Assembly (NCBI GenBank): GCA_938743325.2
Contig: OW568865.1
Coordinates: forward strand, 1,116,001 to 1,180,000
DNA from: Pycnococcus provasolii
Taxonomy: Eukaryota > Chlorophyta > Pseudoscourfieldiophyceae > Pseudoscourfieldiales > Pycnococcaceae
Length of the DNA stretch: 64,000 bases
Direction: 5' to 3'
The notes beneath the pieces are model-generated. The model made no database searches, had not been told where the DNA came from, and saw only the letters and a list, made by a program, of their open reading frames with translations. This document shows, piece after piece, positions 1 through 64,000 of the stretch (its first letter is position 1; each line of letters begins with the position of its first letter). The position numbers and the translations under genes were made by a program.

Positions 1-14
1 GCAGCACCCTCTAC

Positions 15-683
15 TCAGAGGTCCGCTCTCAGGGAATCCGCGACGGCGTTTGTCGTTTCGACCGTCGCGTCGTCGCTGTCCTCAGCCGGAGCTTGCACGG
101 TAATCACAACTGCGCGGTTCTTCGAGGGAACGTTTAGAATCGTGGTCACGTACACGAGCTGGTTCGTTCGTATGCAGACGACGTATGCGCCATTCGCGGT
201 CATTCGCGTTCGTCGCGCGTCGACTTGCGCGGACTCGTCGAGACGCCGCGACGACGTTAAGATGGCAGACGACGCGTCACTGATCGTGCTGAAAGCGGTT
301 TGACCAACAATCACCGTCACGGACATGTTCTTACGTTCGTCGTTGGGGTCGGCGTACACTTTGATTCCTCGCGCGGCGTTGAGCCGCCACGAAGAAGGGT
401 ACGCGAATGAGTAAAACGACGACGACGACGACGACGACTCTTCCGTTAATCCACCACCACCACCAAGAGGCGCACCAAGTGAGGAATGGGCGCCGAACAT
501 GCTACTGAAAAATGCTATTCCTCCTCCTGAAAAACCAAACAAAAAAGCACGGCGGAGAGGAAGATGAGCAAGAGAGGAAGCACGAGCACCCTTGAGAGGA
601 GTCGTTGAAGTACACGCACATGCACATGGCTGACATGGCGACTTCCTAAAAGAAGGAGAAGGACGCAACATCTTCTTCATCAT
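15..683 (-). CDS. PsbP-domain protein, thylakoid lumen (PsbP-like)
   Basis: 222 residues from the first ATG (complement of 681-683; two more Met codons follow closely). The C-terminal ~130 residues look like a PsbP/Mog1-type fold: an F-x-Y-P-x-x-W motif (FAYPSSW), then DPNDERKNMSVTVIV and a closing stretch ending near VADSLRADL. PsbP-family proteins are lumenal extrinsic subunits or assembly factors of photosystem II. The N-terminus is basic and Ser/Ala/Cys-rich like a plastid transit peptide. It is followed by a twin-arginine pair and a hydrophobic stretch (RRAFLFGFSGGG), as expected for a bipartite transit peptide using the thylakoid Tat route. A Gly-rich and poly-Ser linker precedes the domain. 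Which PsbP subfamily (PsbP, PPL, PPD) it belongs to cannot be decided by eye. A telomere-like tract lies about 115 bp upstream. Confidence 0.75.
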   Translation of the reverse strand: MMKKMLRPSPSFRKSPCQPCACACTSTTPLKGARASSLAHLPLRRAFLFGFSGGGIAFFSSMFGAHSSLGAPLGGGGGLTEESSSSSSSFYSFAYPSSWRLNAARGIKVYADPNDERKNMSVTVIVGQTAFSTISDASSAILTSSRRLDESAQVDARRTRMTANGAYVVCIRTNQLVYVTTILNVPSKNRAVVITVQAPAEDSDDATVETTNAVADSLRADL

Positions 684-1794
684 TAACGGAGCACAATGAA
701 ATAATCGCTGCACGCAGAAACAGGTGGCAGAAACTATGAGTAGTCCTACCAAACCACGAGACGGTTAAGTTAAGTTAGGGTAGTCACGATGGGATGATTA
801 GGGTTAGGGTTAGCGCTAGGGTTAAGAGGGAGGGTAAGATTACTAATTAGTTATCGACTTATCGTAGAAGAGTGATTGTTACTAGAAGAAGGGGGGGGTG
901 TCCCCAGTTCGCGGCGCGCCATCGCGCGCACGCATGATAGCGGCAGCGATGAACGCATGGAGCGTAGAGTGCGTATCGGATAACGTCAGGAGCGTGTCCA
1001 AAGTACGGTATTTATTTTCGAAAGCGTGATCGGTCGATTTCAATTGTTCAAGATATCATATTGTTGTCGCGGCGTATGCCGTATAACGCGAACAAGATGT
1101 TCCCTTATCTTGAATTCTTGACCGTATCTGGCCAGGATAAGGCTGCTGAAAGTGGTTTGACTACCTGCCACAACGGGAGGTTAGGTCGAGAGTTGTTTTC
1201 CACTATGCAGTTTCGCTTCGCGTTTCAGTTGTAGTCGAAGTTTTTGAAAACGGTAAAGTGTATTCGACGTCCAGATATGTATACTCAAAGGCTGTAAAGT
1301 TTCGTATGCTGTTTTAAGGTAGCGTAGCTGTTTCACAACTTGAGGCTCATAACCTATGAGAATATATATTCGTTACTTTTATTGTAAGGGAGAGGAAACC
1401 CTCCTGAGGGAGGTAGAAGGTGTCAACCTTCCCGGAGGCCGCGTCAACTCTTCTGACTTCTGGGGATTCTTAAAGTATCTCCCCTGGAACGTTGTCCAAC
1501 AGTGCATCCCCATGTCGACGTACAGTACGTCTCTGAGCACTCGTTTTCTCCCCTCCTGAACTCCCCCCCCTGACCCCGTGCTTTTCGATCTGGAGTTTGG
1601 CTAAAAAGGGGTCAGGCTGGATCCACACAGAGCTCCACGTCGGATTTGGATTAGGGAGTCCCACCCAAAACCTGTGCTGGAAAATAAAACAAATATCCCA
1701 CCGTTGGGTTACGCTTTTCTCCCCTACGCGTTTTCTTTTCCCATCACTCCTTTTTCCCATCACTTGCCTCGTCATCACTCCCTGCTATCATATC
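684..1794. other. intergenic region between divergent genes
   Basis: About 1.1 kb with no convincing gene. It holds the upstream regions of the PsbP-like gene (-) and the DUF3700-like gene (+), a telomere-like tract near 798-824, a G-run near 891-899 and small hairpin-forming GC-rich words around 1397-1440 (for example GAAGGT/ACCTTC). Short ORFs here have no recognisable domain and were not accepted. Confidence 0.5.
798..824 (+). repeat. telomere-like TTAGGG tract (interstitial)
   Basis: Two clean TTAGGG units followed by degenerate ones (TTAGCGCTAGGG). It lies 115-140 bp upstream of the PsbP-like start codon, reading CCCTAA in the direction of that gene. Confidence 0.7.
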
Positions 1795-2838
1795 ATGTCC
1801 TCTTCCTCTCCGATGTACTGGTCCGCTTGGTTCTCCCCGTCCGCGTACGGCAGCCTTCCCGGTTCCATCACCTTCAAGGCTGGTTCCTCTCCTGGTGGTT
1901 TTGGTGGTTCCAAGGGTAGTACCATGAGTAGGGTCAGGTCCCGGGGGGAGGATCTTGTGCTTGTGGAGTCCCCTGGTGGTGGTGATGGAGTTGGTTTGGG
2001 TTTGGGATGTCAGCGCTCGTCGTTCGTCTCGCGTCTCCCCGCGGAACGTGCGCTCCTGGAAATGAAACTCAAGAAGGTGATGATGTCTCCGATACCTGAG
2101 CAACACAAAAAAGAGAGGGAGCTGAGTTCTCAGCCAACCTTCACGCAGCAAATCAACACCACGAGCGCATTCGCGTGGACGGAACACGCCAACCAAGTCA
2201 CGAGCGCGAACAAGGAGGGTGTCTCCGTGCTCTTCTCGGGGAAGGTCGCCAACTGGGGAGAAGTGCACCCAACGCTCGAGGAGGCGCACGACGCCTTTGT
2301 CATGGGCATGCCAGACTTGTCCGCAGCGGAGTGCCTGCTAGCCGCATACATGAACATGGGAATCGCGGACATGGGATCCGAGCACACCGACGACGCGCTC
2401 GCGGAAGCTCTCAGGTGCATCGCAAGCCTCGAAGGCAACTTCGCTTTCACGCTGCACGACCGCCGAAACCGACGCGTCATCGCGGCGAGGGATGCCAACG
2501 GAGGGGAGGAACTGTGGTGGGGCTGCGAACCGGAAAGCAACCTTCTCGTCTTCAGCACGTGCGCCGACCACGTGGAGGATTGCCACCCTACCGCCGTACC
2601 GTTCCCTGCCGGATGCCTGTACCTCGCCGAAACACGTGCGGCGCATCACTCCGAACCTGGCGAGCTTGCATGGGTGACGGCGGAGAGCTCGGAAAACACT
2701 GTGGGAGACGTGCACGCGTTTGTCGGCAAGAACCGAAAGATGAGGCAGGTGCTTCGTGTCAACAGCCGTGGACAACTCTGCGGTGCCGTCCTCCGCATCG
2801 CCTCAGTTCCGAGCTTCAGCGACATCAGCACCATCTGA
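1795..2838 (+). CDS. DUF3700/wali7 (TSJT1)-like class II amidotransferase-fold protein
   Basis: 347 residues from the ATG at 1795. The second half matches the DUF3700 (aluminium-induced/TSJT1, wali7) pattern. It has VLFSGKVANWGEV, a helical segment ending in ALAEALRCIASLEGNFAFTLHD, a conserved ARDANGGEELWWGC turn, then FSTCADHVEDCHPTAVPFPAGCLYLAE. DUF3700 proteins adopt the Ntn-hydrolase fold of class II glutamine amidotransferases but usually lack a clear enzymatic assignment; in plants they respond to stress and auxin. The N-terminal ~110 residues are Ser/Gly-rich and low in complexity, so either a transit peptide or an unrecognised exon boundary could lie there. The family call is from motif order by eye. 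Confidence 0.65.
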   Translation: MSSSSPMYWSAWFSPSAYGSLPGSITFKAGSSPGGFGGSKGSTMSRVRSRGEDLVLVESPGGGDGVGLGLGCQRSSFVSRLPAERALLEMKLKKVMMSPIPEQHKKERELSSQPTFTQQINTTSAFAWTEHANQVTSANKEGVSVLFSGKVANWGEVHPTLEEAHDAFVMGMPDLSAAECLLAAYMNMGIADMGSEHTDDALAEALRCIASLEGNFAFTLHDRRNRRVIAARDANGGEELWWGCEPESNLLVFSTCADHVEDCHPTAVPFPAGCLYLAETRAAHHSEPGELAWVTAESSENTVGDVHAFVGKNRKMRQVLRVNSRGQLCGAVLRIASVPSFSDISTI

Positions 2839-3071
2839 AGTGAAAAAGCAACAGGCTACTTTTTTACCTTTTTCTTTTCGGGCGTATGATGTTGGAACGA
2901 AACGTACGGTGGTACCCTACGATGTGAAGTTGAAAAACGAAAGAAAGAAAGAAAGGAGGGTGGGATTGTGTGGAAATTTTTTGTAAATGTGTGAAATAAG
3001 AATAAGGATTTTGTATAAGAAGTATACAAACACAAACTATCGTAATAAGTTTCTATAAGCTAAAATCTACT

Positions 3072-5111
3072 CTAGCAGGCATGCGCAATGCCAAGGAGGC
3101 TACGTACTTTTGTGGACGCCACCTCCATTCTCTCCTCTTCTTCGTGTCGCTTCTTCTCAGCTTTGCGAAATGCAGCATGGATGGTTTGACGTGCCGCCGC
3201 GTCCACGATGAATTGTGCGTGACTGTGTCCTTTCAAGATCGTAACCTCCACGCACGTTTCTGGCGCCTCAGCCTTCAGGTGTGCAGCCACCGCCTTGGAC
3301 GGCACAATGCTGTCATCCTCGCTTAGCACCACGGCGAAAGGAACGCCTTCCAGTGCGCTCACGGGGAGGCAGTTGTGACGGCCAAAAAAGTGGCGGTGGA
3401 GCGTGATTGCGACGTGCAACTCCTCCGCCACGAAGTACTTGACGAGGCAGTCGAGCAGCGTTTGCGGCGTGCGATACGAAAAACCGTAGGCAACATCCGC
3501 TTTGCCCAAGAGAAAGCAGATGGGATCGCAGAACGTTGCAGCCGCGACGACGCTACTCATCTTCACGAGCCACGCGAGCACGCTCGACCCGTAGCTGTGT
3601 CCGACGAAATGTGCCTTTTCCCACCCATACGACGCGAGTGCGTCCGCGATGATACGCACCGTTTCCTCCGCGGATGGCGGCGACGTTGGCGCGACGCGAA
3701 GGCTGATGCTGTGAAATTCGAAGAGAAACACCTCTCTGCCAGGTTCGTCCGCCAGCCACAGGTCCACCAAGCCTAGGTAGGGCACGATACCCACGCCCAT
3801 TCCATGAAGCAGGCAGACTGGTATTTGCTTGGCACCCTTCCGTTCCGGTCGTGCCGCTCTCCTCCAGTACGTCACCTTGCCACCACCGTGGTGGATGAAG
3901 CCTCGCGTCCACAGTGCGGCTGTTTCAGCCACCTTGATTCCAAGGTGCGTGACGGCGTAGCTGATGAGCGGGCGATGCGAGCATCGCACGGGGTCCATCG
4001 TCAGTCGGATCGGGCGTATGCGTCCGTACCGCGCGTCGCTCCCGCTTCTGCACCTTCTTGGCGAAAGGCTGTCTTTCGGAAGAAGCGCTTCGAGCGGCTT
4101 GAGGAGCGCATCTCGTTCGTGCCTTTCCATTTCGTGCGGTTCCTTGTGCGTCGTGGCGTAGCATATCCACGCCTCGACGTCGTCGCGCGTCATCTCCGAC
4201 GCCGCTGCGGGTAGCAGTCCCCCGTGCTCTTTGTAGTCTCTGACGAACCACAGAGCGAGCTCCTCGGCGACGGTTGAGTTTGTCGCGGCGGCGGCGGCGC
4301 GCAGCTGCTCCGCAAGCTGTTGCGCGAGTTCGAATTCCTCCCCAGGTGGCGGTCTTGCCAAGGCTAAGTCGGTTGGTTTTTTGATGAGTTGATGTGCACG
4401 CACGGCGTGCCACACGGCGAACGCGACTTCCGCGGCGCACCAGACGTCGACGAGAGCGGACAGTGCGGCTTTTCTTTGTTTGAGTAGTATCGTCTTGAGG
4501 ATGTGTTTTTTCGCCGTGGCTGGTTTGGTCGTGGCAAGTCTCACTGCGAGGTGGAGAGCCGCCGCGGGCGTTACTGCTCGTGTGACCCCTTCCGTGAGCG
4601 TGCGTGCGAGCGCACCCGCCCACGACGCGTGCCACGGCAGTGACGTAATCCAGCACAGAGGAGCAGGGGATGATGATGTTGTTGTTTCATCTGAGGCCGA
4701 GGGCGGGTGGAGTGGTTGCTGTGTTGTAGTTGTTGTTGTCTCATCGTGAGCGTCAAGCGAGGATGCTTTTGGAGATGAATCAGAAGGTTCACACAAGACG
4801 TCGAGTGACGACGAAGTGAGAGGAACGAGCTCAATCTGATCCAAACGCGAATGATCCAACAAAGGAGAACGAGAAGCAGAAGCAGAACGAAAAGGAGACG
4901 AGAATGAAGATGCAGATGCAGATGCAGGGGAAGCCGCAGATGAAGGGGACGCCTCCCTACAAGCAGGAGCAAGGTAAGAAGACTCCATAGAGCGAGAGCG
5001 AGAGCCACAGGGAGAGGGAGAGAATGAGGGACTGCTGTAAGAATCCTCAGGCTCCTCCTGAGCAGGCTCCACGGATTCCAAGGCCGAGCCGGGAGCGTTT
5101 TCGGAGGGCAT
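3072..5111 (-). CDS. alpha/beta hydrolase-fold protein with long disordered N-terminus
   Basis: 679 residues from the ATG at 5109-5111. The C-terminal ~250 residues carry an alpha/beta hydrolase fold: VCLLHGMG oxyanion region, nucleophile elbow GHSYGS (serine near residue 504), an acid in VLSEDDSIVPS and the histidine in GHSHAQF. The catalytic triad is therefore complete in order and spacing. The N-terminal ~200 residues are Ser/Pro/Thr-rich, with runs of Thr and Gln, and have no domain I recognise. A middle region (roughly 190-450) is helical and unassigned. The substrate cannot be inferred; esterase, lipase or thioesterase are all possible. The C-terminus ends in a charged KAEKKRHEEEE helix. 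Confidence 0.7.
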   Translation of the reverse strand: MPSENAPGSALESVEPAQEEPEDSYSSPSFSPSPCGSRSRSMESSYLAPACREASPSSAASPASASASSFSSPFRSASASRSPLLDHSRLDQIELVPLTSSSLDVLCEPSDSSPKASSLDAHDETTTTTTQQPLHPPSASDETTTSSSPAPLCWITSLPWHASWAGALARTLTEGVTRAVTPAAALHLAVRLATTKPATAKKHILKTILLKQRKAALSALVDVWCAAEVAFAVWHAVRAHQLIKKPTDLALARPPPGEEFELAQQLAEQLRAAAAATNSTVAEELALWFVRDYKEHGGLLPAAASEMTRDDVEAWICYATTHKEPHEMERHERDALLKPLEALLPKDSLSPRRCRSGSDARYGRIRPIRLTMDPVRCSHRPLISYAVTHLGIKVAETAALWTRGFIHHGGGKVTYWRRAARPERKGAKQIPVCLLHGMGVGIVPYLGLVDLWLADEPGREVFLFEFHSISLRVAPTSPPSAEETVRIIADALASYGWEKAHFVGHSYGSSVLAWLVKMSSVVAAATFCDPICFLLGKADVAYGFSYRTPQTLLDCLVKYFVAEELHVAITLHRHFFGRHNCLPVSALEGVPFAVVLSEDDSIVPSKAVAAHLKAEAPETCVEVTILKGHSHAQFIVDAAARQTIHAAFRKAEKKRHEEEERMEVASTKVRSLLGIAHAC

Positions 5112-5540
5112 GAGAATGAAGAGGGCGGATGGGAACTCGCATGTGAAAAGGATAGGGGGCGGCGCTTTCTGGCTGGCTGGCGCCCGGGCGGGAGGGGGGA
5201 GGGGCAAGGGGGGGGAAGGACAGAAGACAGAAGGTTTTGAAGGGCATTTTCAACAGAGGAGGAGAGCAGACTTGTTTTGTTTTTTGGATGCTTGCGGCCG
5301 CCCCGCTCGTAGCCACCTTCCTTTCACACACCTTCTCGCCTTCGTAGTACTCGCGTGAGTCTTGACCACCTCTCTGCACCGGAATCAGCATCGACGGGAT
5401 GAGAGGTTTCGTTTTTTGAGGACGCCTTGGCGAGTTCTCCGGATGTCTTCACGAAAATACGTCGTTGGGTTGTTACCTATACTTGAAACGAAACGCATTC
5501 ATATCGTTTATTATGTCGCACGGGCAAACGCTGTTAGAAA
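5112..5540. other. intergenic region
   Basis: Upstream region of the alpha/beta hydrolase gene (-) and downstream region of the SANT-like gene (-). It contains G-rich runs at 5190-5218. I see no gene in it. Confidence 0.4.
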
Positions 5541-7055
5541 TCAGTGCGCTCCAACTCCTCCAAGCACGGCGAGCAGCGCCTTCTTCACCTCATTCATGAT
5601 CATGGAGGGCAGAGTGGCCACACCCTGCTCAAGTGCAGTCGCCATCTGCTTGAACGCGTTCGAAGACACTTCAGCCTTGATCTTGTCCAAGATGCTCACA
5701 CTGTCCGTCGGACCTGTATGGGATGCGCTGGTGCACTTTTCGACAATCTGCTTCACAAGCTTGGCAACCTCGGATGTCATGTGCCGCGTCTCAATCAGAC
5801 GCATCGTTGAGACACTCGGCGACGGATCACTAGCCGCAGGAAGAGACACCACGAACACCACGCCTTGGAAGCACTGGTCAATCCTGTCAGCCATCTCCTT
5901 GCGTGCACGTTCCATGATCTCCATCCGCATGCCAAACATGCCCACCTGCACCGCAGCCTCATGCTTACTCAGCTGAGATGAACCGACCTGCACCTCCTCG
6001 TGAGGTGGAGTGGCATCCTCAAGGCACTCTGAGAGGTGGCGCTTGATCCAATCTCCCATGAGCTTAGGAAGGGTTGGCAGCACCGCCTCAAGCTTTTGGA
6101 AATTTGCCGTGCAAACGTGGCGCTCAATCAGGCTCTTGTTAAGGACAAGAATATCGGTCGGCTTATGAGGCAGGATTTTGAAACCGCGTTGGATTTCTTC
6201 TTGTGAGTGCCTCAGCACGTCGCGGGCATGCGTCACCAGGCAGGAGAAGGCACTAGACTCGTTGTCTGCAGCTCCAGCATTGGCGGCATGAAAGTTGTTG
6301 ACGAGGAGAGTGCAGTACTTCTGTATCACCTCCCCAATCTCCTTGTGCAGTCGAGCATCGGTAAGCTGCGATAGCTTCTCAAGCGCTGAGTGGAGCTCCT
6401 TCTCCGCGGCCTCCTGAGCACCAACTTCACTGCAAGCCTTGGCGAGAATCATAGCGTTAGTCACATCAATTTTCGGCTTTTTGCATGAGTTGTTCAGTTT
6501 GCGAAGTCTGTCTGGTTCCGCGGTCTCCAACTTGCGAAACCTTTGGTAAAGGGAATTTTCAGTGCGTCCGCGAATTTTCAGTGCCTTGAATTCGTCGTCA
6601 TTCAAGACGACCGACCAGGCTTGCCTGCTATTTCCGATGGCATCCTTGTGCTTGTCATACGCTTTGACGAGCAGAATAAGCTCTTCGGTAGTCCAAGGGG
6701 GGGGACCACCATTCTCCCTGTCATCGTCAGCGTCCTCGACTGCAGCACCATCCACCGGTCCATCGGGCTGCTTCCTCTTCAGGCCCGTACTCGCGTCGTC
6801 GAGCATATCTGCACGCTTGCAACGATACTCGTAGTCCCCAACGGAGCCCGTGGCCGGAACGCGCTCCTCAATTTGATAGGTATTGAAGTAGGCGCGCAGC
6901 TCGTCATCAATGGCCTGCTTCAGTTGGGTGTTCGTGGTGTTCGAGCCGTAACTTTCCACGCAGTGTTTGCGCATGTCGTTGATGCTAACCCATTGTCCTG
7001 GGTTGCCATGCACGGCAGGGAGAACCACGTCTTCGATGATGTATTTCAGCGACAT
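5541..7055 (-). CDS. SANT/Myb-like domain protein, function unknown
   Basis: 504 residues from the ATG at 7053-7055. The first ~85 residues form a small globular region (MSLKYIIEDVVLPAVHG onward) I do not recognise. Around residues 118-185 there is a SANT/Myb or trihelix-like helix-turn-helix pattern: PPWTTEELILLVKAYDKH, then QAWSVVL, then GRTENSLYQRFRKLE, with the usual spacing of tryptophans and hydrophobics. The rest is long amphipathic helix, probably coiled coil. DNA or chromatin binding is inferred only from the SANT-like segment. The gene is transcribed away from the palindrome at 7130-7423 and forms a divergent pair with the unknown gene at 7471. It may belong to a mobile or accessory block. 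Confidence 0.6.
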   Translation of the reverse strand: MSLKYIIEDVVLPAVHGNPGQWVSINDMRKHCVESYGSNTTNTQLKQAIDDELRAYFNTYQIEERVPATGSVGDYEYRCKRADMLDDASTGLKRKQPDGPVDGAAVEDADDDRENGGPPPWTTEELILLVKAYDKHKDAIGNSRQAWSVVLNDDEFKALKIRGRTENSLYQRFRKLETAEPDRLRKLNNSCKKPKIDVTNAMILAKACSEVGAQEAAEKELHSALEKLSQLTDARLHKEIGEVIQKYCTLLVNNFHAANAGAADNESSAFSCLVTHARDVLRHSQEEIQRGFKILPHKPTDILVLNKSLIERHVCTANFQKLEAVLPTLPKLMGDWIKRHLSECLEDATPPHEEVQVGSSQLSKHEAAVQVGMFGMRMEIMERARKEMADRIDQCFQGVVFVVSLPAASDPSPSVSTMRLIETRHMTSEVAKLVKQIVEKCTSASHTGPTDSVSILDKIKAEVSSNAFKQMATALEQGVATLPSMIMNEVKKALLAVLGGVGAH

Positions 7056-7129
7056 AAGAGCAGATCTGATCCGTTGAAGAGTGAGTTGGTGGATGTGCTA
7101 GTAGTTGATCAGCAGTGTCGTTGAGTTCG

Positions 7130-7423
7130 AGAATGATGGCCAGAGGCGGGTAGTTTGCGGAGTATGCGGCCATGGCGTGCGGGAGTTGCGAATGGCGTGC
7201 GGGAGGAGGTGCGCTCCCCCGGGAGCAGTTGGGGCTCCGCGGGGGCGGAAAGGCTCCCGGAAACCTTTTTCAACTTTCGCCGAGGGATCTTTCCGGGAGC
7301 CTTTTCGCCCCCGCGGAGCCCCAACTGCTCCCGGGGGAGCGCACCTCCTCCCGCACGCCATTCGCAACTCCCGCACGCCATGGCCGCATACTCCGCAAAC
7401 TACCCGCCTCCGGCCATCACTCT
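7130..7423. repeat. near-perfect palindrome (134-bp arms, 26-bp loop) between divergent genes
   Basis: Left arm 7130-7263 and right arm 7290-7423 are reverse complements with about three mismatches (near 7133, 7142 and 7248). The 26-bp loop is 7264-7289. The arms are GC-rich and contain CCCGGGAG and GCGTGCGGGAG words that recur within each arm. Each arm also carries, in outward orientation, an ATG opening the same short peptide (MAAYSANYPP), so transcripts leaving in either direction would have matching leaders. The palindrome lies between start codons at 7055 (-) and 7471 (+), where a shared promoter would be. A foldback-type element insertion is the alternative. Confidence 0.9.
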
Positions 7424-7470
7424 TAACTTCGACATTGATACATCCAGCAGTACTACTCTCAAGCAACAAC

Positions 7471-8445
7471 ATGCAAGCTCAACTTACCACAACGCAACTG
7501 CAAGACACCGCGCACACGACGGAAACGACCGCGAACGCCAATGCCGCTTCTCTTCTTACCAGGCCGCCGCTGTACCTTGCAGCCATAGCTAGCCCGAATT
7601 GCGACGAATTGTTTTCGAAATTCAAGCTTGAGCACGACCACCAGTACACGCCTATTGGTGAAACCGACACTTGGACGCACGGATACTTGGATATGCCTTT
7701 GTTGAATACTGAAAGCATCGACGACCTCGTTCCGCTCAAGACTTTCTTCCAAGAGCTTGAATTGTACGACGAACGAACCGCCAAGTCAGAGGACTTGGAC
7801 CACGCTGACAGCCTCATCGTGCTCCATCCGCCGGAAGCGCAAGTGTTCCAGGCGCATCACGACGACAAGTACCTTCATGAAGAGACTCGTGAAGCTAGCG
7901 CGGGCTTAACGTGTTGCAACTTCGCTAACTCTTGCTGGCATTGGGATCAGCCGACTATGTCGCAGCCCGCTGAGCTCCCCGCACCTTCGAATGGCCACGG
8001 GCCTACCGCTCCCTCTCTACGTGCTCGTGGCGGTGTACTCAAGACAAGCAAGGACGGCCGCAAGGTGACTCGCAAGATCATGGGACAGCCTAACTCGGAG
8101 CTGCCTCGCGTATCCTTTCGCGCGGCTTCTCACGTTTTCCCCGTGCTCCTCGACGACTCCTTTAGGAACGTGCATATCAAGAGCAAGAAAATGCACGAGC
8201 TGGACGCACGCGTGCGCAGCAAGCTCGGTTCGAACGCGCCTATTCCAAGCGCGCAAGGTAAGTGCCCTGCAGCGGAGTACGTGCTCCATATCCTCAAATT
8301 CCTCGGCGTGTCATGCGAGCTGGCTGTAGTCGAGAAGCATGTGCGCAAGGGTACGGACAAGCTGAGGCGTCTCAAGGTTGACGTGAAGGGCCTGAAGGAT
8401 GCGCTAGGCGAGGACGCTTGGCGCCGCGTCGAGATGACCGGGTAA
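7471..8445 (+). CDS. unknown protein, divergent partner of the SANT-like gene
   Basis: 324 residues from the ATG at 7471. I recognise no family. The N-terminus is Thr/Ala-rich. Residues ~60-130 are acidic with several DDL/EEL helices. Residues ~185-215 are basic (GGVLKTSKDGRKVTRKIMG). The C-terminal ~90 residues form a compact, basic, helical region with a Leu/Val pattern (AAEYVLHILKFLGVSCELAVVEKHV) that could be a DNA-binding or oligomerisation module. The start lies 48 bp beyond the right arm of the palindrome, and the gene runs in the same direction as the helicase gene downstream. The reading frame is clean and codon choice resembles neighbours, so I think it is real, but its function is unknown. 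Confidence 0.6.
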   Translation: MQAQLTTTQLQDTAHTTETTANANAASLLTRPPLYLAAIASPNCDELFSKFKLEHDHQYTPIGETDTWTHGYLDMPLLNTESIDDLVPLKTFFQELELYDERTAKSEDLDHADSLIVLHPPEAQVFQAHHDDKYLHEETREASAGLTCCNFANSCWHWDQPTMSQPAELPAPSNGHGPTAPSLRARGGVLKTSKDGRKVTRKIMGQPNSELPRVSFRAASHVFPVLLDDSFRNVHIKSKKMHELDARVRSKLGSNAPIPSAQGKCPAAEYVLHILKFLGVSCELAVVEKHVRKGTDKLRRLKVDVKGLKDALGEDAWRRVEMTG

Positions 8446-9242
8446 GGCACGCCTCGGGTTGTGCTGGGAAGCACCGACTGCGCGTATGTTTAATGACAAG
8501 TAAGTTAAATTATTTTTTTATTCGATCGGCACGAAAACACGCGCTGTGCTATCTTGGGCGTGTGGTTCGCGTGTAACAATTCTTTCATAATTTTGGTTTA
8601 AGAACTAGAGGTTGACGGTAGGATCGCGCCGCGCCGCGCCGCGCACTTCGTTCGGTCCGACGAGTCCTATCGTGCGCGTCCGTTTTCGGGTTTGTGGTGC
8701 TACCGTGGCCTTCGAAGCGGTATCCCCTCTTGAGAAGGATTTTGGAGGGATTTTTCCGCCGATGGGAAGATACCGGCTGCCCGGGAACTCCTCCTTGCAC
8801 GACCTCCTTGCACGCGGTTAAAACCTTACATAACGCGGTCAGGAACGTACGGGGTGCGGAGCCTCTGCTCTCCTGCACCCGCCGGTCTCGCACCCGCCGC
8901 AGCGACTCCCGCACGGGCCATTCCGCACGGGCACTCGCCCGCGCACAGGCCGGAAGGCCTGCAGACGGCCGCGAACGCGACACGAGCGGTTGGAAGTTGC
9001 TAAGGTCGCGTTTGACGGAGCTCGTGCCGCGGCGACCCTTAAGTTCAGCAGATTTGCAGCGATAGAGGTTTCAGGCGTTGTCTCGTGGGATCTTCATTCT
9101 GCTAGTTACGCTGCGAGATTTGACTTTCACGACTCGGAAGCAGTCAAGCTTGGAAAGGCCAACGTACACGTCCTCGTGCACCGAAGCCAACACTGCTGTT
9201 GTTTGCAACCTTTGAGAGGGGCGCGGCGACATACACATCATC
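8446..9242. other. intergenic region upstream of the helicase gene
   Basis: About 0.8 kb. It holds a short GCGCC repeat (8625-8645) and GC-rich stretches with repeated GCACCCGCC and CCGCACGGGC words (8875-8935). Codon-like structure is poor and I accept no gene. The last ~240 bp are probably the promoter and leader of the helicase gene. Confidence 0.4.
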
Positions 9243-12200
9243 ATGGCTGAGGCTGCTGACCCGTTTCTTGAGCAACTGATGAAGGAAGTGGATGAAGTCT
9301 CATTTCCCAATGATTCTACCAACCTTTCGCCACTTGTCGGTGAAGCTGAAACCGGCGGACAGCCAAATGAAGCACAGCAACATACAGCTTCGCAAGCAGT
9401 TGTGAGTGCACATTCTCCACAGCATGCTTATGCTTCAGGAGCTGACGGAGGAGCAGCGGCGGGCGCTGGTGGTCTCCCACTAGCTCATGCGAATACCACC
9501 ACCACGCTTAGATGCGATTCTCCTCCTTTGCCGAGTCCACGTCAACGCGCTCAGGAAGCGCTTGGCGACCCTCCTCACATATGGAGTTCCGGAGTGCTGA
9601 TTCCTGAAGATACGGAAATTGAGTGGTATCCAGCCCAATCCGAACTTGACGCAGACGATAAGTTTGCTGGGCAAGCGAAGTACTGGCTCAAACACGAGTA
9701 CTGCACACAGAGACTGCAAGTACAGATTTTTGGCTTCGAGGCTAAAATTCGATTCGTCTGTGGCTCAGTCATGTTCTTCAAGGAGAAAGAAAATAAATGG
9801 ATAGACAGCACAGAACATCTAAAAAATAAAAGTAAGATCGAATGGCACGACTATGTTCGAGGCACAGGCACTTTTAAAAGAACTTTGAAAGAGCCCAGAC
9901 CACCTGGCAAAAGAAAAAGGGATGCAGAGGTACCTAACCCTCCTCAGCGAATTCTTGATGAAGCATATTACATGTTTCTTCCGAGGAAATCAAATACATC
10001 AGAAAAATCAAAAATGTCCCTTGAAGACTATCTCCTTCGAACAGGTTACTGCCTCGCGACGTACATCGAAATCGATCAAGGAAACTGCGCAGAATCGTCA
10101 GCGACTACAGGACCATGCTACCTAGGACTCTGGTGGGGTGTACTTCAAGATGCATTTTGGAATCCCGATGATCATAGGAGAGGCAAAGTCGGCATCGTGG
10201 ACAAATTCTGGAATTCGCTTGAAAAGCTCAGGGTATTACATCTGCTTGAACAGCTCAAGGATATTGTGTCGCAATCAAATGATGGCGCTGCTTCGCAAGG
10301 ACCCGTGCAAGGCGCTGCGCCTTTGTGCCAATGCGACGCATCGGAATTTCGCGGCAAGCTCGACAAAGGGATACGCTTCCTGTGGGATTTGCAGCACCAT
10401 CCATCGGTACGTAAGGCAACTTGATTTGTCCTTTTTTTTTTGACGGATATTCAGTTATGTGCTAACAACAATATTTCCCACCTCCTATACTACTACTACT
10501 GTACAGACGATCAAAACGGTAGATAAGATCTTGGCATTTCTCCATGAAAACGCTGATGCATGCAAAGCCCTCGGCATCCAAAATCACCCACTTCCGTCTG
10601 AAACAGTGCGACAAGTTGCAGATGCCGTTGATGATCCCAACTTCAAAAAGTATTTCCTTGCATTCGGTGGGAACTTTAAAGGAAAACAGAATATCGCGGA
10701 AGAGGGAAAGAAGGTGATTGATTCTCTGACAAATCTAATGGCATGGGGAACTTTATACATGGATGGTAACGGGGATCTGAGCGATAAAATGTGCGGTCTT
10801 ATTATTCGTGAATTGATTCAGAATACTTTTGATCAAGCACTTGCCAAAAACAGCTATGCTCGCTCAAATTTTGAGAATCCCTCAAATTATCGCGTGGAAT
10901 GGAAAAAGGACTTGGTCCAAAGTCTTATTCAATGCACCAGAGAAGATCGACCAGATTTCCGGGTCGGTTGCATGCTCATGATGATTGAACTGTGCTTCAT
11001 CTTGGATGCTAAAGGATGTTTCGGGCAGCCAGGCGTGGCCGCCAATCCGAATATTTCTTTAGAGAAAATTGCGTCGGGGTGCTTCCTGATCAAGGCTTGC
11101 CTGTCTTCAGAGCAAACTGTGAATGCGATTCGCCACTGGCTCGCCCATCACATTGAGGATGCCGCCATCTTCTTTCGCCGCTGGCGCATCTCGCACGTTG
11201 CTCTTCCGCCGTTGCTGCCGTCATCCTCGCTTGGGAATCACACGATCGTCACAATCCCTGCTTGGGTTTGGAACAAGGAGTTGGTTGATGAGGTGTGCAC
11301 ACTCTCTGCTATGGAGGCGGAAGGTACACATGAGCTGAATCCAGTATCTGGCTCGTTTCGCAGCTTCGAGGATGCTCGCACGTACGTGCGCACGCTCGGT
11401 CTGAAGAGCAAGGAGGAGTGGGAGGAGTGGAGGAAGTCAGGCAACCGACCTCCCGACATTCCGGGCAATCCTCAGACAATGTACAAGTCATCGGGCTGGA
11501 CATCGTACGGTGACTTCCTCGGATACGCGGAGGGCAAGGTGGCTGGCTCGTTTCGCACGTTCGAAGATGCGCGCGTGTACGTGCGCACGCTCGGTCTGAA
11601 GAGCTATACGGAGTGGCGTGCGTGGAGTGCGTCAGGCGCGCGACCGCACGACATTCCGAGCAAGCCTCATACGACGTACAAATCGTCGGGCTGGACGTCG
11701 TACGGCGACTTCCTCGGAGGATACGCGGTGGGCCAAGGTGCGCGTGGCTCGTTTCGCACGTTCGAAGGCGCGCGCGCGTACGTGCGCACGCTCGGTCTGA
11801 AGAGCCAGAAGGAGTGGAGGGCGTGGATTTCGTCAGGCGCGAGGCCGCACGACATTCCGAGCAGTCCTCAGACAACGTACAAGTCATCAGGCTGGACGTC
11901 TTGGGGCGACTTCCTCGGATACGCGGAAGGCAAGCAGGCTCAGAAAACAAAAGAGCACAACATGGAGGTTGGTGCTGACGAGGTTGGTGCTGACCCCGTC
12001 TCCCCAGCTGACATCCAAGATGCGCGTACCTTTTTTACAAACATGCCTGACTCGGCGCTTACCTTGTTTGATTCGCTCGTCATCAACGGACAGTTCCTTG
12101 TGCGTCCGAACCTCGACGGTGACGAACACAAATATCAGCAGGCTAGCGTTGTGCACACGCTTGCCTACTTTGGCGCGACCGATCATCAGGCGAATGAGGA

Positions 12201-14163
12201 ACGTCTACCTGCGGCTGTGAGCATCCCGACCGGCGCTGGCAAGTCGCGCATCATCTGGGCGCTTGCGGCCGCTTTCAGCCTGTACGAAGGTGCACCCGCG
12301 GGGAAACAAGGACGTACGCTCGTCATTACTCCGAGCATCCGCATCCGAGACGGAGCAAGCGATACGTGGCAACAGCTACAGAACACGGGCGTTCTTGGCG
12401 AAGGTGGCGAGGGCACTGGTGGCATCGTTCACCTCGTCCCGAGCACAACCTTCCAGGCAACCGACGCGGCGGATCGGCCAGCCCACTGGGTGAGCGGTAT
12501 TTTGCAGGACTCTGGCACGGCGACGCCAACGACGGCATTTCGCGACGCGAAGGTTGTGGTTTGCACGTGGCAAACGCTCAACAAGGTGATTGAGAAGGCC
12601 AAAGAGCGCTTTCCGGCAGGAGCGCTCGACGGCTTTCTCGCGTCGTGTGGCTTCGCGAACTTCATCGTCGACGAGACGCACCACCATAGCGCCAACTCGT
12701 ACCAGAATCTTGTCAAGATGCTTCAGCCGGATCGCACAGTGCTCCTTTCGGCGTGCTTTGAGCGACTAGACGGGAAAGTCATCAAGAGGCACACCGTCTT
12801 CTCGCGACCGCTCACGTGGGCTGAAACCAACAGGCTCGTCAAGCGCACCACGCGCCACGCGTTGGTGTTCGGTGACACAGTCACAATCAACAACGTGGAA
12901 GTGAAGAAAGATCAGGACCCTGTCAGCTTCACTTGTGGGGAACTCGAGCGTGCGGACGACATTGCTCGTGGGAGGGCTGCCGGCGACAATGAGGATGATG
13001 ACGATGACCCGGACGAGGACGAGGGCGAGGACGAGGAGGACGACGGCGATGACGCGGGTATGCCTACAGTGCCAAAGGCGGTTCGCGATCGCCTTCGACG
13101 AGCCATCGAAAACAACCCCACGATTCAACTGCGGCTCGCGAAGACGATGGTCCGAGCTATCCTCGACAAGAAAAGAGACACGGGTTGCCCCATCGCCGGA
13201 CTGTGCTTTTGCCGCGACCAAAGGCACGCCATGCAGGTGTGCAGTCTCATCCGCTCTCTGCGTATTCCTTCGCCTGATGCCGCGCCAACCTACCTTGAGG
13301 TCGACTACATGTCGTCGGATCGGGGTGCCGAAAACGACGACGTCATACGTCGTCTGGAGAGTGGCGAACTCGACATCGTGTGCGTCGTGGCCATGCTTGG
13401 TGAAGGGTATGACTACCCACTGTTCGGCGTCGCAACATTTTTCACGGCACTTGGCAGCAAGGCTCGCAGCAAGGCGTACCAAGCCGCTGGCCGTATTCTC
13501 CGCATCATCCCAAGAAGTCGGGTGCCTGGCACTGTCACCTCCGAGCAGCTCCGCCGTGCGCAGAATGCTGACATATTTTACCTGAAGTGCTCGTGCATGT
13601 CTCGCCTCCTGATGGACATCGGCATCGACAAGAGCTACGAGGTTGTTGATAACGTTGGTGGTGCGCATGCGCCGGATGGTGGACCGGGCGAAGACGATGG
13701 CGCTGGTACTGGAGGTGCCCATGCGAGTCAGCGCCGCCGGCTGAACAATGGCACTGTCGACGCGACGTACGCTGAAGAGGAGATTGAGCACCACGAACGT
13801 GTTGGAGGTCCTAAAGGCGGGATTGCGGCGGGAGTGTATGATCCCACGAACCCAGAGCATGATCTCATCCCCGACGAGGAACGGTACAACCAATTGTTCG
13901 CCGAGGCGCGTGCGCGCCGCACACAACAGGCACGGCAGAATTTGACTGATTTGCAGCGCAGCTTCGAGGATGCGCGTGCTTACGTGCGCACACTCGGTCT
14001 GAAGAGCGTGGAGGAATGGAATGCGTGGAGTTCGTCAGGCGCGCGACCGCACGACATTCCGAGCAATCCTCAGACGACGTACAAGTCATCGGGCTGGACG
14101 TCGTACGGCGACTTTCTCGGATACGCAGAGGGCAAGGTGGCGAATACCTTGAAGTGCGCGTAA
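9243..14163 (+). CDS. SF2 helicase with four integrase-type repeat units, two exons
   Basis: Exons 9243-10406 and 10507-14163 join in phase 0 to give about 1,606 residues. The N-terminal ~670 residues are unrecognised, apart from an acidic/polar start and the basic RPPGKRKRD near 225. Three ~65-residue repeats begin near residues 671, 736 and 803, and a fourth near 1539. The shared pattern is SFR-FEDAR-YVRTLGLKS, then W, SGARPHDIP, then YKSSGW-S-GDFLG. This resembles the 'phage-integrase repeat unit' reported in algal and large-virus proteins. Between repeats 3 and 4 is an SF2 helicase core: Walker A PTGAGKS (~962), DETH (~1110), motif III-like LLSACF, an acidic insert, and motif VI QAAGRILR (~1380). 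It probably acts on nucleic acid in the nucleus. The mobile-element or viral link is inference. Confidence 0.75.
10407..10506 (+). other. spliceosomal intron in the helicase gene
   Basis: 100-bp intron, phase 0. Donor GTACGTAAG at 10407, a perfect TGCTAAC branch-point word near 10457-10463, and a pyrimidine-rich run to acceptor TACAG ending at 10506. The upstream frame hits a stop 18 bases past the donor, while the downstream frame opens inside the intron, so the two open frames are one gene. Confidence 0.85.
11353..11940 (+). repeat. three tandem coding repeats (integrase-type repeat units)
   Basis: Units start near 11353, 11548 and 11749 (195-200 bp each) inside the helicase gene; a fourth copy lies at about 13957-14140. 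DNA identity is high, with CGCACGCTCGGTCTGAAGAG shared almost exactly between units, which suggests recent duplication or gene conversion. Confidence 0.85.
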
Positions 14164-14327
14164 TCATGTAAATAATCACTGAAGCATTTCGCCCCCCGCC
14201 CCCGGCAGCCCGGGGCCGGGGAAGCCCATCTGCTCCGGGGAAACGAGACCCCCTCACTTCATTCCATGCACCTGCCCCACTCACAATTAATTGCCAATCA
14301 ATTACTGCTCAGTAGTCCTTGATAGTG

Positions 14328-15881
14328 ATGGCGAATCCACTACTCATCACCGTGCTGCTGCTGCCGCTGCTGGCAGTCATCCTCACGACGGCGACGCCAA
14401 CATGCGCAGACTCCACCACCACCACCACCACCAACGCCTCGCCACCACCGCTCGTCACGCTGACGCGCGCCTCCTTCTTCGTGCGCGCAGATTACGCCCC
14501 GTACGAAGCGATGGAATTGATTGTGATTTGCCGTGACGACAAAGGTACTGACGTCATGAAGTCACGAGAAGTCAGGCTGGCGAAGCAGGGTGAGCTGTAC
14601 GAACATCTTGGTATGCCAATCGGTCGATGGACGGCATCTTCGGCAACGCTGAATTGCGAGGCGTACGATGAGGATCGCGACGGCGTGTTCAGCTACTTCA
14701 ACCTCGGACGAGATGCATTTGGAAAGGCTGTCGTGCGCAAGGCTGACTTCAAAGTCACGGGCGAACGAACGTACGACTTCAAAGATGACAACAACAAGGT
14801 CATGACACGCCTTACGCTACGCTGTCCCGGATGCGCTGCTCCACCATCAGCCACTGCTGTCGACTCTCCTCCGAAGAAGATTCGCTTCGTGTCGTGGGCA
14901 GGTGCTCGCGTCACGAAAGGCATGCTCGCGGAACTGGGTGCCGTTCCTCGAGGTGGTGGCTTGCCCCTTCGCGCCGACGACGCGCCTTCGTACGAGAAGT
15001 GGACGATGGGCGCTTGTCCATCAGCGACGACTCTCTTCGTGACTGCCGACGAGGCGCCAAATGTGGCAGTGACTCTTTACGAGCACGCCGAAAAGAATGG
15101 GAAGCTTCTTTCCATACAGCCACTTACGAATGCGACCACGATGATACCTCTACGCAACGACGCCGTCATACGCAACGCGCTTTTGTTTGGAGATCACGCG
15201 GATGAACTCGGATGGTGGAGGCGCCGTGCGAGCTCGCTCGTCGTTCCAGCAGGCGTGGATGCGATTTTGTACGGAAAGAAAGGACCTGTGAGGTACCACG
15301 GCAAAGATGGAGTTGCGACATATCGACGACTTGACGATACCACGCACGACGATTTGCAGGCGGTGGAGGTGATAAAAAGCACAGATCGAGGCAACATCAA
15401 CGGGCCGGATCCTGATCCTATTGCCACGGAAGCAGCCACGGAACGAGCTGGTATCGGGTGCTGCATACAAAGCTGTTTCGAGACTCCAGGGTGTGTCGCG
15501 TTTACGTTGCATATTTCCACTGGTCGATGTTTCTTGTATGCGGACGACCAGGTGGAGACGCTGCAGGCGGCCATCGCCGTCAACAACAACAATGACAGTG
15601 GTGAGACCACTGCTGCTCCTCTATTCTTGGAGCCTTTGCCAGGATTCGCGTCTGGCATGATCTGGACAGAGGTGCCAAGCCAGCTGCAGAATGCACGACC
15701 ATCCACCACGATGCCACAATCGGCGGACGACGTGAAGAACACAACGACGCCTAATTTGAATGAGTGCAGTTTGGCCAACGGAGAGCTTGTGGTTGTCGGC
15801 GCATGTGGGAATGCGACAGGGCTAGGTGGAGAGGATGTGAATCGGGAGACGCAAGCATTTTTGGGCACGGCTTCCTACTAG
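14328..15881 (+). CDS. secreted protein with PAN/Apple-like module
   Basis: 517 residues from the ATG at 14328. A clear signal peptide (MANPLLITVLLLPLLAVILT) is followed by a Thr-rich spacer. Residues ~40-165 look like an all-beta domain, possibly C2-like, with an acidic YDEDRDGVFSYF loop. Around residues 365-400 the cysteine spacing GIGCCIQSCFETPGCVAFTL then C-FLY fits a PAN/Apple-type carbohydrate- or protein-binding module. The remainder is unassigned and the protein ends after a Cys-containing tail. No catalytic signature is visible. It is probably extracellular or in the secretory pathway. The PAN call is by cysteine pattern only. Confidence 0.6.
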   Translation: MANPLLITVLLLPLLAVILTTATPTCADSTTTTTTNASPPPLVTLTRASFFVRADYAPYEAMELIVICRDDKGTDVMKSREVRLAKQGELYEHLGMPIGRWTASSATLNCEAYDEDRDGVFSYFNLGRDAFGKAVVRKADFKVTGERTYDFKDDNNKVMTRLTLRCPGCAAPPSATAVDSPPKKIRFVSWAGARVTKGMLAELGAVPRGGGLPLRADDAPSYEKWTMGACPSATTLFVTADEAPNVAVTLYEHAEKNGKLLSIQPLTNATTMIPLRNDAVIRNALLFGDHADELGWWRRRASSLVVPAGVDAILYGKKGPVRYHGKDGVATYRRLDDTTHDDLQAVEVIKSTDRGNINGPDPDPIATEAATERAGIGCCIQSCFETPGCVAFTLHISTGRCFLYADDQVETLQAAIAVNNNNDSGETTAAPLFLEPLPGFASGMIWTEVPSQLQNARPSTTMPQSADDVKNTTTPNLNECSLANGELVVVGACGNATGLGGEDVNRETQAFLGTASY

Positions 15882-16016
15882 GGTAGCCCAAAGGTTTTTT
15901 TTTGGTTGTTGTTGTGTCACACGTTCACAAATTGTCACCAAAACAAAGTGAGGAGCCCTCCTTGCTCGCTCGCTTGCTCACGACCCACGACGACCCACGC
16001 CACTCGCTCACCACCA

Positions 16017-17105
16017 TCATCCTTCCCACGCTGGGAGCATCACGTGCTTCGGACGGCGAGCAAGCATCTTCTCTGGCGTGTCGACGCCGTCGAGACCGGC
16101 GTACTCGTTATTCGGCTTGGGCACCGCCCAGTGACACGCTTCCTCAATCTTGAGTGCGTTTGTGCCGCGCTCGACAAGGAACCAACCACCCAGACCCCAG
16201 TACGTTCCCCAGCTATTACGGACAACCCAGTATTTCTTCTTCGTCGTCATTTTGTCGTCGTCGTCTTCGTCGTCGTCGTTGTCAGCATTGCCAAGTTCTC
16301 CCCATCCAACCACGCTGATGATGTGGTTTGTAGCTTTGCCAGGATCCGTGACGATGCCACCCTTGTAGTGTTCAATCGGATTGGCGTCAATGGCGCAGCT
16401 GATTGGACCACGTAGATAGATCTCCCTCATCATTTCCCGTTCTCCGCTGACTTTCCCGTACTCGGTGATGTAATGTCGTGCAAACTTTTTCGTCGCCCAG
16501 CATTTGCCCGTGCCTGCAGGAGGATCGCAGTTTCGGCACACGTTCTCCGCCGTGCACTCGTCGTCGCGCGCTTTGTACTGCTGGCACGTGTCGGACGGCA
16601 CGCCATTTTCGTAGACCCACTGGTACGCACCAGCATCCCATCCTCCGTTGCAGCTTCCCGCCACTTCCGTGCCACAGTTGAGTATCACTTGGATCGACAA
16701 GTTGATGTCAGGCCACGCCCCTCCGCGCGCAATCTTGATACGATCTGCGAGCGCACTCATGGATCCGTGCGCCCAGCAGCTTCCGCAGTACTGAGGTATG
16801 TGCTGATTGAGATCCTTCGTGACGTAGTTGGTTCCATGGAAGGATCGCCAATCGAACGCGGTAGGCAGATCCATGATTGGCGGGAGCGGCGCGAGAATGC
16901 GTTCGGTGACATTATGTTTCGGCGGAATCAGCAGCTCGGACTTCAAAAGCCTAACAACCTTAGTGGCAGCAGTAGGAGCGAAGGAGGATGGCTGCTGAGT
17001 TGCCGTACGTCTGTTCTTTATTGACGCATGCACACCACCACCATTATTATTGACGATGGCAAGAAGCAGCACGAGCACGAGAAGAGAGGAGGAGGAGGAC
17101 GCCAT
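16017..17105 (-). CDS. CTSZ: cathepsin Z/X-type papain-family cysteine protease
   Basis: 362 residues from the ATG at 17103-17105, which starts directly at a signal peptide (Ser-rich, then LLVLVLLLAIV). The mature enzyme begins near LPTAFDWR. It has the active-site segment QYCGSCWAHGS (Cys near 110), NHIISVVGW (His near 262) and NSWG (Asn near 297), a full papain triad. The HIP residues just before QYCGSCW are the mini-loop insertion diagnostic of cathepsin X/Z, which restricts the enzyme to carboxypeptidase-like cleavage. The propeptide is very short, also typical of this subfamily. An acidic Asp/Glu run interrupts the loop between the His and Asn. It probably acts in lysosome/vacuole or outside the cell. 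Adjacent GT77 is transcribed divergently. Confidence 0.9.
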   Translation of the reverse strand: MASSSSSLLVLVLLLAIVNNNGGGVHASIKNRRTATQQPSSFAPTAATKVVRLLKSELLIPPKHNVTERILAPLPPIMDLPTAFDWRSFHGTNYVTKDLNQHIPQYCGSCWAHGSMSALADRIKIARGGAWPDINLSIQVILNCGTEVAGSCNGGWDAGAYQWVYENGVPSDTCQQYKARDDECTAENVCRNCDPPAGTGKCWATKKFARHYITEYGKVSGEREMMREIYLRGPISCAIDANPIEHYKGGIVTDPGKATNHIISVVGWGELGNADNDDDEDDDDKMTTKKKYWVVRNSWGTYWGLGGWFLVERGTNALKIEEACHWAVPKPNNEYAGLDGVDTPEKMLARRPKHVMLPAWEG

Positions 17106-17643
17106 GGATGGAAATCTATCGGATAAGAAGAATGCCACGGTGGAGACGTGTGTGGTGAAAAATTCAGTCAAAAATATTGATTGACGCGTCAGAAAAAGAG
17201 GGCGAAAAGTTGACCAGAAAAGTAAAGTTTAGTCAGAAAAAAGGCGAGAAAAAAGAACGGAGAAATGAAAATGATCAGCTTCTGGAACGAGCCGAAACAG
17301 TGCCCGTGGGGGATAACAAAAATTACAAAAGTTCCCCCGCCAATTAGTCTAACTACTACCACCTCACCAACAACAGGTCTCACCAACTACGAACCCGAAC
17401 GAGCTCCTAACCCTAATGCCCTAATGCTCCTAACCCTAATGCCCTAATGCTCCTAACCCTAATGCCCTAATGCCCTAATGCCCTAATGCTTACCCTTCCC
17501 CCCTGTGCTAACCCTAACCCTAATCCTGCTCTCTCTGCTTCCTCTCTATCTCCCCTCCGCACCCCCTCGCCGACGCGACATCGTCCGGTTTGGATCACAA
17601 CCAACATCGGCAACGGCGTCCCATCCCATCCCAACCAACTGCG
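17106..17643. other. divergent intergenic region with telomere-like tract
   Basis: Shared upstream region of the cathepsin Z (-) and GT77 (+) genes. It is A-rich near the protease start and then holds a long degenerate CCCTAA-type tract at about 17408-17526. No gene seen. Confidence 0.5.
17408..17526 (-). repeat. degenerate telomere-like CCCTAA / CCCTAATG tract
   Basis: Alternating CCCTAACC and CCCTAATGC/T units in two registers, with three consecutive ATGCCCTAATG copies near 17461-17488. It ends about 120 bp before the GT77 start codon. This is the longest telomere-like tract in the window, but also the most degenerate. Confidence 0.7.
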
Positions 17644-18879
17644 ATGCTGCCGTCGACGCGTGCGCACGTCCATGGCGGACGTTTGGGGACCCGTGGTTCG
17701 GCGGACGAATCCTCAAGTGGGCTTCTGCGCATTCTGCTTGCGCTTTCCCTAGGTGCGCTCGTTGGCATGTCCTACGCAGTCAGTCGAACGCAACGCGACA
17801 TGTCCCTTCTGAACGCCGAACTCGTTTCCGCGCTTAACGTCGCATCGCAAGTTAACGCAGCAGCAGGAACAGCAGGAATTACAGCAGGCAAAGCGTCGTT
17901 GGCAGGAGCTGTCTCATCTTCTTCCACAGCGACGGGAATCGCCGCGAACATGTACGTGCCGACCTCAGAAGACGTTCCCAACGAGGAACTCAAAGCCGTG
18001 CTCGAGCGCGTCGCAGTCAACAGAGAGGTGCTCGCAGCCGTGTCCAACAAAGCTCTAATATCCGAGGACGGAAACTACGGCATGCTCAAGACGTGGGTCG
18101 ACAGCGTGCGAGCGAGCGGCGTGAAAAATTTCATGGTTGTCGCGCTCGACGACCACACCGCGCACGCCATGGACAAAATCGGAGTCGCGAGGTGGAGGCG
18201 GGACCCCACCAAGCTGCGTGACATGAACCTCAGCAACCACGGAATCAGCGCGCAGAAGTTTCACATGCTCCGCGAGTTCCTCGTGCTCGGATACAGCGTT
18301 CTCCTCAGCGACGTCGACATCGTCACTCTCAAAAACCCGTTCGAGCACCTCGTGCGCGACAGCGACGTCGAGGGCATGAGCGACGGTGCGGACGAGCGGA
18401 CGGCGTACGGGTGGGACGACGTCGCGGACCACCCGGAGATGGGATGGAGCCGGTTCGCTCACACCGTGCGCTGGTACGTGATGAACAGCGGGCTGTTCTA
18501 CCTGCGTCCGACGGTAGGTGCGGTGGCTCTCATGGACCGGTGCACGGACCGCCTGTCGAAGCAGGACTTGTGGGATCAGCAGGTGTTCAACGAGGAGCTG
18601 TACTTCCCCGCGCGTCCGGGTGCGCCGAGAACTCCCGTGAGTGCGCGCGTTGCGGACATCGACACCTTCATGAATAGCAAGCGTCTGTTCGTGCACTTGC
18701 GCAAGAGCTGGTCAGGTCAGAGCCGCGCGAAGGAGAAGGCTGCGATGATCCACGTGAACTACCACCCAGACAAGTGGGAGCGCATGAAGAGTATTATTGA
18801 CATCTGGCAAAACGGCAAGTCGTGGAGCACGTTGGACAAGTATCCGGACGGCAGCTGCTTCGGCGCACCGAACTGCTAA
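17644..18879 (+). CDS. GT77 glycosyltransferase (RRA-like arabinosyltransferase)
   Basis: 411 residues from the ATG at 17644. It is a type II membrane protein: a short cytosolic end, one hydrophobic anchor (LLRILLALSLGALVGMSYAV), a heptad-like stem, then the GT77 nucleotide-diphospho-sugar transferase domain. Family marks are MVVALDD, the DxD-type LLSDVDIVTLKNPF (near 221), DSDVEGMSDGADERTAYG, MGWSRFAH, NSGLFYLRPT, WDQQVFNEE and DTFMNSKRLFVHLR. Plant RRA enzymes add arabinose to hydroxyproline-linked glycans on extensin-type wall proteins in the Golgi, and a similar wall-glycoprotein role is likely here. The C-terminus ends with a Cys pair. Family assignment is firm; sugar donor is inferred. 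Confidence 0.88.
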   Translation: MLPSTRAHVHGGRLGTRGSADESSSGLLRILLALSLGALVGMSYAVSRTQRDMSLLNAELVSALNVASQVNAAAGTAGITAGKASLAGAVSSSSTATGIAANMYVPTSEDVPNEELKAVLERVAVNREVLAAVSNKALISEDGNYGMLKTWVDSVRASGVKNFMVVALDDHTAHAMDKIGVARWRRDPTKLRDMNLSNHGISAQKFHMLREFLVLGYSVLLSDVDIVTLKNPFEHLVRDSDVEGMSDGADERTAYGWDDVADHPEMGWSRFAHTVRWYVMNSGLFYLRPTVGAVALMDRCTDRLSKQDLWDQQVFNEELYFPARPGAPRTPVSARVADIDTFMNSKRLFVHLRKSWSGQSRAKEKAAMIHVNYHPDKWERMKSIIDIWQNGKSWSTLDKYPDGSCFGAPNC

Positions 18880-18945
18880 GCTTAGTAGACCCCACTTATT
18901 AGATTCATATTATTTTTTTTAAGGAGAAAGGAATTTGACTTATTA

Positions 18946-19551
18946 TTACTTTTCGACGACGATGTCGTCCTTGTCACCACGTTTCTGCAGGTCGTTCCAC
19001 CCTCGAATCCACGGCGTTCCTGCGGGCGCCTGCGCGCCGGCTGACTGTTTGCGCAGGAAGTCGTCGCTCGCCTTTTTGATTTGCGTCCATATGGGGTTGG
19101 TTGCGACTTCTTCGGGCGGGTTCGTTTGGTTCGTGAGCCAGCTGTACAGGTCTGGGTTTTCGCACTTGAGTATTTGCGCGTAGAGTTTAAGTTGTTCGTC
19201 GTCGAGTGTTCTGATGTTCGCTTCCGCCCACTGTCCCAGTAGTAGGTCCAGTTCAAGGAATCCGCGTTGTTTGCTTCTGTATAGGAGTGCGTTAACGATC
19301 CTTCTTTTGTGCGACGCGTCATACCCCGCGGCATCTTCCCCCAGAGCAGGGAGCGGGGATGGCATAATGGGCGGGTTGAGAACGGGAAGAGACGAGGATG
19401 ACGAAGATGACGACGACGACGACGATGATAAGAATCTCATAAGAGCAGGAGGAGCACTACCATGTAAGATACCACCACCACCACCACCACCACCACCACC
19501 ACGGAGGATACCAGTCACGATGATACGCACGGCAACGCTGTGACGCGACAT
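18946..19551 (-). CDS. SDHAF2: succinate dehydrogenase assembly factor 2 (FAD attachment to SDHA)
   Basis: 201 residues from the ATG at 19549-19551. The C-terminal ~110 residues are a textbook SDHAF2/Sdh5/SdhE domain: RRIVNALLYRSKQRGFLELD, LLLGQWAEANI, then LYAQILKCENPDLYSWLTNQ. The RGFLELD segment contains the conserved RGxxE surface that promotes covalent FAD attachment to the succinate dehydrogenase flavoprotein in the mitochondrial matrix. The N-terminal ~85 residues are basic and then low in complexity (Gly run, Ser run), fitting a mitochondrial presequence with expanded microsatellites. It converges on the GT77 gene with only 66 bp between stops. A TTAGGGTTTTAGGG word and the start of the DIRS element lie about 110 bp upstream. 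Confidence 0.92.
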   Translation of the reverse strand: MSRHSVAVRIIVTGILRGGGGGGGGGGILHGSAPPALMRFLSSSSSSSSSSSSSLPVLNPPIMPSPLPALGEDAAGYDASHKRRIVNALLYRSKQRGFLELDLLLGQWAEANIRTLDDEQLKLYAQILKCENPDLYSWLTNQTNPPEEVATNPIWTQIKKASDDFLRKQSAGAQAPAGTPWIRGWNDLQKRGDKDDIVVEK

Positions 19552-19668
19552 GGCGTTTTTTTGGCGGGCTGGAATGAAGGGGGGGGGGGGACGCGTGCGC
19601 CACAAACCTGTGCACAACAAGCTTCTTCGAGAAGCCTCAGGAGATTCTCGGGAGCGGGGGAGTTAGGG

Positions 19669-19692
19669 TTTTAGGGGGGGCCAGTATTGCCA
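19669..19692 (-). repeat. DIRS element repeat B2 (24 bp)
   Basis: TTTTAGGGGGGGCCAGTATT then GCCA on the plus strand; identical to 19974-19997. Terminal repeat on the 3' side of the element in its own orientation. Confidence 0.85.
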
Positions 19693-19785
19693 ATGAAGGT
19701 CATCTTTTACACAAACCGAAATTAAAACCAAAAGTAGGTCTCCTGCTCCAGTAACCAACTATAGTCAACAGGGAGGGAGGGTGGG

Positions 19786-19975
19786 AGGTTGTTTGCGAAG
19801 CAAGCAACCAACAGCAAGAGTGGATACGCGCGAGCAGCCTTAAGGGAGAGGCCGCCGGAGGGTCTCGAGACCCGCCGGGCGGCCGCTCCCCAATACCCTT
19901 GTAGGTACAGGGTTAAGCTGCGCGAGCGACTCCCCCCAATCAAAAACCCCAATTAAACAAGTAGAACTGAAGATT
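19786..19975 (-). repeat. DIRS element repeat A2 (190 bp)
   Basis: Direct repeat of 21048-21237 with a constant offset of 1,262 bp and no difference seen. It contains an internal inverted motif GGGTCTCGAGACCC. It abuts repeat B1 at 19974-19997. Confidence 0.9.
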
Positions 19976-19997
19976 TTAGGGGGGGCCAGTATTGCCA
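19974..19997 (-). repeat. DIRS element repeat B1 (24 bp)
   Basis: Second copy of the 24-bp B repeat, fused to A2 to make the internal B1A2 unit. In split-repeat elements this unit is used to complete circular replication intermediates. Confidence 0.85.
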
Positions 19998-20003
19998 TCA
20001 TAG

Positions 20004-20576
20004 TCACGTATCTCCACGAAGAGGAGAGACGAGTGTCACCAATCGTGACGCCAAATTGGCCAGCGGCGAGCTCCAAGGCGCGGCAGGCGCGACAGGCACC
20101 TCCACAGGAGGCGGCGGCAAGCCGATGAGGTGGCCAAAAAGGAAACGGGCGGCATCGTCAACGACGACACTGTTGTCGACGTAGTGAGTGCCGACCGCAT
20201 GCGAGTTGGCAGCCCAGCCCGCGATGTAGTTACGTCGATCTGGCGAGACGTTCATCGCGGTCACCGCGGACGCGAACCCAGAGCGGAAGCTCTTGGGAGC
20301 GTAATGTCCGTTGGGTGGGGCTGCAGCTCCTACAGCTTTCAGCGCCACCGGCAGCCAGCGTGCAAACGCGTCGCCACGTGCCTTCTCACCAAGGTTGAAG
20401 AAGTACGTCGCACGCGAGCACACCCGACGGCGCATCCGATCGGCCCGGAGGCGTGCCCACCATCTCAGATCTCGGAGCGCCTGTTTCGTGAGTGAGACGC
20501 GTCCGTTCCATCCTTGCAGCGTGCCGATCACGTCGTAGATCTCGCGTAAGTGGAACCTCGCCGGCCGCAGCGCCAA
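20004..20576 (-). pseudogene. DIRS RNase H end plus tyrosine recombinase domain
   Basis: 190-residue open frame. It opens with an RNase H-type segment typical of DIRS pol (LREIYDVIGTLQGWNGRVSL, then LRDLRWWARLRADR) and continues into a tyrosine recombinase core. There the Arg box is APKSFRSGFASAV and the C-terminal box IAGWAANSHAVGTHYVDNSV has the expected His and the nucleophile Tyr. The reverse transcriptase that should precede the RNase H domain is absent, so the frame is a remnant after internal deletion. Tyrosine recombinases integrate the circular DNA form of these elements without target-site duplication. Its domain boundaries are approximate. Confidence 0.75.
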
Positions 20577-20884
20577 GACGCGTGTCCCTGTTTCACCGAT
20601 TCAGCCTCTAGGTGCTGAAGAACAGGGTTCGACGGCAAGGAAAGCAGTGTTGGCTTGCCACGACGCGGAATCCCAGTCGTAGGTAGCGACTCCGCGTGGC
20701 GAGCGTCCGGATAGCTGGCCGGCACCACGTAATCTAACGTAGGCTCGCCTCCTTCTTCGGCCGCTTTCTTGCCCTTCTGCTCTGCTTCTGCAGCTGCGCG
20801 GCGCTCCTGCGCTAGCGCAATCTCCAGCTGCAATATTTCGTGACGAGCTTCCAGAACCTCGAGTTCGTTCGGCGCGTCACCCAT
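20528..20884 (-). pseudogene. gag-like N-terminal fragment of the DIRS element
   Basis: 118-residue frame starting with an ATG at 20884, upstream (in element orientation) of the RNase H fragment and in another frame. The first ~50 residues form a Glu/Ala-rich helix (EVLEARHEILQLEIALAQER) like the coiled start of gag proteins. The end reads into the RNase H region in the wrong frame, marking the deletion joint near 20585. Gag identity is inferred from position and composition only. Confidence 0.45.
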
Positions 20885-21047
20885 TAATCAATCGATTAAG
20901 AATCCAACAGTACACTTCCAATCGAAGGTTGCTGATGTTTCGATCTAAACGTAGGTATTCAGACCGTTTCGGTACACGAACTACGTCCCTCGAAGACGCG
21001 TTCGGCGTGTGTTCGACCTCCCACTACTCGCGTGTAGTGCGGCTGTT

Positions 21048-21237
21048 AGGTTGTTTGCGAAGCAAGCAACCAACAGCAAGAGTGGATACGCGCGAGCAGC
21101 CTTAAGGGAGAGGCCGCCGGAGGGTCTCGAGACCCGCCGGGCGGCCGCTCCCCAATACCCTTGTAGGTACAGGGTTAAGCTGCGCGAGCGACTCCCCCCA
21201 ATCAAAAACCCCAATTAAACAAGTAGAACTGAAGATT
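21048..21237 (-). repeat. DIRS element repeat A1 (190 bp)
   Basis: The 5' terminal repeat of the element in its own orientation; pairs with 19786-19975. It abuts a TTAGGG tract at 21237-21254. Confidence 0.9.
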
Positions 21238-21254
21238 AGGGTTAGGGTTAGGGG
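21237..21254 (+). repeat. short TTAGGG tract at the DIRS junction
   Basis: About three TTAGGG units starting exactly at the element end and lying 50-70 bp upstream of the RCC1-like start codon. The other element flank (about 19662-19668) also reads GTTAGGG. Confidence 0.75.
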
Positions 21255-21306
21255 CGCACCTCACACGAAGTGCCACTTGCCTGCCATCCTGGCGATTGGC
21301 GATTCT

Positions 21307-22536
21307 ATGGACGCCACCTTGGCTGTGTTCGAGTCGTCAAAGTCGTTCATCTGGTACACGGTCGCTCTTGCACTTCTTGTCAGCGTCGTCGTGTGGTCCT
21401 TAGCAGTTGTACTCATCAGCTCGTCAGGAGGGAAAAAGAACAACAACCAGACAGCAGAAGATAAGATTGGACGGACGGAAGGACGGATTGGAAGGACGGA
21501 CGTCGACGACTCGTCCCTCCGCAACGACGCCGTGCGCGTGTTCCTGGACTGGCTCGTCGCAGTGCACCGCCCGCGACGACTCGCGCGCGTCCGCGCGCGC
21601 ATCGAGCAGCAGCGCACCGCAAGACGCAACGCGACGCTCTCGGCAGGGGGAGTGCACTCACTCGGCATACGAGCTGATGGGAGTGTGGCGTGCTGGGGCA
21701 ACAACGACGAAGGCCAGGCGCCACCCGCAGGCGTCTTCGGGTGGCTTCGTCGCGGTCGCGACTTCGTCGCGGTCGCCGCGGGTTCTTCTCATTCGATTGC
21801 GCTAACGCGCAATGGGGACGTCGTGTGCTGGGGATGCAACGACGACGGCCAGGCACCTCCGTCCGGCGTCGCGGGAGACTTTGTCGATATTGCCGCGGGT
21901 GATGCCCATTCAATTGCGATTCGACGCGACGGCAGTATCGCGTGCTGGGGCCGCAACAACGAAGGCCAGGCGCCTCCCGACGGCGTGGACGGCGACTTCG
22001 TCGCAGTTGCCGCGGGTGCTCTTTACTCGCTCGCGCTGCGACGCGACGGCAATATCGCGTGCTGGGGATGCAACGACAACGGCCAGGCGCCTCCCGAAGG
22101 CATTCCAGGAGACTTTATCGCGATCTCCGCGGGTGAAATTCACTCGTTGGCGCTGCGACGCGACGACAGTATCGCGTGCTGGGGATGCAACGATGAAAAC
22201 CAGGCGCCTCCCGAAGGCGTTCCAGGAGACTTCATCGCGATCGCCGCGGGCGCATTTCATTCGGTGGCGATCCGACGTGGCGGCAGTGTCGCGTGCTGGG
22301 GTGAGAACTACGAAGGCGAGGCGCCTCCCGCCGGCGTGGACGGTAACTTCGTCGCGATCGCTGCGGATGGTCACTCTCTCGCGCTACGACACGATGGGCA
22401 CATTGTATGCTGGCATGGCTTTGACGAGGATGACGAGGACTTTGACTTGGACGACTACGGCCAGGCGCCGACGCAAGAGGATGAAGTTGCTCGTCTCAAC
22501 AGCACACCTTTCATGACCGAAGTCCACATTCTGTAA
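21307..22536 (+). CDS. membrane-anchored RCC1-like beta-propeller repeat protein
   Basis: 409 residues from the ATG at 21307. Near residues 15-40 is one hydrophobic segment (FIWYTVALALLVSVVVW onward), followed by a polar linker rich in Arg/Asp. From ~115 to the end are seven to eight RCC1-type repeats of about 38-40 residues with the core G-HS-ALR-DG-VACWG-N-GQAPP. The last unit is degenerate and acidic (EDDEDFDLDDY). RCC1-type repeats fold into a seven-bladed propeller used for protein interaction or guanine-exchange; in this short variant the function is open. A single N-terminal anchor suggests a membrane-tethered or lumenal propeller. The gene starts just 70 bp from the DIRS element, so its promoter may overlap the telomere-like tract. 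Confidence 0.8.
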   Translation: MDATLAVFESSKSFIWYTVALALLVSVVVWSLAVVLISSSGGKKNNNQTAEDKIGRTEGRIGRTDVDDSSLRNDAVRVFLDWLVAVHRPRRLARVRARIEQQRTARRNATLSAGGVHSLGIRADGSVACWGNNDEGQAPPAGVFGWLRRGRDFVAVAAGSSHSIALTRNGDVVCWGCNDDGQAPPSGVAGDFVDIAAGDAHSIAIRRDGSIACWGRNNEGQAPPDGVDGDFVAVAAGALYSLALRRDGNIACWGCNDNGQAPPEGIPGDFIAISAGEIHSLALRRDDSIACWGCNDENQAPPEGVPGDFIAIAAGAFHSVAIRRGGSVACWGENYEGEAPPAGVDGNFVAIAADGHSLALRHDGHIVCWHGFDEDDEDFDLDDYGQAPTQEDEVARLNSTPFMTEVHIL

Positions 22537-22627
22537 AGATAAATCTAGAGAGAAAGTTGTACAAACAGTTCGTAGTACGAGTGTTCGTTGTTGTTCGTTC
22601 GGAATTTAAATGTTTTTTACAGTAGTG

Positions 22628-24316
22628 CTACAATTTCGCAGCAACCTTGTCACCACCGCCGAGCGACTCTCGATCCGCTCGAAACAAGTTCAAGTTCACC
22701 ACGCCGCCAGCACCCACCAGATCACCACCGTGCATCATCACCATGTCGCGAATCGCCGAACCAATCAAGGGTGTGTGCTTGAATCCTGAACCTTGGCAGC
22801 AGATTGAAACGACTGCACGGCCACGTTCCACGCCCGGGACGTAATCCAGAACAAACTCGCGATCATCTGTGACGGTGTACAGGCACGAGTGTGCACCGTC
22901 AGCCGCAAACTCCAGCTTGCCGCCAAGCATGCGCGACACAACGCTTTCGTGGACATCACGCAGAATGTCGTCGTCAGGCTTGCGTTCGCCTTGCGCCAGA
23001 AAAAGAAGATCCGAATCCTCGGCGGGGTATGGAATCGACGTATGCAGGTCGTGAGGTGCCACTTTGGAGAATCCGTCATGCTCGTGAATAGGGAAGCCGT
23101 AGCAGCGAACGACGCCACCATCCTTGATGGACCTTGATTGGTCTTCTTGCGACGGAAGCAGACGCCAAACGGGGATCTGCTCCATTGCCTTGCGCGACAA
23201 GTCCTGGACGCGCCAAAATCCATACGACATCTTCTGAATCACGCAAGATTCGCGCAAGCTTCGCCAACCAAAGAAACGGCTCATCAAAAGGGGATTAGCT
23301 GCGGCGGCCGTAAACACCAGCTGCTCGCAGCTGATACGAGCGAAAGGGGCCTCAAGCATCCCAGGATTGTGCCTTTTGAGCAGAAGAGAAAAGGAGCTTC
23401 CGTAATCTTCGAGCTCGATAAGGGAATGGCCTGACAGCACCTCCACGCGTTGTTTGTACTTCTCGCGGAGCAAACGGTAGTAAGAGTTCATGACTGTCTT
23501 GGGATTGTTGATTCCCCCGCTTCGTTCGTAGATACCTCCGTACCTCGTCTCGAGGCTTTTGAGGTTGATGGCCCCTTGTGTTCGTTTTGCGATTTCGTCG
23601 CCAGTCAGAGTCTCCACGGTCGCACCAGCGCTCTCACTCGTGCGCAGAGCGTCTTCCAGCGACTGTTCGTCGACAATGTCCAGACATCCTGTCGTTCTCA
23701 GAAGTTCCGCGCCTGACTGCCTTTCCAGTTCTCTCCAGAGTGGCAGTGCTTCGAAAGCCATGGATGCGTAGTGCGACTTGGTGTCAGTCAGCCTGAAAAT
23801 GCGCGATTCTCCACCAGACGACGACCTCGAGTGTGCAGGCGTAAGTGACGACTCCACAACGGCAAGAGAGACCTTTCTTGAAGCACCTCTCTGTTGTGAC
23901 GAGAGTTCGTGTGCCGTCGCCGCACCGTGCGCACCGCCTCCGACTATAATCACATCACGAGGCGGAAGGTCGTCGACGGTGAATCGCGACGACGACGACG
24001 ACGACGACGAACGGCACTTAAGCAGACGACGCGCGTGCCCGTGACGACGACAAGTCTGCAAGTTCTTCTTCTTCTGAAGAGGCTGTGACGCGTTCGCCTT
24101 GGGGGGCGTGCACTGTCCGGGCCCGCCCATCGGCGTCTCGCCCGACTCGTAGGTGCCGCGCGTTGCCCTTAACTTACCTGTAAGTGTAGGCGAACGCAAC
24201 GAACGCGGACGGCGAGCAAGTTCAAGTGGCGCGGAGCAAGGGGCGCAACACGCACATGACACAGGCCGAGAAGGACCAGCCAAGGAGCCGAACGGGGAGG
24301 AGCAAGCACGCGCCAT
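22628..24316 (-). CDS. FAD-dependent amine oxidase, sarcosine/pipecolate oxidase-like
   Basis: 562 residues from the ATG at 24314-24316. The N-terminal ~115 residues are basic and Ser-rich (plastid or mitochondrial leader, poly-Ser). The FAD-binding Rossmann motif VIIVGGGAHGAATAHEL follows near 118-134. Family marks of the DAO/monomeric sarcosine oxidase group are RSSSGGESRIFRLTD, YASMAFEALPLWRELE, TTGCLDIVDE, CLYTVTDDREFVLDYVPG and the closing QGSGFKHTPLIGSAIRDM. The cysteine in the CCQGSGFKH region is close to where monomeric sarcosine oxidase holds its covalent flavin link, but I cannot confirm that link. The substrate is likely an N-methyl or cyclic amino acid. It converges on the RCC1-like gene (91 bp apart). 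Confidence 0.85.
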   Translation of the reverse strand: MARACSSPFGSLAGPSRPVSCACCAPCSAPLELARRPRSLRSPTLTGKLRATRGTYESGETPMGGPGQCTPPKANASQPLQKKKNLQTCRRHGHARRLLKCRSSSSSSSSRFTVDDLPPRDVIIVGGGAHGAATAHELSSQQRGASRKVSLAVVESSLTPAHSRSSSGGESRIFRLTDTKSHYASMAFEALPLWRELERQSGAELLRTTGCLDIVDEQSLEDALRTSESAGATVETLTGDEIAKRTQGAINLKSLETRYGGIYERSGGINNPKTVMNSYYRLLREKYKQRVEVLSGHSLIELEDYGSSFSLLLKRHNPGMLEAPFARISCEQLVFTAAAANPLLMSRFFGWRSLRESCVIQKMSYGFWRVQDLSRKAMEQIPVWRLLPSQEDQSRSIKDGGVVRCYGFPIHEHDGFSKVAPHDLHTSIPYPAEDSDLLFLAQGERKPDDDILRDVHESVVSRMLGGKLEFAADGAHSCLYTVTDDREFVLDYVPGVERGRAVVSICCQGSGFKHTPLIGSAIRDMVMMHGGDLVGAGGVVNLNLFRADRESLGGGDKVAAKL

Positions 24317-24412
24317 GAAAGCCTTGGTGCCGGGGGTATGACGACAGTGATGGGGGAGGGCGCCGCCAATGAAACAACAGGCAGGCAACAGGAAGAGTGC
24401 TTTCCCTGGGAA

Positions 24413-24452
24413 CCCTAATCATAACCCTAACCCTAACCCTAAACTCCCGATC
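24413..24452 (-). repeat. telomere-like CCCTAA tract
   Basis: Three perfect CCCTAA units flanked by degenerate ones. It lies 100-135 bp upstream of the FAD oxidase start codon; in that gene's direction it reads TTAGGG. Confidence 0.75.
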
Positions 24453-24696
24453 AGGCATGGCCAAGCCATCTCGCCGTTAAAAATACGGCCGTTTTGGTTG
24501 CAGGTCAGCCCCTTCCGGCCACCTTTAATTAGGGTTTTGACAGATTTTTTGAGATTTCGTTGTGTTCGTTCGAGGGTCAAACCCCCAGAGAGGGAATCGG
24601 GGTTTCCGCTTTACGTCTCGGAGATAATACCAACAACGAAAGATACTTTGACTCTCTCGCTTCCGATCATTTGTTCATCTCTTCTCTTCAATAACA

Positions 24697-24936
24697 ATGG
24701 CGTTACGTCGACGATTTGGGCGTTTCAATGGTGATCTCCTCAATATCACGCGCATGATAAAGCGCATGGTGCGAGCACTTTGGGATCTTTTCGTCGTCGG
24801 CGACGACGACAACAACAACAACAACAACAACGGCGGTGGTGATGATGATCATGATGGCTACCACGGCGGCGGCGGCGGCAACGACGACGACGATGATGAT
24901 GATTTGCCGGAGTTGGTCGACGACGACGATGGCTGA
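24697..24936 (+). CDS. possible small protein with acidic repeat tail
   Basis: 79 codons starting with a favourable ATGG context at 24697. The first ~35 residues (MALRRRFGRFNGDLLNITRM onward) look like an amphipathic basic helix; the rest is poly-Asn, Gly and Asp ending in LPELVDDDDG. No family is recognised. It could equally be a chance frame over a trinucleotide repeat. Confidence 0.3.
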   Translation: MALRRRFGRFNGDLLNITRMIKRMVRALWDLFVVGDDDNNNNNNNGGGDDDHDGYHGGGGGNDDDDDDDLPELVDDDDG

Positions 24937-24953
24937 AAATCTCAAAGATGCCT

Positions 24954-25310
24954 TTACCATCGAAAAATCGCAGATTTTGGGTGCTATGGTAAGGAAGGGA
25001 ACACGGGGCAAGGGGGGTGCTTGGGCTAAAAAAGAAGGGGCGGGCAGGCAATGGGGGTACATACCTCTCGCGACATCGGAGCACAAATATGCGCACGCAA
25101 GGTTCGTGGTGATAACGTTCTCCAGGTATGACCTTCGTCGAGCAATGTGGGATTGCACATGAGAGTCTCTGCGAGGACTGTACTCTGCGCGTCGATCTTG
25201 CCATTCAAGACGGTCTCAGCAAGTGCGATCGCCGATCGCTCATAGTCGTATAGATTGCAAGGAGTAGTGTTCGCAAGGCGGCTGCGGCGGCGGCGGCGGA
25301 GGAGGAGCAT
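24954..25310 (-). CDS. possible two-exon small gene, unknown
   Basis: Candidate exons 25065-25310 and 24954-24983 (minus strand), joined across a donor GTATGT and an acceptor ending CATAG, would give about 91 residues. The part ERSAIALAETVLNGKIDAQS followed by TVLAETLMCNPTLLDEG looks protein-like, with normal codon choice. The first ~10 residues are Arg-rich over a CCG repeat. No family recognised. The start codon, splice sites and even the strand are uncertain. Confidence 0.25.
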
Positions 25311-25804
25311 GGGCAGAGCTAAAGCGTCTGCAGCCGCGCGCTCGCACGCGGCGACGAGGTTGAGGTTGAGAGGGCGGCTGGCGTGAGGCAAAAGAAAAGT
25401 AAAAAAGAATGAAGGCCCACCACCAACACGCCACGGACGGAGGAGCAACAGCGTATCCCCGCACCGACAAGTGTACCACACCACACAGGCAAGGTATTTT
25501 GCCAACAAGTTGTACATTATTTTGCCGCGCGTGTGGAAAGGTATGTGAAGGGAAAGACAATACAAAACCGCTGCGATGGACCGAGGAGGGTCGAAATTCC
25601 GGGAGTGAAAGTGGTCCTTTCCTTTCCTTTCCAGGGAGGTTTTTTCAGTCCGTGGTCTTTGGAACTTCGAAGCTCTTGCGTTTGCCGACGGGGGGGGGGG
25701 GGGGGAGGGAGGGGCCTCTCGAATCTGGAATGTTGAGAGTTTGCGAATTTCGTGTTTATTTTTATTTTTTATTTTTTATTTTCCTTCGGATCGTGAGCCT
25801 CACT

Positions 25805-28800
25805 ATGGTTCTCATCGGCGGCGTGCGTTTTGAACCTGTGCCTGTGCTAGGTGCTCTGCTGTTCCTGTACACCGTCATCACGCTCAGCAGGTACCCGCGC
25901 ATTGACCTGCAGCGAGCGCAATACAAAAATAGCATAAGAGATTCGCAGCTAGGCGCGACGGCACAAACACGCGTAAACGAATTGCTGCTTGACCTCGACC
26001 GAATCGACGATGGCATAAACTCCGCAACAGTCGTGCTCGACAACGACAAAGAAGATGAATTCATCGTCGACCCTGTGAAACCTGTGGAGAACATGGGAGT
26101 CGTGCTATCCAAGGTGGCAAGATCAGGCGCAGACGAAGAACTCGACCAAGAACTTGGCACGGGCGCCTCGCAGGTAACAAGACCTCGCCGCAGCACGGGA
26201 AAACGCGCAAAGCCCGGCGGAACCGTCAAGCAGACGACGACGACGACAGCAGCGGCGGCGGCGGCGGCGGCGGCTGGAGATGAGGAGGAGGATGCTGATG
26301 CTGATGCTCCTGCGCCTGACGGAGACTCCTCCTCCTCCTCCTCCTCCTCCTCCTCAGGTGCCGACGACGACGCTTACGCAGAGGAGAAGGCGGAGGAGGT
26401 TGCACAGTCCGTCGACTCCTCCTCCTCCTCCTCAGACAAGGAGGATTCCGACTCCTCGGCCTTGGACTCCTCGGCCTTGGACTCCTCTACTGCTGCAGCA
26501 ACCTCGTCAACGCCGCCAAAGACGACGGCAGCAGCGCGGCCCGCTGAAAAGCCGAGGCCGAAAGTCTCGTCTTCCTCCCCCTCCTCCTCCTCCTCCTCGT
26601 CTTCCTCCGAGCTTGAGGTGCTGAGTATCGAGCCGCGCCATGGCCCTCGTGTCGGCGGAGTTGTCTTGCTTGTGCGAGGCCGCAACTTTGGACGCTACGC
26701 GACGCGCATGCAGATTGCAATTGGCGGAGTGCCGTGCACAGAGACGCGATACCTCTCAGACGAGGCTGCACACTGCCTGCTGCCCCGCGGCAATGGAACG
26801 AGATTAAAGATAGATGTTCTGACGTGTACCTGCGACAACTTCTCGAATGTTGACGCCGAGGAGTCGTCGCATGTGGTGGGCAGCTCAGCCAGCGCCATGG
26901 CATACTTCTCGTACGAGGAGGATGCCTTGGCGGAGCTATTTCGGCACCGCGCGACGCTCAAGCTCGTCCGCCCTAGTCGCCTTGCGCTGCAGAGTCACCG
27001 CGGAGTCCTCACGGAGAACGGCCATGAGCTGATGTACAAAAACTTTCGCAAAGATGGGAAGCAGGAGAGGTACGGCGTGGTTCCAGCTCTCTCCTCCGTC
27101 CTCCCGCGTGGCGACCACAACGCCAGGCACGAAACGTGCGCGCTCGTGGGCTCGAGTGGATCACTCTACGGCTCACGCCTAGGCTCGACCATCGACTCGT
27201 ATCGCGCGGTGATCCGCATTGACAACTCGCCGTCAGCCTACAGGTACGCGGCTGACGTTGGCAAACGCACGACGTATCAGGTTCTCAGCCACGACTGGGT
27301 GGAGGTGCTCCTTGGCCGTGGCGAGAATGGAGGACTGCCTCACGTCGCTCGGTGGTGGCTGGACGTTGCGACGCTCATTCTCTGGGGTGATCACAGCCAA
27401 GATCCGTACGTGGCTCTGCGCTGGCTGTACCCCGACGCATCCATCTCCCTGATGAGCCGTGACTTGGTGTCGCTGACTCACCACTTCGCTGAAATGCTGG
27501 TGCCGAAGGTTGCGCATGCGCTGAACATCCAGGGCGGTCGCTTCGAGCGCAGCTCGGTGACCAGCCTTATTTACGCAACGATGCTTTCCCTGCAGATTTG
27601 CCAGAAGGTGGATGTATACGGCGTCTTTCCTCGATGCGGCAAGCACGCGCGTCGATGCCGAAGCACGTACTTCGACGACTCGGAGCCAAGTAACGAGGAG
27701 AGGCACGCGCAGGTGCTGGAGCAGAAGCTGCTGCTCGGCTTGCATCTCGCGGGGATGCTGAATGTGAGCACGCTGAGGCATAACCACGTTCCGAAGGAGG
27801 GGGCGCCAGACAACGCCGCCACGACGGCATCTTCGGCTGACGGAGCCGCCGCCGATAATGACGAGAGTGCGAGCGGCATTCGCGGCATTTGTGACGCAAA
27901 CATGTGCACGCCAAAGTGCAACCGGCGTGGCCATTACGTGAATGGAACGTGCCACTGCGATGCCGTTTATGTGGGAAATCAGTGCGAGGTGAGCCGCATC
28001 GAGATGGAAATGGGTGAGCTGCTTGGCAGTGTGGACCTGAAGTATCACGGAGGCTCGTTCATCATGAACAAGGCGGATGCGATTCGATACACGTCCGATT
28101 CGCCACCACCCTTGCCGCCAGGTACCAAGGGGGACAACTCGCAGCCCTATGAGCCGTACCAGATCTCGCTGCCTAAGGGCATCACGCGAAATCGCACTGG
28201 CTATGGCGATTACTACCGCCTCGACGAGCGAACGTTCCACTTACTTCCTGACAACGACGACTGGTTCTTCCGAGACATTGAGATGCGCTACGGCGAGTCT
28301 ACCTCTTCTTCTTCGTCGTCCTCCTCCTCCTCCTCATCGTCGTCGTCTGGACGTACGCGTTCGGTAGGAACGTGCGCTCTCGTGGGCAACTCTGGCACTC
28401 TGCTCAATCGCGACTACGGACGTCTGATTGACGCGCACTCTGTGGTATATCGATTCAACCAGGCACCGACGGATGGTTACCAAGCTTACGTTGGCGGGCG
28501 ATCGACGCACGAAAGCCTCAACTCCGCCTGGGTAAAGCAGCTGGTGGAAGGAGCACGCAAGGGAAATGCACCAGGCCACCGATTGTCACACTGGAATTGG
28601 CGCAAGCAGGATACCGTGCTGATTTTGTTTGAAATGTTCGATCCCACTGCATTTCTTACAAAGACACGCGATCAGGTTGCTGAGAAGGAGCACTGGTGGA
28701 AGCTAATGTTCCGACGCCTCACGGCACAGCATCCGGATCGACGCGTCATTGTGTTAAGTCCACAGTTCATGAGCTGGGCATTCACGATGTACCAGAAGTT

Positions 28801-29080
28801 GAAGAGCCGTTTCACCGACGCCGGCATGGGTTCGTATCCAGGCGAGAAGCCGATGAGTGGCTTCTACGCCGTGATGTACGCGCTTCAGGTTTGCGATAAG
28901 GTGGACCTCTTTGGCTTCACACCGTACCGCGAAAGCGACCGTCTTGATCCTCTGGCGAGCCGTTACCACTACTTCGACCTTGCGGTTCCCCGTCACAACA
29001 GCCATTCGTTCGACCTGACGACGTACATCTACGAATTGTTGGAACTACGGTTCCCCGATCGATTCAAGATCTACGCTTGA
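25805..29080 (+). CDS. tandem GT29 (sialyltransferase-like) protein with IPT and EGF-like modules
   Basis: 1,091 residues from the ATG at 25805. The N-terminus is a type II anchor (FEPVPVLGALLFLYTVITL). A long acidic/poly-Ser stem follows (to ~265), then an IPT/TIG domain (~266-365; LSIEPRHGPRVGGVVLLVRG, GRNFG). The first GT29 domain has sialylmotif L CALVGSSGSLYGS (~445) and a motif-S-like stretch ending LQICQKVDVYGV (~584). A Cys-rich EGF-like module (~695-729; CTPKCNRRGHYVNGTCHCD) separates it from a second GT29 domain with motif L CALVGNSGTL (~856), motif S PMSGFYAVMYALQVCDKVDL (~1016) and a VS-like HSFDLTTYIYELL (~1066). GT29 enzymes transfer sialic acid or related sugars in the Golgi. 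Domain 1 looks more divergent in motif S and may be non-catalytic. Confidence 0.85.
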   Translation: MVLIGGVRFEPVPVLGALLFLYTVITLSRYPRIDLQRAQYKNSIRDSQLGATAQTRVNELLLDLDRIDDGINSATVVLDNDKEDEFIVDPVKPVENMGVVLSKVARSGADEELDQELGTGASQVTRPRRSTGKRAKPGGTVKQTTTTTAAAAAAAAAGDEEEDADADAPAPDGDSSSSSSSSSSGADDDAYAEEKAEEVAQSVDSSSSSSDKEDSDSSALDSSALDSSTAAATSSTPPKTTAAARPAEKPRPKVSSSSPSSSSSSSSSELEVLSIEPRHGPRVGGVVLLVRGRNFGRYATRMQIAIGGVPCTETRYLSDEAAHCLLPRGNGTRLKIDVLTCTCDNFSNVDAEESSHVVGSSASAMAYFSYEEDALAELFRHRATLKLVRPSRLALQSHRGVLTENGHELMYKNFRKDGKQERYGVVPALSSVLPRGDHNARHETCALVGSSGSLYGSRLGSTIDSYRAVIRIDNSPSAYRYAADVGKRTTYQVLSHDWVEVLLGRGENGGLPHVARWWLDVATLILWGDHSQDPYVALRWLYPDASISLMSRDLVSLTHHFAEMLVPKVAHALNIQGGRFERSSVTSLIYATMLSLQICQKVDVYGVFPRCGKHARRCRSTYFDDSEPSNEERHAQVLEQKLLLGLHLAGMLNVSTLRHNHVPKEGAPDNAATTASSADGAAADNDESASGIRGICDANMCTPKCNRRGHYVNGTCHCDAVYVGNQCEVSRIEMEMGELLGSVDLKYHGGSFIMNKADAIRYTSDSPPPLPPGTKGDNSQPYEPYQISLPKGITRNRTGYGDYYRLDERTFHLLPDNDDWFFRDIEMRYGESTSSSSSSSSSSSSSSSGRTRSVGTCALVGNSGTLLNRDYGRLIDAHSVVYRFNQAPTDGYQAYVGGRSTHESLNSAWVKQLVEGARKGNAPGHRLSHWNWRKQDTVLILFEMFDPTAFLTKTRDQVAEKEHWWKLMFRRLTAQHPDRRVIVLSPQFMSWAFTMYQKLKSRFTDAGMGSYPGEKPMSGFYAVMYALQVCDKVDLFGFTPYRESDRLDPLASRYHYFDLAVPRHNSHSFDLTTYIYELLELRFPDRFKIYA

Positions 29081-29201
29081 TTTTGGTTCATACCTGGTAA
29101 AGCTTGCCGGGATGTTTTTATTTGATTGTACTTGTAATTCAATAGACATTATGTATCTTTGTTGGAAGTGGTGGTATGTACAGTACAATAAAAAAATAAA
29201 A

Positions 29202-30339
29202 CTATTCGATTACAAGCACTTGGTGCGTCAAGTCTTCCACCGCCGGTGGTGAACCTGTCAAGTCCTCCACCAATGATGGACCTGTCAAGTCCTCCACCAA
29301 TGATGGGCTTGTCAAGTCTTCCACCAGTGGAGGAGCGAATTCAAGCAGGAGCGGCTCGTCGTCGTCGTCGTCGTCGTCGACGACCACGTGCACGCTTGGC
29401 GAACGCGGTGCGGCAGGTGCTGGCAATGGCAATGGCAATGGCGGCGGCGGCAATGGCGGCGGTAGCGGCGGCGGCAATGGCGGCGGTAGCGGCGGCGGCG
29501 GCGGCAGCAGCGCTTCCTTGTTCACTGCGGCGGAGTCCATGATGCACCTTTCAACCTCGTCCCTGTCGTGCACAAATCCACGAAGCAGATTCCAGAAGCC
29601 CTCTCCATAGTCCGCCAAGACCTGCTCGCCTGGCAGGATTATCTTGGTCGCGACAACTAGAATGCGCGGCCAAAATTCAGCATCCAAAACAGCTTCGTAC
29701 GCTGCATTCGGCGATCGGCTTGAAGAAGCATCCCCCAATTCAAGAGGATCAGTTCTGAAATCGTTCACGAACGCCATCGCCGTGCAGAATACGCGCGCGT
29801 CCACCTGCATTTCGATCGCGACGCCTTCTGCCCACTCGACGTTCTTGAAGTCGAGGTCGTGGTCGTACACGTGCGAAGTCTTGGCGCACACAAGTTCATC
29901 TTCGCCGAATCGCGGCTTCGTAAAGACATTGTTGTTCACAGATTCCTCAGTACGAACGAGTCCTCCATACTCGCCAAGAATCTCGCCTGACGCGAGAGAT
30001 CGCGTCGCAAACACGCCGAACTGTCGATGATTCGCGTACAGTGAAGGCGCGTACACGCGCGCCGGGTCGTCCATAGGCAATTCGCAGAGCATCACGCCGG
30101 TGTGTTCCGACACCTTGCGACCGTCCCCTAGCCCAATATCAGTTAACTTTCCTGGCGTGTCATGCCAGGAAATGTCATGCCGTGTCATCCTGCCCTTCTT
30201 TTGGCGTCGCCGCCATTGACGCCATAGGTTTACGGTCTCGAACACGTCTGGGCATAAGGTTTGGTCAAAGCGTTGCGACTCGACAGGCTGGCGGCCGGTC
30301 AAGCCGCACACCTCGTCCAATGACATCGCGGGAAGGCCA

Positions 30340-30375
<36 letters not shown>

Positions 30376-31286
30376 AGCTTTCCTTTTCTGATTGCCCTCT
30401 CAGCAGCATCAAGTGCCCTCGCCCGCGCTAGGAACTTGGGCATCCTTGCCAAGGCATCCAAAGCTGCATCAGATAGTCTTGCACCAAGGCGAACAAATTC
30501 GCAAGCAAGCTCGGCGTGTCCGTCGGAAATAGCGAAGAACAATGGCGTGTCCGTAGCATTTGCTGACGTCGGCGTGGCCGTTCCTCCAGACAGGTACGCG
30601 TCGTCTCGTTCTAGGACGTCTTTGCCGCACCATCGAGCAAATTCCTCAAGTATCCTAACCCGTACCTCAGCTGATACCTCAGTCACGTCAGCTGATGGTG
30701 ATGCCAAGTAGTGCAGTGGGGTAAAACCCGCGGCGTCCACTGCCCGTGCGAGCCTCAGGCAGTTTGTTGAAGCCAGAAAGGCGAGCCACGCTTTGACTTT
30801 TGCTTCTTTCCCTTCCTCCATGGCGAGGCAGAGATGCTCAAAACACCTTCCAGCCCCAGAGGCGTGCATGCGCCAGTCGACGCTCGCCGCGAGCGTGCGC
30901 GGCGCAGGAAACCACTCTTGAGTGTGCGCGGTGCCTTGAATTTCCCGCCAGCCGCGTTTATTCTTGACAAGGACAGTGGACAATTCTCCTCCACCACACA
31001 GCGCCGGCCACGTCGTCCCAATATGCCTTGGTCTGACGTGGTCTAGCGGCACTTCTATCAATCGTTTCGCGCCACTTGGGTACAGCTTGATTGTTGATTG
31101 TGATGTTGAATGTTGTTGAACAACAGCTTCGGTCCATTGCCGATTGTCATCGTTGCCCTTTGAAGTAGTGGAAAGGAATTCCACCAATGATCCTGTCGGG
31201 ATACTTGAAGGCCACACCACCACGTCCATGGGTCCCGAAGAAGATGAGCACGACGCACCGATGAACGATGAACGATGAACGAGCAT
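29202..31286 (-). CDS. SET-domain protein with Tudor-like and ankyrin-like N-terminus
   Basis: 694 residues from the ATG at 31284-31286. Residues ~20-90 resemble a Tudor/agenet-type segment (GSLVEFLSTTSKG, then WTEAVVQQHS, then LDHVRPR). Residues ~150-320 contain ankyrin-like helices (DAAGFTPLHYLASPSADV, TPLFFAISDGHAELACEFVR). The SET domain spans ~420-565: FGVFATRSLASGEILGEYGG, MAFVNDFRTD, then SPNAAYE, and EQVLADYGEGFWN. The usual NHS motif is replaced by ND-R with PNA further on, a variant seen in several algal SET proteins. The tail is a Pro-rich run, an acidic patch and three near-identical VEDLT repeats. It is likely a nuclear lysine methyltransferase, with activity unproven. It is divergent from the amylase gene (301 bp). 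Confidence 0.78.
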
Positions 31287-31587
31287 CGATAAAAATAAAA
31301 ATAAAAATAAAAATGAAGATGAAGATTAGCGTGGGACAATGTTTCACAACAAATGTAGTTCGCGCCAACGACAACGACAAGGCCTCGAGGGAACGGAACC
31401 CCGAAAACGACGAGGCGAGAAGAGAATTTCCCTCCCTGCCTGCCTGCCCTGGGGATTGGGGTGGGGGATCCCTCCTAGCACGAGAACGAGAAGTCTGCTC
31501 TGTTTGGCTTTTGCCCCCCAAGGTTCGTTTCTGCCACGGTGGAACCCCCTGTTCATGTTCATTCTTCTTCAAAACAATTGTTCCACC

Positions 31588-33450
31588 ATGGCTTCCATGT
31601 TAGCTCTGCAGCGTCCGTCTTGTATGCTGCCGGGATCCCATCATGGTCGTCGTTGTCTTCGCTTGCCTGTTCGTGCGTCTTCGTCTTCTGTGCCGTCGTC
31701 TTCTGTCTCAATTCAAGGAGAGAACCCGTTCACGTACACATACCGCCTTGCGCCTGCGGGTGGTTCTAAGTCGTTTAATAATGCTGGCGCATTGGCGTGG
31801 GTCGTGGATTCCGCGCTCGTCTACCAAATCTTTCCCGACCGGTTCTACAGGCTGAATTTAGAAAAAGACGTGGACGCGGCGAGCTTGAACGACTTTTATG
31901 ACGGTGGCGGCGCGACCCTGTACGAAGCGTGGGACGCCCCGCCAACCATACGAGGATTCAAGGGAGGCACGCTCGACGGAATTACCGCGAAGCTCGACTA
32001 CCTGTCGTCAATAGGGGTGGACGTGCTGTACCTGTGCCCAGTCACGCAGTCTGCGGCGAACCACAGGTACCATCCCAACGACTACTTCAAGGTAGACGAC
32101 ATGCTCGGGGGTGACGACGCGCTCAAGACTCTCGTAGACGCCGCGCACGATAGGGGCATGCGCATCGTGCTTGACGCCGTATACAACCACACGGGACGTG
32201 GGTTCTTCGCGTTCCAAAGCCTGCTCGAAAACGGTGAGCAGTCGCCGTACGCCGACTGGTACTTCCTTGGTGAGGAGACGTCCAAACTCACGGGAGAGCC
32301 GAAAAAAGTCAAGCCGTTTCCCGTGCGCGCGTATCCCGACGAGTCAGCAGGCGAGGTGGCCAACTTTCGGTGCTGGTGGAACATACCCGAGCTGCCAACA
32401 CTCAACTTCGAATGCGAGGCTGTGCAAGAACACCTGCTGGCAGCCTCCGAACATTTTCTACAAGACACATTCAAGGTGGATGGATACCGCCTTGACTACC
32501 CCATTGACATACCGCGAGACTTCTGGGCGGCGTTCCGCGAAGCGTGCCACGCCACGTTCCGTGACACGCATCCTTCCAAAAACGAAGTGCCGTGGCTCGT
32601 TGGCGAGGTGTTTGGACTGTGCCCAGACTGGCTTGGCAAGGATGGCGCATTCGACGGCACGATGAACTACGCTCTGGGATCGAATCTGCTAGGCTTGGCA
32701 ATCCAGCAGAGTGCCGACGGCCTTCCCGAGGAGCTGGAGGCGATTGGAGGCGAGTACTCCATCAAGCCAATGGGCGTGGAGGAATTCGCCGTGAACGTGC
32801 AATCCTACATGATGGCGTACGATCGAGCGGGCGTCGCAGGCGAAGAGTCCATCACCACGACGGCGCACTTCACCAACATGAATCTTCTTGGCAGCCACGA
32901 CACGCCACGCGTGCTGACGATTGCCGACGGCGACGGCGAGGCGGTTCGGCTCGCGATGAGTCTGATGTTTACATTCCCTGGCGCACCGATGGTCTTTTCG
33001 GGCGACGAGGTGGGCGTGGAGGGAGGACGCGATCCGGCGATGCGCAAGGGATTTCCTTGGCATGCGCAGGAAACGTGGGACATGCAAACGCTCGAGCACG
33101 TGCGAAATCTGTCAGCTCTCAGAAAGGACGTGGAGGCGCTGCGGAGAGGTGGCTTTCAGCGAATCGAGGTGAACGGCGCGAAGAGCGCGTACGCCTTCAT
33201 GCGCATGCTCGACGTTGATGAGAATGGCATAGTCAAGGCTGACGGCAGTACCGTCGTTGTGGTAAATGCCGATGGCGCGGATGCGTGCGACGTGAACGTG
33301 ACGCTGCCAGAGAAATGCACCGCGGCTCGCGGCGTCGACATTCGATACGGGAGCGAAACGCAAGCAGCTTCGATCCAAGGCGACGACAGCAAAACAGTCC
33401 GCATCGACCGCGTCGCGCAAAGGTCTATAGCTGTCGTAACACTCAAGTAA
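31588..33450 (+). CDS. GH13 alpha-amylase-family enzyme (neopullulanase/cyclomaltodextrinase-like)
   Basis: 620 residues from the ATG at 31588 (ACCATGG context). The N-terminal ~45 residues are a likely plastid transit peptide (basic, Ser-rich). GH13 regions are all present: VYQIFPDRF near the start, region I DAVYNHTG, region II VDGYRLDYPID (nucleophile Asp), region III VGEVFG (acid/base Glu) and region IV LLGSHDTPR. The PDRF and GSHDTPR forms point to the neopullulanase/cyclomaltodextrinase side of GH13, which hydrolyses alpha-glucans or maltodextrins. The C-terminal beta domain is short (NADGADACDVNVTLP). A role in plastid starch or malto-oligosaccharide turnover is inferred. Confidence 0.88.
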   Translation: MASMLALQRPSCMLPGSHHGRRCLRLPVRASSSSVPSSSVSIQGENPFTYTYRLAPAGGSKSFNNAGALAWVVDSALVYQIFPDRFYRLNLEKDVDAASLNDFYDGGGATLYEAWDAPPTIRGFKGGTLDGITAKLDYLSSIGVDVLYLCPVTQSAANHRYHPNDYFKVDDMLGGDDALKTLVDAAHDRGMRIVLDAVYNHTGRGFFAFQSLLENGEQSPYADWYFLGEETSKLTGEPKKVKPFPVRAYPDESAGEVANFRCWWNIPELPTLNFECEAVQEHLLAASEHFLQDTFKVDGYRLDYPIDIPRDFWAAFREACHATFRDTHPSKNEVPWLVGEVFGLCPDWLGKDGAFDGTMNYALGSNLLGLAIQQSADGLPEELEAIGGEYSIKPMGVEEFAVNVQSYMMAYDRAGVAGEESITTTAHFTNMNLLGSHDTPRVLTIADGDGEAVRLAMSLMFTFPGAPMVFSGDEVGVEGGRDPAMRKGFPWHAQETWDMQTLEHVRNLSALRKDVEALRRGGFQRIEVNGAKSAYAFMRMLDVDENGIVKADGSTVVVVNADGADACDVNVTLPEKCTAARGVDIRYGSETQAASIQGDDSKTVRIDRVAQRSIAVVTLK

Positions 33451-33595
33451 CAAAACCATTTCCCCTAACATCAAATCATCAAAAAAAGTAAACTTACCAA
33501 AACCGTGGACAGGAAGCTTGCTACACAAGAATTCGCAAAATAGTAGAACTTAGAAGTTACTCACAGAAGGGATTTTTTTATAACGTGATTTTCGT

Positions 33596-36500
33596 TTATC
33601 CGAAGAACACAGGAGGAGGCGGCGAGGGGGGTGGTGGCGGGGGAGGTGGACTTGGGATCTGCGGCGGGTCGTTCGCGGCGTTGACACCCTGGCTGTTGTC
33701 GACGTCTTGAAGCGGCAAGCCCGATACGCGCTCGGCGTACTTTGTCGCCGTCGCACCTGGCCTGAAGTACGTCGTTCCTCCAGACGAGACCTCGTGAACA
33801 GATTCCACGTTGAGCTGTGCCGCACGAAGGGCAGCTGCCTCAATCGTCGTGAAGTAGTCCTCAGCCACACCGCTAGCCGTAATCACCACGATCTTCGTTG
33901 GGGCAGTCTGCAGATTCGCGCTACGGCGGAGCGCATATCGCCCACCGAATCCTTCGGGACTCTCCTCGTATGGGTCGTTCAACGCCGCCACCTCGCCGAC
34001 GTGAGGAACGTAGTGGTCCGCACGATCCTCGAGGATGAGCCATATGTCGTACTTCGTGCTTGGCGAGAGACCCTTGATAGATATCGTCACTTCTCGCGTC
34101 ATGCCGTACGGGTCCGCCGTGTAGTTGCCATTCTTGACCCAAACGAGGTCCGACGAAACCTGCTCCTTGATCTCGCGAGGTGTTGGCGTTCGCGTGCCTG
34201 TTGGCAGCACCACCCAGTGCGCGTCGCTGGGCTCGTTCGCCTGCACGCGAATTTCCGTTGACGACGAGTCGGTGTTCGACGTGCGTGGGTACGACGTGAC
34301 GAACACGGGAGCTATCGTGTCGAGTTCTGGGCGAAGCGTGAGAGCACGAACGCCAGTGGGAACGCCAGGATTGTTCGTCAGCAGATCCGGACCGAGCAGC
34401 TTCTCCGAGTACAGGCCGGCGTGCACGTTCGTCTGCCGCTTGACGTCCGCTGGCGTAGGCACCACGGGCTTGTATCCCTCCTCGTAAATGCCGGGGCCAG
34501 TCAGGATGATGTCGATGATGTAGCTCGTGTTCGTCACACCGTCCGCCGCACTGACGACAACCTCGACGTATGCCGGCATGTCCACCTGCTTGTTCATCTG
34601 CACCTTGGACATGTCCACCTTGTTGTTCAATCCCACGGCGCCGAGCGGGCCCATGTTGACACCACCGCGGTACGCCGGAAGGCCGCCGGGGTAGTTGATC
34701 TTACCAAGAACGTCCGTTGACTTCGCGCCAGGAGCATACATGCGAATAGACGCGAGCGATGGCTGGGACGCCGTGGCATTCACGTAGATGTAGTCGATGC
34801 CCGTTGGCACGTACGCCTTGTACTTGTACTGCTTCGAGTCCAAAATGCACGCGGGATTTGACAGGCTGCACTCCGAGAAGGACTCGCGTGTGCATCCAAG
34901 TGTGCATGCAGGCCAAGGCCTGCCGCCGAGGTGCGTCGAGTTGAGCACCGTGCCGTCGGCAAGCTGCACGTTGAGGATCTGCAGCGTGGAATTTGTCGTC
35001 GCAGCTGTCGCGCCGCGGTGGATACGAACGAGGTAGCTCGTCGTCGCTGTTCCGTCCTCCGCCGTGACGGTCACCGTGATGTTCGTGTTGCCGTAGGGCA
35101 GATTTGAGAAGGTGCGCGCGATGCCCGCTGTCTGCACGACGCCATTCATCTTGACGACAGTGGTAATGCCGTTCGCACCCTGGAAGCTCGGCGTCGCCGT
35201 GAGCGTGATGCTGTCCTGAATGTCCGTGAGGAAGATGTCGTACAACGTGTGCACCTGGTTGAACGGCGGGCGCAGCTGCTGCTCGACGCCGGCGTGCTTC
35301 GCCACAAGCGTCGCAAGTTTCGAGTCGTTGCTGCGTGTGATCACGGTGACCTTCGTGGCAATGGACTGCGTATTGCGGCACGGGCTGGCGCCAGTTGCGC
35401 ATATTTCGCCCGCGGCGCCTGTACCAGACGCCAACCTGCCGTCGGAGTCCGTCGCATCGCCGTTCGGCCATCCTGTGGGGTACCTGTCGTACGCTACGAC
35501 GTAGAAGTCGTAGTGCGTGGATGGGCTCAAGCCGGACACCGTGGTGTTGTAGCTGTCCATCATGATAGCCGGGTTCGCATGCGTTCCCTGCTGCGTCGTT
35601 GGCTCGTCGATCCACGCCGTTAGTACGCGCCTTCCAACCAAACCGACGTTGATGCAAGCCGCCTTGGGCGCAGGGTTGCCAGCCGAGTCGGTGCCGCTCA
35701 GCACCTGAGCGCTCGACGGTCTTGCGGCACCACCACTAAGGAGCACGTAGCACACGTGCGCTGGCTCGTCCACCTGGAATACAGCCTTGAAGCTCGTTGC
35801 CGCGATATCCGCAGCATAGGGAAAGCCAGTGTACCACTCCGGCGGCGTCTCGTCCGCAGTCGTGACCTTGATCATCGTCGAAACGCGATGCAGCGCGCCG
35901 GTTGTGGTGCCGATACCGTCTGAGTACTTGACGCCAGTCTCGAACGAACAGTCGATGTCAGCGTCGTCGAGAACCACGTAGGCATTGTATTTGTAGCCTT
36001 CCGTAAGGTTGCTGATTGCGGTGAACGACTTGGCGGTGAACGCATCCGCGTCAGTCAGCGTGGTGCTGGCGAGTGTCTGAGCGGTCGTTGCCTGGTTGTT
36101 GTCCGCAAAGTCGCACGCCGAACCACAAATGGGCGAGTTGTTCTTCGAATCCTTTCCAGCCTTGATCTGCGTGACGTTGGGAACGGTGGCGCCGTCGTTC
36201 AGCAGCACGAGGTACGCGTTTGCCTTGCTCGTCGTCGCCATCGTGACGGTGAAGTCGCCCTGCGTTGGCGTGGCGGCGACATTGAGCCCTCCGACGAGTC
36301 CCGGCGGCATGAGGTGCGCCTGCCGCTGCGCCGTTCGAAGGATGTTTCCATTTCCAACGTTACCCACGGCGTCTTCCGTCACCACGAACACGTGGTAGGC
36401 ATCGGGAACGGCGTTCGTGAACGTGACGGCGCCGGTGTACGTCGCGTTGATCGAAGGGACATTGATCGATCCTGATGTGAATGGAGTCACTGCTGTCGCG

Positions 36501-39500
36501 GTGCCAGGACTCGTGTACGTCGACGACGTTCCCTTCGCGAGCGCCGCGACGTCTGACTTGGTCGGGTCGCCGTCGGTCACCTTCACCACCGTGTAATGCA
36601 CCTTCGAGTTCGCCTCCAGTAGCTGCACGTAAAGGGTGAATCCTGTCGCACTGACGGACGATGTGTACGGGTACCTCGTCGTTCCAATGGTGTCAGGATG
36701 AGCGATGTTCCACAGCGGTGCGCTGCCGTCGGCGGTCGTGACCTGCAACTTGACGGGATACGGCTGAAGGTTCGGGCCGGGGTGAATCCAGTTGGCAGGC
36801 TCGTCGTCCTCGCAGGCCACGTAGACGTCGTAGAGCGTCATGTCCGTAAGCGTGTGCGTTGTGGTAACCGTGGAAACAACGCCCGCCGTTGGAACAGCCC
36901 AGGTGCCGCACACCGATGCGGTGTTGCCAAGGTAGTCACGGCAAGTGCGCACCTGCTCGCTCGTTGGTGCCTGCGAACCAGGGTTCTCGCTGCCGTACGG
37001 AGCTGGGGTGAACGCGACGTAGTAGCACGTGCCAGGCTCGTCGAGCACCGCAGACACGTCGAACGTAGTACCCACGGTGGTAGTCGTGGTTGACACCGCG
37101 TTGCCCGTCAAAGGGTAGCCGCTGCTGAAGATTGGGGCGATGTTGTCAACAGTCTTTCCCTGGAACGACATCACCGGACCCTGGTTCGGGCATCCTCCCT
37201 CCTGCTTGCAGTTGGTTCCTGGAAGCGGCGGGTACCCGTCGTAGCGAGGGGTCAGGTAGCTGTTCGGCTCGTCGTCCACCGTGAATACCCAGCACGTGTA
37301 CCAGCTATCGTTGTCGAGGTCGTACGCCACCTGCGGATACTCCACTCCCGCGTCCTTCACAGTGATGGTGCCATACGCGCCGCGAGGCTGCTGCACGCCA
37401 GCGGCGTTCACACCGGCGAGTACCTGTTCGCGCGTCGGCGCCACCTCCACTGTACCGCTGGACTTCTCACACAGGAAGTGCACGAAACCAGGCTCGTCGA
37501 GCTCAACTGTCACCTTGAACGCGCGAGGCTCCTCTTTCGTTGGCTTCGGGGTATCGCTCTCGAATTCGGGCGCTGTCACGTCCGACGTCATAACGCTAGG
37601 ATCCTTGAGACTCAGAGGCGGCTCCGGCGAACGGTAGGCGACGTTCATGATCTTCGTCACCGATGGCTGCACGTTTCGCTCGTCGCAGGCGACATCTTTG
37701 GGAATGCCGTGGCCTCCATCGTCCTCGGCGACGATGTACACGTCGTACGCCGTCTCCGACTTGAGATACGGGCAGTAACTGCAGTACGGCTCCATCTCGT
37801 AGCCTAGGCCAAGTCCGTAGAATGCACTTCCCGGCAACGCCTTTTTGCGAGGCGGATAGTTCTGCAGACCGTAGAAGCCCGCATCATCGAGGCAGTCCGG
37901 ATCCAACGACTTTGCCACCTCAAATGTGTAGTTTGTGTAAGCCTTGGGAACAGGAATGATGCCACATGCAAATACGCGCTCGTTGTTTCGAGCATCGAGC
38001 GCTATCACATCCGCGTTGCTGGGGATGTCATCTCCCTCGCGATCCTCGTCGTGCGCCAAAACGACAAAGTATGCGTATCCTGGCTCATTCAGCTGCACCA
38101 CAACGTCGAAGCTCGTTCCGCCCACGTCGTCGATCGTCGTCCCTTCGGTCCAGTAGCCAACGAATTCGGGCGGTGTCACGTCGCTCGTGCGAACGGGTAT
38201 GACGGTGGGAGCCTCGCGAATGTTCGGCGTAGGCGCGTCATCCTGCGCGGAAATGTAGACGGTGTAATCCACCTCGCTTGCGAGTTCCTTTGTCGTCACT
38301 TTCGACACCTCTACGTTAGGGGTCGGAGTGTCGAACGACTCGGCCGCCCCCGCAGGTGTCGAGCGCACGCCAACTCCAAGCCTCACGTCGAGCGACGTGG
38401 GTGCCGTGGCATTGGCGAATTGAACAGTGTAAAAGACCGTTCCCCCCTCGTTCAATCCGGAGGTGAGCGTAAGATTCGTTCCACAGATCTGGCTGACGCG
38501 CGGCGAGCTCGACGACGGTGCGTACTCCGGCGGCGTAATGTCATGCGTGGTGAAGCTCAGCACCGTCGGCGACGACTGCAGATTTGGGCTCGAGTCGGAA
38601 TCACCCGAGTCTTTGGACTGATCGACATTGTCCTCCGCGCAGATGTACACCTTGTAAGCTGTCTCCGACGTCAGGCTCCAGACGGAACCGAGCACCTCTT
38701 GGTTCGGCTGCGCGACGATGCCGTCGTAGAATCCAGTCAGCACCGTGGTGAGCGGGAATTGCGCGGTTGCCGAGGCGCCACCTGATCCGGTGCCCGCGCG
38801 AACCTCCGCGCACGTCGACGCCGTGTCCGCGGCGGGCAGCACGACGAAGTAAAACTTTCCAACCTCGTTCAGGCTAACAAATACGTCGATCCCCTTGCCA
38901 CCGACGACGATCTTTGGCGTGCTGAGAGTGAATTGTGGCGGCGTCACATCGCGCGTCGTCACCGTGAGCTTCGTCACACTGGGCATCGTGTTGACTCCAG
39001 CATCGCCGTTGTGCGTGTCGTCCGTCGCGACCATGTAGACGTCATACGGTGTCTCCGGCGTCAGCACCGACGCGGTTTGGCACACGGTGTCCTCGTACGA
39101 CGCAAAGGACGACGGATGAGCGGAAGGTGTTGCAGGAGTGCCAACGTACGATGGCTGCGTGACGTCGCAAGATCCCGCGGTGATCTGCCCAGCTCCGCCG
39201 GGTCCTGTTCCAGCAAGGACCTCGGAAATGGTCGGAACCTGCCGCGCGGTTCCGTCCGTCAAGCCCGCGCGGTGCGTGTAGTTGCGTGGCACGACCACCC
39301 AGTAAAACTTGCCCACCTCGCTCAGCTGCACGGTCATGCGGAAGTACGTGCTCGCGACGTGATTCGTCGTCTCCGCGGCGATGAATGGGTAGCCCGAGCG
39401 GAAGTGCGGCGGCGTCACGTCCGCCGTCGTGATGGCGATGTGGCTGATTTTCTCCTGCAGGTTAGCTGCTGGCGCGTCTCGGCGCCACACGGAGAACGGC

Positions 39501-41923
39501 ACGAGATCCTCGTCATCCTCGGCGACGAGATAGATGTCAACCGGCGTGTTCTCGACGAGGCCCTTGATGGAGTGCGTGATGACCGGCGTCTGCACCGGGC
39601 CCACGGTGTTCGGGTACGAAAGTGCGGACGACACGGGTCCATTCGGACCGACGACCACGGTTCCCACGTAGTCCGCGGCGCTGACGTTCACGGGCACCAC
39701 GCCGCTCTTCAGGATGGTCATACCCGTCTGCCAAGTTGAGAGCGCGCGAAGCTGCGTTGGCGTGGGAGCACTCTGAACGCCGGCGTAGACAACGACGTAG
39801 TAGACGCGTCCAATCTCGTTCATCTGCAGCGCAACGTCGAGAGTCACGCCGGCGTCGTTCGGCTGCGCCGTGTACAGGGAGATGGCATTCTTCGTGATTT
39901 TCGGCGTGCCGTTGATGAATTCCGGCTGCGTGATGTCCGTCGTGACCACCTCGAAGCAGATCGGCGCGGGCATCAGGTTCAGGTCGCGATCTTCTGCCGT
40001 AACGCACACGGTAAACACCGTCTCAGACGGTATGACGGGGCAGGCGGAACACAGCTTGTCACCAAGTCCGAGACCGTAGAAGTTGACGCAGCGCTCGTCG
40101 GTGAGCGGATCCTCCACTCCGAGGATGGTCGTCGTGTGATTCACATTGGGCGTTTCCGCCTCCCAGGTACCGCACGCCGCGAAGGGGGTCGTGGTGTCGC
40201 CACCGATGCCGTCGCGCACCTGAATGGACGTAGGTAGCACGATGCCGTCGGATGCTTTCCCAATCTGAACCACGTAGTACAGCGTGCCGGGCTCGTCGAG
40301 CATGCCGGCGACATCAAATCCTGTGCCGTGCACCTTAAGGGGCACCGGCTTGTTGTTGACGTCGAACACGGGCGGAGTGCCGTCGAGCGTGGTGACCTCG
40401 ATGACGGTGGGAACCGCCTGCAGGTTGCGAAAGCTGTTGTAGTAGTTGTAGTACGTATCGCTGTCATGGAAGTCTTCAACAACCACGTAGACGTAGAACG
40501 AAGTCAGGTCATCCTGTCCCGTGACGGACATCAAGTACTCCGTGGTAATGACAGGCACGCTGACAGTTCCCGCAAATGTTGTCTTAACGACCGTTCCCGC
40601 GGATGTCGTGTACGTGCCACCCGTCTGGCCATTGTGCGTGCCAGCAAGAGTCTTGATCTGCTCGGATGTCGGTCCGGCGGCGGCATTCGCGTCGGCTTGC
40701 TTGACTACGACGAAGTACATCGTTCCAATCTCGTCCATGAGATTCACGCGCACGTCCCACGAGAACTCCGCCACTTCGTTGACGAGAGGGTACCCGCTCG
40801 TGTAGACGGGAGGCGCGACGTCAGCCATGAGCAGCTTGCGCAACGTCGGCGTTCCCTGAATGTTGTTCTTGCGGTAATACGCGTACGTCGACTCGTCGTC
40901 CTCCGCGACGATGTAAACGTCGTAGATTGTCTGTGGGTCCAGAAGTGCGCAGCGCAGGCACCTCTTGTCGAGGATTCCGTCGAGTCCCACAGTCATGCCG
41001 TAGAATGCACCGTCCTCGGCGCACGCCGGGTCCGTTGCCTCCTTCGCGGTTACGTTGATGTTCGCGCGAAATGGTCCCGTTGTTGCGGCGCCGGTATCGA
41101 CGACATTCTCGCTCCCACAAGCCGCGGGCGACGAGCCTCCGCTTCCCGTGTGCGCCATCACCTCCTCGGACGTCGGCGCAGGTGCGCCAGCGGGCAGGAT
41201 GACGTAGTGCACCTTGCCCACCTCGTTCTGCGAAACCTCGAGAAGGAAGGAGCTTCCGGTGATGCCCGTGAATCGCGGGTACTGCGGATACGTCGAGCTT
41301 CCCGTGCCCACGGTCCACACCGGCGGCGTGATGTCCGCCGTCGTCTCCTCCACCTTGGTGGGGTGGCTCATCATGTTCCCGCTTCCGTCCTCGGCTGCAA
41401 AGTACAGGTCGTAAGGCGTCTCGGAAACGAGTCCCGTGACGGACGCCTGTGCGTCGGTGTTTGCCGTTGGGACGGATATTGCCCCTCCTGCGACGGCTCC
41501 GCTGACTCCCGCCTTGACGGCTGCGCTCGTGGGCGCAGCTGTACCGCTCGCCAGTACCGTGTAGTAGACAGTGGACGGCTCGTCCGTTTGCACGGTGACG
41601 GAGAAGGCTGTTCCCACGTTGCTCGTCTGGTCCACCTTGGGATATCCTCCGCTGAAGAGCGGCGCGGTTGTGTCTGCGATTTGATTTTGTTGTAGTTATT
41701 GTTTTTATTGGGGGCGGCGTGTGAGTTGTTTGTTTTTGGTTGTGTTTGGCTGACTTTTCGGTTTGGAAAACGCCATGTGCATTGTTATTTTGTCGCGACG
41801 CTAGAGAGTAGAGCCTGACGCGAACGTGTACGTACCTGCGACGACGCCTCTTGCGAATGCAGCGAGTATGAGAGTCACGACAGCTGCCGGCCACCACACC
41901 ATCGTTCTTGCAGCGTGGTTCAT
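33596..41923 (-). CDS. giant secreted repeat protein (about 2,720 residues, FN3-like repeats)
   Basis: Two exons on the minus strand: 41836-41923 (signal peptide, MNHAARTMVWWPAAVVTLIL then AAFARGVVAG) and 33596-41673, joined in phase 1 across a 162-bp intron. The body holds about 15 units of 120-190 residues with the pattern VTPP-F--GYP, V-LNEPG-VYYVV, APTS-QV, ET-YDVY-VAED, then PT-I-VTT. They are probably Ig/FN3-like beta sandwiches. Near residue ~2150 is a cadherin-like beta-sandwich domain (TVTVTAEDGTATTSYLVRIH). The C-terminus ends in a Pro-rich run SPPPPPPPPSPPPPVFFG, like hydroxyproline-rich wall glycoproteins. No transmembrane segment is visible at the end. A cell-wall, scale or adhesion role is inferred. 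Antisense open frames here are shadows. Confidence 0.85.
41674..41835 (-). other. intron in the giant surface-protein gene
   Basis: 162-bp intron, phase 1, separating the signal-peptide exon from the single giant exon. The minus-strand donor is GTACGT at 41835 and the acceptor CGCAG ends at 41674. Splicing restores the repeat motif as DTTAPLFSGGYP, which would otherwise lack its first residues. Confidence 0.85.
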
Positions 41924-43219
41924 CGTTGTCCTTCGTGCACCGCCGCCGCCTCCTCCTCCTCCTCTGCCCAAGGATACGCTCTGCCTGTGTTCGTTCGCTG
42001 GCGTCCTTAAAGTCGCGCAAGTTTCTCTCAAGGTGTGCGCGCGCGACCCTGAGAACGTGTACCTTCTCCTGCAAGTCGTCCAGGAACTGTCCACCTGGCC
42101 AGGAACATCTCCTGATTGACAGAAAAGGAGGCAACTGGCCGACGACGACGAACCGGCAAGGTCAACGTTGAAGTTGAAGTTGAAGTCCCTCTGAAACTGG
42201 CCAGACGTGGAGGTGGAGCGCCTGGCGCCACCTCTGGCGCTGTTCTCGTTGGCGGACATGACGGCCTTGCCAGGGCCAAGCAAGGAACCGCTGTTCTTAG
42301 TCTAAGGGCTGTTTGACAAAAGCGAAGGGCCGTGGTTTGCCAAACTGACACCTGGTTTGCCACGGGGGGAGGGAGGGGAGGGGAGGGGGACCCTGTTGCC
42401 TGTTCTTTCTGCACACTTCGTCTATGGTTCTTTCGCGGGTGCACCGGGTGGGGTTCAACTTTCAATAATGTCTTGGAACAATGGGCATGGCACCATGGGT
42501 CTTGTGGGACCTCTTGTGGGACCCCGGACCCGTCTCGTCCTCGTGCAGTCGTGTTGTCTGTCCTCCCTCGCACTCGTGTGGTTCTTTCGAGCTCCTGGGA
42601 GGTCTTTTTTGGTTTGAGTTTGCTCTCCTCCTCCTTCTTTCGAGCCTTTTGCTTTTGGTGGAAGGGTCGGGTCCCCTTCTTCCCTTTTCTTCTTTTCCCC
42701 CTTCTTTTTCCCCTTCTTTTCCTTCTTTCCGACTCGCTCACGGGGTTACAGTATGTAGGGGAGAAATCCTTCCTATCGTACTTCGTAGGATGGTACTTAC
42801 CCGGCTTCCTCTACTGTAAGGGATACACCGTTGTCCGTTCCTCCTTCATGGATCTCCACCCGCCTCGCCGCCGGACTGCAACACCTTCCGATTTCCGAAG
42901 ACTTGTTATGTGGGAAGTTGTACTTACAGTATTTAGGACACGCTCGTGAGCTCACGTGCTTCAGGTTCCAAGGTAAGACTTGAGAGACGCAGCGCGCACA
43001 TCGGAAACAACGGCACGTGGCAAAAACCCGTGTGTCAAAGGCACAAGAGGGAGGGAGGGACCTGCCTCAAGACGCATTAGGGTTAGGGTTAGGGTTAGGG
43101 TTAGGGTTAGGGCTGGACTCGGGGTCTGAAATGATCTGGACTTGTTTTTTTCGTTCCCCCCCTTTTCACATCTGCGGCGGCGGCGGCGGCGGCGGCGTCG
43201 TTGTGGAAACCTGTTCGTC
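41924..43219. other. divergent intergenic region
   Basis: About 1.3 kb between the giant-protein gene (-) and UTP22 (+). It has a G-rich run (42364-42390), T/C-rich stretches (42630-42730), small repeats with GTACTT and ACAGTA words (42775-42930) and a clean TTAGGG tract (43077-43113). Open frames here look like chance frames over low-complexity DNA. Confidence 0.5.
43077..43113 (+). repeat. perfect TTAGGG tract
   Basis: Six consecutive TTAGGG units without error, ending about 107 bp before the UTP22 start codon. The cleanest telomere-type tract in the window. Confidence 0.9.
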
Positions 43220-46200
43220 ATGGACGCGTTAGCACCGGCGTTGGCTCGTAGTATTGCGCGCTCGAAGAAGATCCTTGTTCTCGCGCAGCACCAGAGCGCA
43301 GCAGACATCCCAAGGGGATACGACGAACCGGGACCCGTCGAATACGCAAGCACGTCGTCGCTCACCGCTCAACTCGCCCTAGCCGTGGCGACGAATCCTT
43401 CGCTTGCGCTTGCGAATTATCCCATTCAAAGCGACGACGACGACGCATTGGCAACATGCTCGTGCTTTCTCGAAGAAATTGCAAAGAGGGCTGCTCACGA
43501 CTCGTCAGCGTCAGCAGCAGCCTTTCACGTCAACTTTGACGTCGTCTGCGCGGACGCACTAGCGTCAGAAGAAGAAGAAGAAGAAGGTGTTGATGGTGAT
43601 GACATACGCAGAGAAGGCACGAAGAAACACAAAAAGAAAAAACGCGACAAACGCAGTGCGACGACGACGCCGCAACGAATACAGAGAGTCTCACTAACGC
43701 CTACGAAGGTATCCGCCAACGCCGCAGATGCCGCTTGCGGATGTGCAGACTTCGCCTTTGACATGCCGCGCGACGCCTTGCGCGAAAAAGACCACCTAGA
43801 CGCGAGATTTCATGCCAAGAGACTCGCATTCCTTGCGGCAATCAAACGCGCGTACGAGCGGAAAGGGTGGAGCGTCGAGTGGTGCGCACACCTCGGAGAT
43901 GCGCTCAGGCCATGCCTCGTCGTGCACACAAGTACAGATAGCAACGCACACACGACGATAGTGCGCATCTTCGTCGTGCCGCCAGATGGCGCCATACCAC
44001 CAAACAGGCTCACGCCGGAGGCGGGGAACTGCAGAAGCCGAGAGAGAGGACAGCAGATGGGACCGCGCGCGTCAAGCCCGCACTACAATGCAAGCCTCGC
44101 ATTTGATGTTGCCATGAAACAGCGCGCGGCTGACGCCGCCGAGTCCGTCGTTGGTGAGAACGCCGCGGATGCGCTCGTGCTGCTTCAGAGGTGGGCATCG
44201 AGGAGAGGGCACGCTGGCGCGGATGCGCCAATACCCACAGAGATGCTGTGCCACGTCGTCGCCAACGTGGCTTCCAGCCGAGGACCCGAAGCTGCACCAC
44301 TTGCGCTTGTGCGTCTGGCAATGCTGGAACTTGCCAAGCTGAGCCCAGTCCCGGCTGCGCCGCCGAGCCACGCGGAACTGTGCTTGCCCAATGCCGGCAA
44401 GGCACCTCCGCGACCCGTATACGATGCTGACGGACATGGCGACCAGCTGTATCGCTGCACAGCCGGCGACATTGCGGCGCTCGCGGAGGATGCACGCTAT
44501 GCCGCCGCAGTGCTGCTGCATCCGGACAGCCTCGCTCACGCACCTGAGGCGTGCGTTCTGGCTTGCTTCGAGGCGCCGGTGGCACCGCAACTCGCGCGAT
44601 GCGACCTTGCGCTGCACGTGCGCGTGGACGACGACAGCGCAGGTGCGTCTCCAGAGCCGTCGTCGGCGTCGTCGTCGTCGCACAGCGACATGCCGGACGA
44701 CATGAAATTCCGCGTCGATCTCGAGGCGACAGCCCGGCGTGCCCTTGGACCGCGCGCCGCGCGAGTGCACGCACCGCCGGCTCAGGCAGGTGCCAAGATA
44801 CACGGCATTTGCGTGCAGCTCACATCGGATCCACGTGCCGCGTACGCACAGGTGGATGTGGGTCCAAGTGCCGCGGATGCGAAGGCTTCGCGAAGTTTCC
44901 GCGCATTCTGGGGTAAGGAGGCTTGCACACTGCGCAGATTCCAGGACGGCAGCGTGCACGAGAGCGTCTCGTGGCTCACGGACCTCTCCGCAAGGCACGC
45001 CATCCCGTTCCGTTCTCTCGCACATGCGCTTGCGAGGCACTGTCGCGGCACGACGGAGGTGCGCAGCGCGGCGTGCGCGCAGCTCGACGGTCTGCTCCGC
45101 GAGTCGTCGGCTGGGCTTGATGCTGGTTCTGCGCACGCCAAGGGAGTCGTCGGCGCATTCGATCGGCTCGCGGAGCACCTGCGCTCCGTGGAAGTGGCGC
45201 CGCTTCGCGTCAGTTCCGTTCAGCCGCTCTCAGCCGCTTTACGCCGGACGGATGCGCTTCCACCAACGCCGTCCGCAGCTGCGGGCGGCGCGGGCGGCGC
45301 GGGTGGCAGCACGCGCGTCGTGGTTCCAGTGGAAGCGCTCGTCACGCTCGAGTCGAGCGGGCGATGGCCTGACGACCTGCGCGCAATCCGCACGATGGAG
45401 GCGGCTGCTGCCCTGCAGCTCTCTTCCGCACTCCACGAGCGCTTCGGCCTGACGAGCGTCGCGTCACGCCATCGGCTGGACGTGTTCGTCGAAGGTTTCG
45501 CCTTCCGTCTCATCGTGCGCGGTAACCGCGGGGACGTCACCGCCGCGACACTGCGTGCCAATCCGGCACTGAGGCTGGAATCGCGCGAGGCTGAGCTCGC
45601 GCTCGCGGACGTGCCTCTTTTCTCTGAGGTCGCGGCGTACCACGGCGCGGTGCTCGCGGTGGTCAACTCGGTGCCAGCTTATGCTCCAGCCGTGCGACTG
45701 CTCCGCCGCTGGCTTGGTGCTCACCTGCTTCTACCCGCCGTCAGCCAGGAGGCGACGGAGCTCATCGTGGCAGCGGCACTGTCGTCGACGCGATCGTGCG
45801 CGACAAGCTGCATGAATCGCATCAGTCTGCTTCGCGATGCGCTCGCGCTCATTGGCGCACACGAATGCGAGCGTGACCCGCTCGTCGTGGACCTTGGCGC
45901 GGCGTCGCAAGCTGGCGGCGGCGGCGGCAGCGGCAGCGGCGTGGTGAGTGCTCTCTTCGCGGAGGTGACGGCGTCGGCGACTCGCAAGCTTGCGGCGGCT
46001 CGTCGATCGCCCGGGGGAGGACCAGGTCTGTGGATTTGCGTGTGCGCAGACGGCGCCACCGGCGCCGCAGCTACGTGGGGCGTGCCGAATCGTGCTACTG
46101 CGGCGCGGTTGAGGAGACTTGCCAGTGCAGCCGCCTCTGCGCTCGCTTCGCTTTCCACAAATGCCGTGGCTGGTGAGAGCGCCGAAGATGCGTGCCGATG

Positions 46201-46792
46201 TGCCGCCGGCGGTCGCGCCGCTCTCGTCAGCCTGGAGGCGAGTGAGGCACGGCGTCGCTGGCGGTCGGTTTTCGCCTCGAATGCGAGCGGACTCGATGTG
46301 CTTTTGCTGGTGGATGAGGCTGCTGTGCCGACGGGCGCACCACGCGCGCTGATTTCCACCACACCCGCGCCGGCTGCACAGGCTCTTGTGGGATTGTCGT
46401 CGTCGTCGTCGTCGTCAAAGAAGAAGAGGAGGCGTGCCTCGGACGACGGCGGAGAAGATGATGCACATTTGGCTTCTATCTTGTCACGCCGACGGGGAGC
46501 ACCACCACTGGTTGGCTTCGATGCGCTGCAGAACGTGCTCTCTGCGTGCGAGGGTCGCTTTGGCGATCGCGCGTCAGCATTCAGCGATCCGTTCGGATTG
46601 GCCGTGGGCGTGCGTTGGGCGCCACGCCGCATGATGGCGATGCCTCTGAGCGTCGCGCATGCGAGCGACACGGTACCATGTGAGAATGAAGGTGAGGGCG
46701 AAGGCCTAACGGTTGTGCCAGATGCAAATGCGATGCTGAGTGGCGTGATTGGCGCGTGCAAAGGTGCTTTGTGTGATTGGGTCAATGTGTGA
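43220..46792 (+). CDS. UTP22: UTP22/Nrap, U3 snoRNP small-subunit processome protein
   Basis: 1,190 residues from the ATG at 43220, close to the usual Nrap/Utp22 length. Family marks in order: SSPHYNASLAFDVAMKQ, DALVLLQRWASRRGH, FRAFWGKEACTLRRFQDGSV followed by HESVSW, DVFVEGFAFRL, then YAPAVRLLRRWLGAHLL and SQEATELIVAAA. Utp22 carries a tandem nucleotidyltransferase-like architecture (inactive) with PAP/OAS1-type substrate-binding domains. It works with Rrp7 and casein kinase 2 in the nucleolus in 18S rRNA maturation. Lys-rich and Asp/Glu-rich inserts (KKHKKKKRDKR) are nuclear-localisation-like. No intron is visible. Some loops are expanded by Ser/Ala/Gly runs. Confidence 0.85.
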   Translation: MDALAPALARSIARSKKILVLAQHQSAADIPRGYDEPGPVEYASTSSLTAQLALAVATNPSLALANYPIQSDDDDALATCSCFLEEIAKRAAHDSSASAAAFHVNFDVVCADALASEEEEEEGVDGDDIRREGTKKHKKKKRDKRSATTTPQRIQRVSLTPTKVSANAADAACGCADFAFDMPRDALREKDHLDARFHAKRLAFLAAIKRAYERKGWSVEWCAHLGDALRPCLVVHTSTDSNAHTTIVRIFVVPPDGAIPPNRLTPEAGNCRSRERGQQMGPRASSPHYNASLAFDVAMKQRAADAAESVVGENAADALVLLQRWASRRGHAGADAPIPTEMLCHVVANVASSRGPEAAPLALVRLAMLELAKLSPVPAAPPSHAELCLPNAGKAPPRPVYDADGHGDQLYRCTAGDIAALAEDARYAAAVLLHPDSLAHAPEACVLACFEAPVAPQLARCDLALHVRVDDDSAGASPEPSSASSSSHSDMPDDMKFRVDLEATARRALGPRAARVHAPPAQAGAKIHGICVQLTSDPRAAYAQVDVGPSAADAKASRSFRAFWGKEACTLRRFQDGSVHESVSWLTDLSARHAIPFRSLAHALARHCRGTTEVRSAACAQLDGLLRESSAGLDAGSAHAKGVVGAFDRLAEHLRSVEVAPLRVSSVQPLSAALRRTDALPPTPSAAAGGAGGAGGSTRVVVPVEALVTLESSGRWPDDLRAIRTMEAAAALQLSSALHERFGLTSVASRHRLDVFVEGFAFRLIVRGNRGDVTAATLRANPALRLESREAELALADVPLFSEVAAYHGAVLAVVNSVPAYAPAVRLLRRWLGAHLLLPAVSQEATELIVAAALSSTRSCATSCMNRISLLRDALALIGAHECERDPLVVDLGAASQAGGGGGSGSGVVSALFAEVTASATRKLAAARRSPGGGPGLWICVCADGATGAAATWGVPNRATAARLRRLASAAASALASLSTNAVAGESAEDACRCAAGGRAALVSLEASEARRRWRSVFASNASGLDVLLLVDEAAVPTGAPRALISTTPAPAAQALVGLSSSSSSSKKKRRRASDDGGEDDAHLASILSRRRGAPPLVGFDALQNVLSACEGRFGDRASAFSDPFGLAVGVRWAPRRMMAMPLSVAHASDTVPCENEGEGEGLTVVPDANAMLSGVIGACKGALCDWVNV

Positions 46793-46891
46793 AACTGTGA
46801 TTTTGATTTGTAACAAAACGAAAAACCACCATTTTGATTTCCAACTGCAACGACGATCCATTCGATGATGGCGATTTCTTTCCTTTTACCT

Positions 46892-47059
46892 CTAGCCAGG
46901 CAATATGGATTCAACAGCTCCGCGCAGTCCCTCCTGCTTCACCTTGAGCGCGAACGCGCCCGCGAGCATACCTCCGAGGAACTCCTTATTGTTGCTGATC
47001 GCACCGGAGACGTTGTCGACGACATCGCGAAAGAAGTTTTGTATTTTCTTGAGCACCAT
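46892..47059 (-). CDS. 55-residue small protein with amphipathic C-terminus
   Basis: Short frame from the ATG at 47057-47059 to a TAG at 46892-46894. The protein starts MVLKKIQNFFRDVVDNVSGA and ends GLRGAVESILPG, with a Gly/Ala/Leu stretch (FLGGMLAGAFALKV) that could cross or lie on a membrane. Codon choice is C/G-ending like accepted neighbours, which supports translation. I do not recognise it; small mitochondrial or plastid membrane subunits have this size and character. It lies between UTP22 and the aldo/keto-reductase-like gene, on the other strand from both. Confidence 0.45.
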   Translation of the reverse strand: MVLKKIQNFFRDVVDNVSGAISNNKEFLGGMLAGAFALKVKQEGLRGAVESILPG

Positions 47060-47330
47060 AAAGACGAGTAAAATGAAAAAGGCAGAGTCACATCAGTCGA
47101 ACTCGAGGTCGAGGGGATAAGGTGATGATCAGATCAGATGTGATCTCTGGGATGATCAATCGGGGTTTCGTTTGGGGGATTGGAATTTTTGTTCCGATTT
47201 TTGTTCCCCCACTATGATAGGCAGGTGGACCGGGAAGGCTTCTCGGCCACAAACGTTTACGATTGGGGCGCCGCCGCGCACATCACAAACGTCCCCCCTC
47301 CGTCAGTACCCGGTAGTATCAGCATCAGCG

Positions 47331-48419
47331 ATGGCGCAAGACGGATCGCTGCCGCTCACGTGGGTGTCCAGCAGCCCGCTCATGCAGCCAGGCTTCCGCC
47401 GACCGGGCATGGGCGACATGCCCTCGTACTCGTACGCCCAGCAGTCTCACGAAGCCAACGCGCACCAGCCGCCCGCGGCGACAGGCGGCGCCACCTACTA
47501 CCAGGCGACGCCGCACGCGCCCGCGCGTCTGCCTGGCGCGGCAGGTGGCGACCGCGTCGGAACGTGGGGTGGACCCGCGCCCAGAGGATACGTCGGCAAA
47601 GCGGCGGCATCTGCGAACGGAGGAGGTGCCGCCGCAGCAACCGCGCAGCAGATGTACGACAATAGCGACATTATTCCTGCGGAGGTTGACGACGAGAAAG
47701 ACATTATGATTAGCACGGGCGCGCGTATGCCCATCCTATCCACCATCGTATCCGCAGGCACGAGTGAACAGGCGATCCAGACTGCCATCAAAAATGGAGT
47801 CGTTCACTTCGAAATATCCGCGACGACGCCAGCTATCCCGAACTCCGAAGGAATGTTCTTCACCACCGTCGCAGCGAGCGCAGCTGAGCTGACGAGCGTG
47901 CTCAATGCGCACAAGCTCGACGCCGTCGACCTCATGCTCGTTCCTGCCCCGAGCAGCGTCGCCGACGACGCGGAAGTTGATGCGGTGTGGGCATTCGCGG
48001 CTGACGCCGTCAAGGCGAGCAAGGCGAAAGCAGTTGGGCTCACCGGCTGTGACGCCCCTATGCTCACGGCGTTTGCGCGAAGGGCGATCGCCCAAACGCC
48101 GCACGCCAAGGTGGCTGTCGCGCGATTCGCCACGTCACCGCATAAGCCTATGCGCATGATGATGGGGTTGTGCAACCGCATGGGCGCCGCGCCGATTGCC
48201 ACGAACCCGGTGCTCGTGGAGGAGACAAGCTCAGACGCCGTGAAGAAGGTGGCTGCGCGCGCGGGAAAGGATGCGTCGGAGGTTGTCCTTCGCTGGCAAC
48301 TTCAGCGTGGTGCTAGCATCGCCATGCCCGCGGAGGATGCAGGTCAGCTTAGCGTGAGCGTGTTCCGGTGGGCGATGTCAGACAACGAGAAGCGGACGAT
48401 CGATGCTTTGGGTAAATAA
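47331..48419 (+). CDS. aldo/keto reductase-like protein, apparently catalytically degenerate
   Basis: 362 residues from the ATG at 47331; an in-frame ATG at 47214 would add 39 residues. The first ~125 residues are disordered (Gln/Pro/Gly/Ala-rich). The rest follows the aldo/keto reductase plan: ISTGARMPILSTIV, AIQTAIKNGVVHFEISA, LDAVDLMLVPAP, KASKAKAVGLTG, and finally ASEVVLRWQLQRGASIAMPA with FRWAMSDNEKRTIDAL. The usual catalytic DxxxxY, Lys and His positions are not evident: the strand 2 segment reads HFEISATTP instead of the DTA--Y form. So it may bind NADP(H) or another ligand without reductase activity. It converges on the hydrolase gene (93 bp). Confidence 0.6.
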   Translation: MAQDGSLPLTWVSSSPLMQPGFRRPGMGDMPSYSYAQQSHEANAHQPPAATGGATYYQATPHAPARLPGAAGGDRVGTWGGPAPRGYVGKAAASANGGGAAAATAQQMYDNSDIIPAEVDDEKDIMISTGARMPILSTIVSAGTSEQAIQTAIKNGVVHFEISATTPAIPNSEGMFFTTVAASAAELTSVLNAHKLDAVDLMLVPAPSSVADDAEVDAVWAFAADAVKASKAKAVGLTGCDAPMLTAFARRAIAQTPHAKVAVARFATSPHKPMRMMMGLCNRMGAAPIATNPVLVEETSSDAVKKVAARAGKDASEVVLRWQLQRGASIAMPAEDAGQLSVSVFRWAMSDNEKRTIDALGK

Positions 48420-48512
48420 AATGAATTTTAACAAGTAAATGAATGCAATTGTTTTGAAAGAATCTAATCTAAAGAAAATTTGAAATCTAATCTAGCATAA
48501 TGTACACGACTT

Positions 48513-50102
48513 TCAAGCGAGCTGTTCCCTGAGGAATGCCGCGCTGCGCGCAGCGAACACATCCGCCACCTCCTCCTGTGGCGAATGGCCCACGTTCTCC
48601 AGGCTTTCGAACTGAACCGTCTGCTCGCGACTTGCAGCGCTGAGAAATTTCTGCAAACTGGCGCTGTTTGACACGGGCACGAGCATGTCTTGCTGGCCAT
48701 GCAGAATGAGAATCGGACAGCCGCATGCCGACAGCAAAGACGTGCTCGATCTGCGACCAATCTCAAGCAAACGGGCGAGCAGGTATCGCACCAAACCAAC
48801 GTCCCACCCGGTGATCATCGATGGCCTGGAATAGCCCGTCACAAGCGCGGGATCGATGGGGCGCACCCAACTTCCCTGCAATCCAGTCTTCCAGAAAGCC
48901 TGATTGGCCACGAGGCGCTGCAGGAACAGCTGAAGCGGGTACAGCAGCCGTACAAACACGGCAAGAAAGAGACGCGCGACGACGCGCAAGGCTGCAGGAC
49001 TGCGCGTTGTGGAAGTGGTTGATTTCGAGCTCGACAGCAGGATGCTTGGAGCAAGCAGAACGATGGCTTGGCACCTTTCCACGCCTAGCATTTCGGCGAG
49101 AATGGCGGCAACAGCCGCACCAGCGGAGTGTCCGACGAGAATGACAGGTCGTTGCGACTTGTCGTCGTCGCCGAGCTGCTCGCAAACATCTCGCAGTACG
49201 GCAAGCCCGCATACAGCAGCCTGACTGTCCGTAAAGTTTTCGAGTCGAGTGGGACGCTCTGTCAACCCGAATCCTGGTCGGTCGTACGCAGCCGCCGCGG
49301 CGATCGGGTACGACGTCGACGACTCTTGCACAAATTTGCGCATCGCGTCGTTCACCTCGAAGCTCGACGTGTTCGACCCGAAGCCGTGCAGGAAGAGAGC
49401 GACGGCTCCCTTGGTGGAATTGGTGGTTCCGTCAACCTGCTTGTAGTGCACGTCGACCGACTCGTCGAGAAGCTGTGCTCGTGCAAACCTGCTGTCTTCG
49501 TCAGCAACTTCCGTGTGTGGAACGAGCTTGGCTTGGTACCTGATTTGGTTCTGCACGACGGCGCATATGACGGTTGCGGTTGCTGCGCAAAGCGCGACGA
49601 CATGTGCCGGTTTGCTTGCGTAATAAGCTAGTGTTGCTGTGAGTGTTGCTGTGAGTGCGCAGATGACGACAGTTGAGTACGTCGTCGACGGCCGAACGGC
49701 TGAGGCGTCATGACTGCTTTCGTCGGTCGCGTTCGTTTTCGTCTTCGTTTCGGCGACATAAGAGTACGTAAGAGGTGCCGGCGCCGGCGCCGGCGCCGGC
49801 GCTCTTCTGTACGTTGTGTTGATGGATGCGTTTCGTTTCGAAATAAGTTTCGACGATGGTGCACGATTATTTTGTACGTGTTTTGCTTGTCCGTCAAAAA
49901 CGCTTGTTGTCTTTGTTCTTCGAAACCAAGACCCTCCTCCTCCTCCTCCTCCTCTATTGCTGTTAGGAATCAAAAACGAGGAGGCACTAAATGCACTAAA
50001 TGCACCCGAGCTCGTTGTCTTATTATCTCCACCAGTAGCTAATGCGTGAGGTGGACGACAGGGAGCACCAATGTGGTGCGGGTGGACGACCGGCGGCGCC
50101 AT
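48513..50102 (-). CDS. alpha/beta hydrolase-fold protein, membrane/plastid-type
   Basis: 529 residues. After a ~190-residue variable N-terminus (Ala/Pro/Thr-rich, with a hydrophobic helix pair near LTATLTATLAYYA and VVALCAATATVICAVV) comes an alpha/beta hydrolase core: VALFLHGFGSN, YDRPGFGLTERP, nucleophile elbow VGHSAGAAVAA, acid in ILHGQQDMLVP and His in NVGHSPQEE. The triad is complete. The two hydrophobic helices suggest membrane association, and the leading region could be a plastid leader. The FGLTERP form is common in plastid and epoxide-hydrolase-like esterases, but substrate is unknown. The start ATG has a normal context; upstream DNA is intergenic. Confidence 0.78.
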   Translation of the reverse strand: MAPPVVHPHHIGAPCRPPHALATGGDNKTTSSGAFSAFSASSFLIPNSNRGGGGGGGSWFRRTKTTSVFDGQAKHVQNNRAPSSKLISKRNASINTTYRRAPAPAPAPAPLTYSYVAETKTKTNATDESSHDASAVRPSTTYSTVVICALTATLTATLAYYASKPAHVVALCAATATVICAVVQNQIRYQAKLVPHTEVADEDSRFARAQLLDESVDVHYKQVDGTTNSTKGAVALFLHGFGSNTSSFEVNDAMRKFVQESSTSYPIAAAAAYDRPGFGLTERPTRLENFTDSQAAVCGLAVLRDVCEQLGDDDKSQRPVILVGHSAGAAVAAILAEMLGVERCQAIVLLAPSILLSSSKSTTSTTRSPAALRVVARLFLAVFVRLLYPLQLFLQRLVANQAFWKTGLQGSWVRPIDPALVTGYSRPSMITGWDVGLVRYLLARLLEIGRRSSTSLLSACGCPILILHGQQDMLVPVSNSASLQKFLSAASREQTVQFESLENVGHSPQEEVADVFAARSAAFLREQLA

Positions 50103-50820
50103 TTATGAACACAAGGCGGAGATCCTACAGTATCAACAGGGGAGGAGGAGGACTGTTACACTGTTGTTGTCCCTTCCACCTGGCAGGGCCGCGAATCTCC
50201 CCTGAAGGAAACCTCTCAATGGAAATCACAAAAAGAGAATCAGAAACCTCATCTTTTTCACCCTGAAAAATCTATTACATGAAAATGAACTTCACGAAAC
50301 CTACGGGCTACGGGTAAAAATATTACCCGTCCTGAGACGGATCCCCCAGTCCAGTCCAGGAAAACACATTCCACCAGCTGGCTGACCCTCCGCCCTCCGG
50401 GTCACCTGGCTGCCTCTGGTGTCCACATCCAGGTCCCACTCCCAACTCCCAACTACCATAGTTCTATGTACAGTACAGTACTGTACAGTACAGTACTGTA
50501 AGTTTACCTCCGACTAACTTAGAAAAAAATAATAGGTCCCCCTTGCACTTGCACAGGTCCCTCGCACGCTCCTAAGGTTAATCCCTTGCAGCCTTGCACA
50601 AGTGCACAGTTCCTGTTTCTTGCGGAAAAATACTAATCCAGCACAGGAAAAGGAATCATTTTGCACAATTCCGCATTGTGCTGAATTATCCCCCCCTGAC
50701 GGGCCTCGATGGGATAATCCAGCACAGCGACCAACCCAACGGTCTGGGGGGGCGGTATGCCGCTGCAAGGACAAGAAACACCGATGGGAGCAGCCCATAT
50801 ATACAGGGTCCATATACAGG

Positions 50821-50920
50821 GTCCATGCCTTACAACCGGCCACCTCGACCGCCCACGCACAACCACCGCTAGGTCCATGTCCTATTTTATCCCTCCTCCT
50901 TTTCTATTTTAATCCTTGTC
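50821..50920 (+). repeat. 100-bp direct repeat, copy 1
   Basis: Identical, as far as I can read, to 54574-54673 and in the same orientation. Neither copy has terminal inverted repeats. It has a CCTCCT-rich right half. The two copies bracket the Tyr-rich gene and rhodanese fragment, 3.75 kb apart. Confidence 0.9.
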
Positions 50921-51381
50921 CCGCCGTTTCAGCCAGCATGCGGGCGTGCGTGCCGAGAGGTTGGATGGTCCGGACGTTGGGAAACCAAAACCCAAACCGG
51001 ACCCCAAAGGACAGGCCAGGCCAGAAATGCACCAAGCAACGGTGTATCCCCCAAGGGGGGTGAAAAAACAAGGGGGAGTTTGTTTGGCCCAAGGACCTTT
51101 TCACCCTCGGCCCCTCCGCCCGTTATTTGTTCGCCATTCCCGGCTCATGCGAAAAACTGAACATGTCACGCCTCCTGCATGTGTTCGTGAGTGAGTGCCC
51201 AGTGGTGGTTCGGAGTAGTGCAGCTTACTTCTTTTGCAGGCTTGTATGGTACCTTGGCTCCTTTCGTTCATTGATTGGCTCGTTCATTGATTGGTCCTCA
51301 TCAATCACTGCACGCGTTGGTCGGTTGGTCCTCATCATACCTGATAGATAGGCAGCGCGCAGGCGTTTGTTGATTGGCTCA

Positions 51382-51388
51382 TATAAAA
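51382..51388 (+). promoter_or_regulatory. TATA-like box (TATAAAA)
   Basis: TATAAAA about 31 bp before the ATG at 51419; a clear core-promoter candidate, implying a very short leader or a start codon slightly further in. Confidence 0.5.
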
Positions 51389-51418
51389 CAGTATACCATA
51401 ATAGTGGTAGTAACGAAG

Positions 51419-53937
51419 ATGATGACGACGAATGTCAGGAACATGCGATCGATCGTCACGGCGTCATCAGTTCTGGTCGCTCTGCTTGCTGTCGTCGTAA
51501 TGCTAAGTGCCGTGAGTGGTGTGAGCGCAGACAGTTCGACGACGACGACTTATGAGACGACGAAGTACGTTGATGAATACAAATCAGGCTACTACGGTGA
51601 TGAATACAAATCAGGCTACTATCCCAAGTACAAGTGGTGGGCGCCGTGGACGTGGAAGTACAGCAGCAACAAGTACAATGACAACAAGTACGACTCTGGA
51701 TACGACTCTGGATACAGCAAGTACGGCTCTGGATACAGCAAGTACGACTCTAAATATGGAGTTGGGCCGTACTATGGGAAGCAGTACGAGCAGGACGAGC
51801 ACTACCCGTGCGACACGTTCTACCCCAAGCCGAAGTGGTACTCGCCGTTTACATGGAAGTATCGCAAGTATGCCAAGTTTGACTACTACTCTGGTCCTTG
51901 CGAAGTAAAGAAGGAAGAACACTGTCTTCCCTTCTGGGGAAAAGATCTTCCTCATGATGCGAGTGAAGCTACTTGGTACACTGTCACTTACGCTTCTGGT
52001 GGTGGTGGGTGCCATGGCGGTGCCAAAAATAAATACTTCTATGCGAAGTCAGAAGCGCATGGCTTGACGTTCACTCTCACGAATTACTACTACAACAATG
52101 AAAAGTGGGTATGTGCGATTGACGATATCAGCCGCAAGAGTGCAATTTGTACGATGGCTGGACACTTTGGAGGAAGCTATTCTACACCTGAAAAGTGCAT
52201 CCTTACGTTTAAAACGCATCAAAAGGGTGGAAAGTGCATTCCACACCACATGGAACTCGACTGTGGGAAGCCACCGTACGTTGAAACGAGCAAATTCAGC
52301 AAGATTGACTACCGTGACATTCCCCACAAGGACATCATTCAGCAAGATCTCGAGGGTTGCACCTGCGATTCTTCCGACAACTTCCTGAGTGGTACCGCAT
52401 ACACTAATTGCCAGAGTGAGCCATTCGGAGGAGCGCCGATCACCCTTGACGATGTCGTGGGTGACATCAGCAGTCTTCCCGACGGCGTTCCTGCTGACGT
52501 CACCATCACCTCGTTCCCATGCATCACTACCTCGTCCCAGAGTGTCGATTTTAACTTTGGATCTGGAGAATTCCCAAATCTTGAGGAGGTTCGCTTCGCC
52601 AACTGGGTGACAGGACCGGACGGTCTATTCGGGGTACGTGCACTCCTCCTCCTTACTTGCTTTCCCTTCGACCCTTCCTCCTTCTTCTTGGTGCTCTGCC
52701 TTATGTTCTTCTACAATAATATGGCGTGTCTTCGACAGAACACACACATTCCATTTGGTAGCACCTCACTAACAAACCAATCACATATTCACAACAACAC
52801 AACAACCATTCGTATCATCAACCAACAAATAACAACAACAACAATAGTTCGCGGACTCTGCCTCTTTGACGAGTATCTACGCGCCTCGTCTTGAGGGTAA
52901 CTCGACCCTGAGCGTCCAAGTACGTATCCCTTTGAGAGCACATCGACTTTTCAACTGATTGCACAAAACTCACCATGTACTCACCACTCAACGACACATA
53001 TACAACACACACCTCTCTAAACACACAGATCCGACGCAACCCAGTGCTCACCATCGTGAACTTGTCTGCACTGAAGTTTGCGAGAAACGTCGCCGTATTT
53101 GTTCTTACATTGTACGACGACATAAACGAGGTGGCCACACTCCCGCCAGGCATCAGGGCTATTGACTGAATCATCACTATCGTCAAGACCAAGGTGTCGT
53201 ACTAAACTAACGATTCTGCTATTACCATCGCTCAACGGAGTGTTAATATTGACATTACCAAAAAATGCAGAAATCATCGGCATGACTTCGAATAAAAAAG
53301 CAGTATTTTTCGCACCAGAGCGAAAGTACTTATTTGAACCTTTCGAACCAGATATAGATAAAGATAGACAGGATTACAAGAATGTTTCCCACGCAAAGTA
53401 AAATTGAATTGTTTGCAAGAGAACGAGTAGATGGGTGGGACGCTATGGGGAATGAAATTTAAAAGGCTTTACAAAGATATTTAGAATAGTTTCCATAACA
53501 ATATATTTTATATACAGTTGAACCTTCTTCTATTATTTGTTTTGCTTCTCCGATGTCTACTATCTACCTCCTTTCATCTTTTCCCACACAGCAGATACAT
53601 TCATCGTCACAACAACACCAAACTCACCTCCTACCCTCCATCCTTTTTCCCTCTGACAATCTATCCTCCTCCAACCTTACAGGTTTACCGCAATCCCGCT
53701 CTCCAGACACTCTGCGCACCCAAACTTGTAAATGGAGGTTCTGTGGGCATCGGCAACGAAACCATCGCAACCAACGCGGACCTTAGTTCGTTGGTGACTG
53801 GATCGTTGCCCCAGTTTTCTACCGGGGTTTCCTATGGAGGAATCGATTCTCCTCCTCTGGCTGTCGACAACATCTGCGGAGTGGATCCAGGCGGTCTCTT
53901 CACCACAGCTGGATGCCCGTCGAACGCATGCGCATGA
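51419..53937 (+). CDS. secreted Tyr/Lys-rich protein with exon-per-repeat L-domain/LRR-like C-terminus
   Basis: Four supported exons, all phase 0: 51419-52633, 52848-52919, 53029-~53130 (3' end uncertain) and 53683-53937. Exon 1 encodes a signal peptide (SIVTASSVLVALLAVVVMLS), then ~100 residues rich in Tyr, Lys, Gly and Asp with repeats such as EYKSGYYGD, DSGYDSGYSKYGSGYSKY and two KW-x(2)-P-x-TWKY units. A Cys-containing globular region follows (YNNEKWVCAIDD, CTMAGHFGGSY). Exons 2-4 each begin with a similar 10-24-residue unit (FADSASLTSIYAPRLEGNST / IRRNPVLTIVNLSALKF / VYRNPALQTLCAPKL), like receptor L-domain or BspA-type LRRs. Exon 4 ends in a Cys-rich tail (CGVDPGGLFTTAGC). Adhesive or wall function is inferred from composition. 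Confidence 0.65.
52634..52847 (+). other. intron 1 of the Tyr-rich gene
   Basis: Donor GTACGT at 52634, long T/C- then CAA-rich interior, acceptor AATAG. Phase 0. The reading frame would stop soon after the acceptor without splicing. Confidence 0.75.
52920..53028 (+). other. intron 2 of the Tyr-rich gene
   Basis: Donor GTACGT right after a 24-codon exon, acceptor ACACAG ending at 53028. Phase 0. Confidence 0.75.
53131..53682 (+). other. intron 3 region of the Tyr-rich gene (5' end uncertain)
   Basis: The acceptor TTACAG ends at 53682 after a C/T-rich run. The donor is not settled: phase-0 GT candidates include one at about 53131 (GAG/GTGGCC) and earlier ones. Another small repeat exon could be hidden in this ~550 bp, which is AT-richer than the rest. 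Confidence 0.5.
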
Positions 53938-53944
53938 GAACAAC

Positions 53945-53945
53945 C

Positions 53946-53989
<44 letters not shown>

Positions 53990-53991
53990 CG
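53945..53991 (+). repeat. (AAC)n microsatellite
   Basis: About 15 uninterrupted AAC units just after the stop codon of the Tyr-rich gene, followed by AACCCTAACCC. Confidence 0.9.
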
Positions 53992-54069
53992 CACCAACAA
54001 CCCTAACCCATCACCACAGCTGGATGCTCGGTGACGTCCAAAGCCTGCAAAAATCCCAAAAATATGATC

Positions 54070-54190
54070 GGATTCCTCCCGTGCAGTACATGAGAACCTC
54101 CTTGCCCTGCAGCTTTTGCTTTGTTTCCTCGGAGTTCAGCCACGCCGCAAACTCGCCGGAGTTTCGCATCCTCGGGTCCACGAGCTGCGC
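54070..54190 (-). pseudogene. rhodanese (TrhO-like) domain fragment
   Basis: Inside a longer open minus-strand frame (54011-54631), about 38 residues are clearly rhodanese-type: DPRMRNSGEFAAWL, then GKEVLMYCTGGIR, the active-site cysteine loop of the TrhO/UPF0176 group (tRNA U34 hydroxylase) and plant sulfurtransferase relatives. The sequence after CTGGIR diverges at once from the expected CEKA continuation, and nothing upstream looks like the rest of the protein. So I call it a captured or decayed fragment rather than a gene. It lies between the two 100-bp repeats. Confidence 0.5.
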
Positions 54191-54573
54191 ACCTCCCGGT
54201 GGCGGTCTGATGCGCCGAGGCCTTTCCTCGACGGACTGAGCACGATGCTCCTCGGGAATGCGCGCGGCGGCGGCGCGTGTCCCGCGGCCGCGACGACGGA
54301 CGACGGCACGGGCATTTTGTGCACGACAAGCTGGTACGCGAGTTCGTTGCACGTCGCATTGGAAAAATACTATTGGGACTGAGACTTGGAGAAGAGACGG
54401 GGCGTAGTGGTGGGAAACCAGGGCGTACTGCCTGTCTTGGGAGGATTCAAAGGTCGGCGCCTGGCGCTCGATAACTGGGCGGCTCAACGGGGACGGCTGA
54501 AGCGAGTCTACAGGTCGCGATCCGAGCTTGCAGATGCACAACGGCCCTGTACAGTGGCGAGCTCCACCGCCTG

Positions 54574-54673
54574 GTCCATGCCTTACAACCGGCCACCTCG
54601 ACCGCCCACGCACAACCACCGCTAGGTCCATGTCCTATTTTATCCCTCCTCCTTTTCTATTTTAATCCTTGTC
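54574..54673 (+). repeat. 100-bp direct repeat, copy 2
   Basis: Second copy of the repeat at 50821-50920, same orientation. The left flanks share only GTCCATG-type words and the right flanks diverge after TTGTC. Confidence 0.9.
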
Positions 54674-55413
54674 CGTTTCTTGCGGCTGTTTCTTGCACAC
54701 ACTCGCGGATCCACCAATAGACTATGGTGTTGCTTTCATCACCGGTGTTGATTAAGGTGGTCAAGCAACACGCCCGAACGCGAACGCGAAGGGTCCCTGG
54801 GAGCAAGAAACACTCCTCTTGCAAGAAACACTCTTGCAAGAAACACGCAAAAGCGGCCGGCCGGTGTGCGAGGGTGTCCCCCGCGGGGGTGTTTTTCTAC
54901 TGCCCGGGGGGTCTTGTTTTCTACTGCCCGGACGTTTGGTAATTGGTACCCGGACGGATCTGGTTTTTCCCCCTCCCTCCTTTATCTGGACGTGAAGTCT
55001 AACCCGTAAACCTTTTTAAACGTAAAGTGTTTACCGGCACAAGCGCGAACCGGCACTTCCCTTTGTGGTTGGGTTTGGTTTCCCCCCCCGCACGCCACGC
55101 CCCCTTCAGTTGCTCCCTTGTCTTCGAAGTGCTTTGCGGCCTTGCACACCACTACTACCTCGGTGAAATCATGATGAGGCATGGAGGCTCGTTCTGTTCA
55201 TTCTTTCTTCTCCTTGGTTGGTTGGTTGCTTGGTTGGTTGGCCGCGCTCGCTTCCTGGTGGTTTCCTGGGTGGTGCGTGGGGAACGCATCATCATCTCTC
55301 ATTCTCATTCTTGAGCTCTTTATTCCCTTCATTCATTCTCATTCTCATTCTCAACTTATTTTTCCTTGTGCAAGCAAGGCAACTTGGTTCAGTGTCGAAC
55401 TTGAGTGTGAACA

Positions 55414-56490
55414 ATGGCGGCGAACGTTGTGAACAACAACAACAACAGCAACGTCGCTCACAGCCACAGTCACGTCAACGACGAGGACGTCGAAAACGCC
55501 GCGGCCATGCTGCCGGACATCTCGTACCCGCAAGCAAACTTCAACAAACTGCCAAATGCCGTGCACGTGTCGGCCGAGACGCTCACGTTCAACAACAACA
55601 ACAACAACAACAACAACAAAGACGAAAAAGATAAGGACAAGGCGGTGGTGAACTTCTTCACCAACAAGTACAACAGCACGAGCGACAACGATGAGCCGAA
55701 AAAAGAGGAGGAGGCGTCGCTCGACTTCAACTGCGCAGGACCACCGACCGCGCCGCCTCTACCGCGTCGCATGCGTTCCAGCTTTGCCGTCGTTCTCGAC
55801 AACATCTCAAAGGTGTCGACGGAAATTCAGGGAATCAAGAATGCCGCAGGACCTCTGCTGATTTGCATACTCGTCATGTGCGCGACGAGCTTCGCCTCGT
55901 CCGTTGGCGCGATCATTGCCACGCGAGACGCAAAGAGCCACAACGGCAAGATGGTTGACGCGAACAACCCAAGCAAGGTTCTCGCCACGTCCTCGGCGGA
56001 GTTTGCGCACGACGCGACGCCCAACAGCGCGTACGGCGACGAGTTTTTCCAGGATCTCACCGCCATCTCGCTCGCGCTGGACGACAACGAAACGACCGCC
56101 TTCCTGCGCGTTCACGGTTTTGTGCGTGAGCCATGCGAGAGGTGCCACGCTCCCACGCGCGTCGTGCTTCTGACGGCGGAGGCTCCAGTTTTCGTCGAGG
56201 ATACGCGCATCACGCACGGGCCGCTGGCGACTCTCACGTCGCTCGGACAGCACACGCCCAGCCCACCACCGCCGCCGGCGGCAGCTGGCGAGCAACGTCG
56301 TGCGTTGATGGGCCACGACACGTCGAACTTGTCCACCGGCTCGAAGGTGCTGTGCGACCTGTACGGTTACTACTGCGGCCGCGGTGTGTTGGGCGGCGCG
56401 TTCCGGTACGGCGTCGCGAAGAAGGCACGCTTCAGTTTCAGGTACAGCTGGTACAACGGCTACCGCTGGTGGAGCGACATGCGCATGTGA
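55414..56490 (+). CDS. membrane protein of unknown function
   Basis: 358 residues from the ATG at 55414. Residues 1-110 are Asn-rich and disordered (two poly-Asn runs) with a PPTAPPLPRR motif. One strong hydrophobic segment near 147-170 (AAGPLLICILVMCATSFASS) fits a single transmembrane span. The following ~180 residues would be lumenal or extracellular: one CERC pair, a Pro-rich run and a Tyr/Trp/Arg-rich end (CDLYGYYCGRGV, RYSWYNGYRWWSDMRM). I do not recognise a family. The frame is long, starts well and uses normal codons, so it is likely a real gene. Confidence 0.6.
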   Translation: MAANVVNNNNNSNVAHSHSHVNDEDVENAAAMLPDISYPQANFNKLPNAVHVSAETLTFNNNNNNNNNKDEKDKDKAVVNFFTNKYNSTSDNDEPKKEEEASLDFNCAGPPTAPPLPRRMRSSFAVVLDNISKVSTEIQGIKNAAGPLLICILVMCATSFASSVGAIIATRDAKSHNGKMVDANNPSKVLATSSAEFAHDATPNSAYGDEFFQDLTAISLALDDNETTAFLRVHGFVREPCERCHAPTRVVLLTAEAPVFVEDTRITHGPLATLTSLGQHTPSPPPPPAAAGEQRRALMGHDTSNLSTGSKVLCDLYGYYCGRGVLGGAFRYGVAKKARFSFRYSWYNGYRWWSDMRM

Positions 56491-56633
56491 CCGAGCATGA
56501 CGCAAGCGACGCATGCTGCGCGCGCGTGCCGTGCCGTGCGTGCGTGCCGTGCGTGTGGGTGGGTGACGGGGTCGGTCGGGTCGGATGAATTACTCTTTAA
56601 CTACTCGTAGCATCACAAACATCTCGCTCAAAC

Positions 56634-57713
56634 TCACTTGCCGCCCAGCTTCTTGCCTTTCTTTCCTGCCGGCGCCTTGCTCGGCGCCTTCGCCTTGCCT
56701 GCTGTTGTCTTCGCCTTGCCTGCTGCTGCCGGCGCCTTGCCTGCTGCCTTCGCCCTTGCCTCTGTTGCCAACGTTTGGGTCGAATTCTTCTTCGCGACGA
56801 AGGATTCCGCCTTCTCCTGGAGATCGGACGCTCTCTTTTCGATTTTCGCTTCGCTGACAATCGTGTGGTTGTACAGAGACGAGTCGGACATGTTTGACGT
56901 CGTGCGACGCATCGGAAGCTTGAAGACGAACTTCTCCTGCGCCCACTTGGGCTTGAATTCCTTGTTGTCAAGCCAGGCGCGTTCCTGCGGCGTGGTTTTG
57001 CGCGCGCACTTGGCGTTTCGGTGCGGAAACCTTTTGAATCTCTTCAGCACGTTCCGGTGCTCCTGCATCTGTTGGACAAGCTGTTGGAAGCTTTTCTTCT
57101 CTCCGTACGCCTTTTCGTGCCTCTTGACGAATTCTTCCGCGGCAACCTGGTCATCCATGTCCTCAGAGCGCATCAGCGGCGAGATGAGGAACATGAGATA
57201 AGCGAGCGGCAAGACGTCCGCCTTGTCAGCGTCGTCGATAAGTCGGCGCGACTCTGCTCGCGCCATGTCCCCGCAGTTTTCGACGAGAGTTTCTGTGAGG
57301 AAAGGGAATTCCTGCCCCCTTCCGCGGTGAAGTATGCTGAACATTTGATCGAGCAGTAATACGCGCGCGAGAACAGCCTGGTCGTTCTCCTCCGTCCACC
57401 CTAGTTTCATGCGTGCCGCCGCCTGCATAGCGGGCAAGAAGTTCTCGCACTCGTCGTAGAGGTAGAATCCTGGCTCTTCGGAGTCGAGTCCTTCAATCGG
57501 CTGTTCATTTTCCGTCTCGGAGTTTTTCCTGACTTTGAATTCGTACGTGAACCCCAAGCCCGGCCATATGGAGTCCATCATGCGCTGTATGTAGAGATCG
57601 GAGGAGAGATCTTCGAACGTCGCGGTGGGGAACCAGAACTCGAGAACTTCCCGAGGCGTGTGCACCTTGAAGCTGTCGATGCGGCGCAGTCCACCAGGGG
57701 AAGGTGACGACAT
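56634..57713 (-). CDS. DUF924-family protein with H1-like basic tail
   Basis: 359 residues from the ATG at 57711-57713. The N-terminal ~230 residues match DUF924: PREVLEFWFP, then a long insert (acidic, VRKNSETENEQPIE), WTEENDQAVLARVLLLDQMF, RGRGQEF, then LAYLMFLISPLMRSEDMDDQ and HRNVLKRFKRFPHRNAKCAR. DUF924 proteins are helical (TPR-like) and widespread in bacteria and algae with no assigned function. The last ~70 residues are Lys/Ala-rich repeats (KAAGKAPAAAGKAKTTAGKA) like a histone H1 tail, absent from ordinary DUF924 proteins as far as I know. This suggests nucleic-acid binding or nuclear location. Confidence 0.8.
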   Translation of the reverse strand: MSSPSPGGLRRIDSFKVHTPREVLEFWFPTATFEDLSSDLYIQRMMDSIWPGLGFTYEFKVRKNSETENEQPIEGLDSEEPGFYLYDECENFLPAMQAAARMKLGWTEENDQAVLARVLLLDQMFSILHRGRGQEFPFLTETLVENCGDMARAESRRLIDDADKADVLPLAYLMFLISPLMRSEDMDDQVAAEEFVKRHEKAYGEKKSFQQLVQQMQEHRNVLKRFKRFPHRNAKCARKTTPQERAWLDNKEFKPKWAQEKFVFKLPMRRTTSNMSDSSLYNHTIVSEAKIEKRASDLQEKAESFVAKKNSTQTLATEARAKAAGKAPAAAGKAKTTAGKAKAPSKAPAGKKGKKLGGK

Positions 57714-58658
57714 GGTAAGAATATGACCAGTGCAGTATGTACGAATCTATATGTGATGGCTGTTGGAGTGATGTATGCGACTGATGTGACGTGATATAAA
57801 TGGATGAAAAGGGTCCCGGTGATTGATGGCGACAGACAAGTCAGTCTGGTGGGCACACTACATAACTAGTCTACACGTGTGTTCCTTCCAGGCATACTGT
57901 AGACGAAGTCAGAGAGGAGTGTTTCGTGATCCTTTCCATGATGTGATCATAGAACTAGACGAAGTGAACGGAGTGTTTTCCAAGTGATTTCGTGATGAGG
58001 AGCCTTTGCTTTGGTCAGTTAGGTAGGATGACAGCCTATCAGCGACCTTCATCAATCAGGCCTTCATCACGTGCATCAGTTTGCAACCACCCCACTGGAG
58101 GGGGCACGGATGATTGGCACCGTGGGATGATGCCCTTGCCTTTGCTTTGGGTCTTACTTTTGGTAGGATAGTCTACCATGATACATATGTACCTCCATGA
58201 TCTGCGATCTGCTAAGTAGTGTTGATGTGATGTCATTGATGTAACTTGATGTAACTTGATGTACTGTAACTTGATGTAACTAACCTTAAGAGCTTGCAAG
58301 AGCTTGGGTGCTTGGGCAACCTGATCTGATGATGATGGCCTCATCAGGCATCACGTGCATCAGCTTGCAACCACCTAACCTTAAGGTAGGGCTTGCAAGT
58401 GGCATTCCGCACCTGCTTGGTCCTCCCCGGCAGCCCGGGGCCTGCTTTCCGTCGTCAGCCACATCACAATTCACATCCGGGGCATCCATCCTCTTTTCTT
58501 GCTCTCTTTCTCTTTCTCTTCCTGCCATGCCGTCCACGACGACGACGACGAGGGCCTGCACGTGATACCTTAGATATTCTGTCTGGATAGGCGTTAACTC
58601 TGCTCTGCTCTGCTCTGCTCTGCTCTTACTGACTTTTTCATTTTCATTTTCAGGGTTT
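57714..58658. other. divergent intergenic region
   Basis: About 0.95 kb between DUF924 (-) and ABCA (+). It holds two copies of a ~40-bp word with CATCACGTGCATCAG and TTGCAACCACC (about 58063 and 58350), TAACTTGATG repeats (58240-58281), a CTCTG tandem run (58592-58625) and a polypyrimidine CAG (58640-58653) that could be the acceptor of a leader intron. No gene seen. Confidence 0.5.
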
Positions 58659-61600
58659 ATGTCTATGTCAATTTCCATGGCGTCTCATTCTCATTCTCAT
58701 TCTCGTTCATCATCATCGTCATCCTTGCCTTCTCGTGGTGGTGGTGGTGATGGTGATGAAGCTTCAGCCTCTCCTCCCTCCAACAACAACAACAACAATC
58801 TTCTTACTACAAATGATCACGTGGGAGGACGCGCACTTGCCATCGCGCAGCTTGGCGCGATTTTGAGGAAAAATCTACTCGTGAGAAGTCGAGGACGACC
58901 CAGGGGAGGCAGCTGCAACGTGTGCGCGGGAACGACGGGATTCTTGATTGAAGTCGCACTTCCACTCGTATTCCTACTGCTGTGCTGCCTTCCAAGGTAC
59001 CTCGCGCCTGTCGTGCAGAACGCGCAGAACGCCGACGCGCCCGTCAACGTCGGAGAATCCACGCACGACAGGTGGACTCCGCAGTCACCGGCATTCTCAC
59101 TCAGAAAACCGGCAGTCATGATGTGCCCCGACGACGACGCACAACCTGATGTCACGCGCGAACGACTCAGTAAAGTCGCACGATCCATCGCCGCCTCCGT
59201 CGCGTGCGACGCCGTCGACGAGTTCGTCAAGCACGAGTCAAACGTCACCAAGCTTATCGAACACGTTCCTTTTCCCGTTTGGATTTTCGCTGACGTTCGC
59301 ACGATGCTGCAGCCGGGGTGGACACCTCCACCGGAGATGCTCAACTGCGTGAACGACTGTGAGTCGAAACAGTGCGTCGACTTCGTGACCAACTCCACCT
59401 TCAGCACGTACGATACGACGCAAGATGCACTTGACCGCTTGCACAGCCTGGAACCTGCATTCACGACGCCGTTCGTCGTCACGGTCAAATCACTCGACAG
59501 CGACTCTGGACTCGACTACGCAATACGCATGAACCACACGGACGTGCCCAGCACGAAGCAGTTCTACTTCAAGTTTTTTGGCGAGCCGCCTTACAAGTAC
59601 AAGCAGTACTGGGCATTTGTCAACGTGCAAAGTCGCGTTGACAGAGCGATGATCGGACTGCTGCAGGAGGAGCGCGAAGGGAAGCAAGCGTCGGATGCAC
59701 CTGAGTCGCTCGACGTCGATCTTCAAATACAGACGTTTCCATGGATTGCCTACACGCTGGACGTCGGCGCAATTGCCGCTTCGGGATTTTTTAGCCTGCT
59801 GATCATCTTCGCGTTCATCTTACCCGCAAAGTCAACGGCAACCGCGCTCGTGGAGGAGAAGGAGCAGAGACAGCGCGAAGGCATGCTGCTCCTGGGCTTG
59901 AGTGAGCCTCTGTACTGGACAACGTGGTTCATCACGAGCTTCGGTCTGCAGGCAATCAGCTCCTTGGGCATGGCTGCAATCGGCACGTACTGCTTCCGGT
60001 ACTCAAATCCGCTGCTGCTTCTCTGCTTCTACCTCTCCTGCTCGTTTGCCGTCACGTCGTTCGCCTTCTTCATGAGCACCCTCTTTTCCACCGCGAAAGT
60101 CGCGTCCGTGTTTGTGGTATTTCTGTACATCGCCTTTCGCATCCCTGGCGATGTCGTGGAAGTGATGTATCCCAACGGACACCCTTCCTACTACTGGACG
60201 AGCCTGCTTCCGCCGTGCGCCATGGGAATGTTCGTGAGATCGCTCGTCACGCTCGAGATTGGGCAATTCGGAGTGAACTGGGACACGCTCAACATTGATG
60301 TGCTCGACAATCCGAGCTGTCCTTACACGGCGCTTGATGCGATCCTATTCATCATCCTCGACGGCTTTCTGTACCTCATTCTCACGTGGTACTTCGACAA
60401 GGTGATGCCCAAGCCGTGGGGCACGGCACTGCCACCCTGGTTTCTCTTCGCGGCGGACTACTGGTTCCCAGCGCGTCGAGAGAGAAGCGAACGCAAGGCG
60501 GCGCTTTCCGCGAGCGCGTCGCGCGAACAGCTCGCGGGCGCCGAGAATGAAGTTGATCACGACACGGCGCCGCTGATCATGCCGCCAAACTCCAACCGCG
60601 AGGGTGTGCATCTACGCGGCCTTACGAAGGTGTTCGACGGCGGCAAAATCGTCGCCGTTGACAACGTCGACCTGTCGATGAATTCTGGCGAGATCACATG
60701 TCTGCTTGGGCACAATGGCGCGGGGAAGACAACCACGATTTCCATGCTCACGGGCATGCTGCCTCCTTCGGCGGGCGACGCGACCATCAAGGGGAAATCC
60801 GTGGCGCGCGAGATGACAGCTATTCGGCAGTCGCTTGGACTCGTTCCACAGTTCGATATCCTCTGGGATTCCGTGACCGTGCGTGAGCACCTCGAGATAT
60901 ACTCTCGGATCAAGGGTGCGCCAACAATCGACGCTGCCCGCGACGAGGCGGTTGCCGCCGCCCGTTCCGTCGACCTTTCCGACAAAATTGACACGCCCGC
61001 CAGTGCTCTTTCCGGAGGTCAGAGGCGCAAGCTTTCGCTCGCCATCGCATATCTTGGCAACCCGAGCGTCGTCTTCCTCGACGAACCCACATCAGGCATG
61101 GATCCATACGCGCGAAGGTTCTGCTGGGACCTCATTCGTAAGAAGCGCGAATCTCGTGTTGTGGTGCTCACCACACACTTCCTGGACGAGGCGGACTTGC
61201 TCGCTGATCGCATTGCAATCATGGCAGGCGGCAAGGTGGCAGCCGCTGGAACGCCAATCGAGCTCAAGACTTCGCATGGATGCGGCTACACGCTGACAGT
61301 GACGCTTTCCTCCGACTCGTCGCTCGAGGGAGCGGGCAATGCACGCGATAAGCTGGCAGCTCGCGTGGCGGAGCACGCTGACGTGCCATCGGACTGCATC
61401 ACAGGCAACGCCGCGGAGATGCGATTCGAGCTGCCTCAGGAAGCGTCTCCTCAGTTTCCCAAACTGCTTCGGATGCTCGAGGACGACGGGGCCTCGTTGG
61501 GCGTTTCCGCATTTGGACTGAGCTGCACCACGCTTGAGGATGTCTTCTTGAAGGTGGGCGAACCGAGTGACGTTCCCGATTCACGATCTATCATGAACAA

Positions 61601-64000
61601 CTCGCACCCGTCGGGAGCACGCGAGGAGGAAATGCCTCACGAGAATGGTGAGGAAACGAGACTTCTACTTCGAGATGAGAGATCCGACGACACGATGACT
61701 CGTGGGGCTATCGCCACGCGTCCGACGCTATCTGGCCAGTTTTCTGCGCTGCTTTACAAGCGATGGTGCTGGCTTAGAAGAGATAAGCTAGCGTTTTCGA
61801 CGCAGCTGCTCATACCAGTGCTTTGTGTCATTCTTGCGCAGATTGCGGGCAAGGCGGCATTGCAGCCTCCACATCTGCCGAGCCTGAGTCTCGACAGGCA
61901 GCACTGCATGCAAGGCTACAAAGCCTTGGCTGCAGCATCTGCCAGCGTGCGCTCGGGTGGCGACAATAATCTGGGGTCGAAGGTGTTCGCTACTTACCCG
62001 TCGGCGGACGAGTACGACTCGCTCGAAAATTCGACGTGCACAACGTACAGCGAGTGTCACTCGTCGGCGATCGACGCGACACTGCCGGGCTACCTGCTAA
62101 GAAATTGGTTCGATGGGTACCACAACTACGACGCATTTCTGCTGAATGGACCCACATCCACCGGCCCGTTGAATGCTAGCCTGTCGTACGTGATTTTAGC
62201 AAATCAGACTGCGTATCACGCGATACCAGCCGCTGTCGCGGAGATGGATGGTGCAATCTTAAGGTCGCTTCTCGGTGGTGATGGCACGGTGCGAGTGCGC
62301 AGCTTTCCACTCCCCTTCGACCGTTCGGAGGACGCCACGAAGGGGAACGAGATGGCGAATGACACGCTTCTCGTGCTGTGCGTTTCCATGGCCGTGGCAA
62401 TTTTGTCTGCCGGCTTTGCCGTCTTCATCGTTCGCGAGAGAGAATGTGGCGCCCGTCATGTCCAGTTTGTCTCCGGGGTCTCTGGACTTGCGTACTGGAC
62501 GAGTGCCTATGTGGCTGACATGATCTTCTACCTTGGGTCACTCTTGCTGATCTTCTGCACGTTCTTCATATTCAAGCTAGAGCAGTACATGGGGGATGGC
62601 GCCCTTGCAGTTGCGCTGATCTTGATCTTGTTCGCCATGGCCAGCTTGCCGCTTACCTACCTCCTGCAGAGAATCTTCACGAACGAAATCAAGGCACTAA
62701 CACGCCTGACGCTAGTGTACTTCCTATTCAGCTTCATCACGGCAATAGCCGCTATCATCGTCCAAGTGTTGGCGGCACAAGATCTCGGAAAGACGCGAAA
62801 TGCGTACCACATCATCGAGTGGGTGTTCCGGATTGTTCCGCATTATTGCGTGGCGAAGGCACTTTTCGACCTCTCGTCCAATAAGGTTGGTTTTCTAAGC
62901 TTGGTCACTCCGCCTTACGAGTACAAAATCTTCTCGCCGCTTGCGATGGAGGTGACAGGCTGGAACATGGTCTTCCTGGCCATTGAGGCTGTGGCATTCT
63001 CCACCATACTACTTCTGATCGAATGCCCACCGTCATGGCTCGCCTCCGCCTCTCGCCTCCTCTGGCGACGTCTCGGCGAGTCTGATAGCAGCAAAGCGAA
63101 GGGTGCCGCAGCCGCATCGCAGGTTGCAGATGATAGCGTTAGGGCGGAGCATGGCCGAGTCTCGTCATTTTTCATCGAAGCTGCGCAAAGGCGCCAACGA
63201 ACTCTGGGCGAGTATTATGACGACGACGAAGATGGTGGTGTTGGTGTTGGTGTTGGTGGCGGCGGCGACGGCGGCAGCCTTCCACCGCTCTGCTGCTACG
63301 ACGTGCACAAGGTGTATCCGAGCGGAAAGATGGCAATCTCTCAGGCGACGTTTGCAGCTGAGCGTGGCCAGGTATTTGGCCTTCTTGGCGTGAATGGGGC
63401 TGGCAAGACGAGCATGTTCCGCACAATGACGGGGGAAACTGTGCCCACATCGGGAGACGCGCTTGTCTGCGGCACGTCCATTATCAGCAACATGAGAGAG
63501 GCGAGAACGAATCTTGGCTATGCCCCTCAATTCGACGCCACGCTCCCTCTTTTGACGGCGCGTGAACACCTTCAGCTGTACGCTCGGCTTCGCGGGGCGA
63601 CGGTGGAAGATTCGGCGTGGCTGGCTAGCGATCTGCTGCGTCGCGTGGGACTCACGAAGCACGCGGACAAGCCATCACACGCCCTCTCGGGTGGCAACCG
63701 CCGAAAGCTCAGCGTTGGCATCGCTCTCGTCAGCGCTCCCTCTGTCGTGCTGCTTGACGAGCCTTCGACGGGAATGGACGCCGGTGCAAAGCGATCACTT
63801 TGGCGCGTGCTGGATTCCGAAAGAGCGGGACGCGCGGTCGTTCTGACAACGCACTCGATGGAGGAGTGCGAGGCGACGTGCCAGCGGCTGACGATCATGG
63901 TTGACGGCGCATGCCGCACGATTGGCACGCTGCAGGAGGTGAAAACATGGTATGGAACGGGCTACACCTTGTCTTTCCGCGTCAGCACGGACGACGCTCT
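58659..64000 (+). CDS. ABCA-type full ABC transporter (3' end beyond window)
   Basis: At least 1,780 codons from the ATG at 58659, open to the window end with no intron seen. Two TMD-NBD halves. The N-terminus is Ser/His/Asn-rich, then a first membrane helix (GFLIEVALPLVFLLLCCLP) and a large extracellular loop before the helices at ~370-580. NBD1: Walker A GHNGAGKTT (~683), signature LSGGQRRKLS (~785), Walker B VVFLDEPTSGMD. NBD2: Walker A GVNGAGKTS (~1577), signature LSGGNRRKLS (~1676), VVLLDEPSTGMD, H-loop TTHSMEECE. The second loop is Cys-containing. ABCA proteins move lipids across membranes. The FLDEPTSGMDP form and NBD order fit ABCA well. The end (regulatory C-terminus) is missing only because the window stops. 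Confidence 0.93.
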   Translation, partial: MSMSISMASHSHSHSRSSSSSSLPSRGGGGDGDEASASPPSNNNNNNLLTTNDHVGGRALAIAQLGAILRKNLLVRSRGRPRGGSCNVCAGTTGFLIEVALPLVFLLLCCLPRYLAPVVQNAQNADAPVNVGESTHDRWTPQSPAFSLRKPAVMMCPDDDAQPDVTRERLSKVARSIAASVACDAVDEFVKHESNVTKLIEHVPFPVWIFADVRTMLQPGWTPPPEMLNCVNDCESKQCVDFVTNSTFSTYDTTQDALDRLHSLEPAFTTPFVVTVKSLDSDSGLDYAIRMNHTDVPSTKQFYFKFFGEPPYKYKQYWAFVNVQSRVDRAMIGLLQEEREGKQASDAPESLDVDLQIQTFPWIAYTLDVGAIAASGFFSLLIIFAFILPAKSTATALVEEKEQRQREGMLLLGLSEPLYWTTWFITSFGLQAISSLGMAAIGTYCFRYSNPLLLLCFYLSCSFAVTSFAFFMSTLFSTAKVASVFVVFLYIAFRIPGDVVEVMYPNGHPSYYWTSLLPPCAMGMFVRSLVTLEIGQFGVNWDTLNIDVLDNPSCPYTALDAILFIILDGFLYLILTWYFDKVMPKPWGTALPPWFLFAADYWFPARRERSERKAALSASASREQLAGAENEVDHDTAPLIMPPNSNREGVHLRGLTKVFDGGKIVAVDNVDLSMNSGEITCLLGHNGAGKTTTISMLTGMLPPSAGDATIKGKSVAREMTAIRQSLGLVPQFDILWDSVTVREHLEIYSRIKGAPTIDAARDEAVAAARSVDLSDKIDTPASALSGGQRRKLSLAIAYLGNPSVVFLDEPTSGMDPYARRFCWDLIRKKRESRVVVLTTHFLDEADLLADRIAIMAGGKVAAAGTPIELKTSHGCGYTLTVTLSSDSSLEGAGNARDKLAARVAEHADVPSDCITGNAAEMRFELPQEASPQFPKLLRMLEDDGASLGVSAFGLSCTTLEDVFLKVGEPSDVPDSRSIMNNSHPSGAREEEMPHENGEETRLLLRDERSDDTMTRGAIATRPTLSGQFSALLYKRWCWLRRDKLAFSTQLLIPVLCVILAQIAGKAALQPPHLPSLSLDRQHCMQGYKALAAASASVRSGGDNNLGSKVFATYPSADEYDSLENSTCTTYSECHSSAIDATLPGYLLRNWFDGYHNYDAFLLNGPTSTGPLNASLSYVILANQTAYHAIPAAVAEMDGAILRSLLGGDGTVRVRSFPLPFDRSEDATKGNEMANDTLLVLCVSMAVAILSAGFAVFIVRERECGARHVQFVSGVSGLAYWTSAYVADMIFYLGSLLLIFCTFFIFKLEQYMGDGALAVALILILFAMASLPLTYLLQRIFTNEIKALTRLTLVYFLFSFITAIAAIIVQVLAAQDLGKTRNAYHIIEWVFRIVPHYCVAKALFDLSSNKVGFLSLVTPPYEYKIFSPLAMEVTGWNMVFLAIEAVAFSTILLLIECPPSWLASASRLLWRRLGESDSSKAKGAAAASQVADDSVRAEHGRVSSFFIEAAQRRQRTLGEYYDDDEDGGVGVGVGGGGDGGSLPPLCCYDVHKVYPSGKMAISQATFAAERGQVFGLLGVNGAGKTSMFRTMTGETVPTSGDALVCGTSIISNMREARTNLGYAPQFDATLPLLTAREHLQLYARLRGATVEDSAWLASDLLRRVGLTKHADKPSHALSGGNRRKLSVGIALVSAPSVVLLDEPSTGMDAGAKRSLWRVLDSERAGRAVVLTTHSMEECEATCQRLTIMVDGACRTIGTLQEVKTWYGTGYTLSFRVSTDDA

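Follow-up and report, generated by a model that had tools for sequence, protein, structure and literature searches.

A family of tyrosine recombinase (YR) retrotransposons in the genome of the alga Pycnococcus provasolii is inserted at AA^YC, with a preference for the telomeric hexamer at CCCTAA^CCC, where the orientation is uniform and the register all but fixed (^ marks the point of insertion). The element is apparently steered to its landing site, one exact spot of telomere-like repeats within chromosomes; the initial annotation of the locus overlooked this site, and the telomere-hexamer target is the main news of our analysis. One copy occupies positions 19669-21237 (minus strand) of the 64,000-nucleotide stretch of contig OW568865.1 that we analysed (the window). 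We consider it highly probable that this copy is an internally deleted, non-autonomous YR retrotransposon with a Toc3/PAT-type layout, integrated from a circle at (CCCT)AA^CCC in one orientation. To our knowledge, the choice of targets by YR retrotransposons has been little studied; the 42 left and 44 right junctions read here, from one family in one genome, define the target and the joint with which it would pair, so that the circle model of integration is directly testable with purified recombinase.

Insertion sites in telomere-like repeats

We searched 32,333,900 bp (32.3 Mb) in 46 contigs, an algal genome with 51 matches to light-harvesting proteins, using as queries the whole element, its A repeat, its tail plus B2, and the A1 region; each search scored the 40 best among 55 to 101 candidates, so copy numbers are lower bounds. 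Based on the tail search, the element is carried at at least 40 places, the window's own included. Our sample with flanks consisted of 34 loci (L031-L064), together with 18 right ends (16 of them usable) and 10 left ends. The fetched copies are single and internal, not at chromosome ends, and 26 of the 34 loci gave both junctions. The junction count excludes the right end of L085 (B motif not found), L086 (the same place as L052), internal B1A2 joints, and the left end of L046, which has a 6-bp insertion near the start of A1.

On the sense strand, a typical left junction reads CCCTAACCCTAA^TCTTCAG and a typical right junction reads CCCCCCCTAAAA^CCC. Left junctions ended in CCCTA(A) in 23 of 42 cases (23 of 43 if L046, whose left flank ends in CCCA, is included), and 35 of 44 right junctions started with CCC. 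The CCC expectation had been set beforehand for 15 named right ends and held at 11 of them, or at 12 of 16 with one added; before that check, 23 of 28 right ends had CCC. When the flanks of the 26 copies with both junctions were joined into empty sites, 13 read CCCTAA^CCC, a context found at 0.12% of AA dinucleotides in a background of 158 kb from the window and the fetched loci of the same genome (P = 6e-32).

We checked orientation and register without picking a register in advance. Left flanks ended in a full telomeric hexamer in 18 of 42 cases, all of them the same one of 12 rotations (ACCCTA), and right flanks began with a full hexamer in 13 of 44 cases, all of them the CCCTAA rotation. 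Scored by five bases, the 42 left flanks comprised 23 CCCTA, 1 CCTAA, and 0 G-strand forms. More generally, 41 of 42 left flanks ended in A, and all 44 right flanks had C at position 2. Since 19 of 42 left ends lack CCCTA, we regard the motif as strongly preferred but not obligatory. At two loci, L044 and L059, similar stretches of 14-17 bp lie on either side of the insert, like target-site duplications, and these count against a conservative YR reaction, which predicts none.

A (CCCTAA)n tract near the start of contig C1 (567-758) makes TTAGGG telomeres probable for the host alga. The pattern (CCCTAA)4 gave 1,897 plus 1,909 overlapping hits (3,806 genome-wide), and its reversed control gave 0 hits in the genome; among the 100 pattern hits listed, all on C1, 71 were more than 64 kb from the start of the contig and none was within 200 kb of its end. 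This abundance of telomere-like tracts inside the genome is what might be expected if the motif had been acquired later than the insertion, as when telomerase extends broken ends of the element with repeats, but the joined flanks give the uninterrupted motif at half of the complete sites and telomere-like clusters free of the element also exist, and we regard a post-insertion origin as extremely improbable.

As a control, we read four loci (L065-L068) from three other split-repeat YR families of the same genome. These families have A repeats of 155-177 bp; the B repeats measure 22-29 bp in L066, L067, and L068, and none was found in L065. CCCTAA was present at none of the seven junctions (four left and three right) of this small control; the right flank of L066 starts with CCC, and in the right flank of L068 a telomere-like stretch occurs at a distance of about 60 bp.

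The window element (1.57 kb) lies between an Sdh5-like gene (ATG at 19551, minus strand) and an RCC1-like gene (ATG at 21307, plus strand). All five telomere-like clusters with at least two units that the window contains (775-809, 17411-17523, 24413-24442, 43077-43112, and, counted once, the split tract of the element itself at 19663/21253) precede the first ATG of an ORF of at least 200 aa by 54-121 bp; 4.5% of positions lie at that distance from such an ATG, in a control that includes coding DNA and with a range that was set post hoc. Among the copies, 9 of 25 lay between diverging ORF starts within 300 bp, vs 4.1% for random positions (P = 3e-7), and 3 of 25 did so both within 150 bp (P = 0.005) and within 200 bp (P = 0.01). 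When sides were scored singly, an ORF start was found in 13 of 51 cases at 150 bp (P = 0.24), 17 of 51 at 200 bp (P = 0.08), and 27 of 51 at 300 bp (P = 0.0006). With an ORF cut-off of 100 aa, random positions scored nearly as high, which makes that control uninformative. The promoter location of the targets is a lead and no result, the test having been exploratory and its outcome mixed.

Both the position of the five window clusters and the excess of copies between diverging ORF starts would suit a family that inserts into open promoter DNA by short AA homology, with the telomere-like boxes merely sitting in promoters. Mere openness, however, would not produce the fixed orientation and register, the other YR families did not have CCCTAA at the seven junctions read, and the promoter test itself was exploratory and mixed, with the 100-aa control scoring nearly as high; we therefore consider this explanation unlikely compared with recognition of the hexamer.

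A known parallel in target is TATE of Leishmania, a kinetoplastid element whose reported insertion point within the telomeric hexamer is GGG^TTA (PMC6681497) and for which a TT duplication is described (PMC2696322). The family described here lies between TAA and CCC, which is the same position on the other strand, and has AA on both sides; a TATE-type target in fixed register was thus found at half of the complete sites, as a preference and not strictly. The differences are that TATE is described in tandem clusters at chromosome ends, whereas the copies here are single and internal, and that the host group is another one. A search of the titles and abstract starts of open-licence literature surfaced TATE at telomeres and no YR retrotransposon at interstitial telomere-like repeats. 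That the position agrees with the one reported for TATE, in a different host group, suggests either convergence or old inheritance of telomere targeting. We see an even balance of arguments for the broader proposal that, outside kinetoplastids, a YR lineage has adopted the telomeric hexamer as its recombination site at the position used by TATE, and that it finds this site in short telomere-like boxes located 50-120 bp upstream of genes instead of at chromosome ends, with a promoter motif serving as the attachment site and with each landing independent and usually internally shortened.

Two further systems invite comparison. In crustacean nimaviruses, insertion into telomere repeats of the type (TAACC)n has been linked to a YR family (PMC10871703); these are large DNA viruses and no retrotransposons, and their YRs are described in that source as not closely related to DIRS. 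Among viral contigs, we found no relatives of the reverse transcriptase (RT) of our family. The Ngaro elements of Cafeteria burkhardae share the order A1-[ORFs]-B1A2B2 and a YR with the present family, and their target preferences vary by type, with some favouring virophage DNA (PMC8547959); the stem "telomer" has no occurrence in the main text of that article.

Structure and classification of the element

Read on the minus strand, the window copy consists of A1, a body, B1A2, a tail, and B2. The A1 copy of the 190-bp repeat forms the 5' terminus (21048-21237), and its internal counterpart A2 lies at 19786-19975. The 24-bp repeat is present internally as B1 (19974-19997) and as the 3' terminus, B2 (19669-19692). 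B1 and A2 overlap by 2 bp (AA on the sense strand). A unique tail of 93 bp (19693-19785), absent from the initial annotation, separates A2 from B2. The A copies belong to a direct repeat (D3, 19774-19975 / 21036-21237) with 98% identity across 202 bp, within which 19786-19975 and 21048-21237 are identical at 190 of 190 positions; the B copies (D8) are identical at 24 of 24. The repeats and their order are therefore as the initial annotation gave them. A stretch made up of B2 and most of the tail (19669-19773) had 97-100% identity at 39 of 40 scored places, and an exact 190-bp repeat, with the same four repeats in the same order at many places in the genome, is no chance match. As RNA, the A repeat (19774-19975) is predicted to form a long stable hairpin (z = -4.5), and the length differences between A variants fall in and beside this hairpin.

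The termini of the window copy are complete, and its end on the minus strand reads CTAAAA^CCCTAACTCCC. A host TTAGGG unit beside the B2 end (19663-19668) is the remnant of the target, and a host telomere-like tract, (TTAGGG)3, at the A1 end (21236-21253) is the target itself; the first two bases of this tract overlap the end of A1.

A full-length relative of 4,777 bp is present at C4:115324-120100 (L031, 1825-6601), with open frames for a 273-aa ORF1, a 675-aa RT plus RNase H, and an overlapping product of 1,103 aa that ends in the recombinase. The initial annotation had proposed searching the genome for the A and B repeats in the same order around full-length elements, and this locus, among the at least 40 places found, has RT, RNase H, and YR together. 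In Pfam searches, the L031 product matched RVT_1 above its cut-off (E = 1.7e-16) and RT_RNaseH under its cut-off (E = 4e-4; 20.9 bits vs 24.8). A match to Dam (MT) was also under its cut-off (E = 0.04; 14.0 bits vs 28.1); L066 had no Dam (MT) match in Pfam, and the same stretch is similar between L031 and L066. ORF1 of L031 contains no cysteine. RT-RNase H and then YR follow each other in the same direction, and B1A2, tail, and B2 come after them.

Pfam alone did not detect the YR catalytic domain. A profile built from the YRs of L031, L066, and L068 matched Cre (E = 2.8e-10, profile positions 34-338), and five residues, namely R, K, the H-x-x-R arginine, W, and Y, do not vary across the three; we take these residues to have their usual roles in YR. 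The first position of the H-x-x-R box is H in L066, K in L031, and G in L068. In the window copy, the K-x-x-R, W, and Y positions are present in a fused remnant frame (20004-20600, minus strand) in which, based on mapping to the full-length copy, the C-terminal part of the recombinase is joined in one open frame to a piece of the RT/RNase H frame located downstream of the RT core. Pfam returned 0 families at E up to 1 for this fragment, so its identity comes from the full-length relative; by that route we could corroborate the earlier assignment of RNase H and recombinase fragments in the body. A second frame (20528-20887, minus strand) opens with a remnant of ORF1, in gag-like position, and matches the 273-aa ORF1 of L031 almost exactly at its N-terminus.

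The sequence points to a layout of Toc3/PAT type, and kinship to PAT or Toc3 would be a matter of this layout alone; layout features of this kind are described as having arisen more than once (PMC4157794). Toc3/PAT-like elements and the present family share split direct repeats in the order A1-...-B1A2-...-B2 and RT/RNase H and YR in the same direction with the internal repeats downstream of YR, and Toc3 is described as also having a YR that is not inverted and an ORF1 without zinc finger (PMC4157794). The present family differs in the 93-bp tail between A2 and B2 and in its telomere-motif landing site. A methyltransferase-like (MT, Dam) domain following RNase H is a feature of PAT-like/Toc3-like elements, and in L031 it is a sub-threshold hint. 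The PAT-like combination of RT, RNase H, and YR is present in L031, with RNase H under its cut-off, and absent from the window copy.

The initial annotation had proposed a PAT/Kangaroo layout, of which the PAT half, as the Toc3/PAT order, stands and the Kangaroo half does not. Kangaroo of Volvox shares split direct repeats, an algal host, YR, and RT with this family, but in Kangaroo the YR is described as inverted and the internal repeats as placed between MT and YR (PMC4157794). Both features are absent here, the recombinase having the same direction as RT and the internal repeats being downstream of it; we rejected membership in Kangaroo on these grounds. The claim that the repeat order is specific to PAT and Kangaroo has to be withdrawn, as descriptions of Ngaro (PMC8547959) and VIPER (PMC6681497) give the same order. 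Ngaro and VIPER are groups with split direct repeats, as here, and without MT, a domain for which L031 has the sub-threshold Dam match (E = 0.04).

We also considered a DIRS1-like layout and rejected it, as terminal inverted repeats and an internal complementary region were not found. The six inverted pairs in the window were a palindrome inside A or weak pairs of 19-26 nt, and L066-L068 had 0 inverted pairs; L065 had 24, and the five longest shown all lay in a low-complexity stretch (6513-6749).

Repeat identity and a proposed integration cycle

A1 and A2 were identical in 22 of 23 complete pairs. Our motif script recognised 22 copies, all with identical A1 and A2, and omitted L046, L052, and L059. 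L046 supplies the 23rd complete pair, in which the sole difference is the 6-bp insertion in A1; in L052, A2 is cut by a deletion and 154 of 156 aligned bases equal those of A1, and in L059, where A2 is also cut, 88 of 88 bases do. B1 and B2 were identical in 22 of 22 copies. The 22 A pairs represent seven different A sequences, of 168, 177, 178, or 189 bp, and between copies A1 and A2 had a mean identity of 93.5% and were identical in 35% of 462 comparisons. It therefore seems that, within each copy, one A is regenerated from the other. Identity of A1 and A2 within a copy, even though copies differ, is predicted by replication via the B-A joint, and the Ngaro/PAT model, with annealing between repeats, implies near-identical repeats at insertion (PMC6681497). 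The 22 identical A pairs sum to about 3.8 kb with zero differences, which indicates recent insertion; the earlier suggestion of recent activity is borne out by these signs at the level of the family.

The B1A2 joint reads CCCTAAAATCTTCAG, which is the sequence expected for the joined ends of a circular intermediate. In the model for Ngaro and PAT elements, the ends of the cDNA are bridged on B1A2. For the present family, full-length copies would supply the enzymes, the RNA would be reverse transcribed, and a circle would form when the B2 and A1 ends are joined on B1A2. YR would then recombine the circle junction (...CCCTAA-AA-TCTTCAG...) with a target sharing AA, preferably CCCTAA^CCC (CCCTAACCC), leaving the insert bordered by AA on each side. 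If the AA that precedes TCTTCAG recombined with the AA in the target TAA^CCC, the observed junctions would result. Deletions would probably arise copy by copy, during reverse transcription or soon after insertion.

Internal deletions and other repeats

When mapped onto L031, the window copy lacks two segments: about 1,619 bp, including the RT core, at a first junction (20572-20575, minus strand) and about 1,631 bp at a second (20440-20442, minus strand). These deletions take out the RT core and most of the recombinase, so that the copy is unable to encode the enzymes; it keeps the start of ORF1, the RT/RNase H fragment, and the C-terminal recombinase sequence. Its description as a non-autonomous derivative that lost RT and kept both repeat sets was accurate, and its intact termini make movement in trans possible.

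We mapped deletions in 24 deleted copies with 26 junctions, of which 25 were measurable. L038, L049, L053, L054, L056, and L058-L061 are outside this map, having a more broken structure or lacking the other end. Among these loci, L038 (C9:835800-840100) has two 5' element halves head to head, as an inverted pair, and no B end was found in it.

No two of the 24 deleted copies had both deletion endpoints in common. A sister copy on C34 is identical to the window copy across 774 and 463 bp, and its deletion differs. The first right-hand endpoint of the window copy (2265, by mapping) is close to that of L032 (2261), with left-hand endpoints of 645 vs 624, and we take this near-sharing as coincidence. 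Because endpoints are not shared and the C34 sister has another deletion, the short copies look like individual products, without an amplified short family. Four intact repeats in a 1.57-kb copy that has a coding relative would also fit an amplifying non-autonomous family (MITE/TRIM-like), copied in trans as a defined short element; against this, no endpoint pair was shared within the map (the nine further fetched loci and the unfetched copies being outside it) and the sister copy has its own deletion, and we judge this explanation quite improbable.

Microhomology at the deletion junctions was 0-3 bp, with a mean of 1.16 bp vs 0.73 bp for random junctions (P = 0.03). Introns were rejected as the source of the deletions, since 0 of 25 junctions could be read as GT/GC...AG. 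The retrotransposition of spliced transcripts, which would explain why the deletions are internal and mostly leave the termini, is hardly credible given these junction sequences and their microhomology; deletion copy by copy remains our preferred reading.

Several other repeats were observed. The window contains a 134-bp inverted repeat with 98% complementarity and a 26-bp loop (7130-7423), a 196-bp repeat present four times (11349-14142; 76-83% identity to the reference copy), with three of the copies in tandem, and two identical 102-bp stretches 3.75 kb apart (50820-50921 / 54573-54674). In the small-subunit rRNA gene (L097, C2:246614 region), there are apparently, as judged by eye, several extra stretches within what we take to be conserved regions. 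Repeats of 117 bp adjoin two different YR elements, at 21635-22342 in the window and at 6016-6900 in L067; those in the window encode an RCC1-like protein.
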